Below are positions 1 to 64,000 of a DNA stretch of 64,000 nucleotides, piece after piece (the first letter of the stretch is position 1; every line of letters begins with the position of its first letter). The position numbers were made by a program, and so were the translations under genes. The notes under the pieces were generated by a model. That model was given only the letters and a program-made list of their open reading frames with translations, was not told the DNA's origin and did not search any database. This DNA comes from Mycobacterium sp. ITM-2016-00317 (GTDB lineage: Bacteria > Actinomycetota > Actinomycetes > Mycobacteriales > Mycobacteriaceae), in assembly GCF_002968295.1 (NCBI RefSeq), contig NZ_CP134399.1, positions 124,001 to 188,000 on the forward strand. Reading direction: 5' to 3'.

Positions 1-243
1 CTGATGTCGAACCTCGTCGGTTCGGGGCTGCAGCCGACGCTGAGCCCGGTGGCGGTCGGCGCGGGCGCCGGAACGGGCGCCGCGGGCGGGCTGGCGCCGA
101 TGGCCGCGGGCGGCGGGATGGGCGGCGGCGGACCGATGGGAATGCTCGGCCAGCGCGGCAAGAGCGGCGGCAACAAGCCGGGATTGAACGCGCCCGCTCC
201 GCTGGAGCACGACCTCGGCGAAGACGAAGACGACGACTGGTAG
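1..243 (+). CDS. PPE68-like protein, C-terminal end (partial)
   Basis: Only the last 80 codons lie in the window, in the frame that starts at base 1; the gene runs off the left edge. The fragment is rich in Gly, Ala and Met, with a GGMGGGGPMGMLGQ stretch, and ends in a strongly acidic EDEDDDW tail. Low-complexity Gly-rich tails are typical of PPE proteins. The position directly upstream of esxB is that of PPE68, an ESX-1 substrate normally paired with PE35. The identification rests mainly on this position, because the conserved PPE domain is outside the window. Confidence 0.75.
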   Translation: MMSNLVGSGLQPTLSPVAVGAGAGTGAAGGLAPMAAGGGMGGGGPMGMLGQRGKSGGNKPGLNAPAPLEHDLGEDEDDDW

Positions 244-283
244 TCGTCCACCACAGACTTACCGGCCACCTGGGTCGGGAGGG

Positions 284-300
284 CTCGCCCGACGGGCGAG
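284..300 (+). promoter_or_regulatory. hairpin in the leader upstream of esxB
   Basis: CTCGCCC (284-290) and GGGCGAG (294-300) are perfect inverted arms around the trinucleotide gac. The hairpin lies between the PPE68 stop and the purine-rich ribosome site of esxB. No U tract follows. It could mark an mRNA processing or stabilisation point, or weaken read-through from PPE68. The function is inferred. Confidence 0.5.
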
Positions 301-346
301 AGCACAGGGGAAACCGAAAAGCCGGTAACAGAGGGAAGGTCAGCAC

Positions 347-655
347 ATGGCACTTGAGGCAGATGTTGCGTCGTTAGCCACAGAGGCGGGGACATTCGAC
401 AGGATCGCGGGCGAGCTCACCGCCGTTCGCGGGCAGGTCGAGTCGACTGCTGCAGCTCTCGCAGTCAACATGGACACCCCGGATGCGGGCAGGGCGGCGC
501 AGGCCGCGTTGCTGCGCTACCAGGAGGCCTCCGATCAGCAGATCCGTCTGCTCACGGACATCTCGCAGAACATCCAGATCAGCGGCACCAAGTACGAAGC
601 CACCGACGCCGACAACTCCTCGCGCGTTGCGGCCTCGATGAGCAACGTCCTGTAG
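347..655 (+). CDS. esxB: EsxB (CFP-10-like) WXG100-family ESX-1 substrate
   Basis: This 102-residue protein is of WXG100 size and lies directly before esxA. It aligns by eye with CFP-10 over VESTAAALA and AAQAALLRYQEA. The turn that carries WXG in most family members reads NMDTPDAG around residues 41-48, so the tryptophan is absent; I recall the M. smegmatis protein also lacking it. The C-terminal secretion motif YxxxD is present (Y83-D87). EsxB forms a 1:1 helical-hairpin heterodimer with EsxA, and its C-terminus is the signal read by the EccC ATPase. The ATG is preceded by a GGAAGG ribosome site. Confidence 0.95.
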   Translation: MALEADVASLATEAGTFDRIAGELTAVRGQVESTAAALAVNMDTPDAGRAAQAALLRYQEASDQQIRLLTDISQNIQISGTKYEATDADNSSRVAASMSNVL

Positions 656-685
656 ACCACACCCACAAACTCAAGGAGAACCATT

Positions 686-982
686 GTGACTAGCGGAGGC
701 TCGATCAACTACAACTTCGCCGGCATCGAAGCCGATTCCGGTGAGATCAGCGCGGCCGTGGGCAAGGTCAACGGCCTGCTCGCCGAGGGGCAGGGCGCGT
801 TGAACCGGCTGCAAGGCACCTGGCGTGGCGACGGCGCGATGTCCTACGAGGCCGTGCAGCAGCGCTGGAACCAGAACTCCGAAGAACTGAACCTGGCCCT
901 GCAGAGCCTGGCGCACGCAGTGCGCGACTCCGGTGTCGACATGGGCGGCACCGAGCAGACCGTGACGGGAATGTTCACTTAA
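686..982 (+). CDS. esxA: EsxA (ESAT-6-like) WXG100-family ESX-1 substrate
   Basis: This 98-residue protein carries the canonical WXG turn (W46-R47-G48) and ends in TEQTVTGMFT, close to the ESAT-6 ending. It starts with GTG; the AAGGAG at 673-678 is well spaced for that start. The gene follows esxB after 30 bases, so the two are cotranscribed and the products pair in the cytosol before export through ESX-1. In pathogens EsxA is linked to membrane damage; in fast growers ESX-1 is linked to DNA transfer. No lesion is visible. Confidence 0.97.
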   Translation: MTSGGSINYNFAGIEADSGEISAAVGKVNGLLAEGQGALNRLQGTWRGDGAMSYEAVQQRWNQNSEELNLALQSLAHAVRDSGVDMGGTEQTVTGMFT

Positions 983-996
983 TCGCTGCGCAACGC

Positions 997-1034
997 CGGT
1001 GGGCGACCGGCCCCCGGGCCGTGATCGCCCACCG
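997..1034 (+). promoter_or_regulatory. strong stem-loop between esxA and espI
   Basis: Ten-base arms CGGTGGGCGA (997-1006) and TCGCCCACCG (1025-1034) are exact inverted repeats. The 18-base loop contains further GC pairing (GGCC...GGCC). It starts 14 bases after the esxA stop and ends 43 bases before the espI start. Likely roles are partial terminator or 3' stabiliser of the esxBA message. No U run follows, so a simple intrinsic terminator is not proven. Confidence 0.6.
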
Positions 1035-1077
1035 CGTGCACGGCCCGCCTCATCCCAGAACCCTTTGAGAGGTACAC

Positions 1078-2448
1078 ATGTCGGCCGACTATGACCGGCT
1101 CTTCCACTCCCCGGATGCCGTCCGACCGGCCGACGAGGAACCCGGGCGCGACGCCGCTGTCCCCCCGGGGAATGCACCCAACGGCGACGCCACCCCGCCG
1201 CCGATGCCGGCGGCGGCTCCGCGTACCCAGACCGCGCAGGCGCCACCGTCCTGGCAGACCGAGGTGATGAGCCAGGTCAGCGACGTGCAACCGCCTCCGC
1301 AGGCGACCCCCCAACAGCGCGTTCCCAACAACGGGATGATGCGGGCTCCGCAGTCGGCACCGCACACCGGTGCCCGCCACGAGCAGCGCCCGATGCCGGC
1401 GCCCGCGCAGCGTCCGGCCCCGGCCCCGGCCCCGTCGCCGTCGCCGTCGCAGTTCTACGGCGAGAACACCGACCCGCGACACGCGGCGGCGCCGACGTCG
1501 GCTGCCGCGATGGGCAACCACCGGGCGATCGACGCCCTGTCCCATGTCGGGGTGCGGTCCGCGATCAAGATGCCGTCCCAACGGGGTTGGCGGCACTGGC
1601 TTTACGTGATGACCCGGATCAACCTCGGTCTGTCGCCGGACGAACTCTACGAACTCGACCTGCACACCAGGATCCGGCGCAACGCCCGCGACTCCTACCA
1701 CATCGGTGTCTTCGGCCTCAAAGGCGGCGTCGGCAAGACCGCGGTGACGGTCGCGCTGGGATCGGCGCTGTCCGACATCCGCGGAGACCGGATTCTGGCC
1801 ATCGATGCCGACCCGGACGGCGGCAACCTCGCCGATCGCGCCGGCCGCCAGTCGGCGGCGACCATCGCGGACCTGCTGTCGGACAAAGAGCTGAAGCGCT
1901 ACAACGATATTCGCGCCTACACGAGTATGAACTCCGCGAACCTGGAGGTGCTGTCCTCCGACGAGTACAGCGCGGCCCGGCGTGAGTTCAACGACGAGGA
2001 CTGGCGTGCCGCGACCGAGATCGTCTCGCGCTACTACAACCTCGTTCTCGCCGACTGCGGCGCCGGGCTGTTCCAGCCGGGCGCGCGCGGTGTGCTGTCC
2101 ACGGTGTCGGGCCTGGTGATCGTGGCGAGCGCGTCGATCGACGGCGCGCGCCAGGCCGCGATCACGATGGACTGGTTGCGCCAGAACGGATATCAGGATC
2201 TGCTCGGCCGGTCATGCGTGGTGATCAACCACGTGACCCCGGCCAAGCCGAACATCGACGTCGAGGACCTCGTGCAGCAGTTCGAGCGGCACGTGTCACC
2301 GGGCCGGGTGATCGTGTTGCCGCACGACAAGCACATCGCGTCGGGCACCGAGATCCAGCTCGGGCTGCTCGGCAAGACCTTCCACCGCAGGATCGTCGAG
2401 CTCGCCGCGGCGCTGTCCGACGACTTCGACAGGCTCGAGCGGCGTTGA
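1078..2448 (+). CDS. espI: EspI-like ESX-1 protein with MinD/ParA-type ATPase domain
   Basis: 456 residues. The N-terminal part (about 1-150) is proline- and alanine-rich and probably disordered. The C-terminal part is a SIMIBI/ParA-like P-loop domain with a deviant Walker A, GLKGGVGKT, near residue 215, followed by a LAIDADPDGGNLADRAG switch region. Its place between esxA and eccD1 matches Rv3876 (EspI), which is longer (about 666 residues), mainly in the proline-rich part. EspI has been reported to lower ESX-1 secretion when ATP is low. The ATG follows a GAGAGG ribosome site. The stop overlaps the start chosen for eccD1. Confidence 0.9.
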   Translation: MSADYDRLFHSPDAVRPADEEPGRDAAVPPGNAPNGDATPPPMPAAAPRTQTAQAPPSWQTEVMSQVSDVQPPPQATPQQRVPNNGMMRAPQSAPHTGARHEQRPMPAPAQRPAPAPAPSPSPSQFYGENTDPRHAAAPTSAAAMGNHRAIDALSHVGVRSAIKMPSQRGWRHWLYVMTRINLGLSPDELYELDLHTRIRRNARDSYHIGVFGLKGGVGKTAVTVALGSALSDIRGDRILAIDADPDGGNLADRAGRQSAATIADLLSDKELKRYNDIRAYTSMNSANLEVLSSDEYSAARREFNDEDWRAATEIVSRYYNLVLADCGAGLFQPGARGVLSTVSGLVIVASASIDGARQAAITMDWLRQNGYQDLLGRSCVVINHVTPAKPNIDVEDLVQQFERHVSPGRVIVLPHDKHIASGTEIQLGLLGKTFHRRIVELAAALSDDFDRLERR

Positions 2449-3971
2449 CCGCAACGGTAGCCCCTGCGACGTCGTCGGGCACCGCCCCGGGGCGCCCGTC
2501 GACCACCCGTGTCACGATCCTGACCGGCCGGCGGATGACCGATCTGGTGCTGCCCTCGGCCGCACCGATCGAGACCTACGTCGACGAGTCGGTGTCGGTG
2601 CTGGCCGACATCCTCGCCGACACGCCTCAGGATGTGTTGGCCGGCTTCGACTTCAAGGCCCAGGGCGTATGGTCGTTCGCGCGGCCGGGGGCGCCGCCGA
2701 TCAAGCTGACCGACTCCCTCGATGACGCTGGCGTGGTCGACGGATCGCTGCTGACCGTCGTATCGGTGAGCCGCACCGAGCGGTACCGGCCACTGGTCGA
2801 GGACGTGATCGACGCGATCGCGGTGCTCGACGAGACCCCCGAGTTCGACCGGGGCGCGCTGTACCGGTTCGTCGGCCTCGCGCTGCCGTTGACCGCCGCG
2901 ATGATCACCGTGGTGGCGGTGCTGTCCTGGGCGTCGACCGGCCGCGACTGGTGGTGGGCGGTGGCGCTCGGGGTGCTGGGCATCGTGCTGATGGGCGCGA
3001 GCACGCTGGCGCAGAAGCGGTTCGACAACGTGAACATGGCCGAGAGCCTGCTGGTGGCGTCGATCGTCACCCTCACGGGGGCCGTGGTGTTGGCGGTACC
3101 GCTGCCGGAGGGAGTGACTTCCCTGGGGGCGCCGCAGGTCGCCGGCGCTGCCGCGCTGGTGTTGTTGCTGGTGCTGGGCACCCGTGGCGGTCCGCGTCGG
3201 CGGGCGGAGGTCGCGGCGTTCCTCGCGGTCGTCGCACTGGCGTTGACGATCGCCGCCGCCGCGTTCGGCTACGGCTGGAACGACTGGGTTCCGCCGGGGG
3301 CCATCGCTTTCGGGCTGATCGTGGTGACCAACGCGGCGAAGCTGACGGTGGCCGTGGCGCGGATCGCGCTGCCGCCGATCCCGGCGCCGGGGGAGACGGT
3401 GACCAACGACGAGCTGCTGGATCCGGTGACGACCATCGATGCCTCGGAGGAATCCGAGACATGGCAGGCGATCATCGCGTCGGTGCCCAGTTCGGCGGCC
3501 CGGCTCACCGAGCGCAGCCGCCTGGCCAAGCGCTTGCTGATCGGGTTCCTCAGCGCGGGCGCCCTGATCCTGGCGGTCGGCTCGGTCGCCGTGATCGTGC
3601 AGGGCCATTTCTTCGTGCACAGCATGGTCGTCGCCGGGCTGGTGACGATGCTGTGTGGCTTCCGGTCGCGGCTCTACGCCGAGCGATGGTGTGCGTGGGC
3701 GCTGATGGCGGCGGCGGTGGCGATCCCGACGGGGATCACGGTGCGACTGTGCCTCTGGTACCCCGACAAGGCTGGGCTGCTGCTGGCCGGGTACACGGCG
3801 CTGGCGCTGGTGGCGATGATCATCGTCGGTGCCAGTGACGGTGTGCGCAGGATCTCGCCGGTGACGAAGCGGATCCTCGAGTTGTTGGACGGGGCGACCA
3901 TCGCCGCGGTGATCCCGATGCTGCTGTGGATCGCCGGGGTGTACGACGTGCTGCGAAACCTACGGTTCTAG
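2445..3971 (+). CDS. eccD1: EccD1, multi-spanning ESX-1 membrane channel component
   Basis: EccD is the most hydrophobic part of the type VII secretion complex: an N-terminal ubiquitin-like domain followed by about eleven membrane helices. Residues 1-110 here contain the conserved TRVTILTGRRMTDLVLP start of the ubiquitin-like part. The rest is a series of hydrophobic segments ending in LLWIAGVYDVLRNLRF, very close to the M. tuberculosis EccD1 ending. A TTG start at 2445, overlapping the espI stop, gives 508 residues against 511 in Rv3877. No upstream ATG or GTG fits, and the ATG at 2535 would cut into the conserved domain. Confidence 0.95.
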   Translation: MTATVAPATSSGTAPGRPSTTRVTILTGRRMTDLVLPSAAPIETYVDESVSVLADILADTPQDVLAGFDFKAQGVWSFARPGAPPIKLTDSLDDAGVVDGSLLTVVSVSRTERYRPLVEDVIDAIAVLDETPEFDRGALYRFVGLALPLTAAMITVVAVLSWASTGRDWWWAVALGVLGIVLMGASTLAQKRFDNVNMAESLLVASIVTLTGAVVLAVPLPEGVTSLGAPQVAGAAALVLLLVLGTRGGPRRRAEVAAFLAVVALALTIAAAAFGYGWNDWVPPGAIAFGLIVVTNAAKLTVAVARIALPPIPAPGETVTNDELLDPVTTIDASEESETWQAIIASVPSSAARLTERSRLAKRLLIGFLSAGALILAVGSVAVIVQGHFFVHSMVVAGLVTMLCGFRSRLYAERWCAWALMAAAVAIPTGITVRLCLWYPDKAGLLLAGYTALALVAMIIVGASDGVRRISPVTKRILELLDGATIAAVIPMLLWIAGVYDVLRNLRF

Positions 3972-3979
3972 GACGCGAT

Positions 3980-4687
3980 ATGACGACAGGCGGCACCCCT
4001 CCACCGCTCTCGGTTGATCCCGAGGCGCTCAGCGCGGCCGGTAACGCGCTGTCGAGTTCGGCGGAGCAACTGCCGGAGGCGCCGGACCCGTTCATGCCGG
4101 TCGGGGCGGACCCGTTGTCGGCGGCGATCATCGGACAGATTCCGGCGATCGAGACGCCGATCATGACCCAGCTGCCATTCATCAAGGCGCAGGCGACGAC
4201 CACCGCGGAGAACGTGGTCAACGCCGCCCAGGCGTATGCGGCCACCGACGCCCGCAACGGTGCCAACATCACTCAGCAGATGCAGAACGTTCCGGAGGCG
4301 CCCGCAACGGGTTCCGGCGGCGCGGGCCCGGCCTCGGCCGTCGGCGGCGCCGGCTCGGCGGGACAGACGATGAGCTCACCCATGCAGATGGTGGGGCAGA
4401 TGGCGCAGATGCCGATGCAGGCGATGGGAGCGGTGGCCGCAGTGCCGCAGGGTGTCATGCAGGGCGCCCAGCAGGCCGGGCAACAGGTGCAGCAGATGGT
4501 GGGTCAGTTCAGTCAGGGCGACGGCGAGCACACCGGCACGGTCGATGGCGCACCGATATCGGAGGGTGCCGCCGCGGCGGAGCCTGATGCCGAGCGTGCG
4601 CCGGAGGCCACCGAGAAGTCCGACGAGGGCGACGAACGTCACGGCCGTCATCGTGCCGCGGAACAGGACGACAGGATCGATCTATGA
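3980..4687 (+). CDS. espJ: EspJ-like ESX-1 secretion-associated protein
   Basis: 235 residues. The first 120 residues look like a helical PE/WXG-related secretion domain (VDPEALSAAGNALSSSAEQLP; YAATDARNGANI). A Gly/Ala/Gln/Met-rich linker and an acidic charged tail follow. Position immediately after eccD1 and overall composition match Rv3878 (EspJ). The YAATD sequence fits the YxxxD export motif. The last four bases overlap the next gene (ATGA), so the two are probably translated together. It begins the variable part of the ESX-1 locus. No enzymatic domain is seen. Confidence 0.8.
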   Translation: MTTGGTPPPLSVDPEALSAAGNALSSSAEQLPEAPDPFMPVGADPLSAAIIGQIPAIETPIMTQLPFIKAQATTTAENVVNAAQAYAATDARNGANITQQMQNVPEAPATGSGGAGPASAVGGAGSAGQTMSSPMQMVGQMAQMPMQAMGAVAAVPQGVMQGAQQAGQQVQQMVGQFSQGDGEHTGTVDGAPISEGAAAAEPDAERAPEATEKSDEGDERHGRHRAAEQDDRIDL

Positions 4688-4995
4688 CCGCTCCACTCGA
4701 AGTCGACACCAGCGTGCTGCGTCGGGTGGGCGGCGACTTCGCCTGTGCCGGCGACCAGATGGCGGGCATGCAGGCAGACGCCCCGCTGGGCGACGCCGCT
4801 GCCGGTGTGCCGCAGTCGCAGACCGCCGCGGCATGTCGCGCGGCGCAGACCACCATCGCCGACGAGATGACCAGGGCTGCCGGCGAAGCGCGCACCTACG
4901 GCGCGGATCTGCGCAGTGCGGCCGACAGGTACGACGTCACCGACGAGGCATCCGGCGCGACCCTCGACGGGGTCGACATCCCGGTGCCTCGGTGA
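4684..4995 (+). CDS. small EspC/EspF-like ESX-1 secretion-associated protein
   Basis: This 103-residue protein is predicted to be largely helical (LEVDTSVLRRVGGDFACAGDQM...). It carries a YxxxD/E-type export motif near its end (Y83-D87-E88) but no WXG. Size and pattern fit the EspC-like / DUF2580 group of type VII secretion targets, which are usually cotranscribed with a larger Esp partner. Here the ATG overlaps the espJ stop, so EspJ may be that partner. The gene converges on the minus-strand gene that ends at 4996. M. tuberculosis has no gene that I recall at this exact place. Confidence 0.65.
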   Translation: MTAPLEVDTSVLRRVGGDFACAGDQMAGMQADAPLGDAAAGVPQSQTAAACRAAQTTIADEMTRAAGEARTYGADLRSAADRYDVTDEASGATLDGVDIPVPR

Positions 4996-6015
4996 CTACC
5001 TCCTGACAGCTCGGCAGGCGTGGTCGGTCAGGGATTGCAACCGTGAAGCAGCGTCGTCGAGATGGGTGTCCGGCAGACCGTAGCTCGGGAGCGCCAGGGC
5101 GAAGGCGCGCCGGTAGTGAGACGACAGGGCGGCGAAGTCGGCGGCGATCAGATTGCCGCTGAGCAACCCGAGTAGCTGAGCTTGATCGGCGTTCTGCTGC
5201 ATGATGCGGGCGGTCTTGTCGCCGAGTTCACGTAGCTCCGGAGGACGCTGCGAGGCAGGCACATTCGGGTCGTGCCGGTCACGCCATTCGCGGGTCTGCG
5301 CGTCGTAGTCGATCACCATCGCGGTCCATTCGTCGCAGAAGGCCGAAGGGCCGGCGATGAATCGGGGCGGCCGGTCCGGGTCGGCCAGCGGGCCTTCCGG
5401 AACCGGGGGAGGACCTGGCAAGACCAGGCCAGAACGATCGGCTGCCGCCCCGAAATCGATTGCGGCGCAGATCGACCGGATCGCGTCAGCGGCACTGGTC
5501 GCGGTCAGCGCCAACTGGTCTGCCGCGGGGCGGTAGTCATCGACGGCGTCGGCGTAGGCGTGCCAGTAGGCGATGGACTGTTCGTACAGCTCGCGCATGA
5601 CGCGGTGGGGGGTCTGCTTGGCCAGGGGAACAGTCCTGTCCGCGGCCTCTCGCATCGCGGCGGCGACCGCCTGGAACTGCCGGCGCTGCTCCGGTGTCCA
5701 CTCGCTGCCGGGAATCGCGGCGTCACGCCGGTGCCAGCCGTTGCCGAGTTCGGTGTTCAGCGCGGCGGTGACCCGTTCCCATTCCGGGCAGGTGGGTTCC
5801 TCGGTGACGATGGAGACCGGGTCTTCGTCCCGTGCGCTCGCGAACTCGGCGGCGTCGACCGTCGGGCCAGGCGGAGGTGCCGGTGCTGCAGGCGGGGGCG
5901 GTGGGGCGGAATCGCGATCCGAGATCCACAGTGTCGCGACCACGAGGCCGACGATTGCGAGGAGGGCGCCTGCCAGGAGTACTGGGTTGAGACGTCTCGG
6001 CTGAGTCATCTCCAC
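4996..6015 (-). CDS. membrane-anchored protein of unknown function, ESX-1 variable cassette (paralogue A)
   Basis: 339 residues. One N-terminal membrane helix (about residues 12-32, LLAGALLAIVGLVVATLWI) is followed by a Pro-rich spacer, so the bulk should lie outside the cytosol. Four cysteine sites are shared with the protein at 8214-9182 (TCPEWE, SICAAI, AFCDEW, HACRAV), as is the motif TPHRVMRELYEQSIAYW. The four cysteines suggest two disulfides. It is the last gene of the minus-strand run, 9 bases after espK. The first start is GTG at 6015; an ATG at 6009 is also possible. No known domain is recognised. A role in ESX-1 or its mating-identity function is inferred from position only. Confidence 0.8.
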   Translation of the reverse strand: MEMTQPRRLNPVLLAGALLAIVGLVVATLWISDRDSAPPPPPAAPAPPPGPTVDAAEFASARDEDPVSIVTEEPTCPEWERVTAALNTELGNGWHRRDAAIPGSEWTPEQRRQFQAVAAAMREAADRTVPLAKQTPHRVMRELYEQSIAYWHAYADAVDDYRPAADQLALTATSAADAIRSICAAIDFGAAADRSGLVLPGPPPVPEGPLADPDRPPRFIAGPSAFCDEWTAMVIDYDAQTREWRDRHDPNVPASQRPPELRELGDKTARIMQQNADQAQLLGLLSGNLIAADFAALSSHYRRAFALALPSYGLPDTHLDDAASRLQSLTDHACRAVRR

Positions 6016-6024
6016 CGACGGTAC

Positions 6025-8214
6025 CTACACGGGGGAATCGGCGCCGACGGCGTCGGCGATGAGGACTTCGAGGTGCTGCCAGTACACCCAGTTGGCGATG
6101 GCCCGGCGTTGATCCGCCGGCTCAGGTGAGGTGTGGGCGTGGTAGAGCGCGAGCTCCTGAGCATGGGCGGCGTAGGCGATGAACGCTTTCAGGTGAGGGA
6201 CGCTGCGCTGGGGGTTGGTGCTCATGAGCGGTTTGGCCACTTCGAACCACAGCCGTGCGGTGTCGTCGGCGGGGGCTGCGATGTCGGTGCCGGCTGGTGG
6301 CAGCAGGTCGTTGAGGCCGAAATCGCTGACAGCGCTGAGTTGTTGTGCCGCAGCCGGTGAGATCACTTCCAGGCGGCTGCGGCCGTGTGTCAGGCCGGTG
6401 TCAGGAATGTCGTCCTGGGTCAGGATGATCTTGGCGACGCCGGGATCGAAGTTGGCGAACTGATCTTCGGTGGCGACGATCGCGCGCAGCTGGTGGTTGT
6501 GATGGTGGGCCCAGCTCTGCACAGCCAAGATCGGGTAGGTGGCCCATTGTGCGCGTTCGGCGGCGGGGATCGATTCGTCGGCGGTGGCCATCCGTACCTG
6601 ATCAGGCAGGTGGACTCCCTCGGGGATGTAGGCCAGCCCGTAGCTGTTGGCGACGACGATCGTGCCGTCGGTGGTGACGCCGGTGACCCAGTAGAAGCCG
6701 AAATCCATGACGCCGACATTGAGTGCTGCGCCGACGTGGCGGGCCTGCTGCAGCGGGTCGCTGCCGTTGGTCTTGCGGCGCAGAGCCGCTGCGGTGGATG
6801 CGGACGCGATCGCGTCCCGTTCGGCGCGGGCTGCGGACACCGGAATCGGCGCGGCTGCGGTGGCGTTGGTGTTCGCGGTCGACATGGGCGCGACTCCCGG
6901 GCCCAGGCCGGCCGCAGCGGCGCCGGGAGCGGCTGGCGGAGGCGGTGCGGGCGGGGCAGGGGTGGTCGGCGGAGCGAGCGGAACCGGGGGTGCTGCCGGT
7001 GGACCGCTCGACGCGGGCGGGCCAACGGGTGCGGGTCCTGCCGAGCCACCGCCGGAAACGCCTGCGCCGCCAGCGGCCGCGCCGCTCGAAGGTGAAGCGG
7101 CTGCGGCCGGTTGGCTGCTGGGTGGAGGCGTTGGCGCCGGCGCCTGGGCGGGGGCGGGGGCGGACGAGGCGAGTGGGGGCGCCTGGTTGGTGAACGACTG
7201 CATCGGTGTGGCCCTTGAGGCTTTCGCCGCCTCGGCCGGCGCGGTTGCGCTGGCCGGCTGACCGGCAGCCGCCCCGGTGGGGGATGCGGTGCCTGTTGTC
7301 GGTGAGCCGGAGGCGGAAGACGGGCTGGCTGTGGACGATGCCGACGGGGAGCTTGGGCTGCCGGAAGAGGGACTTGAGGCGCCTAGCGGGCTGGACGGCG
7401 AGGAGGGGCTTGAGGGGGAGCTGGGGCTGGCGACGGTGCTCGCGACGGTGCTCGCGCCTCCGGGTCCGCGACCATCGGCCACTGGAGCTGCTGACGCAGA
7501 GGATTCGGTCGGCGAAAGATACGGCGCCGGATCACCTCCTCGACCGCCTGCAATTCTCTGGGCGGGCGGGACCGCGTCCGGTCTGGGCACGTAAGCGCGG
7601 GGATCCGCGCCCCCGGCGTTCGAGCTTGCAAACATCTGAATTGGAGTATGTGGCGCTGGCGTTTGGGTGGGTGACGGCGGACTTGGTGGTGCCGGGATCG
7701 AAGCCGGTGGGGCAGTGTAATGAGAGAAGTCCGCAACGTTCGTAATTCCACCGCTGACAGCAGTGCTATTAACGGAGTTTTGCCAAGCTACGTACATCTT
7801 GATAAGCACGTTCTTTGTCGCTTCGGAGTAATCAGGTGACGCGAGTAGCTCCTGGATTACGGTCTGCGCCATCGCCAGGTTGCCGTTGACTTGAATCTTG
7901 ACGCTTTGTATATGGCTGGCAACCATGGCGTAGTAGCTATACGCCTTTGCGCAATGGTCTTTGAGAGCGCTCATAGCTGCGACACGTTGCTGCGAAGCTG
8001 ACTCTCCGGCGGACGCCGCACTTCCAGACCAAATACCCTCGTCGAAGATGTGGACATTCTGCTGCTGCCAGGCGGTCGCAACAGCGTGTACGCCATTGCG
8101 GATACGCAGCATTTCTTGTGCACGCGCATGAAGGAGGTCTTCGTCGAGATCCGGCCACCCTGATGGCTCCGTCATCTCGTCGATGAACAGTCCTGCAATC
8201 TTTTCGATGCCCAT
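6025..8214 (-). CDS. espK: EspK-like ESX-1 secretion-associated protein
   Basis: 729 residues, the same length as Rv3879c (EspK). Residues 1-165 form a helical domain resembling the WXG100/PPE secretion fold (IWSGSAASAGES is the WXG-like turn). About 165-460 is Pro/Ser/Ala-rich low complexity with SSPSSPSSPSSP runs. The C-terminal 270 residues form a folded domain (VGVMDFGFYWVTGV onward). EspK acts as an accessory factor for EspB in M. marinum and M. tuberculosis. The ATG at 8214 overlaps the TGA of the upstream gene (TGATG). GC content falls sharply in the first third of the gene, counted as 58 of 120 bases at 7741-7860 against 45 of 60 at 7081-7140, which suggests a mosaic origin. Confidence 0.88.
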   Translation of the reverse strand: MGIEKIAGLFIDEMTEPSGWPDLDEDLLHARAQEMLRIRNGVHAVATAWQQQNVHIFDEGIWSGSAASAGESASQQRVAAMSALKDHCAKAYSYYAMVASHIQSVKIQVNGNLAMAQTVIQELLASPDYSEATKNVLIKMYVAWQNSVNSTAVSGGITNVADFSHYTAPPASIPAPPSPPSPTQTPAPHTPIQMFASSNAGGADPRAYVPRPDAVPPAQRIAGGRGGDPAPYLSPTESSASAAPVADGRGPGGASTVASTVASPSSPSSPSSPSSPLGASSPSSGSPSSPSASSTASPSSASGSPTTGTASPTGAAAGQPASATAPAEAAKASRATPMQSFTNQAPPLASSAPAPAQAPAPTPPPSSQPAAAASPSSGAAAGGAGVSGGGSAGPAPVGPPASSGPPAAPPVPLAPPTTPAPPAPPPPAAPGAAAAGLGPGVAPMSTANTNATAAAPIPVSAARAERDAIASASTAAALRRKTNGSDPLQQARHVGAALNVGVMDFGFYWVTGVTTDGTIVVANSYGLAYIPEGVHLPDQVRMATADESIPAAERAQWATYPILAVQSWAHHHNHQLRAIVATEDQFANFDPGVAKIILTQDDIPDTGLTHGRSRLEVISPAAAQQLSAVSDFGLNDLLPPAGTDIAAPADDTARLWFEVAKPLMSTNPQRSVPHLKAFIAYAAHAQELALYHAHTSPEPADQRRAIANWVYWQHLEVLIADAVGADSPV

Positions 8215-9182
8215 CAATTAGCTCCGACTGCTCGGCAAGCGTGACCGTTGACCGCGACCAGCTCGGCTGCCGCATTCGCCAGATAGCCGTCCGCTGGCAC
8301 ATAACTAGGGATCGCTTGCACGAATGCCCTGCGGTACTGAGCGGATAGCGATGCAAAATCGCCGAACGTCGCATTCAGACTCTGTACGCCCAGGTTCTGC
8401 ATCTCACCTGCACTGGCTCCCATGGGCAGGGGAAGCCTCTGCCATATTGCTCGTTGTTCAGGTGACCACTGGTAGCTGGGAATATTCGGATCTGATTCGA
8501 GCCATTCTGCGGTCTCGCTATCGAATGCCTCAGTAGCTGAAATCCAGGCACTGCAAACTGACAGCGGAGCGGTCAAGTACCGAGAGGGATGGGCCGGATC
8601 CTGCGGGGCTTCAACACTCAAGGGTGGACTCGTCGGAAGGACAAACGGTGCTCGCGACGCAGCAGAGCCATATGTAATGGCGGAGCATATGTACCCGATT
8701 GCATTCGAGGCGGCGGTAGCTACACGCGCGAGGTGGTCGTCGTTAGGGGAGTAAGTTGAGACCGAGTCGGCATAAGCGCGCCAATACGCAATTGACTGTT
8801 CGTATAGCTCTCGCATCACGCGGTGGGGAGTCAGCTTGGCTAATGCCACAGCTCCTTCGGCGGCGACTCGCATTGCATCCGCAACCGCCTCGTACTGTTT
8901 CCGTTGGTCGGAGGTCCAATCTGATGCCGGAACCGACGGATCCCGATCGTTCCACCCATCGGCTGCTTGTGCAGAGAACGTTTCCGAAATCGGCGCCCAC
9001 GACGCGCACGAAGCATCCTCGGTAATGATGTCGACTGGGCCGTCATCGCCGGCACTAGCGATATCTGACTTGTCGATTGCAGTCGTCGGCACGGAAGAAG
9101 CCACTGCGGGTCCCCCCGGGCCTGAGTCGCCGCGGACGACAAGCATCGTCGCGACGACCGTCAGCACGACGACGACTAGCAC
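8214..9182 (-). CDS. membrane-anchored protein of unknown function, ESX-1 variable cassette (paralogue B), 5' end interrupted
   Basis: 322 residues from a GTG at 9182, paralogous to 4996-6015. It shares the motif TPHRVMRELYEQSIAYW, four cysteine sites (SCASWA, YICSAI, VCSAW, HACRAV) and the ending QYRRAF...HACRAV. The GTG falls inside the membrane helix (LVVVVLTVVATMLVV). The frame stays open upstream for 14 codons to a TGA at 9225-9227 and then continues open to 9461, so the gene was probably longer and is split by a nonsense change. Base composition is clearly more AT-rich than the neighbours. Its function is unknown; the duplicated arrangement around espK is the main clue. Confidence 0.7.
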   Translation of the reverse strand: MLVVVVLTVVATMLVVRGDSGPGGPAVASSVPTTAIDKSDIASAGDDGPVDIITEDASCASWAPISETFSAQAADGWNDRDPSVPASDWTSDQRKQYEAVADAMRVAAEGAVALAKLTPHRVMRELYEQSIAYWRAYADSVSTYSPNDDHLARVATAASNAIGYICSAITYGSAASRAPFVLPTSPPLSVEAPQDPAHPSRYLTAPLSVCSAWISATEAFDSETAEWLESDPNIPSYQWSPEQRAIWQRLPLPMGASAGEMQNLGVQSLNATFGDFASLSAQYRRAFVQAIPSYVPADGYLANAAAELVAVNGHACRAVGAN

Positions 9183-9224
9183 CGCAAGCCCGACGAGGAC
9201 CCACTTGCCGCTAATGCTCGAATC

Positions 9225-9461
9225 TCAAGAGGCGGCCACCTGCTGGTCCGATTCCGTGGTGGGAAGGGGCCCGCCGAAGGAATCAGCGTGCGGTTCGCGA
9301 GGAGGTTGCGACGGCGGCCATTCCCCGGGAGGCGGCATAGTCACGCGACCCGATCCCGTTGGTGCCCGATCATCTCCAATCCCCTTTCGGGTCGCTGGCG
9401 ACCCGTTGTGTAGAGCATCAGCCGTCGTCCAATTCAGAGTACGAGAGGAACGACGAACCAA
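9225..9461 (-). pseudogene. probable N-terminal fragment of paralogue B, cut off by in-frame TGA
   Basis: The 78-codon open frame ends at the TGA 9225-9227 and is in the same frame as the gene ending at 8214. Its last part (MPPPGEWPPSQPPREP...) looks like the Pro-rich cytosolic arm that often precedes a membrane helix in mycobacterial proteins. Removing the stop would give one protein of about 415 residues. The true start is uncertain (GTG at 9461 or a later codon). A sequencing error at one base, a real nonsense mutation and TGA read-through cannot be told apart here. I see no gene in 9462-9539. Confidence 0.5.
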
Positions 9462-9539
9462 CTGTCGCTGATTTCGTACCTTTAATGGCCACAGTGCCCA
9501 CGCCCGAAAACCGCATTACCGAGACATTCACGGCCACTG

Positions 9540-9878
9540 CTACTCCGTATCTGGGATCTCAGCCGTGATCTCGGCGACCACCGCATCGATCCGCTCACGG
9601 TCGGCATCGATCGCCGCTGACGCTTCGGCACTCGCCTTGTGCAGCGCCTGGTTCACTCGCTGTTCGACCTCCTCGGCGCCGAGACGCAGCAGGCCGTCCT
9701 CGATGTACACGTCCTTGAGCCACTGGTGGCCGTTGAGCGTCACTTCGACTGTGTCGTTCTCATCGGAAGCCGTGAACGATGACGTCGCCATCTTGTCCAG
9801 CTGCTCGTCCATCAGTGCTTGCAGCCGCCGCGCTTGGCGAAGTACCGCAGCCACTTCCGGATGCATGTCGTCGGTCAC
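9540..9878 (-). CDS. espL: EspL, YbaB/EbfC-like ESX-1-associated protein
   Basis: 112 residues, matching Rv3880c (EspL, about 115). The layout is an N-terminal helix, a short beta region (TVEVTLNGHQWLKDVYIEDGLLRLG) and a C-terminal helix, as in the YbaB/EbfC nucleoid-associated family. EspL has been reported to stabilise EspE, EspF and EspH and affect ESX-1 secretion. The GTG start overlaps the espB stop (GTGA), so translation is coupled to espB. Composition returns to the high GC of the core locus here. No break is seen. Confidence 0.9.
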   Translation of the reverse strand: MTDDMHPEVAAVLRQARRLQALMDEQLDKMATSSFTASDENDTVEVTLNGHQWLKDVYIEDGLLRLGAEEVEQRVNQALHKASAEASAAIDADRERIDAVVAEITAEIPDTE

Positions 9879-11486
9879 TGCTGGTCCCCCTTCTTCGTGA
9901 CATCCCCACCACGCCGTCGTGGCCGTACCCCGATGACCTGCTCGGTGTGCGGGCGGTCCTCCACGTAGAGCGGTTCATCCGGTGAAAGCTGCGGATTGCG
10001 CTTCTTCTCACCGGTTCCGGAGCCCTGCGCTCCGCCCATCATCGGCGCCATCCCCCCGCCGGCCATCCCACCGGCAGCGCCGCCGCCGGCGCCGCCGGTG
10101 ACGCCCGGCCCTGCCGCCGCGGCCGGGACGATCGGTGTCGGCGCCACCGTCTCCGCGGTGACCGCCGGTTGCATTGGCGTAGCGGGGATTCCACCGCCAC
10201 CACCACCGCCTCCACCTCGGGAGCCGGCGCGCCGCCGCAGCCGGCCTCAGACTCGGATCACTCGGCAGCTTGGGATCGCCCTTGCCGGCATTGGGCATTC
10301 CGCCCGCAGGAGAACCCCCACCCGGCGAGCCACCACCTTGGGACCCACCGCCCGGTGAACCGCCTTGCGAACCTCCTTGGGGTGCAGCCTGTTGCCCGCT
10401 CTGCGCTGCCTGTTCAGCCGCCGACATGGGTGACATCGGCGCCTCCTGCGGCACTGGTGGCTGCTGCCCACCCGGCTGCTGACCGCCCGACCCAGACGCC
10501 TGCCCGGCGCCGGACCCTGTCGTGCGTCGGGCCTCGTCCTCGGTCTGTGCCGCCGCGCCCCGCTGCCGGGGATCACCGTTCCGTGTCACCGGTGCGGTCG
10601 GCGCCACCGCGTCGGGACGCGGTTGCGGCGGCTGCACGGGCGTGGGTCGACCCACTTTCGCGTAGGTCTCGCGGATCGCCTCGGACTCCTGGTAGAGATG
10701 CTCCATCTGGAGTTGCACGGCACGTCGGGCGCCCCCGTCCATCGGTGTGGACATCAACTGCGTCTGCAGCGCTTCGTACTGGGCCCGGATCGGCGCGTTG
10801 GCCGTCTTCGCCTGATCATGCGCGACCGCCAGCTTCTCGGCCTCCGCCGCCAGCTGAGTCCACTTGCCCGCCAACGCTTGCAGCCAACCCCCGAACGACT
10901 TGAACTTCACGTAGGCGGCTTCGGCCGCCGCGCCCTCCCAGTTCTGGATCTTGATCTCGAACGGAAGCGAGGCCTCGGCCAGCCGGGTGGCGTTGCCGCT
11001 CCACTGCGCCGCGGCGGCCCGCAGCGCCGCGGCCTGATCGCCTTCGATCAGTTTGTTATCGGTTTCGATGGGGTCCAGGATGTCGCCGTCGGCGGCGACG
11101 TCCTCGAAGACGCCCATCGGTGGGGGAGGAGGTGGCGCCGGCGTCGCATTGGCGCCCACGGGGACGGGTGCCGACGCCGGAGACGACGTGCCACCGGGAA
11201 TGGTGTTGTCGATGTTTCCCGCCGATGCTTCATCGACAGTCCGATAGGCCTGTCCGACGAGGCGCAGGGTTTCGGCGAGCCGCCGGCTTTCGCCCTTTCC
11301 CCACTCCTGCTCGGCACCGAGCGCCTCGGCGTTCTTGATCAGATTCCGCACCGACGCGGTTGTCGGCGTGAGCTTGTCGGGGTCTGCCACCGGGACCGCA
11401 GCGGGATCGTTCCCCCACGGAATCCCCTCGATCAGCGTCGCCTTGCCGTCGAGATCGTCGGGGTCGACCTTGAGTTCGTCCGCCAT
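9875..11486 (-). pseudogene. espB: EspB, ESX-1 substrate, with apparent frameshift in the Gly-rich region
   Basis: EspB is a PE-PPE-like ESX-1 substrate that oligomerises and is trimmed at its C-terminus by MycP1. The start MADELKVDPDDLDGKATLIEG lies after a GGAGGA ribosome site. The WxG-type sequence NWEGAAAEA and the export motif YRTVD (Y81-D85) are present. From the start the frame runs through ...LPSDPSLRPAA and then turns into an Arg/Trp-rich non-native tail to 10008. The proper ending (MQPAVTAETVAPTPIV ... EPLYVEDRPHTEQVIGVRPRR) is in another frame, ending at 9875. The switch lies at about 10232-10245, equal to one extra base, inside GC repeats. Corrected, it would be 536 residues. A sequencing error is likely, because EspB is a core substrate. 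Confidence 0.85.
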
Positions 11487-11517
11487 TACGCGTCCTCCCC
11501 CTGTCGCGCATGCCCGG

Positions 11518-12915
11518 TCATGGCTCGAGCACCATCTGGTAGCGGCTTTCCTCACGCGGATTGATCAGTCGGATCGGCAGTTGCTTGTGCCGCGGAGTGG
11601 CGATGAAGTTGTCTCGCAACGTGACCCGTCCGACACCCGGGTGCGGACGCAGGTACGTCGTCGCATTCGGCCACGTCACCTTCGCCACTTGGTCGATCCG
11701 GGCATTGACGAAGCCGGCGAACTCCCCGAACTGTGGCTGCAGTGTCACGACCGCGCCCGCGGCCGCCGACCTCACCACGAATTGGGTGAACAACCGCGCG
11801 TTACCGAGGTTGATGCTGACATCGACGTCGTCGAACGGCATGTACACCGGATAGCGGTCCGCGGTCTCGCCGACCAGCACCCCGGCGGATCCGATGGGCA
11901 ACTCGTAGTGCCGGTCGCTGACCGGCGTCTGGCCCAGCAGCGCAGCGCGCTGACCGCCGTACAGACACGAAAAGCCGCGCGGTGTCGAGGGATTCGCAAG
12001 TGTGGTCAGCAGCACGGTGGTGGTGGGCGCCGAGCCTGGTGCGATCCGAACCCGGGTGAGCGTGTGATCGGCCCGTGCCGACCACCACACGTCCGGCCCG
12101 CCCGGGGCGTGGTAAGCGGCGGTGAAAGTACTGCGGCCTTTGACCATCGACCACGTTTCGCGTTCGAAGCTGATCTCGGTGGCGCGGTCGAAGTCGTCGA
12201 AGCTGCGCGCGGGCCGGGCGTCGACGCCCTTGCCTGCCAGGTGGTCGGCGATCCGCGTGGTTGACGACACCAGGTACTGCGCCAGCCCGGCAACTCCTTC
12301 CCCACGCCGCAGGGCGGACTTCCGCGTCTTGTCCGGATCCGCCCGCAGCACGATCCAGGTCCGGCGGTTCGCCGGCGCCGGGTACGGGCCGACGACCTGC
12401 TCGTAAAGGGCGACGAGCGCAGCCGGCGCGGTCTTACCCACCCGGTAGCCCGCCGACACGATGTCGGCCTCCAGATCCGGGCAGTACGCGGTGAGCAGCT
12501 CTTCCACGAGCCGGGTATCGACGACGTCGTCGGTGGCTGCAGCGCCGTTGACGATCACCGTCGGGGTGAACGGTCGCGAAATGAGCTCGATCACCGACAC
12601 CACGTAGTCGTCCTGCCAGCGCAGCGCGACGTGGTCGCCGGGCAGCACCGTGGCGCCGACGGCAGGTTCGGACGGTCGCGGCGGGGGCTGCCTGTGGCGA
12701 CGCCGCCATGCGAAAAGTGCTGCCACCCAACCGCTGGGGCGTCGGCCGCGGATCGTGACCACCGATCCCAGACCGATCAGCACCGCCAGGGTGATGCCCA
12801 GCCACATCAGGTCCAGCTGGGCGAAGACCAGCAGGACCGCCGGGATCAGCGTCGCCGCCCACAGCGCGTGGCCGGTGGTGAAGCGCAGTCCGAAAATGGA
12901 CACCAACCTGTTCAT
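11518..12915 (-). CDS. eccE1: EccE1, ESX-1 membrane complex component
   Basis: 465 residues against about 462 for Rv3882c. Two N-terminal membrane helices (residues about 15-60, HALWAATLIPAVLLVFAQL and MWLGITLAVLIGLGSVV) are followed by a cytosolic domain, as expected for EccE, the peripheral subunit of the ESX inner-membrane complex. The gene overlaps mycP1 by four bases (ATGA) and lies 31 bases before the espB start, so mycP1-eccE1-espB-espL form one operon. The frame is intact throughout. Confidence 0.93.
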   Translation of the reverse strand: MNRLVSIFGLRFTTGHALWAATLIPAVLLVFAQLDLMWLGITLAVLIGLGSVVTIRGRRPSGWVAALFAWRRRHRQPPPRPSEPAVGATVLPGDHVALRWQDDYVVSVIELISRPFTPTVIVNGAAATDDVVDTRLVEELLTAYCPDLEADIVSAGYRVGKTAPAALVALYEQVVGPYPAPANRRTWIVLRADPDKTRKSALRRGEGVAGLAQYLVSSTTRIADHLAGKGVDARPARSFDDFDRATEISFERETWSMVKGRSTFTAAYHAPGGPDVWWSARADHTLTRVRIAPGSAPTTTVLLTTLANPSTPRGFSCLYGGQRAALLGQTPVSDRHYELPIGSAGVLVGETADRYPVYMPFDDVDVSINLGNARLFTQFVVRSAAAGAVVTLQPQFGEFAGFVNARIDQVAKVTWPNATTYLRPHPGVGRVTLRDNFIATPRHKQLPIRLINPREESRYQMVLEP

Positions 12916-14258
12916 CGGCGCCTCAATGCGCGCCGTGCCAGCGCCCCGGCACCGAGCAGCGCCGCCACCCCGCCGCTGACCGCGACCACCGCGGTGATCG
13001 GGGTGCGGTCGGGCGGAGGCACGTACACCGGCGGCGGGATCTCCTTGATGTTGTACGGGATCTCGGCCGGCCCCGGCGGGACCTCCCAGGTCAACGCCGC
13101 GACCGGGTCGATCACCCCGGCTCCCACGACGTTGTTCACCCCGCCGCCGGGATGCCTTGCGGTGGCGGTGATCCGGTTGATGACCTGAGCCGGCGTCAAC
13201 TCCGGGAAGCGTTGCCGGATGAGCGCGGCCAGGCCCGAGACGTAGGCCGCCGAGAACGACGTGCCGGCGATCGGGATGGGCCCGTCCTCGCCCTGTAACG
13301 CGTTGACCGGAGTGCCGTCGTAGCCGAGCGCGACGAGGTTCTCACCCGGGGCGGCGGCACCGACCCAGGGTCCCTGCATCGAGAAGCCGCTCGGCTGGCC
13401 GTTGGGCGCGATGCTGCCGACCGTGAGGACCAGCGGTGAGTACCAGGCCGGCGAGACGATGGTCTGTACCTGCTGCCAACCGCGCGGGTCGGCGGGGACG
13501 GCGGCGTCGGGCGGGGGGTTCTGCGAGCACTCGTTACCGGTGTTTCCGGCCGCGACGACGATCACCGAGGCCTTGACGTTGACGGCGTAGTTGATCGCGG
13601 CGCCGACGACGGCTTCGTTGATCGGGCGGGTTGTCTTGTAGCAGGCGGCCTCGCTGATGTTGATGACCTGCGCTCCCAGGTTGGCCGCGTGCACGATGGA
13701 GCGGGCCAAGCTACGCAGCGAACCCGCGGTCTGGGTCGCGTTCGGGTCGTTCGGATCATTGCGGGCACCGACCGGGGAGAAACTGTCCGACGTCTGGCGC
13801 AGAGACAGGATGCGGGCGTCGGGGGCCACGCCGACGAATGCGTCTGTCGGTGCGGGTCGGCCGGCAATCACCGCGGCGGTGAGCGTGCCGTGGGCATCAC
13901 AATCCGACATGCCGTTTCCGCCCTGATCGACGAAGTCACCGCCGGGTTCTGCGGGGACCCGCGCCGAGCCGTTCACCCCGGTGTCGATCACCGCGACGGT
14001 GATCCCGGCGCCTGTCGCGAACTTCCGGGCGTCGGTGAGCCGCAGGTAGTCGTTGGCCCACGGGCGGTCGGCGAAGTTCGAGTTCGGAAACACCGTCGGA
14101 GCTGCGCAGATCCGACGCTGCTCCATCGGCTGGTCGGGGCCCGTCTCATCGGGCGGGATGGCCGCCGGATCAATGATCGGCGGCTCGATGGCCCCTGCGG
14201 GCGGTGCCGTCAGGAGCACCAGCGACAGCGCGGCAATCAGCGCACCAATACGCCGCAC
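12912..14258 (-). CDS. mycP1: MycP1 mycosin, subtilisin-like ESX-1 protease
   Basis: 448 residues. A signal peptide (about 1-23, ALIAALSLVLLTAPPAGA) and a C-terminal membrane helix (about 420-443) anchor the enzyme outside the membrane. The catalytic triad is complete: D92 in VIDTG, H123 in DAHGT, S334 in GTSFSAAYVSG, with the oxyanion asparagine N239 in AAGNTGN. Mycosins are essential for ESX assembly, and MycP1 cleaves EspB. The GTG start follows a GGGGTGA ribosome site. The mature start contains the PWANDYLRL wrap-around sequence of mycosins. It is the first gene of the minus-strand ESX-1 operon, so that promoter should lie in 14259-14435. Confidence 0.96.
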   Translation of the reverse strand: MRRIGALIAALSLVLLTAPPAGAIEPPIIDPAAIPPDETGPDQPMEQRRICAAPTVFPNSNFADRPWANDYLRLTDARKFATGAGITVAVIDTGVNGSARVPAEPGGDFVDQGGNGMSDCDAHGTLTAAVIAGRPAPTDAFVGVAPDARILSLRQTSDSFSPVGARNDPNDPNATQTAGSLRSLARSIVHAANLGAQVINISEAACYKTTRPINEAVVGAAINYAVNVKASVIVVAAGNTGNECSQNPPPDAAVPADPRGWQQVQTIVSPAWYSPLVLTVGSIAPNGQPSGFSMQGPWVGAAAPGENLVALGYDGTPVNALQGEDGPIPIAGTSFSAAYVSGLAALIRQRFPELTPAQVINRITATARHPGGGVNNVVGAGVIDPVAALTWEVPPGPAEIPYNIKEIPPPVYVPPPDRTPITAVVAVSGGVAALLGAGALARRALRRR

Positions 14259-14435
14259 GTGATGTCACCCCCCGAAACACCTGACCTGAGTCCCCTGTGC
14301 TGATGCCCGCGCAGCAAACCCATCGACCACCGAGGCGCGGCCCGAGGCGCTGGCCCCGGGCTACGCATTGCATGCACATCGGCCATGCTAAGCGCCCCGG
14401 GACGGGGGTCATTCCGCTTTCTTTGGGGCTGCTGC

Positions 14436-14500
14436 CGCCGAGATTGCGTCTGCGGTGGCTTTCCCGCCCGCTTTTGCGCGCGGAATGCAATTTCGGCGAA
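14436..14500 (-). terminator. imperfect hairpin downstream of ptsH, related to the repeat at 32127-32193
   Basis: GGAATGCAATTTCGGCGA at 14482-14499 is identical to the right arm of the long hairpin at 32127-32193. Its partner at about 14437-14456 (GCCGAGATTGCGTCTGCG) is degraded but still pairs at most positions. The element lies just past the ptsH stop on the minus strand, where the end of the fructose operon transcript is expected. The rest of 14259-14506 holds the region upstream of mycP1 and no gene. Confidence 0.5.
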
Positions 14501-14506
14501 GTGGGG

Positions 14507-14764
14507 TTAGGCGTCGAGGTCCTTCTGCACCAGCTCGGCGATCTTGTTCATCGTGGCCTCGTCGTCGGAGTGGACGGTCACCTCCGCGCCGTTGCCCGCG
14601 CCCAAGGTCATGATCATCAGCGCGGAACCGGCGTCCACGGGTTCCCCGCCGTCCACCGACAGCGTGACGGGGACACCGGACTCGACGGCGGCCTCGGCGA
14701 TGATCGCGGCAGGACGGGCGTGCAGGCCGATGGACGATCCGACGAGGACGGTCTTGCTGGGCAT
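14507..14764 (-). CDS. ptsH: HPr phosphocarrier protein of the PTS
   Basis: 85 residues. HPr carries phosphate from enzyme I to the sugar-specific EIIA domain. The active histidine is H15 in GLHARPA. The conserved regulatory serine site appears as GSALMIM (S47), though actinobacteria mostly lack the HPr kinase that would use it. It is the last gene of the fructose cluster, 32 bases after fruA, with an AGGAGA ribosome site. With ptsI and fruA in the same window the set needed for fructose uptake is complete. Confidence 0.95.
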   Translation of the reverse strand: MPSKTVLVGSSIGLHARPAAIIAEAAVESGVPVTLSVDGGEPVDAGSALMIMTLGAGNGAEVTVHSDDEATMNKIAELVQKDLDA

Positions 14765-14796
14765 GGATTCTCCTTAGTGGGTGACGTGACGGACGG

Positions 14797-16782
14797 TCAG
14801 GTGGTGACGAGTTCGGGTTCGGCCTTCTCGCCGGACTTGATGAACTGTTTGGCGACGACGACGGCCAGCGCGGCCGCGATGGTGCCCGCGACCAACGCGA
14901 TGAGGAACCCGAGCTTGTTGTCGATGGCGAACAGCACGAAGATGCCGCCGTGCGGCGCGCGGGAGGTGGCGCCGAAGGCCATGCACAGCCCGCCGGTGAT
15001 CGCGCCACCGAACATCATCGACGGGATCACCCGCAGCGGATCGGCCGCGGCGAACGGGATGGCGCCCTCGGAGATGAACGACGCACCGAGCAGCCAAGCG
15101 GCCCGGCCGTTCTCCCGTTCCGGCTCGCTGAACAGCCGGGGCCGGACCGTGGTGGCCAACGCCAGCGCCAGCGGAGGCACCATGCCCGCGGCCATCACGG
15201 CGGCCATGATCTGGAACGACGCGGTGGTCGCAGCGGCCAACCCGGCAGTGGCGAACGCATACGCCGCCTTGTTGACCGGGCCGCCGAGGTCGAAGCACAT
15301 CATCAGCCCGAGGATGATGCCGAGGAAGACCGCCGAGGTGCCGGACATCCCGCTGAGCCAGTTGGTCAGGCCGGTGTTGATCAGCGCCAGCGGACGGCCG
15401 ACGAAGAAGAACATGATCAGCCCGACGAACAGCGACGCCCCGAGCGGGACGATGACCACCGGCATCAGACCCCGGAACCATTGCGGCACCTTGAGATTGC
15501 TGATCCACAGGGCGGCGAAGCCGGCGAGCACACCACCGACGATGCCGCCGATGAAGCCACCGCCGACCATCACGGCCAGCGCGCCGGCGGTGAAGCCGGG
15601 CGCGATACCCGGCCGGTCGGCGACGCCGAAGGCGATGTAGCCCGCCAGCGCAGGAACCAGGAAGCCGAACGCGAGACCGCCCAGGCTGTACAGGATCGCG
15701 CCCAGGTACTCGAGGAAGCCGCCCGGCGGCAGGTTGGTCAGCGAGTAGTTCAGCGCGATGTCGTTGCCGGTGTCGGCGATCTCGTAGCCGGCGAACAGGA
15801 AGCCCAGCGCGATCAGCAGCCCGCCCGCGGCGACGAACGGGATCATGTAGCTCACGCCGGTCAGCAGGATCTGGCGGGTGCGGGTGCCCCAGCCGACATC
15901 CCCCGACGGCGCATTCGACGAGGCGGCCGCCCCCGATCCCTCGACGCGGGCCGCATTCGGGTTGTCCGCGGCGGCAACGGCTTCGGCGATCATCTTGGCC
16001 GGCTCATTGATCGCCCGCTTGACCCCGGACGTGACGACGGGCTTGCCGGCGAAGCGGCCTCGGTCCTTGACGCCGATGTCGGTGGCGAAGATGACGGCGT
16101 CCGCCTTGGCGATCGTCTCGGACGGCAGCGGCGTGCTGCCCGAGGAGCCCTGCGTCTCGACGACCAGGTTCACCCCCGCCTCCTTGGCCGCGGCGACCAG
16201 CGAGTCGGCGGCCATGTAGGTGTGCGCGATGCCCGTGGGGCATGCGGTGATCGCGACGAGGTTCTTCGCGGGGCGCGTCTCGGCCGGCTTGTCCGCCGGA
16301 GCCGCCGCCGAAGCCGGGGCGGGATTCACCACGCCGTCGACCAGGCCGACCACCTCGTCGGCCGAGCCTGCTGCACGCAGCGAGGCCACGAAGTCCTTGC
16401 GCACCAACGCCCTTGCCAGGCTGGTCAGCAGCTTCATGTGCTCCTGGCCGCCCGACTCGGGGGCCGCGATCAGGAACACCAGGTCGGCGGGACCGTCCGG
16501 CGCGCCGAAGTCCACGCCGGGCTTGAGCCGGGCGAACCCGATGGTCGCGGTGTCCACGTACGGGGACCGGCAGTGTGGGATCGCGATGCCGCCGGGCAGG
16601 CCGGTGGCCGACTGACCTTCACGCGCCATCGCGGCGCCGACGAGTCCGTCGGCGTCGTTGGTGCGTCCCGCCGCGGCCAGCGCGCCGACCAGCCGGCTGA
16701 TGACGGCCTGCTTGTCCCCGTCGACGGTGACGTCGAGCAGCACGAGGTCGCGCGTGATGATGGGGGCTGCGGAGCTGGTCAT
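14797..16782 (-). CDS. fruA: fructose-specific PTS enzyme IIABC
   Basis: 661 residues with three fused domains. EIIA is at 1-150 with active His H70 in GIAIPHCRS. EIIB is at about 173-270 with phosphocysteine C181 in ITACPTGIAHTYMAA. EIIC is at about 300-640 with multiple membrane helices (GVSYMIPFVAAGGLLIALGF onward). It takes up fructose and delivers fructose 1-phosphate to the cytosol. The domain order and the EIIB motif mark the fructose family. It lies between fruK (23 bases upstream) and ptsH, in one operon. The frame is intact. Confidence 0.95.
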   Translation of the reverse strand: MTSSAAPIITRDLVLLDVTVDGDKQAVISRLVGALAAAGRTNDADGLVGAAMAREGQSATGLPGGIAIPHCRSPYVDTATIGFARLKPGVDFGAPDGPADLVFLIAAPESGGQEHMKLLTSLARALVRKDFVASLRAAGSADEVVGLVDGVVNPAPASAAAPADKPAETRPAKNLVAITACPTGIAHTYMAADSLVAAAKEAGVNLVVETQGSSGSTPLPSETIAKADAVIFATDIGVKDRGRFAGKPVVTSGVKRAINEPAKMIAEAVAAADNPNAARVEGSGAAASSNAPSGDVGWGTRTRQILLTGVSYMIPFVAAGGLLIALGFLFAGYEIADTGNDIALNYSLTNLPPGGFLEYLGAILYSLGGLAFGFLVPALAGYIAFGVADRPGIAPGFTAGALAVMVGGGFIGGIVGGVLAGFAALWISNLKVPQWFRGLMPVVIVPLGASLFVGLIMFFFVGRPLALINTGLTNWLSGMSGTSAVFLGIILGLMMCFDLGGPVNKAAYAFATAGLAAATTASFQIMAAVMAAGMVPPLALALATTVRPRLFSEPERENGRAAWLLGASFISEGAIPFAAADPLRVIPSMMFGGAITGGLCMAFGATSRAPHGGIFVLFAIDNKLGFLIALVAGTIAAALAVVVAKQFIKSGEKAEPELVTT

Positions 16783-16805
16783 GGCACTACCTTTGTCTGT
16801 TGTCG

Positions 16806-17783
16806 CTACGGGGTTGCGGGAATGGGCGAGATGGGCGAAACCTGAACAGCATCCAGGTCGATCTCGGCGGGAGCGGGCAGTGTCGTGCCAGGCAACGAGG
16901 CCGCGGCGCTGCCGTACGCGACGGCCATCTGCAACCGCTGCGGCGGTACCGCGCCGCCGACCTCGGCCCGCAGGTAGCCGGCCAGCGACGAGTCGCCTGC
17001 GCCGACGGTGCTGCGCGGCACGATCGGCGGCGGGGTCGCCATCCAGGCGCCGTTGCGGTCGACCAGCACGGCGCCCGCAGCGCCGAGCGTGGCCAGCACC
17101 GCGCCGATGCCGCGTTCGATCAGCTGCCGGGCGGCGGCCACCACCGGCTCCGGATCACCCTGGGCGACTGCGTCTTCCAGCGACTCGGGGGACAAGCCGA
17201 GCACGCTGGCGAGTTCTTCGGCGTTCGGCTTGATCAGATCGGGGGCACCGCGGTCCAGCGAGCCGACGAGCGCGGCCAGCGGCGCGTCGGAGGTGTCGAC
17301 GGCGACCCGGCAGTCCAGCGTCGTCAACTGCGCGGTGACGTCGCCGTACCAGGACGCCGGCACGCCGGGTGGCAGCGAGCCCGACATCACCACCCAGTCG
17401 GCGCCCTCGGCGGTGTCGAGCACCGCGCGGGTCAGGGCGTCCAGCGTCTCCATGTCCAGCGCCGCACCGGGTTCGTTGATCTTGGTGGTGGTCCCGTCCG
17501 GCTCGGTGATCGTCAGATTGGTGCGCGCGGGCTCGCTCGTCGGCACGATCCGGTAGGGCACCGCGGCGAGCGCAAGTGCGGTCAGCAGCGGGTCGTTCGG
17601 GCCGGTCGGCAGCACCGCGAGCGCGTCCACGCCGGCCATCGTCAGCACTTTCGCGACGTTGACGCCCTTCCCGCCGGCCTGGTTGGTCACCGACGTGACC
17701 CGGTGCACCGCACCGCGGGTCAGCGGCGACGGCAGCGTCACGGTCCGGTCGATACTCGGGTTGGCGGTCACGGTGACGATCAC
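16806..17783 (-). CDS. fruK: 1-phosphofructokinase
   Basis: 325 residues of the PfkB/ribokinase family. It phosphorylates fructose 1-phosphate, the FruA product, to fructose 1,6-bisphosphate. Family landmarks are the start IVTVTANPSIDRTV, the substrate loop NQAGGKGVNVAKVL and the C-terminal signature VGAGDSSLAGYL with the catalytic aspartate. The GTG start at 17783 overlaps the fruR stop (GTGA), which argues for translational coupling with the regulator. Confidence 0.95.
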   Translation of the reverse strand: MIVTVTANPSIDRTVTLPSPLTRGAVHRVTSVTNQAGGKGVNVAKVLTMAGVDALAVLPTGPNDPLLTALALAAVPYRIVPTSEPARTNLTITEPDGTTTKINEPGAALDMETLDALTRAVLDTAEGADWVVMSGSLPPGVPASWYGDVTAQLTTLDCRVAVDTSDAPLAALVGSLDRGAPDLIKPNAEELASVLGLSPESLEDAVAQGDPEPVVAAARQLIERGIGAVLATLGAAGAVLVDRNGAWMATPPPIVPRSTVGAGDSSLAGYLRAEVGGAVPPQRLQMAVAYGSAAASLPGTTLPAPAEIDLDAVQVSPISPIPATP

Positions 17784-18559
17784 TTCTGGCCTCCTGCACA
17801 GATGACCTCCACGCCGTGCCCGCTCAGCTCGGCGTCGGCGGCGGAAGAGATCTCGGGGTCGGTGATGAGGGTGTCCACACACGAGATCGGCGCGAAGCTG
17901 ACGAACTCCTCGCGGCCGATCTTCGACGAGTCGGCGGCCACCACGACGTAGTTGGCAGCCCGGACCATCGCACGTTTCACGGCGGCCTCGTCGCTGTCGG
18001 GGGTGGACAGCCCGTGGCGCACGCTCAGCGCGTTGGTGCCCAGGAACGCGATGTCCACCCGCAGGGTGTCGAGCACCCGCAGCGCCTGCTCCCCGACCGC
18101 GGCCTGGGTGATGCCGCGCACCCGGCCGCCGAGCAGCTGCAAGGACACCGACGGCACGGTGGCCAGCCGGGCCGCGATCGGCACCGAGTTCGTGACGACC
18201 ACCAGCTCGCGGTCCGTGGGGATGTGCGCGGCGATGCGCATCGTGGTGGTCCCCGCATCCAGCAGCACGCTGCCGCCGCCGCGCGGGAAGAATTCCGCCG
18301 CCGCTGCGGCGATCGCATCCTTGTGCTCGGCGCGGGTGACGTCGCGCTCGCCGACTCCGGGCTCGACCAGATGGAGCGCACGGACCGGGACGGCGCCACC
18401 ATGCACGCGGCGCACGATGCCGGCCTTGTCGAGGACGGCGAGGTCCCGGCGCACGGTCTCGGTCGTCACGTCGTAGGCCTGGGCCAGCTCGGTGACCGAT
18501 GCGCGCCCCTGTGACATCACCAGCGACGCGATGGCCTGCTGTCGTTCCTCGGGGTACAT
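17780..18559 (-). CDS. fruR: DeoR-family transcriptional regulator of the fructose PTS
   Basis: 259 residues from MYPEERQQAIASLV. The N-terminal DeoR helix-turn-helix is clear (RASVTELAQAYDVTTETVRRDLAVLDKAGIVRRVHGGA). It is followed by the DeoR sugar-phosphate-sensing domain. DeoR-type FruR repressors usually respond to a fructose phosphate. It heads the fruR-fruK-fruA-ptsH operon and is divergent from ptsI, so one intergenic operator can control both. The ATG at 18559 was preferred over 18583 because it starts the conserved YPEERQ box and has a CCGGAG site before it. Confidence 0.9.
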   Translation of the reverse strand: MYPEERQQAIASLVMSQGRASVTELAQAYDVTTETVRRDLAVLDKAGIVRRVHGGAVPVRALHLVEPGVGERDVTRAEHKDAIAAAAAEFFPRGGGSVLLDAGTTTMRIAAHIPTDRELVVVTNSVPIAARLATVPSVSLQLLGGRVRGITQAAVGEQALRVLDTLRVDIAFLGTNALSVRHGLSTPDSDEAAVKRAMVRAANYVVVAADSSKIGREEFVSFAPISCVDTLITDPEISSAADAELSGHGVEVICAGGQK

Positions 18560-18624
18560 CTGGCTCCGGAATGTGGGAATCAAAGCAATCCAATGTTGAT
18601 ATAGTTGGTTTTACTCCTGAATGT

Positions 18625-18653
18625 GTTGACTTGTCAACGGGATTCTGTAACCT
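18625..18653 (+). promoter_or_regulatory. ptsI promoter with overlapping palindromic operator
   Basis: GTTGACTTGTCAAC (18625-18638) is a 6+2+6 inverted repeat. It overlaps a good -35 box TTGACT (18626-18631). After 16 bases comes TAACCT (18648-18653), a mycobacterial-type -10. Transcription would start at about 18660-18661, which is the ptsI ATG itself. FruR is the natural candidate for the palindrome. The divergent fruR promoter must lie in the AT-rich remainder (18560-18624). Confidence 0.6.
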
Positions 18654-18660
18654 GGTTCAC

Positions 18661-20352
18661 ATGACGTCGTCGCCCTCGCTTACCTCACTTGCCGGCACCG
18701 TCCTGCACGGAGTGCCCGTTGTCGCCGGCGTTCAATACGGGCCGGTGATCCGGCCGGGCAAGCTGCCCGACGTCTCCGACGACCCCGCCGTCGAGATCCC
18801 GGAAGGCCAGCGGGCAGTGGAACGGGAACGCCTGGTCGCGGCGGTCGAGGCGGTGGCCGCCCGGCTGCGGGAGCGCGCCGCGCACGCGACCGGCAACGCG
18901 TCCGAGGTGCTCAACGCGACCGCGGCGCTGGCCCAGGACCGGGGCTGGCTCAGCGTGGCCGAGAAACGCGTCAACGAGGGAGTGCCGGCGGTGCGCGCGA
19001 TCGAGGCCGCGATCGCCCAGTTCGTCGAGATGTTCACCAAGCTCGGCGGGTTGATGGCCGAGCGGGTCACCGACCTGCGCGACATCCGCAATCGCGTGAT
19101 CGCCGAGCTGAAGGGGCTGCCGGAACCGGGCGTCCCGCTGCCCGACGAGCCGTCGATCCTGTGTGCCGAGGACCTGGCGCCGGCCGACACCGCCGGGCTG
19201 GACCCCGCGCGCATCGTTGCGCTGGCCACCACCTTCGGCGGGCCGACCAGCCACACCGCGATCATCGCCCGCCAACTCGGCATCCCGTGCATCGTCGCCG
19301 TCGACGGGCTCGACGACGTGCCCGCCGGGGCGATGGTGCTCGTCGACGGGACCCTCGGCACGGTCACCGTCTCTCCCGACGAGGCCACCGCACGCGAGGC
19401 GGTGGCCGGGGCGCGCCGCGCCGCCGAGGAGGCTGCGCACTGGGCAGGCCCCGGCGCCACCTCCGACGGTCACGCCGTCTCGGTGCTGGTGAACGTCCAG
19501 GACGGGGCCGCCGCGCGTGCCGCGCGTGAGACCCCCGCCGAAGGGGTGGGTCTGTTCCGCACCGAACTGTGCTTCCTCAACACCGACACCGAGCCCACCG
19601 TCGAGGAGCAGGCCGGCATCTACGCCGAGGTGCTCGAGGCCTTCGCCGGTAAGAAGGTCGTGATCCGCACCCTCGACGCCGGCTCCGACAAGCCGCTCAA
19701 ATTCGCCGGTCACCCCGACGAGGCCAACCCCGCCCTGGGCGTGCGCGGCATCCGGATCGCGACCAGGAACCCCGGACTGCTCGAGCACCAGCTGGAGGCG
19801 ATCGCCGCCGCGGGGGAGCGCACCGGAAACCCGCCCTGGGTGATGGCGCCGATGATCGCGACCGCCGAAGAGGCGGAAAGCTTTGCGGCCAAAGCGCGTG
19901 CGTACGGGCTGACCCCCGGCGTGATGATCGAGATACCCGCCGCGGCGCTACTGGCCGACGGGATCCTGCAGCACGTCGACTTCCTGTCCATCGGCACCAA
20001 CGACCTGGCGCAGTACACGATGGCCGCCGACCGGATGTCGGCCGATCTCGCCACGCTGACCGACCCGTGGCAGCCGGCGGTGCTGAACTTGGTGGCGATG
20101 ACGGCCAGGGCCGGCGCCGCGGTCGGCAAGCCGGTGGGGGTGTGCGGCGAGGCTGCCGCCGACCCGCTGCTGGCGTGTGTGCTGACCGGCCTGGGCGTGA
20201 CGTCGTTGTCGGCGGCCGCCGCGGCGGTGCAGGGCGTCGGCGCGAGACTGTCCGGGGTGACCTTTCAGCAGTGCCGCGATGCCGCCCAGGCGGTGCTGTC
20301 CTGCAAGAGCGCCCTCGACGCGCGTGCCGCCGCGCAGGGCGTGCTGAGCTAG
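18661..20352 (+). CDS. ptsI: phosphoenolpyruvate-protein phosphotransferase (enzyme I)
   Basis: 563 residues. Enzyme I moves phosphate from PEP to HPr. The phospho-histidine is H198 in GGPTSHTAIIARQLGIP. The PEP-binding TIM-barrel domain contains GVGLFRTEL, VIRTLDAGSDKPL and the SIGTNDLAQY signature. The ATG has no Shine-Dalgarno sequence, and the predicted transcription start falls on or next to it, so the message may be leaderless, a common state in mycobacteria. It is divergent from fruR and supplies general PTS phosphate to FruA. Confidence 0.95.
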   Translation: MTSSPSLTSLAGTVLHGVPVVAGVQYGPVIRPGKLPDVSDDPAVEIPEGQRAVERERLVAAVEAVAARLRERAAHATGNASEVLNATAALAQDRGWLSVAEKRVNEGVPAVRAIEAAIAQFVEMFTKLGGLMAERVTDLRDIRNRVIAELKGLPEPGVPLPDEPSILCAEDLAPADTAGLDPARIVALATTFGGPTSHTAIIARQLGIPCIVAVDGLDDVPAGAMVLVDGTLGTVTVSPDEATAREAVAGARRAAEEAAHWAGPGATSDGHAVSVLVNVQDGAAARAARETPAEGVGLFRTELCFLNTDTEPTVEEQAGIYAEVLEAFAGKKVVIRTLDAGSDKPLKFAGHPDEANPALGVRGIRIATRNPGLLEHQLEAIAAAGERTGNPPWVMAPMIATAEEAESFAAKARAYGLTPGVMIEIPAAALLADGILQHVDFLSIGTNDLAQYTMAADRMSADLATLTDPWQPAVLNLVAMTARAGAAVGKPVGVCGEAAADPLLACVLTGLGVTSLSAAAAAVQGVGARLSGVTFQQCRDAAQAVLSCKSALDARAAAQGVLS

Positions 20353-20588
20353 ACCGTCCAGCCGGTGGCCTGCGGCCACGACTCGACATCGTCACCGTCG
20401 CGCCGCAGTCGCACGTACTCGTAACCGCGTTCGGCCGCCTGGGCCGCCGCGTCCGCGTACACCCGCCGGGCCTCGTTTTCCGCGCCCCGGACCAGGGCGT
20501 TCTCCTCCGCGCCGTTGGCCGGGTTCCCCGGGTCGTACAGCGTGCCGACGACGACCTCCCAGGTCGCGTGTTCGTTCGGTTCGGTCAC
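20349..20588 (-). CDS. small conserved hypothetical protein
   Basis: 79 residues, MTEPNEHATWEVVVGTL...GYEYVRLRRDGDDVESW. No membrane segment or recognised domain is seen; the sequence reads as a small soluble alpha/beta protein. Its end overlaps the ptsI stop by four bases in convergent orientation, and its start is 90 bases from the divergent pirin gene. A purine-rich GGAGA ribosome site (minus strand) precedes the ATG, and coding character is good. Confidence 0.65.
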   Translation of the reverse strand: MTEPNEHATWEVVVGTLYDPGNPANGAEENALVRGAENEARRVYADAAAQAAERGYEYVRLRRDGDDVESWPQATGWTV

Positions 20589-20677
20589 CGGTATCTCCTT
20601 CCGCAGCGGCGGGGATACCCGCGCGAGGGGGACGCAACCCGGGGAATGTATCGGACCGCAGTCCGGTTATTCTCGGC

Positions 20678-21646
20678 ATGCCTGCCATCACAGCCGACAC
20701 GCTGACCCTGCCCCGCATCCCGGCCGCCGGCCCCGCCGACACCGAACGCCCGGTCCGCTCCGTCACCACCGGGCCCCGCGGCTATGAGGGCGAGGGCTTC
20801 CCCGTCGTCCGCGCGTTCGCCGGGGTCCACCCGCGCGACCTGGACCCGTTCGTCCACATGGACCAGATGGGCGAGATCGAGTACCAGCCGGGCGAACCCC
20901 GCGGCACCGACTGGCACCCGCACCGCGGCTTCGAGACCGTCACCTACATGATCGACGGTCGCTTCGCCCACCAGGACTCCCACGGCGGCGGTGGTCTGAT
21001 CACCGACGGCGCCACTCAGTGGATGACCGCAGGCTCGGGAATTCTGCACATCGAGACCCCGCCGGCCGAACTCGTGGAGAGTGGCGGCCTGTTCCACGGC
21101 ATCCAGCTGTGGGTGAACCTGCCCCGCAGCGACAAGTTCGCCGACCCGCGCTACCAGGCCATCGAGGGCGACCAGGTCGCGCTGCTGTCGTCCGACGACG
21201 GCGGGGCACTGGTCCGGATCATCGCCGGCCAGATCGACGGCCACGGCGGCCCCGGTGCGACGTACACGCCGATCACGATGGCGCACGCGACGATCGAGCC
21301 CGGAGCGCGGCTGAGCCTGCCGTGGAACCGCGACTTCAACGCGCTCGTCTACGTGCTGTCGGGCCGTGGCGCGGTCGGGCCCGTGGCCCATCCGATCCAG
21401 CAGGGCCAGCTGGCCGTGTTCGGCCCCGGTGACCGCATCACCGTGGCCGCCGACGGGTCCCAGGACTCCAACCGGCCGGCGCTGGAAGTGCTGTTGTTGG
21501 GCGGCAAGCCCATTCGCGAACCCGTCGTCCAGTACGGGCCCTTCGTGATGAACTCGAAGTCCGAACTGATTCAGGCCGTCGAGGACTTCGAGGCCGGTAA
21601 GTTCGGCGCGATCCCGCCGGATGCGCTGCGGCCACACCGCGTGTGA
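20678..21646 (+). CDS. pirin family protein
   Basis: 322 residues forming the two-cupin pirin fold. The N-terminal cupin holds the metal-ligand set typical of pirins: HPHRGFETVTYM, then HQDSHGGGG and GSGILHIE. The C-terminal cupin follows (LSLPWNRDFNALVYVLSGRG). Bacterial pirins are non-haem iron proteins, some with quercetinase activity or redox-regulatory roles; the substrate here is not predictable. It converges on the FUSC gene with only 7 bases between the stops. Confidence 0.9.
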   Translation: MPAITADTLTLPRIPAAGPADTERPVRSVTTGPRGYEGEGFPVVRAFAGVHPRDLDPFVHMDQMGEIEYQPGEPRGTDWHPHRGFETVTYMIDGRFAHQDSHGGGGLITDGATQWMTAGSGILHIETPPAELVESGGLFHGIQLWVNLPRSDKFADPRYQAIEGDQVALLSSDDGGALVRIIAGQIDGHGGPGATYTPITMAHATIEPGARLSLPWNRDFNALVYVLSGRGAVGPVAHPIQQGQLAVFGPGDRITVAADGSQDSNRPALEVLLLGGKPIREPVVQYGPFVMNSKSELIQAVEDFEAGKFGAIPPDALRPHRV

Positions 21647-21653
21647 GCCGAGG

Positions 21654-23796
21654 CTAGTCGGCTTCGACCGGCCGCGGATACAGCAGTTCCAGCTCGCCGA
21701 GCGCGGCCGCTGCGGTCAGCAGCGGCAACGCCGCCGAGATCCCCAGGTCGTCCGGGCGGGCCTCGGCGCGCAGGGCCAGGACGAAGTCGTCGCTGATCGG
21801 CACCAGCGGCTCGGCGGGCGCCCGCCCGGCCACCCGTGCGCAGATCGTCTCGGTGTGTGACTCCAGCACCGCCCGCACCGTCGGATACGCATCCAGCGGT
21901 GGGGGAGTGGGGATGTCGGCGACGAGGTCGGCGGCGCCGCGCAACCGGATCGCCCGGTTGAAGGACCGCACGACCGGCGCCCGGAAGTCCGTCTCGCCGC
22001 TGCTCTCGGACAGGTACTGGCGGACCGCGTCGTCGATGACGCGCGAGGCCGCCAGCGCCTCGTGGCTGAGCGTCGCGACCTCGTCGGTGCGTTCCTCGAA
22101 GGCGCCGCGGGTGACCCGCAGGACGGCTGCCCGCAGATAGCCGGCGAACACGCCGCGGGCCGAGTCGATGGCCTGCGACACCGACGAGGTGGCCCCGCGT
22201 GGCCACAACAGCATCGAAACCGTCACGCCGACAAGTGCGCCCACCACGACGTCCTCCACCCGGATCAGCCCGACCTGCCACCCCGACGGCACGATCAGGT
22301 TGAACGAGATCAGCACCATCATGGTGAAGGCGGCCTGCGCCGCGGTGAACGACGCGATCTCGGGCACGTAGGCCGACCCGAACACCACCACCGGCATCAG
22401 CACCCACAACACCACCGGATCGACCCCGACCAGGCTGATCAGCACCGCGCCCAGCAGGAAGCCGATCGCGGTGCCGAACACCGCCCGCCACACCCGGGTG
22501 CCGGTGGTCAGCGCGCTGCTGCGCAGCACCGACAGCGCGCCGAGCACCACCCAGAAGCCGTGCTCGACCGGGAAGACGTGGGTGACGGCCACCGCCAGCG
22601 CGAGGCCGATACCGGTGCGAAGGCTGTTGCGGACCGCCACCGAGCGGTTGTCCAGGAATCCCGTGATCTGCGCGGCGGCAACGGTTTCGGGCAGCAACCG
22701 GTCCAATGCGCCGGTCGGCGGCAGCCGCCTGCCCAGCGCGCGGGCCCACACCGGGCGGGCGTCGGCGGCGGCCGCCGCGGCGATCACCCGGGCGGTCGCC
22801 CCGATGGTCGCCGCGATGGTGCGTCGCCGCAACAGTTTCCGGCCCATCTCGATGGCCCGTCCGTCGTCGGGCGCGCTGAGGATGGTGTCGAGATCCTCGC
22901 GCCACCGGCCGCGGGCGATCGTCCGAAGTGCGTCCACGGCGGCGTCCAGCTCAGTGCGGGCCCGGGCCCGGTCGGCGGGCTTGGAGATCCGCAGCACCGC
23001 CGCCGCGGACCGCAGCACCCGCACCACCGCGTCCTTGTCGCGCAGCGTGACGCCGGCGTCGTCGCCGACCCGGTCGGCCACCCACTTCGAGATCGTCGAC
23101 GACCCGGACCAGGGCGCGGCTGCCCGCGGTCAGACCGACCGGGCGGAAATCGGCGCCGAGGAAGGTCTCCCGCAGCGCGTCCATCGCCCTGGTGACGTCC
23201 TCGGGCGAGGCGGACCCGTCGATGTGGTCGGCCAGCACGCTGCAGGCCCGCGCGGCGCGGCGCCGCAGCTGACCGTGGTGGCGGGGCGGCAACAGGAACA
23301 GCGCCGCGGGCACGCACACCGCCAGTGCCAGAGCCCAGCCGAACAGCCGTTCGTCCACCGGGCCCGGCGGCGTGCAGGCCGGCAGCACGAACGTCAGCAG
23401 CGTGGCGCGCTGGCCCGCGGCGATGGTCTCGCTGAGTACACCGGAGAACGTCACCACCACCCCGAGCACGAACATCGCGGCGACCGAGACCCAGGGATAC
23501 GGCGCGACCAGGCTGCCGACGGTGATCAGCACGAAACCGTTGAGACCGAGCCCGGCATAGGCCAGTGCCCGGCTCTGCCGGTTACCGGGGAAGTCGGAGA
23601 ACACCAGCAGCGCAATGGAACCGAAGATGGTGAACAGCGGGGTCTGGGCGTTGCCGGCCACCGCGAAACTCAGTGCGGCCGCCAGCGGCACCACCACGGC
23701 CGCCCGGACCGCGCGGCGCAACGCGTCCCGGTCGGGATCACGCCGCGCGATACGCCGCGCGAGGCGATCGGTCAGCGCGGACGGCGCGACGGCCAT
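21654..23796 (-). pseudogene. FUSC/aromatic acid exporter-like membrane protein, frameshifted
   Basis: Two in-register pieces together form a protein of about 713 residues, typical for FUSC transporters with two hydrophobic halves separated by cytosolic regions. The first piece starts MAVAPSALTDRLARR and contains hydrophobic helices (TIFGSIALLVFSDFPGNRQS). It runs to ALVRVVDDLE and then leaves frame. The second piece resumes with MADRVGDDAGVTLRDKDAVVRVL and includes GFWVVLGALSVLRSSALTTGTR, the hallmark second FUSC segment. The shift lies at 23080-23086 and equals one extra base (or two missing). The ATG overlaps the upstream stop (ATGA). Likely exports small hydrophobic or aromatic compounds. 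Pseudogene or sequence error cannot be decided here. Confidence 0.75.
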
Positions 23797-24317
23797 CAGT
23801 GCGTGAGGACCTTGACGCCGATCACCAGCAGCCCGATGCCGCTGAGCACCGCGACCGCCAGGAGCTGCTGCCACAGCGGCAGCCGGGTACGGCGTACCGC
23901 CAGCAGCGCGATCACCCCCAGCTCGACGACGAGGATCCACTTGGCGACCCACATCGCGGTGTCGGTCTCCAGCAGGCCGACCGCCGCAGCACCCAACGCC
24001 AGCACCGGCAGCACCGCGGCCTGCAGGATCTGCCCGGACGCCTGCAGCATCCGCCACAGTTCGTCGCCGCGGGGCGCCCGCTGGTGCACGCTCAGATGCG
24101 CGACCCAGTCCGCGAGCAGGCTGGCCGCCCACAGGCCGCCCATCGTCAGCCCGACGTCGAGCATCCGGATCCAGGCGTTGGTGTCGTCCTCGGTGTAGCG
24201 GGTCAGCACCACCAGGGTCGCCAGGCACGAGATCGCGCCGTAGAGACGTTCCCGCAGCATGGCGACGACATGTTCGGTCGGCGCCTCCTCGACGCCGGTC
24301 GCGGACTTGTCACTCAC
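23796..24317 (-). CDS. small multi-spanning membrane protein, unknown function
   Basis: 173 residues with about four membrane helices (AISCLATLVVL; MLDVGLTMGGLWAASLLADWVAHL; AAVLPVLALGAAAVGLL; LVVELGVIALLAV/LLAVAVLSGIGLLVIGVKVL). It overlaps the TetR gene upstream by eight bases and the FUSC gene downstream by one base, so the three form one operon. It may be an accessory to the exporter. No catalytic motif is visible. Confidence 0.75.
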   Translation of the reverse strand: MSDKSATGVEEAPTEHVVAMLRERLYGAISCLATLVVLTRYTEDDTNAWIRMLDVGLTMGGLWAASLLADWVAHLSVHQRAPRGDELWRMLQASGQILQAAVLPVLALGAAAVGLLETDTAMWVAKWILVVELGVIALLAVRRTRLPLWQQLLAVAVLSGIGLLVIGVKVLTH

Positions 24318-24876
24318 GGTCGGGCACCGAGGTGAACAGCCCCGCGTCCAGCGTCAGGCGCAGCTGCTCGATGATCCAGCGCAGCCCGGCCGCGTCCGGG
24401 GGCAGGATCGTCTGCTCGTAGCCGACCAGCACGTACACCGCCCACGCGGCGAACAACTCGGCCTGCCGCGGGTGCTGCAGGACCTCGAACGCCGCGTCGT
24501 ACACCACCTCGAAGCGCTGCCGGTCCACCGACTCCTGCACCGAGCGCACGTGCGGATCCAGCGCGCTCCACACCCGGATGGCGGCCTCCGCACTGTGTGG
24601 CAGCGACACCGCGGCTTCGACCAGGCGGTCGATACGAAGCCGCGGGTCGGTCTCGGCCTGAACCGAGTCGACGATCTCCGACGTCATGCCCTCGCCCCAG
24701 TGCGAGACGAGCTGGTGGGTGTAGGCCGGCCAGTTCGCGAAGTAGTGGTAGAACGACCCGGTCGTGACGCCGAGACGGTCACACACCTCCGCCAGTTTCA
24801 GCCCGCCGTATCCGAGTTCGGCCAGCACGTCGAGGCCCGCCTCGAAGAACGATTCGCGCGACTCCACCGCCCCCAT
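24310..24876 (-). CDS. TetR/AcrR-family transcriptional regulator
   Basis: 188 residues. The N-terminal helix-turn-helix reads FFEAGLDVLAELGYGGLKLAEVCDRLGVTTGSFYHYFANW, a textbook TetR DNA-binding domain; the rest is the ligand-binding helical domain. The start MGAVESRESFF (ATG at 24876) was chosen because it places the HTH at the usual distance from the N-terminus. It heads the operon with the membrane protein and FUSC exporter and probably represses it. Confidence 0.88.
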   Translation of the reverse strand: MGAVESRESFFEAGLDVLAELGYGGLKLAEVCDRLGVTTGSFYHYFANWPAYTHQLVSHWGEGMTSEIVDSVQAETDPRLRIDRLVEAAVSLPHSAEAAIRVWSALDPHVRSVQESVDRQRFEVVYDAAFEVLQHPRQAELFAAWAVYVLVGYEQTILPPDAAGLRWIIEQLRLTLDAGLFTSVPDRE

Positions 24877-24993
24877 GGCGGAAACCCTAGTTCGCCGTCG
24901 GCGCGAACGAACAGACCAGGGCCGCCCCCGCGCCGCGCCGCCGAAGCGATTTCGTTTGCTGTGAGGTCTCTCTCGGGTAACGGCTCGAGGAGG

Positions 24994-25015
24994 CGTCACC
25001 GAAGCCCAGGTGACG
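24994..25015 (+). promoter_or_regulatory. inverted repeat, candidate TetR operator
   Basis: CGTCACC (24994-25000) and GGTGACG (25009-25015) are perfect 7-base arms spaced by 8 bases, 17 bases before the GTG of the plus-strand TetR gene and in the region shared with the divergent TetR gene. Size and placement fit autoregulation by one of the two regulators. The 156-base intergenic region 24877-25032 holds no gene. Confidence 0.55.
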
Positions 25016-25032
25016 TGTGGCACAATTTGACC

Positions 25033-25668
25033 GTGCCGTATACGGCTAGTCGAGGGCCAGGGCGTCCTCCCGCAGCGAAGGCCGCCGAAACGCGGGAACG
25101 AATCGTGCATGCCGCACGTGAGGTGTTCAGCGAACTCGGTTACGACGCAGCCACGTTTCAGGCTATCGCCGTCCGCGCCGATCTCACCCGGCCTGCGATC
25201 AACCACTACTTCGCCAGCAAACGCGTGCTGTGGGGTGAGGTGGTGGAGCAGACCAACGGGTCGATCATCAGCGCAGGCATTGCCCGCGCGCACGAACAGA
25301 CCTCGTTGATCGCCCGCCTGTCGGCGTTCCTGTCCGCCGCCACCCAGGCCGACACCGACGAACGCTCGGCGGCGGCTTTCCTGGTCACCTCCGTGCTGGA
25401 ATCGCAGCGCCACCCCGAGCTCCGTGCCGACGAACATGATTCGCTGAAAAGCTCGCGGGCGTTCGTGTCCTGGGCGGTCAACGACGCGGTCACCCGGGGC
25501 GAGCTCAGCACCGACACCGACGTCAACGAGCTGGTGGAGATGCTGGTGGCCGTGGTCTGGGGGATGGGCTTTTACGCCGGCTTCGTCGGGGACCGCAGCG
25601 AACTCGGTGCCGTCGTGCACAAGCTCGAATTGCTGCTGGCGAACAAACTCTGGAACCTGAGCGAGTAA
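25033..25668 (+). CDS. TetR-family transcriptional regulator (Rv0144-like)
   Basis: 211 residues from a GTG, VPYTASRGPGRPPAAKAAETRERIVHAAREVFSEL. A basic N-terminal arm with a GRPP motif precedes the helix-turn-helix YDAATFQAIAVRADLTRPAINHYFASKRVLW. It lies next to a SAM-dependent methyltransferase as Rv0144 lies next to Rv0145/Rv0146. Targets are unknown; the inverted repeat just upstream suggests autoregulation. Confidence 0.88.
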   Translation: MPYTASRGPGRPPAAKAAETRERIVHAAREVFSELGYDAATFQAIAVRADLTRPAINHYFASKRVLWGEVVEQTNGSIISAGIARAHEQTSLIARLSAFLSAATQADTDERSAAAFLVTSVLESQRHPELRADEHDSLKSSRAFVSWAVNDAVTRGELSTDTDVNELVEMLVAVVWGMGFYAGFVGDRSELGAVVHKLELLLANKLWNLSE

Positions 25669-25731
25669 TCCGCGTCTGCTGGGCAAACGCTGAGAGGTTG
25701 CTTGTAGCGCTGGTTGTGGCCAATAGCTTAG

Positions 25732-26727
<996 letters not shown>

Positions 26728-26758
26728 CAGCGCCGCCGCGCTTATCGACACCTGTTCA

Positions 26759-26781
26759 CCAACCGGATGGTTGGCTACGAT
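26759..26781 (+). promoter_or_regulatory. palindromic operator and -10 box before the aldehyde dehydrogenase operon
   Basis: CCAACCGGATGGTTGG (26759-26774) is a 6+4+6 perfect inverted repeat. Right after it comes TACGAT (26776-26781), a good -10 box, so the palindrome covers the promoter spacer. The half-site ACCAACC recurs in the promoter of the TetR gene at 47265. A TetR-family repressor is the likely ligand. Confidence 0.65.
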
Positions 26782-26816
26782 GCGGGTTACTCCCCAGGTC
26801 AGGAAGGGACCCCATC

Positions 26817-28232
26817 ATGACCACCGAATCCGTCGTACCCGTGACCGCCGCAGCAGGCGTGACCGGTACCGACATCCCCGCCGTCGTCGGCAAGCTGCGC
26901 CAGACGTACGCGACCGGCCGCACCCGCAGCGTCCAATGGCGCAAGGAACAGCTGCACGCCCTCGAGCGCCTGATGACCGAGAACGAGGGCGCGATCGCCG
27001 AGGCACTCGAGAAGGACCTCGGCCGCGGGCCGTTCGAAGCCTGGCTCGCCGACATCGCCAGCACCGCCGGTGAAGCCGCCTACGCGGCCAAGAACGTCGG
27101 CAAGTGGATGAAGCGGCGCTACCGCATGCTGGAGATGTCGCAGCTGCCCGGGCTGGGCTGGATCGAGTACGAGCCCTACGGCACCGTGCTGATCATCGGG
27201 GCCTGGAACTTCCCGTTCGCGCTGACCCTCGGCCCCGCCGTCGGCGCCATCGCCGCCGGGAACACGGTGGTGCTCAAGCCTTCCGAGGTGTCGCCCGCGT
27301 CCTCGGCGCTGATGGCCGAGCTGGTGCCGCGCTACCTGGACAACGACGCGATCGCCGTCATCGAAGGCGACGGCGCGGTCAGCCAGGAGCTCATCGGGCA
27401 GGGCTTCGACCACCTGATCTTCACCGGCGGCACCGAGATCGGCCGCCGGGTGTACGAGAGCGCCGCGTCCCACCTGACGCCGGTCACGCTGGAACTGGGC
27501 GGCAAGAGCCCGGTGATCGTCGCCGCCGACGCCGACATCGAGGTCGCCGCCAAGCGCATCGCGTGGACCAAGCTGATCAACTCCGGCCAGATCTGCATCG
27601 CGCCGGACTACGTCCTGGTCGAGGCCCCGGTGCGGGACAAGCTGGTCGACGAGATCCGCAAAGCCGTGAACCACTTCGAGTCCGGCAACCCCGACGGTAA
27701 GCGGATCGTCAACGAGCGGCACTTCAACCGCCTGGTCAACGCGCTGGCCGCAACCAAGGGCGACGTCGCCGTCGGCGGTACCTCCGACGCCGCCACCATC
27801 AAGATCGCCCCGACGGTCGTCGTCGACCCGGACCCGGCCGAGCCGCTGATGACCGACGAGATCTTCGGCCCCATCCTGCCCATCGTGACGGTGCAGAACC
27901 TCGACGAGGCCGTCTCGTTCGTCAACGCGCGGCCCAAGCCGCTGGCCGCCTACCTGTTCACCAAGGCCAAGGCCGTGCGCGAACGGGTGATCAAGGAAGT
28001 CCCGGCCGGCGGCATGGTGGTCAACCACCTGCTCTTCCACTTCGCCACGCACAAGCTGCCCTTCGGCGGCGTCGGGCCGTCCGGTCTGGGCGCCTATCAC
28101 GGCAAGTTCGGCTTCGAGACCTTCAGCCACGCCAAGTCTGTGCTGTCCAAGCCGACCCGACCCGACCTCGGGGGCTTCATCTACCCCCCGTATACAGAGA
28201 AGGCGTGGAAGCTGGCGCGCAAGCTTTTCTGA
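26817..28232 (+). CDS. aldehyde dehydrogenase, NAD(P)-dependent
   Basis: 471 residues of the class-3-like ALDH group. The catalytic cysteine is C260 in NSGQICIAPDY and the general base E226 in TLELGGKSP; the cofactor region includes IIGAWNFPF and FTGGTEIGRR. The AGGAAGG ribosome site decides the ATG at 26817. It oxidises fatty or aromatic aldehydes to acids. The SDR and quinone-oxidoreductase genes follow on the same strand, matching Rv0147-Rv0148-Rv0149, so the three are probably one operon under the palindrome upstream. Confidence 0.93.
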   Translation: MTTESVVPVTAAAGVTGTDIPAVVGKLRQTYATGRTRSVQWRKEQLHALERLMTENEGAIAEALEKDLGRGPFEAWLADIASTAGEAAYAAKNVGKWMKRRYRMLEMSQLPGLGWIEYEPYGTVLIIGAWNFPFALTLGPAVGAIAAGNTVVLKPSEVSPASSALMAELVPRYLDNDAIAVIEGDGAVSQELIGQGFDHLIFTGGTEIGRRVYESAASHLTPVTLELGGKSPVIVAADADIEVAAKRIAWTKLINSGQICIAPDYVLVEAPVRDKLVDEIRKAVNHFESGNPDGKRIVNERHFNRLVNALAATKGDVAVGGTSDAATIKIAPTVVVDPDPAEPLMTDEIFGPILPIVTVQNLDEAVSFVNARPKPLAAYLFTKAKAVRERVIKEVPAGGMVVNHLLFHFATHKLPFGGVGPSGLGAYHGKFGFETFSHAKSVLSKPTRPDLGGFIYPPYTEKAWKLARKLF

Positions 28233-28262
28233 CCGTTCGAAACCTTTGAGAGAGGAACATCA

Positions 28263-29126
28263 GTGCCAGGAGTGCAGGATCGTGTCATCGTCGTCACGGG
28301 CGCCGGAGGTGGCCTCGGCCGCGAATACGCGCTGACCCTCGCGCGTGAGGGCGCCAGCGTCGTGGTCAACGACCTCGGCGGAGCACGCGACGGTACCGGT
28401 GCCGGGTCGGCGATGGCCGACGAGGTGGTCAAGGAGATCAAGGACGCAGGCGGCCGCGCCGTGGCGAACTACGACTCCGTCGCCGAGCCCGAGGGCGCGG
28501 CGAACATCATCAAGACCGCGATCGACGAGTTCGGCAAGGTCGACGGCGTCGTCTCCAACGCCGGCATCCTGCGCGACGGCACCTTCCACAAGATGTCGTT
28601 CGAGAACTGGGACGCCGTGCTCAAGGTGCACCTCTACGGCGGATACAACGTCATCCGCGCCGCATGGCCGCACTTCCGCGAGAACGGTTTCGGCCGCATC
28701 GTCGTCGCGACCTCGACCAGCGGACTGTTCGGCAACTTCGGACAGGCCAACTACGGCGCCGCCAAGCTCGGCCTGGTCGGGCTGATCAACACCCTGGCCC
28801 AGGAGGGTGCGAAGTACGACATCAAGGCCAACGCCGTCGCACCGATCGCCGCGACCCGGATGACGCAGGACATCCTGCCGCCCGAGGTGTTCGAGAAGCT
28901 CACCCCCGAGTACGTCGCGCCGATCGTGTCCTACCTGTGCACCGAAGAGGTGCCCGAGACCGCGTCGGTGTTCATCGTCGGCGGCGGCAAGGTGCAGCGG
29001 GTCGCGCTGTTCCAGAACAGCGGCGTGACGTTCACCGAGGTTCCGTCGGTCGAGGACGTGGCCGCCAAGTGGGGCGAGATCGCCGACCTGTCGGCGGCCG
29101 AGCGGGCCACCTTCAGCCTCGGCTGA
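28263..29126 (+). CDS. short-chain dehydrogenase/reductase (Rv0148-like)
   Basis: 287 residues. The Rossmann nucleotide site is TGAGGGLGREYA (residues 12-23) and the catalytic pair is Y164 and K168 in NYGAAKLG. The NDLGGARDGTGAGSAMADEVV stretch resembles the dehydrogenase domain of peroxisomal multifunctional enzymes, so a 3-hydroxyacyl-CoA or hydroxysteroid substrate is plausible. A GTG start follows a GAGAGG site 30 bases after the aldehyde dehydrogenase stop. Confidence 0.9.
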   Translation: MPGVQDRVIVVTGAGGGLGREYALTLAREGASVVVNDLGGARDGTGAGSAMADEVVKEIKDAGGRAVANYDSVAEPEGAANIIKTAIDEFGKVDGVVSNAGILRDGTFHKMSFENWDAVLKVHLYGGYNVIRAAWPHFRENGFGRIVVATSTSGLFGNFGQANYGAAKLGLVGLINTLAQEGAKYDIKANAVAPIAATRMTQDILPPEVFEKLTPEYVAPIVSYLCTEEVPETASVFIVGGGKVQRVALFQNSGVTFTEVPSVEDVAAKWGEIADLSAAERATFSLG

Positions 29127-29133
29127 TTCAGGT

Positions 29134-30129
29134 ATGAAAGCGCTTGTCGCTCAAGAGCTGACAGGCCCGGCAGGGCTGGCGTACACCGACGTCGATGACG
29201 TCACGGCCGACGACGCCGTGGTCATCGACGTCGGTGCCGCCGGCGTCTGCTTCCCCGACCTGCTGATGCTGCGGGGCGAGTACCAGCTGAAGGTGCCCGC
29301 GCCGTTCGTCCCCGGCCTGGAGGTCGCCGGGACCGTCCGGTCGGCGCCCGATGGTTCGGGACTGGTTGCCGGGCAGCGGGTCTCGGCTTTCAGCCTGTTG
29401 GGTGCGTGGGCCGAGCGGGTCGCGGTGCCGGTGGGCAGCGTGGTGCCGACCAACGACGCACTCGACGACGGGTCCGCGGTGTGCCTGCTGGGCAACTACT
29501 ACACGATGCACTTCGCGCTGCAGCGCCGCGGCGCGCTGCAACCCGGCGAGACGGTGCTGGTGCTGGGCTCCGGCGGCGGCGTCGGGACCGCGGCAGTGCA
29601 GATCGCGAAGGCGTTGGGCGCCAAGGTGATCGCTATGGTGCACCGGCCGTCGGCGGTCGAGTTCGTGGAATCGCTCGGCGCGGACGTGGTGCTGCCGCTG
29701 ACCGACGGCTGGCTCGACGCGGTCAAGAGCGAGACCGGCGGGCGCGGAGTGGACGTCGTGGTCGACCCGATCGGCGGGGCCGCGTTCGACGACGCGATCC
29801 GTGCGCTGGCCACCGAGGGCAGGCTGCTGGTCATCGGTTTCGCCGCGGGCGGCATCCCCACCGTCAAGGTGAACCGGCTGCTGCTGCGCAACGCCAGCGT
29901 CGTCGGCGTCGGCTGGGGCGAGTTCGTCAACCGCACGCCCGGCGCGCAGGCGCAGGTCGGTGCGGCACTGGCCGCGCTCGTCGACCAGGGGCTCAGACCG
30001 CCTGAGCCGTTGCGGTTCTCGCTGTCCGACGGGGTCGCCGCGCTGCAGGCCTTCGCCGACGGCGAGATCAACGGAAAACTCGTCCTGGAGCCCGATGAGC
30101 GCTTGCGCAAAGAGCAGGTAGTCCGATGA
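29134..30129 (+). CDS. zinc-type alcohol dehydrogenase / NADPH:quinone oxidoreductase family (MDR)
   Basis: 331 residues. The N-terminal GroES-like half is followed by the NADPH Rossmann fold (VLVLGSGGGVGTAAVQIAKALGAKVIAM). The VVVDPIGGAAFDDAIRAL motif is typical of the quinone oxidoreductase / acrylyl-CoA reductase group. It starts 8 bases after the SDR stop and is the Rv0149-like third gene of the operon. The C-terminus PDERLRKEQVVR is encoded by the first copy of a 31-base tandem repeat, and the stop lies in the second copy, so the native ending may have been altered by repeat expansion. Confidence 0.9.
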   Translation: MKALVAQELTGPAGLAYTDVDDVTADDAVVIDVGAAGVCFPDLLMLRGEYQLKVPAPFVPGLEVAGTVRSAPDGSGLVAGQRVSAFSLLGAWAERVAVPVGSVVPTNDALDDGSAVCLLGNYYTMHFALQRRGALQPGETVLVLGSGGGVGTAAVQIAKALGAKVIAMVHRPSAVEFVESLGADVVLPLTDGWLDAVKSETGGRGVDVVVDPIGGAAFDDAIRALATEGRLLVIGFAAGGIPTVKVNRLLLRNASVVGVGWGEFVNRTPGAQAQVGAALAALVDQGLRPPEPLRFSLSDGVAALQAFADGEINGKLVLEPDERLRKEQVVR

Positions 30130-30184
30130 GCGCTTGCGCGAAGAGCAGGTAGCCCGATGAGCGCTTGCGCGAAGAGCAGACAGG
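30092..30184 (+). repeat. three tandem copies of a 31-bp repeat
   Basis: The unit begins CCGATGAGCGCTTGCGC and continues with (A/G)AAGAGCAG. Copies start at 30092, 30123 and 30154, with only a few differences, most of them in the third copy. Copy 1 encodes the end of the quinone oxidoreductase, copy 2 contains its stop (30127-30129), and copy 3 reaches the leader of the HAD gene. The inner GAGCGCTTGCGC is partly self-complementary. It may belong to a dispersed intergenic repeat family. Confidence 0.85.
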
Positions 30185-30192
30185 CGTAGACG

Positions 30193-30891
30193 GTGATTCG
30201 CGCGCTGGCCTTCGACGTGTTCGGCACGGTTGTGGACTGGCGCGCGAGCGTCACCCGCGAGCTCGCCGCGTTCGGGCGGCGACACGATGTCGCCGCGGAC
30301 TGGCCGGGCTTCGCCGACGACTGGCGGGCCGGCTACGTCCCGGCGATGGACCGGGTACGGAACGGCGAACTGCCGTGGACGCGGCTGGACGACCTGCACC
30401 GCGGCCGCCTCGTCGAGTTGCTCGACCGCGCCGGAATCACCGTGGGCGACACGGAGATCGACCAGCTGAACCGGGCCTGGCACCGGCTGGACCCGTGGCC
30501 CGACGCCGTAGCGGGCCTGACCCGGCTGAAACAGCGCTTCGTCATCACCACGCTGTCGAACGGCAATGTGTCGCTGCTGACGAACATGGCCAAGCGCGCA
30601 GGCCTGCCCTGGGACTGTGTGCTGTCGGCCGAGATCTTCGGGCACTACAAGCCCGAACGCGAGGTCTACCTCGGCTGCGCCGAGATCCTGGACGTGGCGC
30701 CCGAGGAATTGATGCTCGTCGCCGCCCACCCGTCGGACCTGCGCGCGGCGCGGGCTGCCGGGCTGGCCACGGCGTACGTCCACCGGCCGCTCGAGCAGGG
30801 TCCCGACCGTCCGCCCCGGCGCCCCGCTGACGACGAATTCGACGTCACCGCAGACGATTTCCGCGATCTGGCGGACCAGCTGGGAGTTTGA
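30193..30891 (+). CDS. HAD-superfamily hydrolase, haloacid dehalogenase type II-like
   Basis: 232 residues from GTG. The nucleophile is D8 in LAFDVFGTVVDW. Motif II is TTLSNGN, the motif III lysine lies in FGHYKPEREVY, and motif IV is AAHPSDLRAARAAG. This arrangement matches L-2-haloacid dehalogenases and related phosphatases. Whether the natural substrate is halogenated cannot be told. It starts just after the 31-bp repeats, which provide its leader. Confidence 0.88.
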   Translation: MIRALAFDVFGTVVDWRASVTRELAAFGRRHDVAADWPGFADDWRAGYVPAMDRVRNGELPWTRLDDLHRGRLVELLDRAGITVGDTEIDQLNRAWHRLDPWPDAVAGLTRLKQRFVITTLSNGNVSLLTNMAKRAGLPWDCVLSAEIFGHYKPEREVYLGCAEILDVAPEELMLVAAHPSDLRAARAAGLATAYVHRPLEQGPDRPPRRPADDEFDVTADDFRDLADQLGV

Positions 30892-30913
30892 CGGCCCGGC
30901 GTACCGTGGAACC

Positions 30914-31624
30914 ATGACTGAATCCGCGCTACGCATGGCCGAGCGGTTGCTCGTCGACCCGCCGGAGCATCCCGACGACAGCAAGGGCTACCTGGACCTG
31001 CTCGACGACGAGACGACCCGCAACACCGGAGCGATCCAGGCGCTGTGGGCCTCACAGCTCGGGTCGCTGTTCTACGACAACGCCCAGACCGTGATGCGGC
31101 GGCTGATGACCGCCTGGCACGAGCCCACCGAATGGCTGAACATCCCCGTCGGCGGCACCGCGCTCGACGTCGGCAGCGGCCCGGGCAACGTCACCGCGGC
31201 GCTGGGCCGAGCAGTCGGACCCGGCGGGCTGGCGCTCGGCGTGGACATCTCCGAACCGATGCTGGCCCGCGCGGTCAGCGCCGAGGCCGGGCCCAACGTC
31301 GGCTTCCTGCGCGCCGACGCGCAGCACCTGCCGTTCCGCGACGAGTCGTTCGACGCGGTGGTGTCGATCGCGATGCTGCAGTTGATCCCCGACCCGGCGA
31401 CGGCGCTGGCCGAAATGGTCCGCGTGCTGCGGTCCGGTCGGCGGATGGCGGTCATGGTGCCCACCGCGGGCCCGGCGGCCAACCTGCTGCGCTACCTGCC
31501 CAACGCCGGTGCGCACACCTTCGGCGACGACGAACTCGGTGACACCCTCGAAGGTCTCGGTCTGGTCAGTGTGCGCACCAAGAGCATCGGCACCGTTCAG
31601 TGGGTGCGCGGCCGTAAGCGCTGA
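30914..31624 (+). CDS. class I SAM-dependent methyltransferase
   Basis: 236 residues. The SAM site is ALDVGSGPGNVTAALGRAV, followed by the acidic ribose-binding loop LGVDISEPMLARA and the motif RADAQHLPFRDESFDAVVSIAMLQLIPD. This is the Methyltransf_11 pattern of small-molecule or lipid methyltransferases. It lies 22 bases after the HAD gene on the same strand. The substrate is unknown. Confidence 0.87.
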   Translation: MTESALRMAERLLVDPPEHPDDSKGYLDLLDDETTRNTGAIQALWASQLGSLFYDNAQTVMRRLMTAWHEPTEWLNIPVGGTALDVGSGPGNVTAALGRAVGPGGLALGVDISEPMLARAVSAEAGPNVGFLRADAQHLPFRDESFDAVVSIAMLQLIPDPATALAEMVRVLRSGRRMAVMVPTAGPAANLLRYLPNAGAHTFGDDELGDTLEGLGLVSVRTKSIGTVQWVRGRKR

Positions 31625-31642
31625 CCCCGTAGGGTCGTCGGC

Positions 31643-32125
31643 ATGAGCACCGGCGGCCTCGTCCTCGTCGCGCTCGCGATCGCGGTCGGTCTCGCCGGCA
31701 TCGTCGTGCCGGTCCTGCCCGGCTCGATCCTGGTGATCGGGGCGATCGCGGTGTGGGCGTTCGTCGTGGACACCACCGAGGCATGGGTGGTGTTCGGAGT
31801 CGCCGCGGCGCTGATCGCCGCGTCCCAGATCATCAAGTACACCTGGCCGGTCAAACGGATGCGCCGGGCCGACGTGCGCACCTCGGTGCTCGTCGTCGGC
31901 GGCGTCGCGGGGGTGGTCGGCTTCTTCGTCGTCCCGGTGATCGGGCTGCTGATCGGCTTCGTGCTGGGCGTCTTCGCCGCGGAGCTGGCGATCCGTCAGG
32001 ACGTGACGCGGGCATGGGTGTCGACCTTGCACGCGGTCAAAGGCGTCGCGCTGTCGGTCGGGGTCGAGCTCACCGGTGCCGTGCTGGCGACGGTGGCGTG
32101 GGCTGTCGGAGTGTTCGTCGCCTGA
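31643..32125 (+). CDS. DUF456 family membrane protein
   Basis: 160 residues with about four membrane helices and Gly-rich turns (LVLVALAIAVGLAGIVVPVLPGSILVIGAIAVW; VIGLLIGFVLGVFAAEL). The VPVLPG turn and the FVLGVFAAEL segment are typical of DUF456 proteins, whose function is unknown. It lies 18 bases after the methyltransferase and ends two bases before a strong bidirectional hairpin. Confidence 0.85.
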   Translation: MSTGGLVLVALAIAVGLAGIVVPVLPGSILVIGAIAVWAFVVDTTEAWVVFGVAAALIAASQIIKYTWPVKRMRRADVRTSVLVVGGVAGVVGFFVVPVIGLLIGFVLGVFAAELAIRQDVTRAWVSTLHAVKGVALSVGVELTGAVLATVAWAVGVFVA

Positions 32126-32126
32126 C

Positions 32127-32193
32127 CTCGCCGAAATTGCATTCCATGCGCTTCAAGTCGCGAAATCCCCGCGTGGAATGCAATTTCGGCGAG
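32127..32193. terminator. long inverted repeat, bidirectional terminator between convergent genes
   Basis: CTCGCCGAAATTGCATTCCA (32127-32146) and its exact reverse complement (32174-32193) form a perfect 20-bp stem. It extends inward by four more pairs, including one G-U, leaving a 19-base loop. It sits between the DUF456 stop (32125) and the phosphatase stop (32201), which face each other. Part of one arm recurs downstream of ptsH (14482-14499). Confidence 0.8.
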
Positions 32194-32200
32194 ATATGCG

Positions 32201-33001
32201 TCAGCCCTGCAGGGTCTTGCGCAGCCGGCGGACGTCGTCCTCGGTCACCCCGGCGGACTCCAGATACCCACGCAGCGAACCGAATTCGGAGTCGATGGTG
32301 CGGCGTGCGGTGTCGAGGTACTGCTCGCGCACGCCGAGCACCGCGTCGGTCAGCCGGGCCTCGGCCAGCTCCATGATCTCCGGCGCGTCGGCGGCGCGGG
32401 CGCGCACCGACTCCAGGATGCTGTCGCGCAGCTGCGGCACAGCGACATTGCTGCGCAGGTAGTCGGCCATGATCGCGTCCCGGTCCACGCCGGCGGCCTC
32501 CAGCACCACCGCGATGGTGAAGCCGGTCCGGTCCTTGCCGGCGAAGCAGTGCGCGAGCACCGCGCGGTCGGAGCCGAGCAGGGTCACCACCCTGTGCACG
32601 GCGCGGCGGGCCAGCGGCGCCGCCGCGATCCGGCCGTACTCCTCGGTCATGTAGCGGGCCGCGGCATCGGCGACGGGCTCGTCGTCGGGCTTGTCGGTCA
32701 TCATCCGCTGGAACGCGTGCTCGTGCGGGGATTCCCCGTCGGCAGCCATGGTCTCGACGAACGGCAGGTGGTGGATCTCCACCCCGGCAGGCACCAGCCC
32801 CGGTCCGTGCCGCTCCAGTTCGCGTGAGGTGCGCAGATCGGCGACGTCGGTCACGCCGTAGCCGGCCAGCGCGGAACGGCCTGTGTCGTCGAGCTTGGAG
32901 AGCTCACTGGCGCGGAAGAAGCGCCCCGGTGCGATGCCCGTCTGCTCGGAGACGTCCCGGAAGTTCCAGGCGCCCGAAACCTCTAAGCCGGAGAACGGCA
33001 C
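32201..33001 (-). CDS. ptbB: PtpB-like tyrosine/lipid phosphatase (Rv0153c-like)
   Basis: 266 residues. The active-site loop HCFAGKDRTG (C152) has the Lys and Asp that mark the PtpB lipid/triple-specificity phosphatase group rather than classical HCxxGxxR enzymes. The N-terminal SGAWNFRDV and the ADLRTSRE loop are also family features. The GTG start at 33001 overlaps the stop codon of the acyl-CoA dehydrogenase gene (TAGTG), so the two are translationally coupled. In M. tuberculosis the homologue is a secreted virulence phosphatase; no signal peptide is seen here. Confidence 0.9.
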   Translation of the reverse strand: MPFSGLEVSGAWNFRDVSEQTGIAPGRFFRASELSKLDDTGRSALAGYGVTDVADLRTSRELERHGPGLVPAGVEIHHLPFVETMAADGESPHEHAFQRMMTDKPDDEPVADAAARYMTEEYGRIAAAPLARRAVHRVVTLLGSDRAVLAHCFAGKDRTGFTIAVVLEAAGVDRDAIMADYLRSNVAVPQLRDSILESVRARAADAPEIMELAEARLTDAVLGVREQYLDTARRTIDSEFGSLRGYLESAGVTEDDVRRLRKTLQG

Positions 33002-34233
33002 TAGCCCGTCACCGCCTGCACGAACGCCGACTTCTCCCTGCCCAGTTCGGCGCGCGCGATGGTGCGCATGTGCACCTCGTCCGGGCCGTCGAACAGGCGC
33101 ATCGCACGGTGCCAGCTGTACAGCCGCGCCAGCGGGAAGTCGTCGCACACGCCTGCGCCGCCGTGCACCTGGATGGCCCGGTCGATCACGTCGCACGCCA
33201 TCTGCGGCGCGACGGCCTTGATCTGGGCGACGAGCAACTGCGCGTCCTTGCTCTTGTTGCCGTGCTGGTCGATGGTCCAGGCCGCCTTGTGGCACAGCAG
33301 CCGGGTCTGCTCGATCTCGTTGCGGGACTTGGCGATCGCCTCGCGGACCACGCCTTGCTCGGCGAGCGGCTTGCCGAAGGCGATCCGCTTCTGCACCCGG
33401 TCGACCATCAGCGCCAGCGCGCGCTCGGCGGCACCGATCGCCCGCATGCAGTGGTGGATACGGCCGGGGCCGAGGCGGGCCTGGGCGATCGCGAAACCGC
33501 TGCCCTCCTCGTCGAGGAGGTTGGACGACGGCACGCGCACGTTGTCGAAGGTGATCTCGCAGTGGCCGTGCTGGTCCTGCCAGCCGAACACCGGCAGCGA
33601 CCGCTCGATCGAAACCCCAGGCGTGTCAACGGGTACCAGGATCATCGACTGCTGACGGTGGCTGGCCGCGTCGGGATTGGTGCGGCCCATGACGATCAGG
33701 ATCTTGCAGCGTGGATCCGCGGCGCCGGTGATCCACCACTTGCGGCCGTTGATGACGTAGTCGTCGCCGTCGCGCAGCATGGTGGTCTCGATGTTGCGGG
33801 CGTCGCTGGACGCGACCGCGGGCTCGGTCATCGCGAACGCGCTGCGGATCTCACCGGCCAGCAGCGGCTCCAGCCACTGCTTGCGCTGCTCCTCGGTGGC
33901 GAACAGGTGCAGCGTCTCCATGTTGCCGGTGTCGGGCGCCGCGCAGTTGACGACCTCCGGGGCGATCTCCATGCTCCAGCCGGTCAGCTCCGCCAGCGGT
34001 GCGTACTCCAGGTTCGACAACCCGGACTCCGAGGGCAGGAACAGGTTCCACAGACCGCGTTCCCTGGCCAGTTTCTTGAGTTCCTCGACCACCGGCGGGA
34101 CGGTGTGGTCGTGCGGGCCGGCCTGCTCGCGGTAGGAGTGGTAGGACTCCTCGGCGGGAAAGACGAACTCGGTCATGAACTCGGTCAACCGCTGGTGGTA
34201 GTCCTGAGCTTTGGCTGACATCGCGAAGTCCAT
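33001..34233 (-). CDS. fadE2: acyl-CoA dehydrogenase FadE2-like
   Basis: 410 residues, close to Rv0154c. FAD- and substrate-binding signatures are present: [19 protein letters not shown] and [20 protein letters not shown]. The C-terminal [39 protein letters not shown] matches the ACAD10/11-like branch that acts on long or modified acyl-CoAs. The start [12 protein letters not shown] (ATG at 34233) was chosen because the 13 residues upstream look non-native. It is followed without gap by the phosphatase, as in M. tuberculosis. Confidence 0.9.
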
Positions 34234-34279
34234 GAAGGCCACGATATGACACGCGTGAGCTGCGAGGTCCACCGCCCGA

Positions 34280-35638
34280 TCAGGACGACGCCGTCCGCCT
34301 GGCGAGCACCACCGAGGGGGTCGCCCGGAAGGACAACCCGAACTGGTTCAGCGTCGCGGGCAGCGGGGCGTCCGGCCCCAGTGGACCGCCTCCGGCCAAC
34401 GTGAGCTGCATCCGGGAAGCCAGGGCGGCCAGCAGCGCGCTGGTCACGAACAGCACCAGGTCCCGGCCAGGGCAGCTCACCGGTCCCGCACTGAACGGCA
34501 CCAACTGCGGGTACTGCGCGGCGCGCCCGTCCAGCCAGATGTCGGGGACGAATTCGTCGGCGAACGGCAGCAGCGCGGGATCCCGGTGGAACGCGGGAAC
34601 CGGGATCAGCACCGTGGCGGGCGGCGCGACGGTCACCTCGTCCGGTGTGCCTTCGTGCCAGGTGGTTTCCGCCGCGAGGTCCCGCAGGATCGCCGGGGTG
34701 GTCGGCCACAGCCGCACCGACTCCAGCACGCAAGCGCGGAGATAGGGCCGCACCCGCACCTGGTCGGCGTCCTCGATCTCACCGCGGTTGAGTGCGTCCG
34801 GGTGAGTGGCCAGCAGCGCCGCTGCGCGCAGCGCGGCCATGCCCGCGGCGTCGAACGCGAACAGCCAGTGCGGCACCTGACCGACCGGATCCACCGCGCC
34901 GGACGCCGGCACCTCGGCCAGCGCGCCCATCAGGCTGTCGGGGTCGGGATCCTCGGCGTACCGGTACAGCTGGGCGAACAGACGCTCGCGGCGTCGCCGG
35001 TGCGGACGGCTCAGGAACGACCAGTTGGCCGCGGTACGCAGGCGCCAGAGGTCGTCGGTCACCGCGTCGTCGTCGCGGGCCGCGGCGCCCAGCACGATCC
35101 GGCGCACCAGCCGCCACCACGCGGTGACGAACTGCGCCGAGTCGAATCCGCCAGACCCCAGGGCCTGGGTGGCAAAACGTGACACCTCCTCGACGACGGC
35201 CTGCTGGAACGGTTCGGCCAACCGGTGCATCTCGGCGCCGGTGTCCAGGGCCGCTTCGTTGAGCCGGCGGCGCCTGACCCGGATGTCGCCGCGGGAGACG
35301 AGCACGGCGTGCGGTTGGAACTGCCCGAGGGCGTGGCGCTTCTCCCAGCTCGCAGGATCGAACGGATACGGCGACTGGTCCAGCACGCCGGCCACGTCCG
35401 CCGGATCCAGGGGCACCACGATCCGTCGGCCCGGGATCACCAGATCGACGGGGCCGGCACCGAATCGCTGCCGCAGGCTCTGCAGGCGCCGGACTCCACG
35501 GGCGTCCGCGTCGAACCGATCCAGCACGGCGACCACGTGCCTGCGGCGGGCGATCGGGCCGGCCGCGATCGAGGGCAACCCGAGGTCGGCCAACGCCGAA
35601 AGGGCGTCGACCCCGGTGAGTTTCGCCGCCCGCGTCAC
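34280..35638 (-). CDS. cytochrome P450
   Basis: 452 residues. The haem-binding loop [12 protein letters not shown] places the thiolate ligand at C389. The ExxR motif of the K helix is ESVRL, and the I-helix region reads [19 protein letters not shown], in which the usual AGxxT is replaced by AGMAA, so proton delivery may differ. The GTG start overlaps the stop of the upstream gene (GTGA), pairing the P450 with that unknown protein. No ferredoxin gene lies beside it. The substrate is unknown. Confidence 0.88.
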
Positions 35639-36303
35639 TGTGCGCCACGCCCCTTGCGGCTGTTGCGGTACGCCGAACGCCGAAGTGTGGTCAGCCAGCG
35701 CGGCAGCAGCTGGACTTCGGTTCCGCTGCGCACCGTCGGATCGAAGGGCTGATCGCACCCCGGATCGTCGCGGCACAGTTCACGGTCGAACGTCAGGGTC
35801 GCGAGTTTCGTGAACGGCCCGGTGCCGCGGGCCTGTTCGACGGTGAACTCGACGGTGCCACTGCGGACGCGCTCGGTGATCGCCGACACCGACAAACCTT
35901 CACCGTCCACCGGCGTCTGCATCCGGGCCCGCAACCAGAACACCGCACCGCGGTACCCGAGCGGCATCAGCGTCGAGTACTGCGCTGCCGGCCAGGACGC
36001 GACCGGCCGCAGCGCGACCCGGGCCGCCGACGAGACGGTCAGCACGTCCCAGGCCTGCGGGCCGTCCGCATCCGCCGGCATCCGCCACGCCAGCCCGGCG
36101 AAGTCGGGCAGGGACCCAGGCGTGCCGGCGCCCTTGGAGATGCGGCCGACGACCTCGCCGGAGACCAGCGGCAGACCGTCGCCTTCAGGTGCCAGCCGGG
36201 TTACCGTGCCGCCGCAGAGGACACCGGTGGGATGGAAGAACCTCTTGTCACGCAGCGCCGCACCGGCCCGCAGCGGCAGGGTGGTCAGGTCGGAGATGCT
36301 CAC
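35635..36303 (-). CDS. conserved hypothetical protein paired with the P450
   Basis: 222 residues, MSISDLTTLPLRAGAALRDKRFFHPTGVLCGGTVTRLAPEG. The RFFHPTGVLCGG and GTPGSLPDFAGLAWRMP stretches recall catalase-fold proteins of actinobacteria, but the catalytic catalase residues are not evident and the protein is much shorter. It ends with the base pattern GTGA that starts the P450, so the two are coupled. I cannot give a function; a haem- or lipid-handling partner of the P450 is speculation. Confidence 0.7.
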   Translation of the reverse strand: MSISDLTTLPLRAGAALRDKRFFHPTGVLCGGTVTRLAPEGDGLPLVSGEVVGRISKGAGTPGSLPDFAGLAWRMPADADGPQAWDVLTVSSAARVALRPVASWPAAQYSTLMPLGYRGAVFWLRARMQTPVDGEGLSVSAITERVRSGTVEFTVEQARGTGPFTKLATLTFDRELCRDDPGCDQPFDPTVRSGTEVQLLPRWLTTLRRSAYRNSRKGRGAQ

Positions 36304-36364
36304 CGAGCCTGTCTGCCCGGTACACGGCCGATGAAACGGCCCGGGCGTGACTTCCCGGTCGGTC

Positions 36365-37821
36365 TCAGGCCACCACCCGGATATTCGTCAGCGACGGATC
36401 CGCCGGGTCAGGGAGATTCATGCCGGCGGCGACGCCCGAGCGCAGGTAGTCGACGACGGCGGCGTTGAGTCGCTCGCCCGGTATCGCCGCCGGAATTCCC
36501 GGTGGATACGGGGTGATCTGCTCGGCCGCGATGCGGCCGTCCGCCTCGTCGGCAGGCACCATCTCGGTCCGGCCGAAGAACGCGTCGCGCGGCAGCATCA
36601 CCGTCTCCAGCTGCAGTTCACCCGGGTCGGGCAGATCGATCGACGGCGGCCGGTCGAAGCCGTCGGCGGCGGAGCGCCAGGCGGTGAGCGCGTCCAGCAG
36701 CCGGGCTGCGGTGCTGTCGTCGTCGGCGGTCGACAACGTCGCGAGGATGCGGCGGTGATCACTCATGCCGAGGTCGGTGCGGCAGTTCTCCCGCAACCAG
36801 TCGTTGGCCTGGTATCCGCTGGTGCCGGTGGCCGAGACATCGATCAGGACCTGTAACCGGTCGAGGTCGTAGGAGGCCTGCTCACCGAGCAATTGGTCCT
36901 CCATGACGGTCACCTCGGGCAGATCGTCGACCGCGGTGCGAATGCTGCGGGCGAGCTTCAGTGCGTCGCCGAGCAACTGCTCGCCACGCTCGGCCATCTG
37001 ACGCCGCCAGCCGTCGATGGCCGAGTACACCAGCACGTTCGGGCTGGTGTCATCAGCAGGTCGGCGCAGGCGGCCAGCCGGTCGCGGTCGATGAGGTCGC
37101 CCTGTACGTGGAACACCGAACCCTGCTCGAAGCCCATGCCCATCTTGTGCACGCTGACCACGCACACGTCAGCGCCGGCGTCCATGGCCCAGGTCGGCAG
37201 GTCCCGGTGGAAGGGAAGGTGGGCGCCCCAGGCCTCGTCGACGATCAGTGGTTTACCCCGGCGGTGGCAGACTTCGGCGATGCCGTACAGGTCCGCACAT
37301 GTCCCGTAGGGGCTGGGGCTCACGATGAGGGCCGCGTCGGCGTCCGGGTGGGAACGCCACGCCTCCTCCACCTGCTGAGGCGAGGGCGGATGCGACAGAT
37401 GACGCTCGGCGTCCCACTGCGGGGTGATCCATCGAGGTTGCAGGCCGCCGAAGATCAGTCCGGCCACGATCGACTTGTGGCTGTCGCGGGAGAGCAGCAG
37501 ACCGTCGCCTCCCCCGGCCACCGCCATCATCGCCGCCTTCACCGACAGTGAGCTGCCGCAGGTGGAGAAGTAGGTGGAGTCGGCGCCCACGGCATCGGCC
37601 ATCAGCTCTTCTGCGGCAGCCAGGAATCCGCCACGCATCCGGCGGTCGTCGAGACCGCCGCTGGCGAGCACGTCGTTGTGGAACGGAGCGGCCCCGAGCA
37701 CGTCGCGGACCCGCTCGTCGACACCCCGGCCCTGCCGGTGTCCGGGCGGGGTGAACCCGTAGCGGTCGTGTCGGTGGTAGTCGACGAGCGCGTCCAGCAT
37801 CGGTGCCTGAGACTGATCCAC
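36365..37821 (-). pseudogene. Orn/Lys/Arg decarboxylase-family PLP enzyme, frameshifted
   Basis: The first part (from GTG 37821 or ATG 37800) has DYHRHDRYGFTPPGHRQGRG and STCGSSLSVKAAMMAVAG. It continues with IVDEAWGAHLPFH and SVHKMGMGFEQGSVF, the region of the PLP lysine in the fold-type I Orn/Lys/Arg decarboxylase family. At about 37050 the frame changes: the conserved text DLLMTTSPNVLVYSAIDGWRRQM is split, and the last 240 residues (VLVYSAIDGW ... TPYPPGIPAAIPGERL) are in another frame. One missing base explains this; the corrected protein would be 485 residues. The product would be a diamine such as putrescine, cadaverine or agmatine. Sequence error or real pseudogene is undecided. Confidence 0.8.
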
Positions 37822-37908
37822 CAGTGCGGCGTTCCCGCTGCGCCTGACGGCAAACACGTCGGCACACGTGAGCGTTTGAGCAGGCACGGACCGGGTAAAC
37901 CGCGCGCC

Positions 37909-39420
37909 ATGTCCTCGCTGTGGACCGACGATCGGATCGAGACCCCCGCCAGCCCCGACGACGTGGACCGCGTGCGCACCGCCGACGTGGTGGTCGTCGG
38001 CGCCGGGATCACCGGCCTGACCACCGCGCTGCTGCTGGCACGCGCAGGCAAGAAGGTGGTGGTGGTCGAAGCGCGCCGGGTCGGCGCCGCGACCACCGGC
38101 AACACCACCGGCAAGGTGAGCGTGCTGCAGGGCAGCAAGCTGGCGCGCGTGCGCTCCAAGCACGGCACCGACGTGCTGAACGCCTATGTGGCGGGCAACG
38201 CGGAAGGCCGCGACTGGCTGACCCGGTACCACGACGACCACGGGCTGGACTACCAGCGTGAGGACGACCACTCCTACGCGCAGGACCGATCCGGGATCAG
38301 CACCGCCCGGGACGTGTTGACCGCATGCCGCGAGGGTGGCGTCGAGGCGGAGTGGGTCGACGAGGCCGACGTCCCGTTCCCGTTCAGCGGCGGGGTCCGG
38401 GTGCGCGACCAGGTGCAGATCGACCCGATGCCGTTCCTGGGCAGCCTGATCACCGAACTGGAGCGGCACGGCGGCACGCTGCTGCAAGGCGTGAGGGCCA
38501 CCTCGGTCGCCGGCACCGATCCGGTCCGGGTCCGGTTGCGTCTGACCGATATCTCGCAGGACACGCGCGAGACGCAGTTCGCCATCGCCGCCGGGCACTG
38601 CGTGCTCGCCACCGGGACACCGATCCTGGATCGCGGAATGTTCTTCGCGCGCGTCGAGCCCGAACGGTCCTACTGCCTGGCGTTCGACGTGCCCGGCGAC
38701 CTCACGAGATCGATGTACATCGCGGTGGACAGCCCGACCCGGTCCGTGCGGTACGCCCCGACACCGACGGGGGACAAGCTGATCGTCGGCGGGGCAGGAC
38801 ACACCGTCGGCAGGGCCAGGCATCCCAGGGAATCCGTCGAAGAGCTGGCGCGGTGGGCGAAGCTGCACTATCCCGGCGCGGTGCAGACCCACTACTGGTC
38901 CGCGCAGGACTACCACCCCGACGACGAAGTGCCGTTCGTCGGACCGATCCTGCCCGGGCACGACAGTGTGCTCGTGGCAACGGGATTCGACAAGTGGGGG
39001 ATGACCAACGGCGTCGCGGCGGCGCTGGCGCTGTCGGCCAGGATCCTCGGCGGGCGGATGGACTGGGCGCAGGCGTTCGCGAGCTGGCGCGCCCACGAAC
39101 TGCGCGGCATCCCGACTGCGCTCGAGCTGAACCTGAAGGTCGGAATCCACCTGGTCAACGGCTGGCTCGGCTCGAGCGGTCACGGGAAGACACCGGCCGA
39201 AGGGCAGGGGGTGGTAGACGGTCCGCCGTGGCGGCGCCGGGCCACCAGCGTCGTCGACGGTGTGCAGCGCACGGTGTCGGCCGTCTGCCCGCATCTGGGG
39301 GGCATCGTGACGTGGAACGACTCCGACTGCGCATGGGAGTGTCCGCTGCACGGATCCCGGTTCGCCCCGGACGGCTCGCTGCTGGAGGGCCCGGCCACCC
39401 GCGGCCTGACCGGATCGTGA
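37909..39420 (+). CDS. FAD-dependent oxidoreductase with C-terminal Rieske [2Fe-2S] domain
   Basis: 503 residues. The DAO-type FAD domain starts with VVVVGAGITGLTTALLLARAGKKVVVVEA (about residues 25-55). After the FAD domain (to about 400) comes a Rieske domain with both ligand motifs, CPHLGG and CPLHGSRF. This FAD-Rieske fusion occurs in a family of actinobacterial and bacillar oxidoreductases, substrates mostly unknown. It is divergent from the decarboxylase, with 87 bases between the starts, so the two could share control; oxidation of a polyamine made by the neighbour is a testable guess. The ATG at 37909 precedes MSSLWTDDRIETPASPDD. Confidence 0.9.
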   Translation: MSSLWTDDRIETPASPDDVDRVRTADVVVVGAGITGLTTALLLARAGKKVVVVEARRVGAATTGNTTGKVSVLQGSKLARVRSKHGTDVLNAYVAGNAEGRDWLTRYHDDHGLDYQREDDHSYAQDRSGISTARDVLTACREGGVEAEWVDEADVPFPFSGGVRVRDQVQIDPMPFLGSLITELERHGGTLLQGVRATSVAGTDPVRVRLRLTDISQDTRETQFAIAAGHCVLATGTPILDRGMFFARVEPERSYCLAFDVPGDLTRSMYIAVDSPTRSVRYAPTPTGDKLIVGGAGHTVGRARHPRESVEELARWAKLHYPGAVQTHYWSAQDYHPDDEVPFVGPILPGHDSVLVATGFDKWGMTNGVAAALALSARILGGRMDWAQAFASWRAHELRGIPTALELNLKVGIHLVNGWLGSSGHGKTPAEGQGVVDGPPWRRRATSVVDGVQRTVSAVCPHLGGIVTWNDSDCAWECPLHGSRFAPDGSLLEGPATRGLTGS

Positions 39421-39424
39421 CGGG

Positions 39425-40405
39425 TCAGGCGCGCAGCGTCTCGGAAGGGTTGCGGCCGTAGGTGTCCCGGTACATCGCGGCGAACCGGCCGGTGTGCGCG
39501 AATCCCCAACGGGCGGCGATTATCTGGACTGTGGTGTCGCCGGGGTCGGCGTTGAGCAGGTCGCGGTGCGCGTGATCCATCCGCACCCGCCGCAGGTACT
39601 CCATCGGGGTCATGGCCAGGTGGCGACGGAACATGTACTGCAGCGCTCGGGGGGTCACGTGGATGCTCTCGGCGATGTCGGCCAGCGCGATGTCGTTGTC
39701 GGCGTTGCCCTCGATGTAGGCCGTCGCCCGGCGCAACAGCGCCGGCTTGGCGTCGTTGCGATCGGTGGAGGTGGGCTCGATGGTGGTGGACGTCGGGAAC
39801 GCCGAGAGGACCGCGGCGGCCAGCATCGACGCGGTGGTCGACGCGACAAGGCGGGTCGGCTCGGGCCCGTCGGAGCGGGCCACGGTGCGCACGTACTCGA
39901 TCGCGGCGTTCAATTGCCGCCCGGCCTGCTCCGACACCGGGCGGTGGCCCAGCAGTCGCACCGAACCGCCCGGGCGGACGTCGTCCGGGGACGCGACCCG
40001 GTCCAGCAACGCGGTGTCGAACATGGTCAGGTCGAAAGTGGCTTCGCAGACCCGTCCCGAATAAGGGAGGTCGGGGGGCGAGAGCAACGTGAGATCACCG
40101 GGCGCGAACACGTCCGGCGGCTGGTCGATGAAGTCTTCCTCGATGTGGCCGTCCTGCACCCGGCACAGGCAGACCTTGCCGAGCGGCGCCGCGTCATAGG
40201 ACATGTGGAAGTCGAACCGGACCTGGTCGTGACTGACGGGGCCCACCCAGTGCCGCTCGATCCGTGTGGAGCCTGCCTCGCCGTCACCTGCGGCGATCCG
40301 CATCTTGGTGTATGCGCGCGCCAGAAAATCCTCGGTCGCCTCGAGGCTGTCGCTCTCGAAGTGCAGGTCACCGCGCGTTGAATGCGTAGTCGATGCTGTG
40401 TTCAT
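39425..40405 (-). CDS. AraC-family transcriptional regulator
   Basis: 326 residues from MNTASTTHSTRGDLHFESDSLEATEDFL. The N-terminal half resembles the AraC-binding-like domain of mycobacterial AraC regulators. The C-terminal 100 residues contain two helix-turn-helix units (DIALADIAESIHVTPRALQYMFRRHLAMTPMEYLRRVRMDHAHRDLL and the Pro-containing RWGFAHTGRFAAMYRDTYGRNPSETLR). Longer starts at 40471 or 40444 exist. It converges on the FAD-Rieske gene with 4 bases between stops. Target unknown. The region 40406-40687 holds no gene that I can support. Confidence 0.87.
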   Translation of the reverse strand: MNTASTTHSTRGDLHFESDSLEATEDFLARAYTKMRIAAGDGEAGSTRIERHWVGPVSHDQVRFDFHMSYDAAPLGKVCLCRVQDGHIEEDFIDQPPDVFAPGDLTLLSPPDLPYSGRVCEATFDLTMFDTALLDRVASPDDVRPGGSVRLLGHRPVSEQAGRQLNAAIEYVRTVARSDGPEPTRLVASTTASMLAAAVLSAFPTSTTIEPTSTDRNDAKPALLRRATAYIEGNADNDIALADIAESIHVTPRALQYMFRRHLAMTPMEYLRRVRMDHAHRDLLNADPGDTTVQIIAARWGFAHTGRFAAMYRDTYGRNPSETLRA

Positions 40406-40687
40406 CACTGCTACCCCGCTGTGGCGGTAGTCCTGTGAGGCCATGGCTTCGCCCCCGATGCCGTCGAGCATACCGGCAGGCCGGGGGTAATTCCCGGTCA
40501 GGCGAGCAACTATCCGACGAGCGAATGTCTGACATCCACTACGCGCGCGCGAAGAATTGACCGCAATTGCCGACGCCGCCAGGTCACACCAGCTCAGCGG
40601 GCGTCCGTAACGGCGTCGACAATTTGCTGCCGATCATGTCCGGCGCTGTGAATGCGGGAGGCGCATCACCGTGCCGAATTCGACGCG

Positions 40688-42127
40688 TCAGACCTTCTCG
40701 GTGACCGACAGCGCCGCGTTGATCGCGTCCACCCGGTCCTTGGCGTCGCCGAAGAGCATCTGGGTGTTCTCCCGGAAGAACAGCGGGTTCTGCACGCCGG
40801 CGTAGCCCGACGCCATGGACCGCTTGAACACGATGACGTTGTCGGCGTTCCACACCGTCAGCACCGGCATGCCGGCGATCGGGCTGCCCGGATCCTCCGA
40901 CGCCGCCGGGTTGACGGTGTCGTTGGCGCCGATGACCAGCACCACCGAGGTGCCGTCGAAGTCGTCGTTGATCTCGTCCATCTCCAGCACGATGTCGTAG
41001 GGCACCTTGGCCTCGGCCAGCAGCACGTTCATGTGCCCGGGCAGGCGGCCGGCGACCGGATGGATGCCGAAGCGCACGTCGACGCCGCGCTCGCGCAGCT
41101 TGCGGGTCAGGTCGGCGACGCCGTACTGGGCCTGTGCCACCGCCATGCCGTAGCCGGGGGTGATGATCACCGAGGTGGCGGTGGCCAGCAGTTCGGCCGC
41201 GGTCTCGGCGGTGATCTCCCGGTGCTCGCCGTAGTCCTTGTCCTCGGACGGTCCGGCTTCGATCCCGAAGCCGCCCGCGATCACCGAGATGAACGAGCGG
41301 TTCATCGCCTTGCACATGATGTAGGACAGGTAGGCACCCGAGGAGCCGACCAGTGCGCCGGTGATGATCAGCAGGTCGTTGCCCAGCAGGAAGCCCGACG
41401 CCGCGGCCGCCCAGCCCGAGTAGCTGTTGAGCATCGACACCACCACGGGCATGTCGCCGCCGCCGATCGAGGCGACCAGGTGCCAGCCCAGCAGCAGCGC
41501 CAGCACGGTGACCACGATCAGCAGCCACAGCTGCGGGTCGATGACGAACCACACGGTCAGCGCGATGAACACCAGCAGCGCGCCGACGTTGAGGATGTTC
41601 TTGCCCGGCAGCATCATCGGCGAGGACTTGATGCGTGCGGACAGCTTCAGGTTGGCCACGATCGACCCGGTGAAGGTCACCGCGCCGATGAACACGCCGA
41701 TGACGACCTCACCGGAGTGGATGCCCAGCATGCCTTCGGCGGCCAGCGCGGTGGCCTCGGCGCCTGCGGGGTCGCCCTCGACGTGCAGGTAGCCGTTCCA
41801 GCCGACCAGCACCGCGGCCAGGCCGACGAAGCTGTGCAGCAGCGCGATCAGCTCGGGCATGCCCGTCATCTCGACGATCTTGGCCCGCCACAGCCCGATC
41901 GCCGCGCCGACGGCCATCGCGAGGGCCAGCAGCGCCAGTCCGAGCGGCTCGATATGGCGGGCCAGGGCCAGCACGATGGTCGCGACCAGCGCGACCGCCA
42001 TCCCGGCGATCCCGAAAGTGTTACCCGCCCTTGATGTCTCGTGCTTGGACAGCCCGGCCAGCGCCAGGATGAACAGCAGAGCCGCGACGACGTAGGCCGC
42101 GGTGGCGGCGGTTTCCAGCGTGAACAT
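40688..42127 (-). CDS. pntB: NAD(P) transhydrogenase subunit beta
   Basis: 479 residues. The N-terminal 280 residues are membrane helices (domain II). The C-terminal part is the NADP-binding domain III with [40 protein letters not shown] and [15 protein letters not shown]. The enzyme couples proton entry to hydride transfer from NADH to NADP, supplying NADPH. It starts four bases after pntA. The frame is intact. Confidence 0.95.
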
Positions 42128-42131
42128 GGCT

Positions 42132-43663
42132 CTAGCTCCTCGAGAACATCGCCAGCATGCGGCGGGTCACCGCGAAGCCACCGAAGATGTTGATACTGGC
42201 AAGCAAAATGGCCACGAACGCCAACGCGGTGATGGCCACATTCCCGTGACCGATCTGCAGCAGCGCGCCGACGACGATGATCCCGGAGATCGCGTTGGTC
42301 ACCGACATCAGCGGGGTGTGCAGCGCGTGGTGCACGTTGCCGATCACGTAGTAGCCGATCACGATCGCCAGCGCGAACACCGTCAGGTGCACCTGCAGCG
42401 CGGTCGGGGACAGCGCGATCAGCGCGAACAGCGCCGCCGCGGCGGCGAAGGTCAGGCCCAACCTGCGACCGGTCGTCATCGGCGTCTTGGCCGGCTTGCT
42501 CTGGACCGGCGCGGCGGGGGTGGCCGCCGCGGGAGCGGCCGAGACCTGCACCGGCGGTGGCGGCCACGTGATCGTGCCGTCGCGCACGACGGTCACCGAG
42601 CGCTGCACGACGTCGTCGAAGTCCAGGGTGAGCTGACCGTCCTTGTTCGGGGTCAGCAGCTTGAGCAGGTTCACCAGGTTGGTGCCGTAGAGCTGCGAGG
42701 CCTGCGCGGGCAGCCGGCCAGGTCGGTGTAGCCGATGATCGTCACGCCGTTGTCGGTGACGATCGCCTGGTCCTTGACCGTGCCCTCGACGTTGCCGCCG
42801 TTGGCCGCGGCCATGTCGACGATCACGCTGCCGGGCTTCATCGACGCGACCATCTCACCGGTGATGATGCGCGGCGCGGGCCTGCCCGGGATCAGCGCGG
42901 TGGTGATGATGATGTCGACGTCCTTGGCCTGCTCGGCGTACAGCGCCGCCTCGCGGGCCTTGTAGTCGTCGCCCATCTCCTTGGCGTAACCGGTGGCCGA
43001 CACTTCGGCCGCGGCCGGGTCGACGGCCAGGTACTCACCGCCCAAGGACTTGACCTGGTCGGCGACCTCGGGGCGCGGGTCGGTCGCCCGCACGATGGCG
43101 CCCAGGCTGCCGGCCGCGCCGATCGCGGCCAGCCCGGCCACCCCGGCGCCGACGACCAGCACCTTCGCCGGCGGCACCTTGCCCGCGGCGGTGACCTGAC
43201 CGGTGAAGAACCGGCCGAAGCGGTGTGCGGCTTCCACGACCGCGCGGTACCCGGCGATGTTGGCCATCGAGGACAGCACGTCCAGCGACTGCGCCCGCGA
43301 GATCCGCGGCACGGCGTCCATCGCGAGCACGGTGATCGGGCGGGTGGCCAGCTGATCGACCAACTCGGGCTTGAGTGCCGGCGAGATCAGGCTGATCAGG
43401 GTCGCCCCGTCACTGAGATTGGCGATCTCGGCCGGGCTCGGCGCGTTGACCTTCAGCACCACGTCCGAGGACAGCACCTGGTAGGTCGACCCGATGGCCG
43501 CGCCCGCCTCGGCATACGCGGCGTCGGAGAAACTGGCCGCGTCGCCCGCCCCGGACTCCACCACGACCTCGTAGCCGAGTTTGATGAGCTGCCCGACGGT
43601 CTGCGGGGTCGCAGCCACCCGCGTCTCGCCGAGCTGGGATTCTCTCGGTATCCCGATGATCAT
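42132..43663 (-). pseudogene. pntA: NAD(P) transhydrogenase subunit alpha, frameshifted (fused PntA form)
   Basis: The first part (MIIGIPRESQLGETRVAATPQTVGQL) is the NAD-binding domain I with VLVVGAGVAGLAAIGAAGSLGAIVRATDPRPEV. It runs to IIGYTDLAG, where the frame breaks at about 42711-42716. The continuation [34 protein letters not shown] lies in another frame and reaches the membrane helices of the PntAb part, ending ...RMLAMFSRS at 42132. The break falls inside a conserved helix of domain I, not at the natural PntAa/PntAb border. One or four missing bases explain it. Corrected length is about 510 residues, as in fused PntA. Confidence 0.85.
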
Positions 43664-43875
43664 CGATATCGATCCGATCTAGGCTTCGCTCACCGGGTGG
43701 CGGGACCCCTCGTGCACGCACAGCGGCGCCCCGGCACCCGTCGTTCGTTGGACGGATAAAGATGTCAGTGTAGGAGGCAGCTCCGCGGAGGGCGCACTCC
43801 ACCGGTCCCACGTGACTTTTGCTCGCGGTGAGCGCAGCTCTTCCCGGACGATGACGGATCCGTCAATGTCTGCCG

Positions 43876-44745
43876 GTGTCCGTTTTCGTCGACATCACAC
43901 CTGAGGGCGCCGTCGCGGCGGCGCCGGGGGCCGGTCCGCGCCCGGGCCGCGGTGTCTGGCGGGGCCGGCTCACCCGGGCGGCGCTGCCGCTGCTGTCGGT
44001 GGCCGTGTTCGGCCTGCTGTGGCAGCTCGCCGCGGCCAGCGGTGTCTGGAGCCAGACCTTCGTGCCGTATCCGGCGACCGTGTGGCACGCGTTCGTCGAC
44101 GTGTCGACCACCCACGACGGGGTCCGCGGGTACGCCGGCTACCTGTTGTGGGAGCACCTGTACATGACGCTGCGCCGGGTGCTGGCCGGCGTCGCCATCG
44201 GGGTGGCGCTGGGCGTGTCCCTCGGTCTGGTGATGGGGTCGGTCGGCTGGGTGCGCAGCGTGCTGGAGCCGTGGCTGACGTTCCTGCGTGCGCTGCCGCC
44301 ACTGGCCTATTTCTTCCTGCTGGTCATCTGGCTGGGTATCGACGAGGCGCCCAAGATCACGCTGCTCGCGCTGGCCGCGTTGCCGCCCGCGGCGGTCGCG
44401 ACCACTGCCGCCGTCGTCGCCGCCCCGGTCGGGTTACAGGAGGCCGCACGGGCTTTGGGTGCGTCGCGGCGGCAGGTGATCCGTGACGTGGTGGTGCCGT
44501 CGGCGCTGCCCGAGACGTTCACCGGGATCCGGCTCGCCGTCGGCATGGCCTATTCGTCGGTGGTCGCTGCCGAGTTGTTCAACGGCATCCCCGGAGTCGG
44601 CGGCCTGGTCAAGGACGCGAGCAACTACAACAACACCCCTGTCGTGCTGGTCGGGATCTTCGCCATCGGGTTCTCCGGCTTGGTGATCGACGGCCTGCTG
44701 CGCACCGTCGAACGGCGCGCGGTCCCCTGGAGAGGAAAGATATGA
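43876..44745 (+). CDS. ABC transporter permease, taurine/nitrate/sulfonate type
   Basis: 289 residues with six or so membrane helices and the BPD_transp_1 motif EAARALGASRRQVIRDVVVPSALPETFTGIRLAVGMAY, the EAA loop that contacts the ATPase. The pattern matches SsuC/TauC. A GTG start was taken at 43876. The ATG of the binding protein overlaps its end. It is divergent from pntA; the 212 bases between hold the promoters of both and no gene. Confidence 0.88.
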   Translation: MSVFVDITPEGAVAAAPGAGPRPGRGVWRGRLTRAALPLLSVAVFGLLWQLAAASGVWSQTFVPYPATVWHAFVDVSTTHDGVRGYAGYLLWEHLYMTLRRVLAGVAIGVALGVSLGLVMGSVGWVRSVLEPWLTFLRALPPLAYFFLLVIWLGIDEAPKITLLALAALPPAAVATTAAVVAAPVGLQEAARALGASRRQVIRDVVVPSALPETFTGIRLAVGMAYSSVVAAELFNGIPGVGGLVKDASNYNNTPVVLVGIFAIGFSGLVIDGLLRTVERRAVPWRGKI

Positions 44746-45770
44746 AATCCAAAGCCCTTCTCGTGGCACTGTTCTCGACGGTGCTGGCGCTGGCCGGCTG
44801 CGCGGTGGACACCGCAGGGCAGGAGCCCGACAAGCCCACCATCCGGATCGGGTACCAGACGTTCCCGAGCGGTGACCTGGTCGTCAAGAACAACAAGTGG
44901 CTCGAAGAGGCGTTGCCCGACTACAACATCAAGTGGACCAAGTTCGACTCGGGCGCCGACGTCAACACCGCGTTCATCGCCGACGAACTCGACTTCGGCG
45001 CGCTGGGCTCCAGCCCCGTCGCACGCGGGCTGTCCGAACCGCTCAACATCCCGTACAAGGTCGCCTTCGTGCTCGACGTGGCCGGCGACAACGAGGCGCT
45101 GGTGGTGCGCAACGACGCAGGCATCGACACCATCGGGCAACTGCGGGGCAAGCGCATCGGCACCCCGTTCGCCTCGACCGCGCACTACAGCCTGCTGGCG
45201 GCACTGGATCAGAACAGCTTGTCCGCCAAGGATGTTGCGCTGATCGACCTGCAGCCCCAGGCCATCCTGGCCGCCTGGGAGCGCGGCGACATCGACGCCG
45301 CCTACACCTGGCTGCCGACGCTCGACGAACTCCGCAAGACCGGTAGGGACCTGATCACCAGCAGGCAGCTGGCCGAGGCGGGCAAGCCCACGCTGGACCT
45401 GGCCACCGTCTCCGACGCGTTCGCCTCGGCCCACCCCGACGTCGTCGAGGTGTGGCGCCGGCAGCAGGCGCGTGCGCTCGACGTCCTGCGCGACGATCCG
45501 GATGCCGCTGCCAAGGCGATCGCCGCCGAGGTCGGGCTGTCCCCCGAAGACGTGGCCGGTCAGCTCAAGCAGATGGTGTTCCTCGCTCCCCAGGACATCT
45601 CGTCGACGGAATGGCTTGGCACCGAGGGGAATCCGGGCAACCTGGCCGCCAACCTGCAGAGCGCGTCGCAGTTCCTGGCCGACCAGAAGCAGATCCCGGC
45701 GCCCGCGCCGCTGACCGCGTTCCAGGACGCGATCTACACGAAGGGACTACCGGATGCCCTCGACGAATGA
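44742..45770 (+). CDS. ABC transporter substrate-binding lipoprotein, TauA/SsuA-like
   Basis: 342 residues. A lipoprotein signal (STVLALAGC, lipid-modified Cys at residue 20) anchors it outside the membrane. The mature part has the NMT1/TauA fold: IRIGYQTFPSGDLVVKNNKWLEEALPDYNIKW, ALGSSPVARGL and GKRIGTPFASTAHYSLLAAL. These resemble taurine- and alkanesulfonate-binding proteins, so sulfonate import for sulfur is the likely role. It overlaps the permease by 4 bases and the ATPase gene by 17. Confidence 0.9.
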   Translation: MKSKALLVALFSTVLALAGCAVDTAGQEPDKPTIRIGYQTFPSGDLVVKNNKWLEEALPDYNIKWTKFDSGADVNTAFIADELDFGALGSSPVARGLSEPLNIPYKVAFVLDVAGDNEALVVRNDAGIDTIGQLRGKRIGTPFASTAHYSLLAALDQNSLSAKDVALIDLQPQAILAAWERGDIDAAYTWLPTLDELRKTGRDLITSRQLAEAGKPTLDLATVSDAFASAHPDVVEVWRRQQARALDVLRDDPDAAAKAIAAEVGLSPEDVAGQLKQMVFLAPQDISSTEWLGTEGNPGNLAANLQSASQFLADQKQIPAPAPLTAFQDAIYTKGLPDALDE

Positions 45771-46533
45771 CGGTGTGATCCGGATCGACTCGGTGTCACA
45801 CCACTACGGCAGCGGGCGGCAGCAGGTCACCGCGCTCGGACCGGTCGACCTGACCGTGGACCCCGGGTCGTTCCTGGTGCTCGTCGGCGCGTCGGGCTGC
45901 GGCAAGAGCACGCTGCTGCGCCTGCTGGCAGGCTTCGAGGAACCCACCGAGGGCGCGGTGCAGGTGGCCGGCGGCCCGCCGACGCCGGGAGTGACCTCCG
46001 GGGTGGTGTTCCAGCAGCCGCGCCTGTTCCCGTGGCGCACCGTCGGGGGAAACGTCGACATGGCGCTCAAGTACGCAAAAGTGCCGCGCGACAAGCGGAT
46101 CGAGCGCCGCGAGGAACTCCTCGAGCGGGTCGGACTGAGCGGCACCGCCGCGCGGCGGATCTGGGAGATCAGCGGCGGCCAGCAGCAGCGGGTCGCGATC
46201 GCGCGGGCGCTCGCGGCGCAGACCCCGCTGTTCCTGCTCGACGAACCGTTCGCCGCACTCGATGCGCTGACGCGGGAACGGCTGCAGGAGGACGTGCGGC
46301 AGGTCAGCGCCGAATCCGGACGCACGACCGTGTTCGTCACCCACAGCGCCGACGAGGCCGCCTTTCTCGGCTCGCGGATCGTGGTGCTGACCCGCCGTCC
46401 GGGCCGGGTGGCGCTGGACATCCCGGTCGATCTGCCGCGCAGCGGGGTGGACCCCGACGAGTTGCGGCGGTCACCGGAGTACGGCCGGTTGCGGGCGGAA
46501 GTGGGCCGCGCGGTCAAGTCAGCCGCGGCCTGA
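45754..46533 (+). CDS. ABC transporter ATP-binding protein, TauB/SsuB-like
   Basis: 259 residues. Walker A is GASGCGKST, the signature ISGGQQQR, Walker B LFLLDEPFAALD, and the H-loop VFVTHSADEA. The VFQQPRLFPWRTVGGNVDMAL segment is typical of the nitrate/sulfonate/taurine group. The start overlaps the binding-protein gene, completing a permease-binding protein-ATPase operon. Confidence 0.92.
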   Translation: MPSTNDGVIRIDSVSHHYGSGRQQVTALGPVDLTVDPGSFLVLVGASGCGKSTLLRLLAGFEEPTEGAVQVAGGPPTPGVTSGVVFQQPRLFPWRTVGGNVDMALKYAKVPRDKRIERREELLERVGLSGTAARRIWEISGGQQQRVAIARALAAQTPLFLLDEPFAALDALTRERLQEDVRQVSAESGRTTVFVTHSADEAAFLGSRIVVLTRRPGRVALDIPVDLPRSGVDPDELRRSPEYGRLRAEVGRAVKSAAA

Positions 46534-46589
46534 CGCATATCTCGAAACGGCACCGATCGCGCAACGACATCGAATTGCCGGTGCGTCAG

Positions 46590-47003
46590 ATGCGTTGGCG
46601 GCCGCAGGATGACGACGTGAGCAGGGTGGTCGAACGCGGGCTCGCCAGATGTCCGCGATGCGTGGCGGTGGCGGACTATGTCTTCATCGAGTCGGAACGC
46701 AACGTGGTGCGCTACGAGGTGCGCTGCCGCAAGTGCGGCGGGTGCTACGGCGAGGACAGCCGTCCCGGCGTGCCGGGGACGGTCGGCGCCGACGAGGCGT
46801 CGATCCAGTGGCCGCCGGACTGCGAGCCGGCCCCGCCGCGGGACTGGCGTGCCGAGGTCCGGGAGAAGCTCGCGGGCGCCGCGCAGCGCGGCAGAACCGA
46901 GTTCGAGGTGATGAACAAGCGGGCGCACGGCCTGGTCGAGAACGGCCGGACGTGGGTGAACGAGCGCCGGTCAGCGCGAGCGGGGGATCAGACCGGGGGA
47001 TAG
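46590..47003 (+). CDS. small conserved hypothetical protein with zinc-ribbon-like cysteines
   Basis: 137 residues if the ATG at 46590 is used; a GTG at 46617 with an AGGA site is about as good. A CPRC pair and a CRKC pair about 26 residues apart could bind zinc, in the order LARCPRCVAVADYVFIE and YEVRCRKCGGCYGED. The C-terminal half is charged and probably helical. It follows the ABC operon by 56 bases and overlaps the tiny gene on the other strand by 16 bases. Function unknown. Confidence 0.6.
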   Translation: MRWRPQDDDVSRVVERGLARCPRCVAVADYVFIESERNVVRYEVRCRKCGGCYGEDSRPGVPGTVGADEASIQWPPDCEPAPPRDWRAEVREKLAGAAQRGRTEFEVMNKRAHGLVENGRTWVNERRSARAGDQTGG

Positions 47004-47098
47004 GCCGGCGGCGGGTACACCCCGCGCAGGATCCAGGCGAACCAGTTGACGCCGTACTCGAGCTCGTCGCTCGCGTCGTAATCCGGATTCGGGTCCAC
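46988..47098 (-). CDS. tiny protein of 36 residues, conserved-looking
   Basis: A GTG start at 47098 with a clear GAGGGAGAT ribosome site (47105-47113 on the minus strand) begins a 36-residue protein with an acidic first half (DPNPDYDASDELEYG) and an aromatic, proline-rich second half (NWFAWILRGVYPPPAY). The position between the transhydrogenase region and the TetR gene is that of small Rv0157A-type genes in M. tuberculosis. It is a candidate membrane-associated microprotein. Confidence 0.5.
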   Translation of the reverse strand: MDPNPDYDASDELEYGVNWFAWILRGVYPPPAYPPV

Positions 47099-47202
47099 CG
47101 TGCTATCTCCCTCACTCGGGCCGCGACACGTCATTTCGGCCACACCACGTCGGTTCGCCACGAGTGTAGACCCGCCGCCCCCGAGCGGACACCGCATCGG
47201 CC

Positions 47203-47224
47203 TAGACTGAACCAACCAGTTAGT
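47203..47224 (+). promoter_or_regulatory. -10 box and operator-like site before the TetR gene
   Basis: TAGACT (47203-47208) fits a -10 box. Three bases later ACCAACCAGTTAGT (47211-47224) is an imperfect palindrome, sharing the half-site ACCAACC with the perfect palindrome at 26759-26774. The placement just downstream of the -10 suits autorepression by the TetR protein encoded at 47265. Confidence 0.5.
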
Positions 47225-47264
47225 AGACCGCCACGGCGGTCCTTCCCGCCCAGAATGAGTCGCC

Positions 47265-47939
47265 ATGTCTGAATCCGTCACCGGCAACGGGATGTCCCGT
47301 CGCGAAGAGTTGCTGGCCGTGGCCACCAAACTGTTCGCCGCGCGCGGCTACCACGGCACCCGGATGGACGACGTCGCCGACGCGGTGGGCCTGAACAAGG
47401 CCACGGTGTACCACTACTACGCCAGCAAGTCGCTGATCCTCTACGACATCTACAAGGGTGCCGCCGATTTCACCGTCGATGCGCTGCACGACGACCCGAC
47501 CGCGTCGGCCCGCGAGACGATCTACCACTTCACCCGTCGGCTGCTGGTCGGCATCGCCTCGGACATCGAACGGGCCGCGGTGTATTTCCAGGAGGGCCCC
47601 TACATCACGGAGTGGTTCACCGAGGAGCAGGTGGAGTACATCCGGGAGAAGGAGGCCCAGGTCTACGAGCACGTCCGCGACGTGATCGACCGGGGCATCG
47701 CCAGCGGCGAGTTCTACGACTGCGACTCCCACGTGCTGGCGCTGGGCTACATCGGCATGACCCTGGGTTCCTACCGGTGGCTGCGCCCGCAGGGGCGGCG
47801 TACCGCGCAGGAGATCGCGGTGGAGTTCAGCACCGCTCTGCTACGCGGGCTGATCCGCGACGAGACGGTCCGGCAGAGTTCGCCGCTCGGCATGGACGTC
47901 GCCGCCGCCAGGGCCGAGTTCGCCGACGAATCGAGCTAG
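47265..47939 (+). CDS. TetR-family transcriptional regulator (Rv0158-like)
   Basis: 224 residues. The HTH is ELLAVATKLFAARGYHGTRMDDVADAVGLNKATVYHYYASKSLIL. The sensor domain is of the KstR2/TetR_C type (AVYFQEGPYITEWF...EKEAQVYEHVRDVIDRGIASGEF). Position after pntAB matches Rv0158. Fatty acyl or CoA-linked ligands are common for this branch. The shared half-site in its own promoter and before the aldehyde dehydrogenase operon suggests one of its targets. Confidence 0.9.
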   Translation: MSESVTGNGMSRREELLAVATKLFAARGYHGTRMDDVADAVGLNKATVYHYYASKSLILYDIYKGAADFTVDALHDDPTASARETIYHFTRRLLVGIASDIERAAVYFQEGPYITEWFTEEQVEYIREKEAQVYEHVRDVIDRGIASGEFYDCDSHVLALGYIGMTLGSYRWLRPQGRRTAQEIAVEFSTALLRGLIRDETVRQSSPLGMDVAAARAEFADESS

Positions 47940-47986
47940 CCGAGGACCCGAGCTAACAGCCGCGCCATCGTGGGTACCCCGCGCCG

Positions 47987-48727
47987 ATGACGGTTCGCAT
48001 CGGCACGTCGGGTTGGGCCTACAACCACTGGCGCAATGTGCTCTACGAAACCGGGTTGCCGACGACGCGCTGGCTGCAGCGCTACACGTCGGAGTTCGAC
48101 ACCGTGGAACTCAACGGCAGCTTCTACCGGTGGCCGCGCGACGAGCAGTTCCAGCGGTGGCGCGATCAGCTTCCGCCCGGCTTTCTGATGGCGGTCAAGG
48201 CCGCGCGCGGGCTGACCCACGCCCGCCGGCTGCGCTCGCCCGAGGAGTGGATCGAACGGCTGACGCGAGGCTGGCATGCGCTCGGTGACCGCGCCGGTCC
48301 GCTGCTGGTGCAGCTGCACCCGGCCCTGGAGCGCGACGACGCCCGCCTGGACCACTTCCTGGGCGCGATGCCCGCCGACATCCCCGTCGCCGTCGAGTTC
48401 CGGCACCCGTCGTGGGACGACCCCGCGGTGTACGAGCTGCTGGAGAAGCACGACGCGGCGTACGTGGTGATGAGCGGAGCCGGGCTGCCGTGCATCCTGA
48501 AAGCCACGGCGCGGTTCGTCTACGTGCGACTGCACGGGCCGGACCCGAACGACATGTACGGGGGCTCCTACAGCGCCGACGACCTCAGATGGTGGGCCGA
48601 GCGGATCGCCGAGTGGGACGGGCAGGGTCGCGACGTGTACATCTATTTCAACAACGATCTCGGTGGCAACGCGGTCCGTAACGCTCGGGACCTGAAGACG
48701 GAGCTGAGCCGCCGACTGGAGGACTGA
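47987..48727 (+). CDS. DUF72 (YecE) family protein
   Basis: 246 residues. The opening VRIGTSGWAYNHWRN and the FDTVELNGSFYRWP, PAVEFRHPSW-like (VAVEFRHPSW) and YVRLHGP motifs are standard DUF72 landmarks of a TIM-barrel fold. The biochemical role of the family is not settled. Two bases separate its stop from the MscS gene. Confidence 0.9.
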   Translation: MTVRIGTSGWAYNHWRNVLYETGLPTTRWLQRYTSEFDTVELNGSFYRWPRDEQFQRWRDQLPPGFLMAVKAARGLTHARRLRSPEEWIERLTRGWHALGDRAGPLLVQLHPALERDDARLDHFLGAMPADIPVAVEFRHPSWDDPAVYELLEKHDAAYVVMSGAGLPCILKATARFVYVRLHGPDPNDMYGGSYSADDLRWWAERIAEWDGQGRDVYIYFNNDLGGNAVRNARDLKTELSRRLED

Positions 48728-48729
48728 GA

Positions 48730-49557
48730 ATGTGGACCGGCGTGGGGCAGTGGATCATGACCACGGGCCTTCACATCGCGATGGCCGTGATCTTCACGGT
48801 GCTGGCGACCAGGGCGATCAGGTGGCTGGCCGACCGGATCAGCCGGCGGATCGCGAAGCCGGGGCCGAACCAGACCTCCGTGCGCTCGGAGAGCGTCAAG
48901 CACCGGCAGGCCGTCGCCGCCGTCATCTCGTCGGTCGCGATCGGGGTGCTGTACACGCTGGTCGCGCTGGACATCGCCGCCCAGCTCGGCCTGCCGGTCG
49001 GCTCGCTGGTGGCGCCCGCGGCCGTGCTGGGCGCCGCGCTCGGCTTCGGCGCCCAGCGGCTGGTCCAGGACTTCCTCAGCGGGTTCTTCGTGATCACCGA
49101 GAAGCAGTACGGCTTCGGTGACCTGGTGGAGTTGACGGTCAGCGGCGGCGGCACGGCCAGGGGCACGGTCGAGGCCGTCACGCTGCGGGTGACCAAACTG
49201 CGCACCAGCGAGGGCGAGGTGTACACGGTGCCCAACGGCATGATCGTGCGCGCGCTGAACCTGTCGAAGGACTGGGCCAGCGCGGTCGTCGACGTGCCGG
49301 TGCCTGCCAGTGCCGACATCAACCAGGTCAACGACGTGCTGCGCGCGGTGGCCGCCGCGGCGATGGAGGACGACAGGCTGCTGCCGCTGTTGCTCGACGA
49401 GCCCCAGCTGATGGGGGTGGAGAGCATCGAGGTCGGCACCGTCAACGTGCGGATGGTCGCGCGCACCCTGCCAGGCAAGCAGTTCGAGGTCGGGCGGCGG
49501 CTGCGCGGGAGCGTCGTCGCCGCGCTGCGCCGGGAGGGCATCGCGACGGCGGCATGA
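48730..49557 (+). CDS. small-conductance mechanosensitive channel, MscS family
   Basis: 275 residues. The pore helix and start of the beta domain read LGAALGFGAQRLVQDFLSGFFVITEKQYGFGDLVEL, the MscS core signature (usual form GxxxGFGAQ). One membrane helix lies at about 8-28 and further ones at about 60-110. It protects against osmotic downshock. The MscS motif is complete and the frame intact. Confidence 0.92.
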   Translation: MWTGVGQWIMTTGLHIAMAVIFTVLATRAIRWLADRISRRIAKPGPNQTSVRSESVKHRQAVAAVISSVAIGVLYTLVALDIAAQLGLPVGSLVAPAAVLGAALGFGAQRLVQDFLSGFFVITEKQYGFGDLVELTVSGGGTARGTVEAVTLRVTKLRTSEGEVYTVPNGMIVRALNLSKDWASAVVDVPVPASADINQVNDVLRAVAAAAMEDDRLLPLLLDEPQLMGVESIEVGTVNVRMVARTLPGKQFEVGRRLRGSVVAALRREGIATAA

Positions 49558-49587
49558 CCGCTTGGCCGCACTCGCTATGCTCTGCCG

Positions 49588-50028
49588 ATGCCCCTGGTGA
49601 GTAAGACAGTCGAGGTCACAGCGGCGGCCGAGACGATCATGGCGATCGTGGCCGACTTCGAGAGATACCCGGAGTGGAACGACGAGATCAAAGGGTGCTG
49701 GGTGCTCGCCCGCTACGACGACGGCCGGCCCAGTCAGTTGCGGCTCGACGTCGTGGTGCAGGGCCAGTCCGGCACGTTCATCACCGCGGTCTACTACCCG
49801 GGCGAGAACCAGATCTACACCGTGCTGCAGCAGGGTGACTTGTTCACCAAACAGGAGCAGCGGTTCTCGGTGGTGGCCATGGGCCCGACGTCCCTGCTGA
49901 CCGTCGACCTCGACGTCGAGGTCAAGATGGCGGTGCCCGCCGCGATGGTCAAGAAGGTCGTCGGCGACGCGCTGGACTACCTGGCCGAGAACCTGAAGGC
50001 ACGCGCCGAACAGCTCGCGGCGTCCTAA
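49588..50028 (+). CDS. SRPBCC / polyketide cyclase-like protein (Rv0164/TB18.5-like)
   Basis: 146 residues, MPLVSKTVEVTAAAETIMAIVADFERYPEWNDEIKGCWVL, the typical START/Bet v1-like fold of the coenzyme Q-binding / cyclase group. It binds a hydrophobic ligand, identity unknown. The location just before mce1R and the opening sequence match Rv0164 (TB18.5). It ends before a hairpin at 50071-50099. Confidence 0.9.
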   Translation: MPLVSKTVEVTAAAETIMAIVADFERYPEWNDEIKGCWVLARYDDGRPSQLRLDVVVQGQSGTFITAVYYPGENQIYTVLQQGDLFTKQEQRFSVVAMGPTSLLTVDLDVEVKMAVPAAMVKKVVGDALDYLAENLKARAEQLAAS

Positions 50029-50070
50029 CAGCTGTCCCGGGAACCTCGTCTGCCCCAGCTATCGGCATTG

Positions 50071-50099
50071 CTCAGGGGTCCACTCGCACTTCCCCTGAG
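50071..50099. terminator. hairpin between convergent genes
   Basis: CTCAGGGG (50071-50078) and CCCCTGAG (50092-50099) are perfect 8-base arms with a 13-base loop. It lies between the stop of the SRPBCC gene (50028) and the stop of mce1R (50155), so it can end transcripts from both sides. No U tract is seen on either strand beyond a short ATTT. Confidence 0.6.
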
Positions 50100-50154
50100 A
50101 TTTGCGGATAGGTGTGACGGCTGAGGCGTCGTGGTCGCCCAGCCGGTCCCGGCC

Positions 50155-50846
50155 TCAGTCCCACAGCCCCACCTGCTCCAGCCATGCGGTAAGCCGGGCC
50201 AGCCCGTCGGTGAACTGCCCGCGGGTCAGCGCGACGACAGTGTCCGCGTCCCGCCTGCGCAGCGCGTCGATCAGCTCGGTGTGACTGGCCACGGCCACCG
50301 GTCCCCAGGTCTCGTCCGACGCGAACAGCTGCGGAGGCAGGTAGCGGGCCGCGTGCAGCAGGAACCAGGACAGCTTCAGCCGCCGCCGGCCCGGTTGAAC
50401 GCCCGGTGGAACGCGAACTCCGCCCGGGCCACCCGGTCCGGGTCGCGCAGCGCGACCGCGGCGGCCAGGTCCTCGTTCAGCCGCGCCAGTTCGTCGATCT
50501 GGTCGTCGCGGATCCGGCGCGCGGCACTGGCGGCGAGTTCCTGGGCGATCGTCGACTGCAGCCAGAAGATGTCCTCGATGTCGCTGCGCGTCAGCGGCAC
50601 CACCCGATGTCCCCGGTGGGGTTCCAGCTCGACCATCCCCTCGCCGCGCAGCGTGCGCAGCGCCTCCCGGACCGGGGTGATGCTGACCCCGAGGCGGGCG
50701 GCGGTCTCGTCGAGGCGGATGAACGAGTCCGGCCGCAACATGCCGGTCATGATCTCGGCGCGCAGCCGCGCGGCGACCTCGTCGGACAGCTGCTCGCGTC
50801 GCCGTACCGTGCCGGTGACCGGCGTTCCGGCAGGGGCGTTGCTCAC
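50155..50846 (-). pseudogene. mce1R: Mce1R GntR-family repressor, frameshifted
   Basis: The GntR/FadR-type winged helix is intact (LSDEVAARLRAEIMTGMLRPDSFIRLDETAARLGVSITPVREALRTLRGEGMVEL). The FCD ligand domain follows to FHRAFNRAGGG, where a TGA appears at 50381-50383. The continuation RLKLSWFLLHAARYLPPQLFASDET ... LEQVGLWD lies in another frame and ends at 50155. One missing base at about 50382-50388 explains this. The corrected protein has 230 residues. It is divergent from fadD5 exactly as Rv0165c, the repressor of mce1. If the lesion is real, mce1 would be derepressed. Confidence 0.85.
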
Positions 50847-50932
50847 ATCGCGGCCTTCCCGGCCCGTCGGGCCCGCTCGTCGGGAGGGTTGTCCCGTGGC
50901 CGTCGGCGACCTAATGTGACCGGGGCAACAAC

Positions 50933-50948
50933 ATGTTTGATCAAATAT
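50933..50948 (+). promoter_or_regulatory. palindrome before fadD5, candidate Mce1R operator
   Basis: ATGTTTGATCAAATAT is a 16-base palindrome with one mismatched pair, containing the perfect TTTGATCAAA (50936-50945). It lies 20 bases before the fadD5 ATG and 86 bases from the mce1R start. GntR/FadR proteins bind short palindromes of this kind, so it is the best operator candidate in the divergent region. Direct binding has not been seen here. Confidence 0.55.
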
Positions 50949-50967
50949 CAGCCGGCCGCAACTGTCG

Positions 50968-52656
50968 ATGGAGCAGAAGACGTTGAGCGATCCGATCCAA
51001 CCCGGGACGGCGACCGAACAGCCCTACCTGGCGCGCAGGCAGAACTGGACGAATCAGCTGGCCCGGCACGCGCTGATGCAGCCCGACGCCCCGGCGCTGA
51101 GGTTCCTCGGCGAGACCACCACGTGGGGTGAGCTGGACCGGCGGGTGAGCGCGCTGGCCGGCGCGCTGCACCGGCGTGGCATCGGCTTCGGCGACCGCGT
51201 GCTCGTCCTGATGCTCAACAGGACCGAGTTCATCGAGGCGGTGCTCGCCACGAACAAGCTCGGCGCGATCGCGGTGCCGGTGAACTTCCGGATGACCCCC
51301 GACGAGATCGCGTTCCTGGTCTCCGACTGCCAGGCCTCCGTCGTCGTCACCGAGGCGGTGCTGGCCGGCGTCGCCACCGCCGTCCGCGATCTCGATGCGA
51401 CGCTGTCCACGGTCATCAGCGCAGGCGGCGGTTCGGGAGACGACATCCTCGACTACGACGACGCGCTGGCCGAGGGCGCCCAGGTGCCCCCGGCCGACAT
51501 CCTCGTCGACATCCCGAACGACGCGCCCGCGCTGATCATGTACACCTCGGGCACCACCGGCCTGCCCAAGGGCGCGGTGCTCACCCACAACAACCTGGCC
51601 GGCCAGGTGATGACGCTGCTGTTCACCAACGGCGCCGACATCAACCACGACATCGGTTTCATCGGGGTGCCGTTCTTCCACATCGCCGGTGTCGGCAGCA
51701 TCGTCTCCGGCCTGCTGCTCGGCAGACCCACCGTCCTCTACCCGGTGGGCGCGTTCGACCCGAACGAACTGCTCGACGTGCTCGAGGCCGAGAAGGTCAC
51801 CGGAATCTTCCTGGTCCCCGCGCAGTGGCAGGCCGTGTGCGCCGCGCAGCGGGCCAGGCCGCGCGAACTGAAGCTGCGCTTCCTGTCCTGGGGCGCCGCG
51901 CCCGCCTCGGACACCCTGCTGCGCGAGATGGCCGAGACCTTCCCGGGCGCGCAGATCCTGGCCGCGTTCGGGCAGACCGAGATGTCGCCGGTGACCTGCA
52001 TGCTGTTGGGCGACGACGCGCTGCGCAAACTCGGGTCGGTCGGCCGGGTGATCCCGACGGTGTCGGCGCGCATCGTCGACGAGGACATGAACGACGTGCC
52101 CGTCGGGCAGGTCGGCGAGATCGTCTACCGTGCGCCCACCCTGATGGCCGGCTACTGGAACAACCCGAAGGCCACGGCCGAGGCGTTCGCCGGCGGCTGG
52201 TTCCACTCCGGTGACCTGGTCCGTCAGGACGACGAGGGCTACATCTGGGTCGTCGACCGCAAGAAGGACATGATCATCTCCGGCGGTGAGAACATCTACT
52301 GCGCCGAGGTGGAGAACGCACTGGCCGCCCACCCCGACATCGTCGAGGTCGCGGTGATCGGGCGCCCGCACGAGAAGTGGGGGGAGGTTCCCGTTGCTGT
52401 GGCGGTGCTGCGGAGTTCGCTGGGAGCCGCCCCGGGCGTCGGTCTGACACTGCCGGATCTGGAGCAGTTCCTCACCGAGCGGCTCGCCCGCTACAAGCAC
52501 CCGAAGGTGCTCGAGATCGTCGAGGCACTGCCGCGCAATCCCGCCGGAAAGGTGCTGAAGACGGAACTGAGGACGCGCTACGGCGTCACGACCGTCATTG
52601 ACGGCGACGAAAGTTCCACTCCGGCAACGGTTTCTGCAGCGGAGCAAAACCGTTAG
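50968..52656 (+). CDS. fadD5: FadD5 acyl-CoA synthetase
   Basis: 562 residues of the ANL superfamily. The AMP/ATP motif is [18 protein letters not shown]; later motifs are [40 protein letters not shown] and the C-terminal lysine region [13 protein letters not shown]. It activates fatty acids to acyl-CoA, and in M. tuberculosis it heads the mce1 operon and helps re-use mycolic-acid-derived fatty acids. The ATG at 50968 has no strong ribosome site. It ends 213 bases before yrbE1A. Confidence 0.93.
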
Positions 52657-52747
52657 CCGGGCGGACTGTTATTTGCTAACGGTTGGGGACCCAATCCCGC
52701 AGATGCGGTACGCGGGAGTCAGATCATCGGGTACAGTCCGGAGACCT

Positions 52748-52773
52748 GTCTTACTACCGGCCGGTAGCGAGAC
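52748..52773 (+). promoter_or_regulatory. palindrome in the fadD5-yrbE1A intergenic region
   Basis: CTACCGGCCGGTAG (52754-52767) is a perfect 14-base palindrome. With flanking GTCT/AGAC it extends to 26 bases with two mismatched pairs. It lies about 100 bases before yrbE1A. The same interval in M. tuberculosis is reported to contain a promoter for the downstream mce1 genes, so this may be an operator of an internal promoter. The rest of 52657-52869 shows no gene. Confidence 0.5.
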
Positions 52774-52869
52774 CGTACTCACACGATCGGGGTCGGGGCT
52801 GGAAGGGAGCGTGCGACAGATGCTGCCGGTGCGCTACGCCCTGCGCGCGAGTGTCGCGGGAGCCGCTCG

Positions 52870-53667
52870 GTGACGACGAGTTCGAACCTGACCGGCTACG
52901 TGCGGGATCAGGTCAGGCCCGGGTTGGAGGCCGTCGGCGGCTTCGTGCGCATGTGCGTGCTCGTCGGCAAAGCCACGTTCCGCCCGCCGTTCCAGTGGCG
53001 CGAGTTCATCCTGCAGAGCTGGTTCCTGATGCGGGTCGCGTTCCTGCCCACGCTCGCGGTGTCGATCCCGCTGACCGTGCTGCTGATCTTCACGCTGAAC
53101 ATCCTGCTGGCCGAGTTCGGCGCGGCCGACGTGTCCGGCGCCGGCGCGGCCATCGGCGCCGTCACGCAGCTGGGTCCGCTGGTGACCGTGCTGGTGGTGG
53201 CCGGAGCCGGGTCGACCGCGATCTGCGCCGACCTGGGTGCACGCACCATCCGGGAGGAGATCGACGCCCTCGAGGTGCTCGGCATCGACCCGATCCACCG
53301 CCTCGTGGTGCCGCGCGTGATCGCGTCGACGTTCGTCGCGATCCTGCTCAACGGCGCGGTCATCACCGTCGGCCTGGTCGGCGGCTTCGTCTTCGGCGTC
53401 TATCTGCAGAACGTGTCCGCGGGCGCCTACGTCTCCACGCTGACCCTGATCACCGGGCTGCCCGAGGTGATCATCTCGATCGTCAAGGCCGCCACCTTCG
53501 GTCTGATCGCCGGCCTGGTCGGGTGCTACCGCGGACTGACGGTCGCCGGCGGCGCCAAGGGCGTGGGCACCGCGGTCAACGAGACGCTGGTGCTGTGTGT
53601 GATCGCGCTGTTCGCGGTCAACGTCGTGCTGACGACGATCGGTGTCCGATTCGGAACGGGGAGCTGA
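52870..53667 (+). CDS. yrbE1A: YrbE1A, MlaE-like permease of the Mce1 transporter
   Basis: 265 residues with the MlaE/DUF140 permease pattern of five or six membrane helices and the conserved cytosolic loop GARTIREEIDALEVLGIDPIHRLVVPRV. YrbE proteins form the membrane core of the ABC-type Mce importer. The GTG start at 52870 gives 265 residues, matching Rv0167. Two genes yrbE1A and yrbE1B are adjacent with one base between. Confidence 0.95.
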   Translation: MTTSSNLTGYVRDQVRPGLEAVGGFVRMCVLVGKATFRPPFQWREFILQSWFLMRVAFLPTLAVSIPLTVLLIFTLNILLAEFGAADVSGAGAAIGAVTQLGPLVTVLVVAGAGSTAICADLGARTIREEIDALEVLGIDPIHRLVVPRVIASTFVAILLNGAVITVGLVGGFVFGVYLQNVSAGAYVSTLTLITGLPEVIISIVKAATFGLIAGLVGCYRGLTVAGGAKGVGTAVNETLVLCVIALFAVNVVLTTIGVRFGTGS

Positions 53668-53668
53668 C

Positions 53669-54541
53669 GTGACGAGCACCGCCGCTGTCCTCCGCCAGAG
53701 ATTCCCGCGCGGGGTCGCCACCGCCCAGAAATGGGCGGGTGCCCCGGGCCGTGGGCTGGACGCGATGGGCCACGTCGCGTGGTTCGTCATCACCGCGGTC
53801 GGCTCCATCGGGCACGCGCTCCGCTACTACCGCAAGGAGACCCTGCGGCTGATCGCCGAGATCGGCATGGGCACCGGCGCCATGGCCGTGATCGGCGGCA
53901 CCGTCGCCATCGTCGGATTCGTGACGCTGTCCGGGTCCTCGCTGGTGGCGATCCAGGGCTTCGCGTCGCTGGGCAACATCGGCGTCGAGGCGTTCACCGG
54001 CTTCTTCGCGGCGTTGATCAACGTGCGCATCGCCGCGCCCGTGGTCGCCGGTCAGGCGCTGGCGGCCACCGTCGGCGCCGGCGCGACCGCCGAACTGGGC
54101 GCCATGCGCATCAGCGAGGAGATCGACGCGCTCGAGGTGATGGGCATCAAGTCCATCTCCTACCTGGTGTCCACGCGCATCATGGCCGGCTTCGTGGTCA
54201 TCATCCCGCTCTACGCGATGGCGATCATCATGTCGTTCCTGTCCGCGCAGGTCACCACCACCGTGTTCTACGGGCAGTCGATCGGCACCTACGAGCACTA
54301 CTTCCGCACCTTCCTGCGGCCCGACGACGTGTTCTGGTCCTTCATCCAGGCCGTGATCATCGCGGTCATCGTGATGCTCAACCACTGCTACTACGGCTTC
54401 TACGCCAGCGGCGGCCCCGTCGGCGTCGGCGAGGCCGTGGGCCGGTCGATGCGCGCCTCGCTGGTGGCGATCGTGTGTGTGGTCCTGTTCGCCTCGTTGG
54501 CGCTCTACGGCGTCGACCCGAACTTCAACCTGACGGTGTAG
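53669..54541 (+). CDS. yrbE1B: YrbE1B, MlaE-like permease of the Mce1 transporter
   Basis: 290 residues from a GTG at 53669, close to Rv0168 (289). The family loop GAMRISEEIDALEVMGIKSISYLVSTRI is present, with membrane helices on both sides. It partners YrbE1A as the second permease. The longer open start at 53642 overlaps the yrbE1A coding end and adds non-native residues. A GGGGAG ribosome site supports 53669. Confidence 0.95.
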   Translation: MTSTAAVLRQRFPRGVATAQKWAGAPGRGLDAMGHVAWFVITAVGSIGHALRYYRKETLRLIAEIGMGTGAMAVIGGTVAIVGFVTLSGSSLVAIQGFASLGNIGVEAFTGFFAALINVRIAAPVVAGQALAATVGAGATAELGAMRISEEIDALEVMGIKSISYLVSTRIMAGFVVIIPLYAMAIIMSFLSAQVTTTVFYGQSIGTYEHYFRTFLRPDDVFWSFIQAVIIAVIVMLNHCYYGFYASGGPVGVGEAVGRSMRASLVAIVCVVLFASLALYGVDPNFNLTV

Positions 54542-54545
54542 CGCG

Positions 54546-55763
54546 ATGACGGCACCCATCAACACCAAACGCCAGCCGCCGTACAAGATCGCCGGCGCGG
54601 TGCTGGCGCTGCTGACCGTCATCGCGGTGGTGCTGGTGTACCTGCAGTTCCGCGGCGACTTCCTGCCCCGCACGCAGCTGACCATGATCTCCGCCCGGTC
54701 CGGGCTGTCGATGGATCCCGGCGCGAAGGTCACCTACAACGGGGTGGAGATCGGCCGGGTCGGCAACGTCGAGGAGACCAGCGTCGGCGGCGAACCGCGG
54801 GCCAAGATCATCCTCGAGGTCAACCCCAAATACCTCGATCTGATCCCGCGCAACGTCGAGGCCGACATCAGCGCCACCACGGTGTTCGGCAACAAGTACG
54901 TGTCGTTCACCGCGCCGGACAACCCGCAGGCCGAACGGATCTCGGCGGCCGACGTCATCGACGTCACCTCGGTGACCACCGAGTTCAACACGCTGTTCGA
55001 GACCGTGGTGTCGGTCGCCGGGCAGGTCGACCCGATCAAGCTGAACCAGACGCTGACCGCGACCGCGCAGGCCCTCGACGGGCTCGGCGACCGGTTCGGC
55101 GAGTCGATCGTCCAGGGCAACGAGATCCTGGCCGAGATCAACCCGCAGATGCCGCAGATCCGGCGCGACAACCAGCTGCTCGCCGATCTCGGTGAGGTCT
55201 ACGCCGACGCGGCACCGGACCTGTTCGACGGCCTGCAGAACGCGGTGACCACCGCGCGCACCCTCAACGCCCAGCGCGGCGACGTCGACCAGGCGCTGAT
55301 GGCCGCGGTCGGGTTCGGCAACACCGGCGGCGACGTCTTCGAACGCGGCGGGCCCTACCTGATCCGCGGCACCGAGGACCTGGTGCCCACCTCGGCCCTG
55401 CTCGACAAGTACAGCCCGTCGTTCTTCTGCATGTTCCGCAACTACCACGACGTCGAACCGAAGATCAGTGCGGCGCTCGGCGGCAACGGTTACTCGCTGA
55501 AAACCCATTCGCAGATCCTCGGTTTGGGCGCGGGCAACGCGTACGTCTACCCGGACAACCTTCCGCGCGTCAACGCCCAGGGCGGCCCGGGCGGGCGGCC
55601 GGGCTGCTGGCAGCCCATCACGCGGGACCTGTGGCCGGCGCCGTTCCTGGTGCTCGACACCGGGGCGTCGATCGCGCCGTACAACCACATGGAGCTCGGA
55701 CAGCCGCTGTTCACCGAGTACGTCTGGGGACGCCAAGTCGGGGAGCACACGATCAACCCATGA
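54546..55763 (+). CDS. mce1A: Mce1A, MCE-family lipid-binding protein
   Basis: 405 residues. An N-terminal membrane anchor (about 13-34) is followed by the MCE/MlaD domain (TMISARSGLSMDPGAKVTYNGVEIGRVGNVEE to about residue 130). The helical tail then includes the conserved DNLPRVNAQGGPGGRPGCWQPI end region. It is shorter than Rv0169 (454), lacking a long extension. Mce proteins form a hexameric tube across the periplasm for lipid import. Confidence 0.94.
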   Translation: MTAPINTKRQPPYKIAGAVLALLTVIAVVLVYLQFRGDFLPRTQLTMISARSGLSMDPGAKVTYNGVEIGRVGNVEETSVGGEPRAKIILEVNPKYLDLIPRNVEADISATTVFGNKYVSFTAPDNPQAERISAADVIDVTSVTTEFNTLFETVVSVAGQVDPIKLNQTLTATAQALDGLGDRFGESIVQGNEILAEINPQMPQIRRDNQLLADLGEVYADAAPDLFDGLQNAVTTARTLNAQRGDVDQALMAAVGFGNTGGDVFERGGPYLIRGTEDLVPTSALLDKYSPSFFCMFRNYHDVEPKISAALGGNGYSLKTHSQILGLGAGNAYVYPDNLPRVNAQGGPGGRPGCWQPITRDLWPAPFLVLDTGASIAPYNHMELGQPLFTEYVWGRQVGEHTINP

Positions 55764-56791
55764 AAATCACCGGTACCGCCCTCAAACTCGGCGCCTTCTC
55801 GCTGGTGCTGCTCCTGTTCACCGCGATCATCGTCGTGGTCTTCGGCCAGTTGCGGTTCGACCGCACCACCGGGTATTCGGCGATCTTCTCCAACGCCAGC
55901 GGTCTGCGCCCCGGGCAGTTCGTCCGTGCCTCCGGCGTGGAGGTCGGGAAGGTCAAGGACGTCAAGCTGATCGACAACGGTTCCAAGGTGAAGGTCGACT
56001 TCAGCGTCGACCGGTCGCTGGAACTGTTCGACGAGTCGACGGCCTCGGTGCGCTACCTGAACCTGATCGGCGACCGCTACCTGGAGCTCTCGCGCGGTGA
56101 GAGCAACGCGAGAATGGCTGCGGGAGGGACGATCCCGGTCGAGCGGACCCAGCCGGCGCTCGACCTCGACGCGCTGATCGGCGGGTTCCGCCCGGTGTTC
56201 CAGTCCCTGGAACCGGAGAAGGTCAACACCATCGCGCAGTCGATCATCACGGTCTTCCAGGGTCAGGGCGGCACCATCAACGACATCCTCGACCAGACCG
56301 CGACGCTGACCGCGACGCTGGCCGACCGGGACCAGGCCATCGGCGAGGTGATCACCAACCTCAACACCGTGCTGGACACCACCGTGCGCCACCAGAAGGA
56401 GTTCGACGACACGGTCAAGAACTTCGAGGTTCTCATCACCGGTCTGAAGAACCGCGCCGATCCGATCGCGGAGTCGGTCGCCGACATCAGCGACGCAGCG
56501 GGCACCATCGGGGATCTGCTCGCCGACAACCGGCCGCTGCTGCAGAGCACGATCAGCAAGCTGGAGATCCTCAACCAGCCCCTCGTCGACCAGCGCGACG
56601 AGCTCAACAACCTGCTGGTGCAGTTCCCGCAGGCGCTGGCCATCATCGGCCGGTCCGGCGGGGTCTACGGCGACTTCTTCAACTTCTACGCCTGCGACGT
56701 GACCTTGAAGCTCAACGGATTGCAGCCCGGTGGCCCGGTCCGCACCGTGAAGGTCTGGAGCCAGCCGTCAGGTAGGTGCACGCCGCAATGA
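55760..56791 (+). CDS. mce1B: Mce1B, MCE-family protein
   Basis: 343 residues from the ATG overlapping the mce1A stop (ATGA). Membrane anchor ALKLGAFSLVLLLFTAIIVVVFGQL, then the MCE domain (YSAIFSNASGLRPGQFVRASGVEVGKVKDVKL). A helical region follows and the end FYACDVTLKLNGLQPGGPV is typical of Mce1B. Length fits Rv0170 (about 346). Part of the mce1A-F hexamer. Confidence 0.94.
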   Translation: MKITGTALKLGAFSLVLLLFTAIIVVVFGQLRFDRTTGYSAIFSNASGLRPGQFVRASGVEVGKVKDVKLIDNGSKVKVDFSVDRSLELFDESTASVRYLNLIGDRYLELSRGESNARMAAGGTIPVERTQPALDLDALIGGFRPVFQSLEPEKVNTIAQSIITVFQGQGGTINDILDQTATLTATLADRDQAIGEVITNLNTVLDTTVRHQKEFDDTVKNFEVLITGLKNRADPIAESVADISDAAGTIGDLLADNRPLLQSTISKLEILNQPLVDQRDELNNLLVQFPQALAIIGRSGGVYGDFFNFYACDVTLKLNGLQPGGPVRTVKVWSQPSGRCTPQ

Positions 56792-58359
56792 GAGTCCTGG
56801 AGGGATCCAACCGCGTCCGCGGCGGGGTGATGGGCATCATCATCCTGGTCATCGTCATCGGGGTGGGCCAGAGCTTCGCCAGCGTGCCGATGCTGTTCGC
56901 GACGCCGACCTACTACGCCGAGTTCGCCGACACCGGCGGCATCACCTCCGGCGACAAGGTCCGGATCGCCGGCGTGGACGTCGGCACGGTGAAGTCACTG
57001 GAGATCGACGGCGACCGGGTGCGGATCGGCTACACGCTGGGCGGCACCGAGATCGGCACCGACAGCCGCGCCGCGATCCGCACCGACACCATCCTGGGCC
57101 GGCGCAACCTGGAGATCGAGCCGCGCGGGGAAGATCCGTTGCGCGCCAACGGGGTGCTGCCGCTGGGCCAGACCACCACGCCGTACCAGATCTACGACGC
57201 GTTCTTCGACCTGTCCAACAACACCGCCGGATGGGACACCGGCACGGTCCGCGACTCGCTGAACGTGCTGTCGGAGACCATCGACCAGACCTATCCGCAC
57301 CTGAGTGCCGCGCTGGACGGAGTGGCCCGCTTCTCCGACACCATCGGCAAGCGCGACGACCAGATCAAGCAGCTGCTGGCCAACGCGAACAAGGTGGCCG
57401 GCGTGCTCGGCAACCGCAGCGGACAGATCAACGAGCTCTTCGTGAACGCGCAGACGCTGCTCGCCGCGATCAACGAGCGCAACTACGCGGTGAGCCAGCT
57501 GCTGGAGCGCGTAAACACGTTCTCCGCCCAGGTCCGCGGGTTCATCGACGACAACCCGAACCTCAACCGCGTGCTCGAGCAGCTGCGGGTGATCACCGAC
57601 GTGCTCAACGAGCGCAAGCTCGACCTCGCCGACACGCTGTCGTCGCTGTCGAAGTTCATGGTCTCCCTCGGCGAGGCGCTGGCGTCGGGCCCGTACTTCA
57701 AGGTGATGCTGGTCAACCTCGCGCCGTACTGGATCCTGCAGCCGTTCGTGGACGCCGCGTTCAAGAAGCGCGGGATCGATCCGCAGGAGTTCTGGCGCAA
57801 CGCCGGGCTGCCGGCGTTCCGGTTCCCCGACCCCAACGGCGTCGGCTTCGAGAACGGCGCCCCGCCGCCGGCCCCGACACCGATCGAGGGCACCCCGGAG
57901 AACCCCGGGCCCGCAGTGCCGCCCGGCTCCCCGTGCTCCTACACCCCGCCCGGCGACGGGCTGCCGACCCCCGGCAACCCGCTGCCCTGCGCGGACCTGA
58001 CCCAGGGCCCGTACGGCCCGGTGCCCGGCGGTTACCCGCCGCCGAACGTCGCCACGTCGGAGCCGAACGTCCATGGGCCGCAGCCGAGCCCGGGTCTGCC
58101 CGCCGCGGCGATCCCCGGCCAGCTGTCGCCGCCGGTGCCGGGTGCCCGGGTGCCGTTGCCGGCCGCGCCGCCCGGTGCCCGTACCGTGCCGCTGTCCCCG
58201 CAGCCGTCCCCGCCGGACTTCACCCCGGGCATCGCGCCGCTGCCGCCGGCCCTGACCGGGCCGCCGCCACCGCCGGGGCCGGGACCCGCGCCCGCACCCG
58301 CGGACCAGCCGGTGCTGCCGGGTAATCCACCGTTCCTCCCACCGGGATCGCAAGGGTAG
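56788..58359 (+). CDS. mce1C: Mce1C, MCE-family protein with Pro-rich C-terminus
   Basis: 523 residues from the ATG overlapping the mce1B stop. Anchor MGIIILVIVIGVGQSF, MCE domain (TYYAEFADTGGITSGDKVRIAGVDVGTVKSLEI), then a helical region. The last 170 residues are rich in Pro, Gly and Ala, a known feature of Mce1C and Mce1D tails. It lies in the mce1 order as Rv0171 (about 515). No lesion is seen. Confidence 0.93.
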   Translation: MRVLEGSNRVRGGVMGIIILVIVIGVGQSFASVPMLFATPTYYAEFADTGGITSGDKVRIAGVDVGTVKSLEIDGDRVRIGYTLGGTEIGTDSRAAIRTDTILGRRNLEIEPRGEDPLRANGVLPLGQTTTPYQIYDAFFDLSNNTAGWDTGTVRDSLNVLSETIDQTYPHLSAALDGVARFSDTIGKRDDQIKQLLANANKVAGVLGNRSGQINELFVNAQTLLAAINERNYAVSQLLERVNTFSAQVRGFIDDNPNLNRVLEQLRVITDVLNERKLDLADTLSSLSKFMVSLGEALASGPYFKVMLVNLAPYWILQPFVDAAFKKRGIDPQEFWRNAGLPAFRFPDPNGVGFENGAPPPAPTPIEGTPENPGPAVPPGSPCSYTPPGDGLPTPGNPLPCADLTQGPYGPVPGGYPPPNVATSEPNVHGPQPSPGLPAAAIPGQLSPPVPGARVPLPAAPPGARTVPLSPQPSPPDFTPGIAPLPPALTGPPPPPGPGPAPAPADQPVLPGNPPFLPPGSQG

Positions 58360-58370
58360 GGGGCGACAAC

Positions 58371-59984
58371 GTGTCGACAGTTTTCAACATCCGGAAGCTC
58401 AAGGTGCCCAAGGTCGCGGTGATCGTCGGGGCCGTCGTGCTGGTCGTGGCCGTCGTGTGCGCGATCCTCGGCTGGAACGTGTACAAGAACCTGACCACCA
58501 AGACCGTGGTCGCGTACTTCACCCAGACGCTGGCGATCTATCCCGGCGACAAGGTCCAGATCATGGGTGTCCAGGTGGGCACGATCGACAAGATCGAACC
58601 CGCGGGCGACAAGATGAAGGTCACGCTCCAGTACGAGAGCAAGTACAAGGTCCCGGAGAACGCGACCGCGTCGATCCTGAACCCGAGCCTGGTGGCCTCG
58701 CGCACCATTCAGCTGTCGCCGCCCTACACCGGCGGGCCCGAGCTCAAGGACGGCGCGGTTCTCGACGTCGACCGCACGCAGGTGCCCGTCGAGTACGACG
58801 ACCTGCGCGATTCGATCAGCAGGCTGCTCACCGATCTCGGCCCGACACCGGAGCAGCCGAAGGGGCCGTTCGGCGACATCATCGAATCGGCCGCCGACGG
58901 TTTCGCAGGCAAGGGCAAACAGCTGAACACGACGCTGAACAACCTGTCGGAGGCGCTGTACGCGCTCAACGAGGGCCGCGGCGACTTCTTCAGCGTGGTC
59001 AAGAGCCTGGCGCTGTTCGTCAACGCGCTGCACCAGAGCGACCAGCAGTTCGTCTCACTGAACAACAATCTGGCGCAGTTCACCAACGCGTTCACCGACA
59101 CCGACCGCGAGGTCGCCACTGCCGTCCAGGATCTGAACGAACTGCTCACCACCACACGGGAATTCGTCGACGAGAACGGCGAGGTGCTGGCGCACGACGT
59201 GCAGAACCTGGCCGATGTCACCAACGCGATCCTGCAGCCCGAGCCGCGCGACGGTCTGGAGACCGCACTGCACGCCTACCCGAACGTCGCGGCGAACCTG
59301 ATGAACATCTCGTCGCCGAACGCCGGCGGCATCGTCGCGATGCCGGTGATCGCAAACTTCGCGAACCCGATGGAGTTCCTGTGCAGCGCGATCCAGGCGG
59401 GCAGCCGGCTGGGCTACCAGGAGTCGGCGGAGCTGTGCGCGCAGTACCTCGGCCCGATCCTCGACTCGATCAAGTTCAACTACCTGCCGTTCGGGGCGAA
59501 CCAGCTGCAGACGGCGATGACGCTGCCCAAGCAGATCGCCTACTCCGAGGAGCGGCTGCGGCCGCCGCCGGGCTACAAGGACACCACCGTGCCGGGCATC
59601 TTCTCCCGCGACACCTTGTTCTCCCACGGCAACCACGAGCCGGGCTGGGTCGTCGCGCCCGGGATGCAGGGCGTCGAGGTGCAGCCGTTCACCAGGAACA
59701 TGCTGACGCCCGAGTCGCTGGCCGAACTGATGGGCGGCCCCGACATCACCCCGCCGCCGGCGCCGCCGGCGTTCGGCACCACGCGCAACGGCAACCTGCC
59801 CGGCCCGCCGAACGCGTTCGACCAGAACAACCCGCTGCCACCGCCGTGGTACCCGCAGCCCGGCCCGCCGCCGGCGCCCGCCCCGGGCGTCGTCCCGGGC
59901 AACCCGGCCCCGGTGAACGCTCCGGCGGCCCCGCCCCCCGCGGCGCCGGCCGGTCCGCTGATGCCGGCCGAGGCAGGAGGCTGA
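58371..59984 (+). CDS. mce1D: Mce1D, MCE-family protein with Pro-rich C-terminus
   Basis: 537 residues from GTG. Anchor AVIVGAVVLVVAVVCAILGW, MCE domain (VVAYFTQTLAIYPGDKVQIMGVQVGTIDKIEP), helical middle, and a Pro-rich tail (PPWYPQPGPPPAPAPG). Length matches Rv0172 (about 530). A short gap of 5 bases separates it from mce1E. The frame is intact. Confidence 0.93.
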   Translation: MSTVFNIRKLKVPKVAVIVGAVVLVVAVVCAILGWNVYKNLTTKTVVAYFTQTLAIYPGDKVQIMGVQVGTIDKIEPAGDKMKVTLQYESKYKVPENATASILNPSLVASRTIQLSPPYTGGPELKDGAVLDVDRTQVPVEYDDLRDSISRLLTDLGPTPEQPKGPFGDIIESAADGFAGKGKQLNTTLNNLSEALYALNEGRGDFFSVVKSLALFVNALHQSDQQFVSLNNNLAQFTNAFTDTDREVATAVQDLNELLTTTREFVDENGEVLAHDVQNLADVTNAILQPEPRDGLETALHAYPNVAANLMNISSPNAGGIVAMPVIANFANPMEFLCSAIQAGSRLGYQESAELCAQYLGPILDSIKFNYLPFGANQLQTAMTLPKQIAYSEERLRPPPGYKDTTVPGIFSRDTLFSHGNHEPGWVVAPGMQGVEVQPFTRNMLTPESLAELMGGPDITPPPAPPAFGTTRNGNLPGPPNAFDQNNPLPPPWYPQPGPPPAPAPGVVPGNPAPVNAPAAPPPAAPAGPLMPAEAGG

Positions 59985-59989
59985 TCGCG

Positions 59990-61135
59990 ATGAAGAAGTG
60001 GACCAGACTGGCACGCCGTTCGATCGCGCTGGCCGCGGCAGCGGTGGTGCTGACCTCGTGCGGTTCGTGGAAGGGCATCTCCAACGTGCCGCTGCCCGGC
60101 GGACCGGGCACCGGCTCGCAGCGCACCACGATCTACGTGCAGATGCCGGACACGTTGGCGCTCAACGTGAACAGCCGGGTGCGGGTGGCCGACGTGTACG
60201 TCGGCCGGGTGCGTTCCATCGAGCTGCGCAACTGGGTCGCCACGCTGACCCTCGACCTGGAGCCGAGCATCGAGCTGCCGGTCAACACCCTGGCCAAGAT
60301 CGGGCAGACCAGCCTGCTGGGCTCCCAGCACGTCCAGCTCGATCTGCCGCCGGACCCGTCGGAGCAGAAGCTCAAGACCGGCGACACGATCCCGCTGCAG
60401 AACGCGTCGGCGTTCCCGACCACCGAGCGCGTGCTGGCCAGCATCGCGTCGATCCTGACCGGTGGCGGCGTGGCGAACCTGGAGACGATCCAGACCGAGA
60501 TCTACAACGTCCTCAACGGCCGGGAGGACCAGATCAGGACCTTCCTGGGTCAGCTCGACACCTTCACCGACGAGCTCAACCAGCAGCGCGACGACATCAC
60601 CCGAGCCATCGACTCGACCAACCGCCTGCTGTCGGTCGTCGCGCAGCGCAACGAGACCCTCGATGCGGTGCTCACCGAGTTCCCGCCGCTGATCCAGCAT
60701 TTCGCCGAAACCCGGGACCTGTTCGCCGACGCCGTCGTATCGCTCGGCCGCATCAGCAACGCCGCCGTGGACGCGCTGGAGCCGTCCAGCGAGAACCTGC
60801 AGACCAACCTGGCCAACCTGCAGCGCCCGCTGCGGGAGCTGGGCAAGTCCGGGCCGTATCTCCTCGGCGCGCTGAAGATCTTCCTGACCGCGCCGTACAG
60901 CATCGAGAACGTGCCCAAGGCGATCCGCGGCGACTACATCAACTCGTCGCTGACGGTCGACCTGACGCTGTCGGCCATCGACAACGGGTTCTTCTCCGGC
61001 ACCGGCATCTCGGGCATGCTCCGCGCGCTCGAGCAGGCGTGGGGCCGCGACCCGAACACGATGATCCCGGATGTGCGGTTCACCCCGAACCCGAACTCGG
61101 TTCCCGGCGGGCCGCTCATCGAGAGGAGTGAGTGA
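59990..61135 (+). CDS. mce1E: Mce1E (LprK), MCE-family lipoprotein
   Basis: 381 residues. The lipoprotein signal ends in VVLTSCGSW, so Cys24 should carry the lipid; Mce1E is the lipoprotein member (LprK) of the set. The MCE domain follows (TTIYVQMPDTLALNVNSRVRVADVYVGRVRSIEL). It is linked to mce1F by 3 bases. Length fits Rv0173 (about 390). Confidence 0.95.
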   Translation: MKKWTRLARRSIALAAAAVVLTSCGSWKGISNVPLPGGPGTGSQRTTIYVQMPDTLALNVNSRVRVADVYVGRVRSIELRNWVATLTLDLEPSIELPVNTLAKIGQTSLLGSQHVQLDLPPDPSEQKLKTGDTIPLQNASAFPTTERVLASIASILTGGGVANLETIQTEIYNVLNGREDQIRTFLGQLDTFTDELNQQRDDITRAIDSTNRLLSVVAQRNETLDAVLTEFPPLIQHFAETRDLFADAVVSLGRISNAAVDALEPSSENLQTNLANLQRPLRELGKSGPYLLGALKIFLTAPYSIENVPKAIRGDYINSSLTVDLTLSAIDNGFFSGTGISGMLRALEQAWGRDPNTMIPDVRFTPNPNSVPGGPLIERSE

Positions 61136-61138
61136 GCG

Positions 61139-62700
61139 ATGCTGACCCGCTTCGTCAAGATCCAGCTGATCATCTTCACGATCCTCACCGTGGTGGCGCT
61201 CGGCGTGCTCGGGCTCTACTACCTGCGCCTGCCCAGCCTGGTCGGCGTCGGCGAGTACCGGTTGTACGCCGAGCTGGAGCGTTCCGGCGGGCTGTACGCG
61301 ACGGGCAACGTGACCTACCGCGGTACCCAGATCGGCAAGGTCACCGAGGTCGAGCCGACCGAGAACGGCGCCCGCGTCACGATGAGCATCGGTAAGGAGT
61401 ACAAGATCCCGGCCGACGTGAGTGCCAACGTGCACTCGGTGTCGGCGATCGGAGAGCAGTACCTGGACCTGGTGGCCGACACCGACAGCGGCCAGTACCT
61501 GAGCCCCGGCCAGACGATCACCAAGAGCACGGTCCGGCCGAGGTCGGCCCGGCCCTGGACGCCGCCGACCGGAGTCTGGCGGTGCTGCCGAAAGAGAAGA
61601 TCGACGTATTGCTGACCGAGACCTCGGCCGCGGTGGGCGGGCTGGGCCCGGCGCTGCAGCGCCTCGTCGACTCGACGACGAACGTCGCCGAGGGCTTCCG
61701 GGACAACCTGCCCCAGGTCACCGACATCATCAACAACGCGGCGCCGATCCTGGAGAGCCAGGTGACGTCGGGCGACGCGATCGAGCAGTGGTCGCGCAAC
61801 CTGAACGTCATCGCCTCCCAGACCGCCGAACAGGATCCCGCGCTGCGCAGCGGCCTGCAGCAGGCCGCCCCGACCCTGGACCAGGTGAACGCGGTGTTCA
61901 GCGACGTCCGGGACGCGCTGCCGCAGACCCTGGCGAACCTGGCCGTGGTCAACGACATGCTCAAGCGCTACAACAAGGGCATCGAGCAGACGCTGGTGAT
62001 CTACCCGCAGGGCGCGTCGCTGCTGCAGATGGGTTCGATCTTCGAGGACGGCGGCCTGCTGCACTTCGGGCTGTCGATCAACCAGCCGCCCCCGTGCATG
62101 ACCGGCTTCCTGCCCGCCTCGGAATGGCGGTCACCGGCCGACACCAGCACCGCGCCGCTGCCGTCCGGGATGTACTGCAAGATCCCGAAGGACTACCAGG
62201 GCAACTCCGTTCGCGGCGCCCGCAACTATCCGTGTGCGGACGTGCCGGGCAAGCGCGCTGCGTCGCCGACCGAATGCCGCAGCGACGAGCCGTACGTGCC
62301 GCTGGGCACCAACCCGTGGTACGGCGACCCGAACCAGGTCGTGGCCTGCCCGGCGCCCGGCGCGCGGTGTGACCAGCGGGTGGCACCGGGGCAGGTCATC
62401 CCGGCGCCGTCGGTGAACAACGGCATGAACCCGCTCCCCGCGGACCGGCTGCCGCCGACACAGGCGACCGCCCCGACCAGCGACCCGGTCAGCCGGCCGG
62501 GCTCGGGTACCGTCAGGTGCAGCGGTCAACAGCCCAACCCGTGCACCTACACCCCGGCGCAGGGTCCCCCCGGCACCACCGCGGGCTACAGCCCGAGCAG
62601 CGGTGAGGTCGTCGGTCCTGACGGTGTCCGGTACAACGTGAGCAATTCGAGCAACCCAGGAGACGACGGATGGAAGGAGATGCTGGCACCAGCCGGCTGA
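61139..62700 (+). pseudogene. mce1F: Mce1F, MCE-family protein, frameshifted
   Basis: The anchor LVKIQLIIFTILTVVALGVLGLYYLRLP-type start (MLTRFVKIQLIIF) and MCE domain (LYAELERSGGLYATGNVTYRGTQIGKVTEVEPTENGARV) run normally to TITKSTV at about 61534. The frame then goes to VRPRSARPW and stops at 61615. The expected AEVGPALDAADRSLAVLPKEKIDVLLTETSAA continues in another frame to 62700. One missing C explains this; the corrected length is 520 residues against about 515 in Rv0174. Six Mce proteins are thought to assemble together, so a real loss would matter. Confidence 0.85.
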
Positions 62701-63320
62701 TCCCCGACCCCGACACCAACGCCGCCGACGCCGACGACACACGAGGCGCGCCGGACCCGACGTCGCCGGCCGCTCCCGACACGATCTCCCCGGCACCGTC
62801 CCCGGACGACCTCCGCAGACCTTCGCGCCTGGGCACCGGTTGGGCCGCGGCGTTGTGCGTCGTGCTGCTGCTGCTCGCAGGCGGCGGCGTCGTCGCGGGC
62901 GTGCTGGCGCTGCGCGCCGACCAGCGCGCCGCCGAGCTCGCCCGCTCCGACGAGGCCGCGCTGCAGGCCGCCAAGGAGTGCGTGGCGGCCACCCAGGCGC
63001 CCGACACCGCCGCGATGACCGCGGCCCAGACCAAGATCCTGGAGTGCTCCACCGGCGAGTTCGGGGTGCAGGCCGGCCTGTTCGGCAGCGTGCTGGCCGA
63101 GGCGTACCAGGCCGCGCAGGCGACGGTCGCGGTCGACGATCTGCGGGCCGCCGTCGAGCGGCGCAACGAGGACGGCACGGTCAACGTGCTGGTCGCAGTG
63201 CGCGTCCGGATCACCAACGCCGAGGCCGCCGACCAGCGGGTCGGGTACCGGCTGCGCGCGACGATGGCGTTCGACGAGGGCCAGTACCGCATCTCCAGGC
63301 TGGACCAGGTCAACTCGTGA
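62670..63320 (+). CDS. mam1A: Mam1A, Mce-associated membrane protein
   Basis: 216 residues. An acidic, Pro/Asp-rich N-terminus of about 55 residues precedes one membrane helix (TGWAAALCVVLLLLAGGGVVAGVLAL) and an extracytoplasmic domain with two cysteines (KECVAAT, ILECSTG). It corresponds to Rv0175. It starts 31 bases inside the mce1F end and its stop overlaps the GTG of mam1B. Mam proteins are thought to stabilise Mce complexes. Confidence 0.88.
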   Translation: MEGDAGTSRLIPDPDTNAADADDTRGAPDPTSPAAPDTISPAPSPDDLRRPSRLGTGWAAALCVVLLLLAGGGVVAGVLALRADQRAAELARSDEAALQAAKECVAATQAPDTAAMTAAQTKILECSTGEFGVQAGLFGSVLAEAYQAAQATVAVDDLRAAVERRNEDGTVNVLVAVRVRITNAEAADQRVGYRLRATMAFDEGQYRISRLDQVNS

Positions 63321-64000
63321 CGTCGGTGCTGGACACGGCGCCCGCCGCGCCGGAGGCACCCGCCGAGGAGTCCCCGGCGTCATGGTCGGCGCGGGCGGGG
63401 GCGTTCGCAGTCGACACACTGCCCGCGGCCGGCGTGATCGCGACGGCGGTTCTGCTGGCGTTGACCGCCGACGGCTGGACCCGATGGCTGTTCACCGCGG
63501 TGGCCGCGGTCGCGTTCTTCCTGATGGCGGCCAACCGGCTGGTGCTTCCGGCCGCGACCGGGTGGACGCTGGGCCGGGCCCTGTTCGGCATCGCGGTGTG
63601 CCGCGCCGACGACAGCGCGGTGTGCCGCGCCGACAGCAGCGCGGTGTGCCGCGCCGACGGCAGCGCGGTCGGGGTGCTGCGGCTGACCGCGCGCGAGTTC
63701 GCCCACCTGCTGGACACCCTGGCGCTGTGCGTGGGCTGGCTGTGGCCGTTGTGGGACCGGCGTCGCCGCACGTTCGCGGACATGCTGACGGGCACGCGGG
63801 TGTACCGGGTGCCGCCACCGCAGCGCGACATGCGCCGGGTGGTCGCGGTGGCACTGATCGTGGCCGCGGTGGTGTCGGTGGCCGTGGTGGGTCTCGGTTA
63901 TGCGCTGGTGTACCGGCCGGAACGCGCGGTGGACACCGCACGCCAGCAGGTCGCCGAGGAGGGGCCGCGGATCGTGGAGCAGGTGCTGAGCTACGGCACC
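63317..64000 (+). CDS. mam1B: Mam1B-like RDD-domain membrane protein (partial, runs off window)
   Basis: The frame from the GTG at 63317 stays open to the window end (228 codons). An N-terminal RDD domain (SWSARAGAFAVDTLPAAG and later TFADMLTGTRVYRV) spans three membrane helices; another helix (VVAVALIVAAVVSVAVVGLGYALVY) starts the C-terminal Mce-associated part. It matches Rv0176. Between two helices lies an in-frame 24-base triple repeat encoding AVCRADxS. The start overlaps the mam1A stop (GTGA). Confidence 0.85.
   Translation, partial: MTSVLDTAPAAPEAPAEESPASWSARAGAFAVDTLPAAGVIATAVLLALTADGWTRWLFTAVAAVAFFLMAANRLVLPAATGWTLGRALFGIAVCRADDSAVCRADSSAVCRADGSAVGVLRLTAREFAHLLDTLALCVGWLWPLWDRRRRTFADMLTGTRVYRVPPPQRDMRRVVAVALIVAAVVSVAVVGLGYALVYRPERAVDTARQQVAEEGPRIVEQVLSYGT
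63593..63664 (+). repeat. three tandem copies of a 24-bp in-frame repeat in mam1B
   Basis: Units of GCGGTGTGCCGCGCCGAC plus six variable bases start at 63593, 63617 and 63641. They encode AVCRADDS, AVCRADSS and AVCRADGS, followed by AVGVL. The repeat lies in a hydrophilic loop of the RDD domain, adds three cysteines, and keeps the frame, so copy number could vary without destroying the gene. Confidence 0.9.

What the first reader, a model, noticed from the sequence alone, without database searches (positions are those of the whole stretch)
3980..9540. Variable ESX-1 cassette: two paralogues flanking espK, at the mating-identity position
Between eccD1 and espL lie espJ, an EspC-like gene, and three minus-strand genes arranged paralogue A - espK - paralogue B. 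A and B share one membrane anchor, four cysteine sites and the motif TPHRVMRELYEQSIAYW, yet differ elsewhere. In M. smegmatis the ESX-1 genes in this interval were mapped as the locus that determines donor/recipient identity in distributive conjugal transfer. Two diverged, probably disulfide-bonded surface proteins around a secretion factor would suit a self/non-self recognition module. This is the best candidate here for a poorly described system.
Basis: partly seen in the sequence, partly recalled or inferred. Interest (0 to 1): 0.8.

Follow-up and report, generated by a model that had tools for sequence, protein, structure and literature searches.

The report
Mycobacterial self-identity (mid) locus, duplicated variant
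A mycobacterium close to M. vaccae carries, inside its ESX-1 secretion locus, two relatives of what is very probably the gene that lets M. smegmatis cells recognise their own kin before exchanging DNA; here the two copies flank espK, and one has a stop codon in front of its membrane anchor.

Summary
Between eccD1 and espL lie espJ-like, EspC-like, and A-espK-B on the minus strand; A and B are 45% identical with four matching cysteines. The interval is the counterpart of the M. smegmatis mid locus. That A and B form a recognition pair is untested.

The parts
2535..3971 (+). eccD1, ESX-1 core; left border of the variable interval
   Evidence: TIGR03920 423 bits (on the longer open frame 2214-3971)
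3980..4687 (+). espJ-like gene (counterpart of Msmeg0069 by position)
   Evidence: position after eccD1; tblastn to espJ-like genes in related loci, e.g. 30% over 206 aa in L017; no Pfam or NCBIfam family at its cut-off
4684..4995 (+). EspC/WXG100-like small protein
   Evidence: PF10824 22.3 bits, just below its cut-off of 23.5
4996..6015 (-). paralogue B: short tail, one membrane helix, two four-helix-bundle repeats, 4 Cys
6025..8217 (-). espK (ATG at 8214; listed from TTG 8217)
   Evidence: C-terminal part matches solved EspK 8ako_B, E 8.4e-81
6046..6759 (-). EspK C-terminal EspB-binding domain (residues 487-724), conserved
   Evidence: residues 431-730 are 73-86% identical in L005, L006, L007, L008, L009, L011, L018
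7738..8217 (-). EspK N-terminal PPE-like WxG domain, variable, low GC
8214..9182 (-). paralogue A as an open frame from GTG 9182 (start lies inside the membrane helix)
9228..9338 (-). Pro-rich tail piece typical of the family, same frame as A
9225..9227 (-). in-frame TGA between tail piece and membrane helix of A
7501..9500 (.). low-GC block (EspK-N plus A), the GC minimum of the window
9540..9878 (-). espL (YbaB-like); right border of the interval
   Evidence: PF02575 47.9 bits
10008..11492 (-). espB, beyond the border
   Evidence: PF21856 EspB_PPE 93.3 bits, PF18625 EspB_PE 53.7 bits
11518..14258 (-). eccE1 (11518-12915) and mycP1 (12912-14258), ESX-1 core
   Evidence: TIGR03923 268.7 bits, TIGR03921 386.1 bits

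Best explanation
The interval is this strain's mid locus. A and B are members of the Msmeg0070 self-identity family: single-pass membrane proteins with a cytoplasmic tail and an outside-facing rigid rod of two homologous four-helix bundles, each closed by one disulfide. As in M. smegmatis, the variable protein encoded upstream of espK (A) is the likely identity label; cells with the same label would be recognised as kin and would not transfer chromosomal DNA to each other. A and the PPE-like N-terminus of EspK tend to be inherited as one block, while the EspK C-terminus stays more conserved because it must hold EspB. B is an old duplicate, present in the M. vaccae / austroafricanum / iranicum group, with a shortened tail and a slow rate; it may be a second label or a partner of A. 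Shown here: family, predicted architecture, duplication, correlated divergence, diversity among M. smegmatis proteins. Inferred: outside location, disulfides, block exchange, label function in this strain, role of B. The stop in front of A's anchor makes it uncertain that A works here; B may be the only intact copy.
For: Position: 50 of 76 Pro-tailed family members in the loci held are followed by an EspK start motif (25 not, 1 with short flank), 0 of 19 acid-tailed ones (6 of these with short flank); 160 of 4,710 random 700-nt segments of the same loci carry the motif. M. wolinskyi has eccD1-espJ-A-espK-espL, which fits Msmeg0068-0071 (that 0068 is eccD1 is recalled; 0069-0071 from PMC3706393 and PMC9040860). 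P0166 has one TM-like segment and 37 Pro in 367 aa; published Msmeg0070: one TM, 41 Pro in 388 aa. Fold: AF2 pLDDT 91, internal repeat hhalign 99.8%. Diversity: six proteins named M. smegmatis are 49-56% identical pairwise; a tree with them as one clade is rejected, AU p 0.0003. Correlated divergence: r(A, EspK-N) 0.73-0.82 against 0.22-0.49 with eccD1, eccE1, espL, espI; partial r given each of these 0.74-0.81 (n 28 for the first, 10-16 for the others). L008 against L011, both named M. iranicum: eccD1 90%, eccE1 92%, but espJ 64%, B 67%, A 66%.
Against: The sequence of Msmeg0070 itself was not retrieved, so the link to the tested gene rests on strain genomes, position and features. A is interrupted by TGA before its anchor. 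B shows dN/dS 0.11 against M. vaccae, the same as eccD1, not what a fast-changing label should show at short range. A cannot be compared with M. vaccae: that contig ends inside espK. Adjacency alone can produce the A/EspK-N correlation. EspK-C also follows A (r 0.58; partial 0.24 given EspK-N, and 0.42-0.58 given the core genes), so the signal is not confined to EspK-N. M. smegmatis strains carry paralogues, so part of the six-protein diversity may be paralogy. L008 and L011, though both named M. iranicum, are held as separate species. 25 of 76 Pro-tailed members lack an espK start downstream; members beside WXG100/PPE/PE genes and on plasmids may do something else.
Confidence: 0.7

Rival explanations
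1. A/B are ESX-1 accessory membrane proteins (for example a docking protein for EspK-loaded substrates); the high diversity follows adaptation to a changing EspK N-terminus and substrates, and the mating effect in M. smegmatis is a by-product.
For: A's distances follow EspK, its PPE-like WxG N-terminus above all; A and espK overlap by one base; the two family members outside ESX-1 whose neighbours were scanned (L024, L047) sit beside two WXG100 genes, a PPE and a PE gene, i.e. next to other T7SS substrates.
Against: Published: an insertion in 0071 did not change compatibility; insertions in MKD8 0070 or 0071 did not stop EsxAB secretion; identity persisted in eccCb1 and esxBA mutants (PMC9040860).
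Confidence: 0.2
2. A is a decaying copy left after a recombination event; B alone carries the function, and the locus is of no special interest in this strain.
For: In-frame TGA between tail and anchor; low GC of A and EspK-N suggests a recently imported block; a degraded B-like fragment lies elsewhere in the genome (L003).
Against: The remaining 322 codons of A are open, with all four cysteines; initiation at the GTG is possible; only one genome was available, so a sequencing error is not excluded.
Confidence: 0.25
3. A/B act in antagonism or defence rather than in mating, for example as a receptor and immunity pair for contact-dependent killing.
For: Duplicated, diverse membrane proteins in arrays (G049 and G183 with six copies each) resemble polymorphic antagonism loci; plasmid copies occur, and genes annotated Fic or Abi lie near plasmid relatives.
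Against: Pfam showed no toxin domain in the ten window proteins scanned; PADLOC gave one weak hit among four proteins (best E 0.0034 over 45 residues of B); the published phenotype is DNA transfer.
Confidence: 0.08

Closest known systems
Msmeg0070 / mid locus of M. smegmatis (Gray 2013, PMC3706393; Clark 2022, PMC9040860)
   Different: Here A-espK is inverted relative to eccD1, a second copy B follows espK, A's tail is cut off by a TGA, and an EspC-like gene lies next to espJ
EspK (Rv3879c) chaperone of EspB, PDB 8ako (PMC9811218)
   Same: C-terminal domain homologous (E 8.4e-81); N-terminal WxG motif
   Different: N-terminal PPE-like domain shares only 12-56% identity with the other 22 sequences compared and varies with A
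PPE proteins (PDB 2g38, 5xfs, 4kxr, 6uuj)
   Same: Predicted fold of EspK-N: the seven best Foldseek rows are all chains of PE/PPE complexes, of PPE length
   Different: E-values 0.05-0.2 only, 13-16% identity; a fold resemblance, not shown homology
Plasmid surface/entry exclusion proteins (TraS/TraT)
   Same: Outcome: identical cells do not exchange DNA
   Different: No homology according to PMC9040860; not tested here

Membership tests
Msmeg0070 (Mid) self-identity family | Encoded in ESX-1 between eccD1 and the espL-espB-eccE1-mycP1 block | tested here: met
Msmeg0070 (Mid) self-identity family | Directly upstream of an EspK with variable N- and conserved C-terminus | tested here: met
   A met; B lies downstream of espK instead
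Msmeg0070 (Mid) self-identity family | Sequence homology to M. smegmatis members | tested here: met
   P0166 (MKD8) to window A 50%, E 4.4e-90; that P0166 is MKD8_0070 itself is inferred, not shown
Msmeg0070 (Mid) self-identity family | One membrane helix with a Pro-rich tail | tested here: inconclusive
   B: helix, but short tail; A: helix, with the Pro-rich tail separated from it by a TGA
Msmeg0070 (Mid) self-identity family | Highly polymorphic within a species | tested here: inconclusive
   Six proteins named M. smegmatis are diverse, paralogy not excluded; this species not testable with one genome; B conserved against M. vaccae
Msmeg0070 (Mid) self-identity family | Determines conjugal compatibility | not testable with these tools
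   needs mating assays
EspK | C-terminal EspB-binding domain and N-terminal WxG | tested here: met
EspC (PF10824), gene 4684-4995 | Pfam gathering score | tested here: not met
   22.3 against 23.5 bits; hence only 'EspC-like'
PPE fold, EspK N-terminus | Fold match to solved PPE proteins | tested here: inconclusive
   best seven Foldseek rows, E 0.05-0.2, none at E <= 0.001

The most novel reading that the evidence does not exclude
A and B are a diverged label and reader pair made by one duplication: A (variable, inherited with EspK-N) is displayed as the identity label, while the slowly evolving B is a fixed partner that reads it on the neighbouring cell. The vaccae-austroafricanum-iranicum group would then have split into two genes what M. 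smegmatis does with one.
Probability: 0.12. Interest if true: 0.85.

Novelty: new variant of a known kind. Interest (0 to 1): 0.58.

Why it matters
The M. [quoted passage not shown] Here its probable family receives an architecture (tandem, probably disulfide-closed four-helix bundles), a range (1 of 76 genera in the order sample; 194 of 396 genomes sampled in the genus), sequences that do not group by species, and natural variants: duplicates, arrays, plasmid copies and different tails. That makes the open question of how mycobacteria tell self from non-self before exchanging DNA testable with defined ectodomains and species pairs.

Full report
What is there. The ESX-1 locus at the left of the window reads esxB, esxA, espI, eccD1, espJ-like and EspC-like on the plus strand, then B, espK, A, espL, espB, eccE1 and mycP1 on the minus strand (the name espL follows position as recalled for M. 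tuberculosis, espJ position and weak similarity between loci). A and B are homologous over their length (45%), each with one hydrophobic segment and four cysteines at matching places. A and espK overlap by one base and B follows 9 nt behind espK, so A-espK-B looks like one transcription unit (inferred). Nearest named relative in the loci held: M. vaccae NBRC 14118 (B 93%, eccD1 96%).

A has a stop in front of its anchor. Most ESX-1 family members read begin with a Pro-rich stretch, then a membrane helix. The same frame upstream of A encodes such a stretch, but a TGA at 9227-9225 lies between it and the helix; the genome search reports one TGA inside the match. As an open frame A starts at GTG 9182, inside the helix. 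Relatives L007, L008, L009, L011 and L018 have the uninterrupted arrangement. With one genome I cannot tell allele from sequencing error.

Family and range. A protein search with 46 aligned rows (44 relatives plus A and B) found 1,050 proteins at E <= 0.001 among the 7,995 candidates scored. The M. smegmatis MKD8 protein matched 194 of 396 genomes drawn from the genus at E <= 1e-20. In the order sample, 20 of 298 genomes matched at E <= 1e-20, all in 1 of 76 genera. Eight of 72,556 plasmids carry matches, two over at least 80% of the query; none of 50,697 phages matched B. Besides A and B, the window's genome holds one degraded B-like fragment.

Link to the mid locus. PMC3706393 (passages) mapped mating identity to Msmeg0068-0071 and/or 0076-0078. 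PMC9040860 (parts 1-5 of 7 read; passages) narrowed it to Msmeg0070, reinterpreted it as self-identity, and described a 388-aa Pro-rich protein with one predicted membrane helix, between Msmeg0069 and an Msmeg0071 that is variable at its N-terminus and conserved at its C-terminus. In M. wolinskyi and some other species the order is eccD1, espJ-like, A-family gene, espK. Family proteins named M. smegmatis lie on contigs whose lengths equal the published genomes of MKD8 (P0166) and Nishi (P0177). I did not retrieve Msmeg0070 itself. A 2024 review (PMC10906988, passages) repeats the kin-recognition reading. Searches for Msmeg0070, kin recognition, mid locus and self-identity (one search listed 20 of 31 papers, the others their whole result) showed by title no later paper on this protein's structure or family; subscription journals are mostly not held.

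Architecture. The AlphaFold model of B (pLDDT 91, pTM 0.83) is a membrane helix followed by two all-helical bundles, 76-187 and 225-336. Profile comparison shows the two bundles to be repeats (probability 99.8%, E 1e-28, 22% over 117 columns), with a cysteine at either end of each repeat, hence probable disulfides C76-C183 and C227-C334 (inferred; no distances measured). Of the helices, the third, with TPHRVMRELYEQ, varies least. No structural relative was found.

Variability and descent. In the best tree, A of the window groups with A of L007, L008, L011 (99/98) and B with B of L005, L006, L007, L008, L011 (100/100); A and B of the window as one clade are rejected (AU p 0.0001). So the duplication predates this species. 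The inverted A-espK arrangement is wider than B: L009, L018 and L012-L014 share it, and no B was found there in the stretches held. Six proteins named M. smegmatis are 49-56% identical to each other, are not one clade (AU p 0.0003), and one is sister to a M. goodii protein (100/99). This is what polymorphism older than the species would give, as expected for recognition loci, but paralogues within strains can give it too: two of the six (P0136, P0178) share the longest contig. Between L008 and L011, both named M. iranicum but held as separate species, eccD1, espI, eccE1 and espL are 86-92% identical, espJ, EspC-like, A and B 64-67%, the aligned part of espK 78%. Against: B against M. vaccae has dN/dS 0.11, as eccD1 and EspK-C; espJ has 0.31.

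EspK. Its C-terminus matches the solved EspB-binding domain (PMC9811218, passages). Its N-terminus has an invariant WxG in 23 sequences and a predicted fold (pLDDT 95.4) whose seven best Foldseek rows are chains of PE/PPE complexes, at E 0.05-0.2 only. Over 28 loci, distances of A follow EspK-N (r 0.73; partial 0.57 given EspK-C, 0 of 999 permutations); in the subsets with core genes (10-16 loci) r is 0.79-0.82 with EspK-N and 0.22-0.49 with eccD1, eccE1, espL or espI. EspK-C also follows A (r 0.58; partial 0.24 given EspK-N; 0.42-0.58 given the core genes). Physical linkage alone could explain this.

Context of the family. Of 124 members in the loci held, my script classed 76 as Pro-tailed (50 followed by an EspK start motif), 19 as acid-tailed (none) and 29 as other (4); loci were chosen by conserved motif or best score, so these are not random samples. 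Two members outside ESX-1, L047 (acid-tailed) and L024 (classed other), each lie beside two WXG100 genes, a PPE and a PE gene.

Mechanism. Most likely A-type proteins are anchored in the membrane with the bundle rod outward and serve as identity labels; identity of labels blocks DNA transfer (shown by others for Msmeg0070 in M. smegmatis; inferred here). There the identity effect persisted without ESX-1 secretion. The role of B and of EspK-N is open.

Verdict. Real and correctly placed; an already described kind of system in a new, duplicated variant, with new structural and evolutionary information on the family.

Noticed in passing
L003 (G000:C1:3254301-3257462): Degraded B-like fragment (about 50 aa, 51% to B) with stops around it, far from ESX-1 in the window's genome.
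   Followed up: partly
L158 5536-6345 and L159 5536-6351 (mycobacterial plasmids): Relatives with a single bundle, one membrane helix (by reading) and a different cytoplasmic part, each overlapping a small upstream gene of 77-94 aa; a gene annotated Fic lies upstream in L158.
   Followed up: partly
L157 13833-14987 (plasmid pTY66_01): Full-length family member on a 266-kb plasmid without annotated ESX core genes in the 29 kb read; a plasmid-borne identity label would resemble exclusion.
   Followed up: partly
L047 8034-10237, L024 7960-10239: Family members next to two WXG100 genes, a PPE and a PE gene (Pfam), i.e. beside other type VII secretion substrates.
   Followed up: partly
L148-L150 (G183) and L151 (G049): Repeated espJ-A-espK cassettes (G183) and an A-type array (G049), six A-type genes each.
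   Followed up: partly
window 14797-16782: A fructose-type PTS transporter gene (TIGR01427 352 bits) lies just beyond mycP1.
   Followed up: partly
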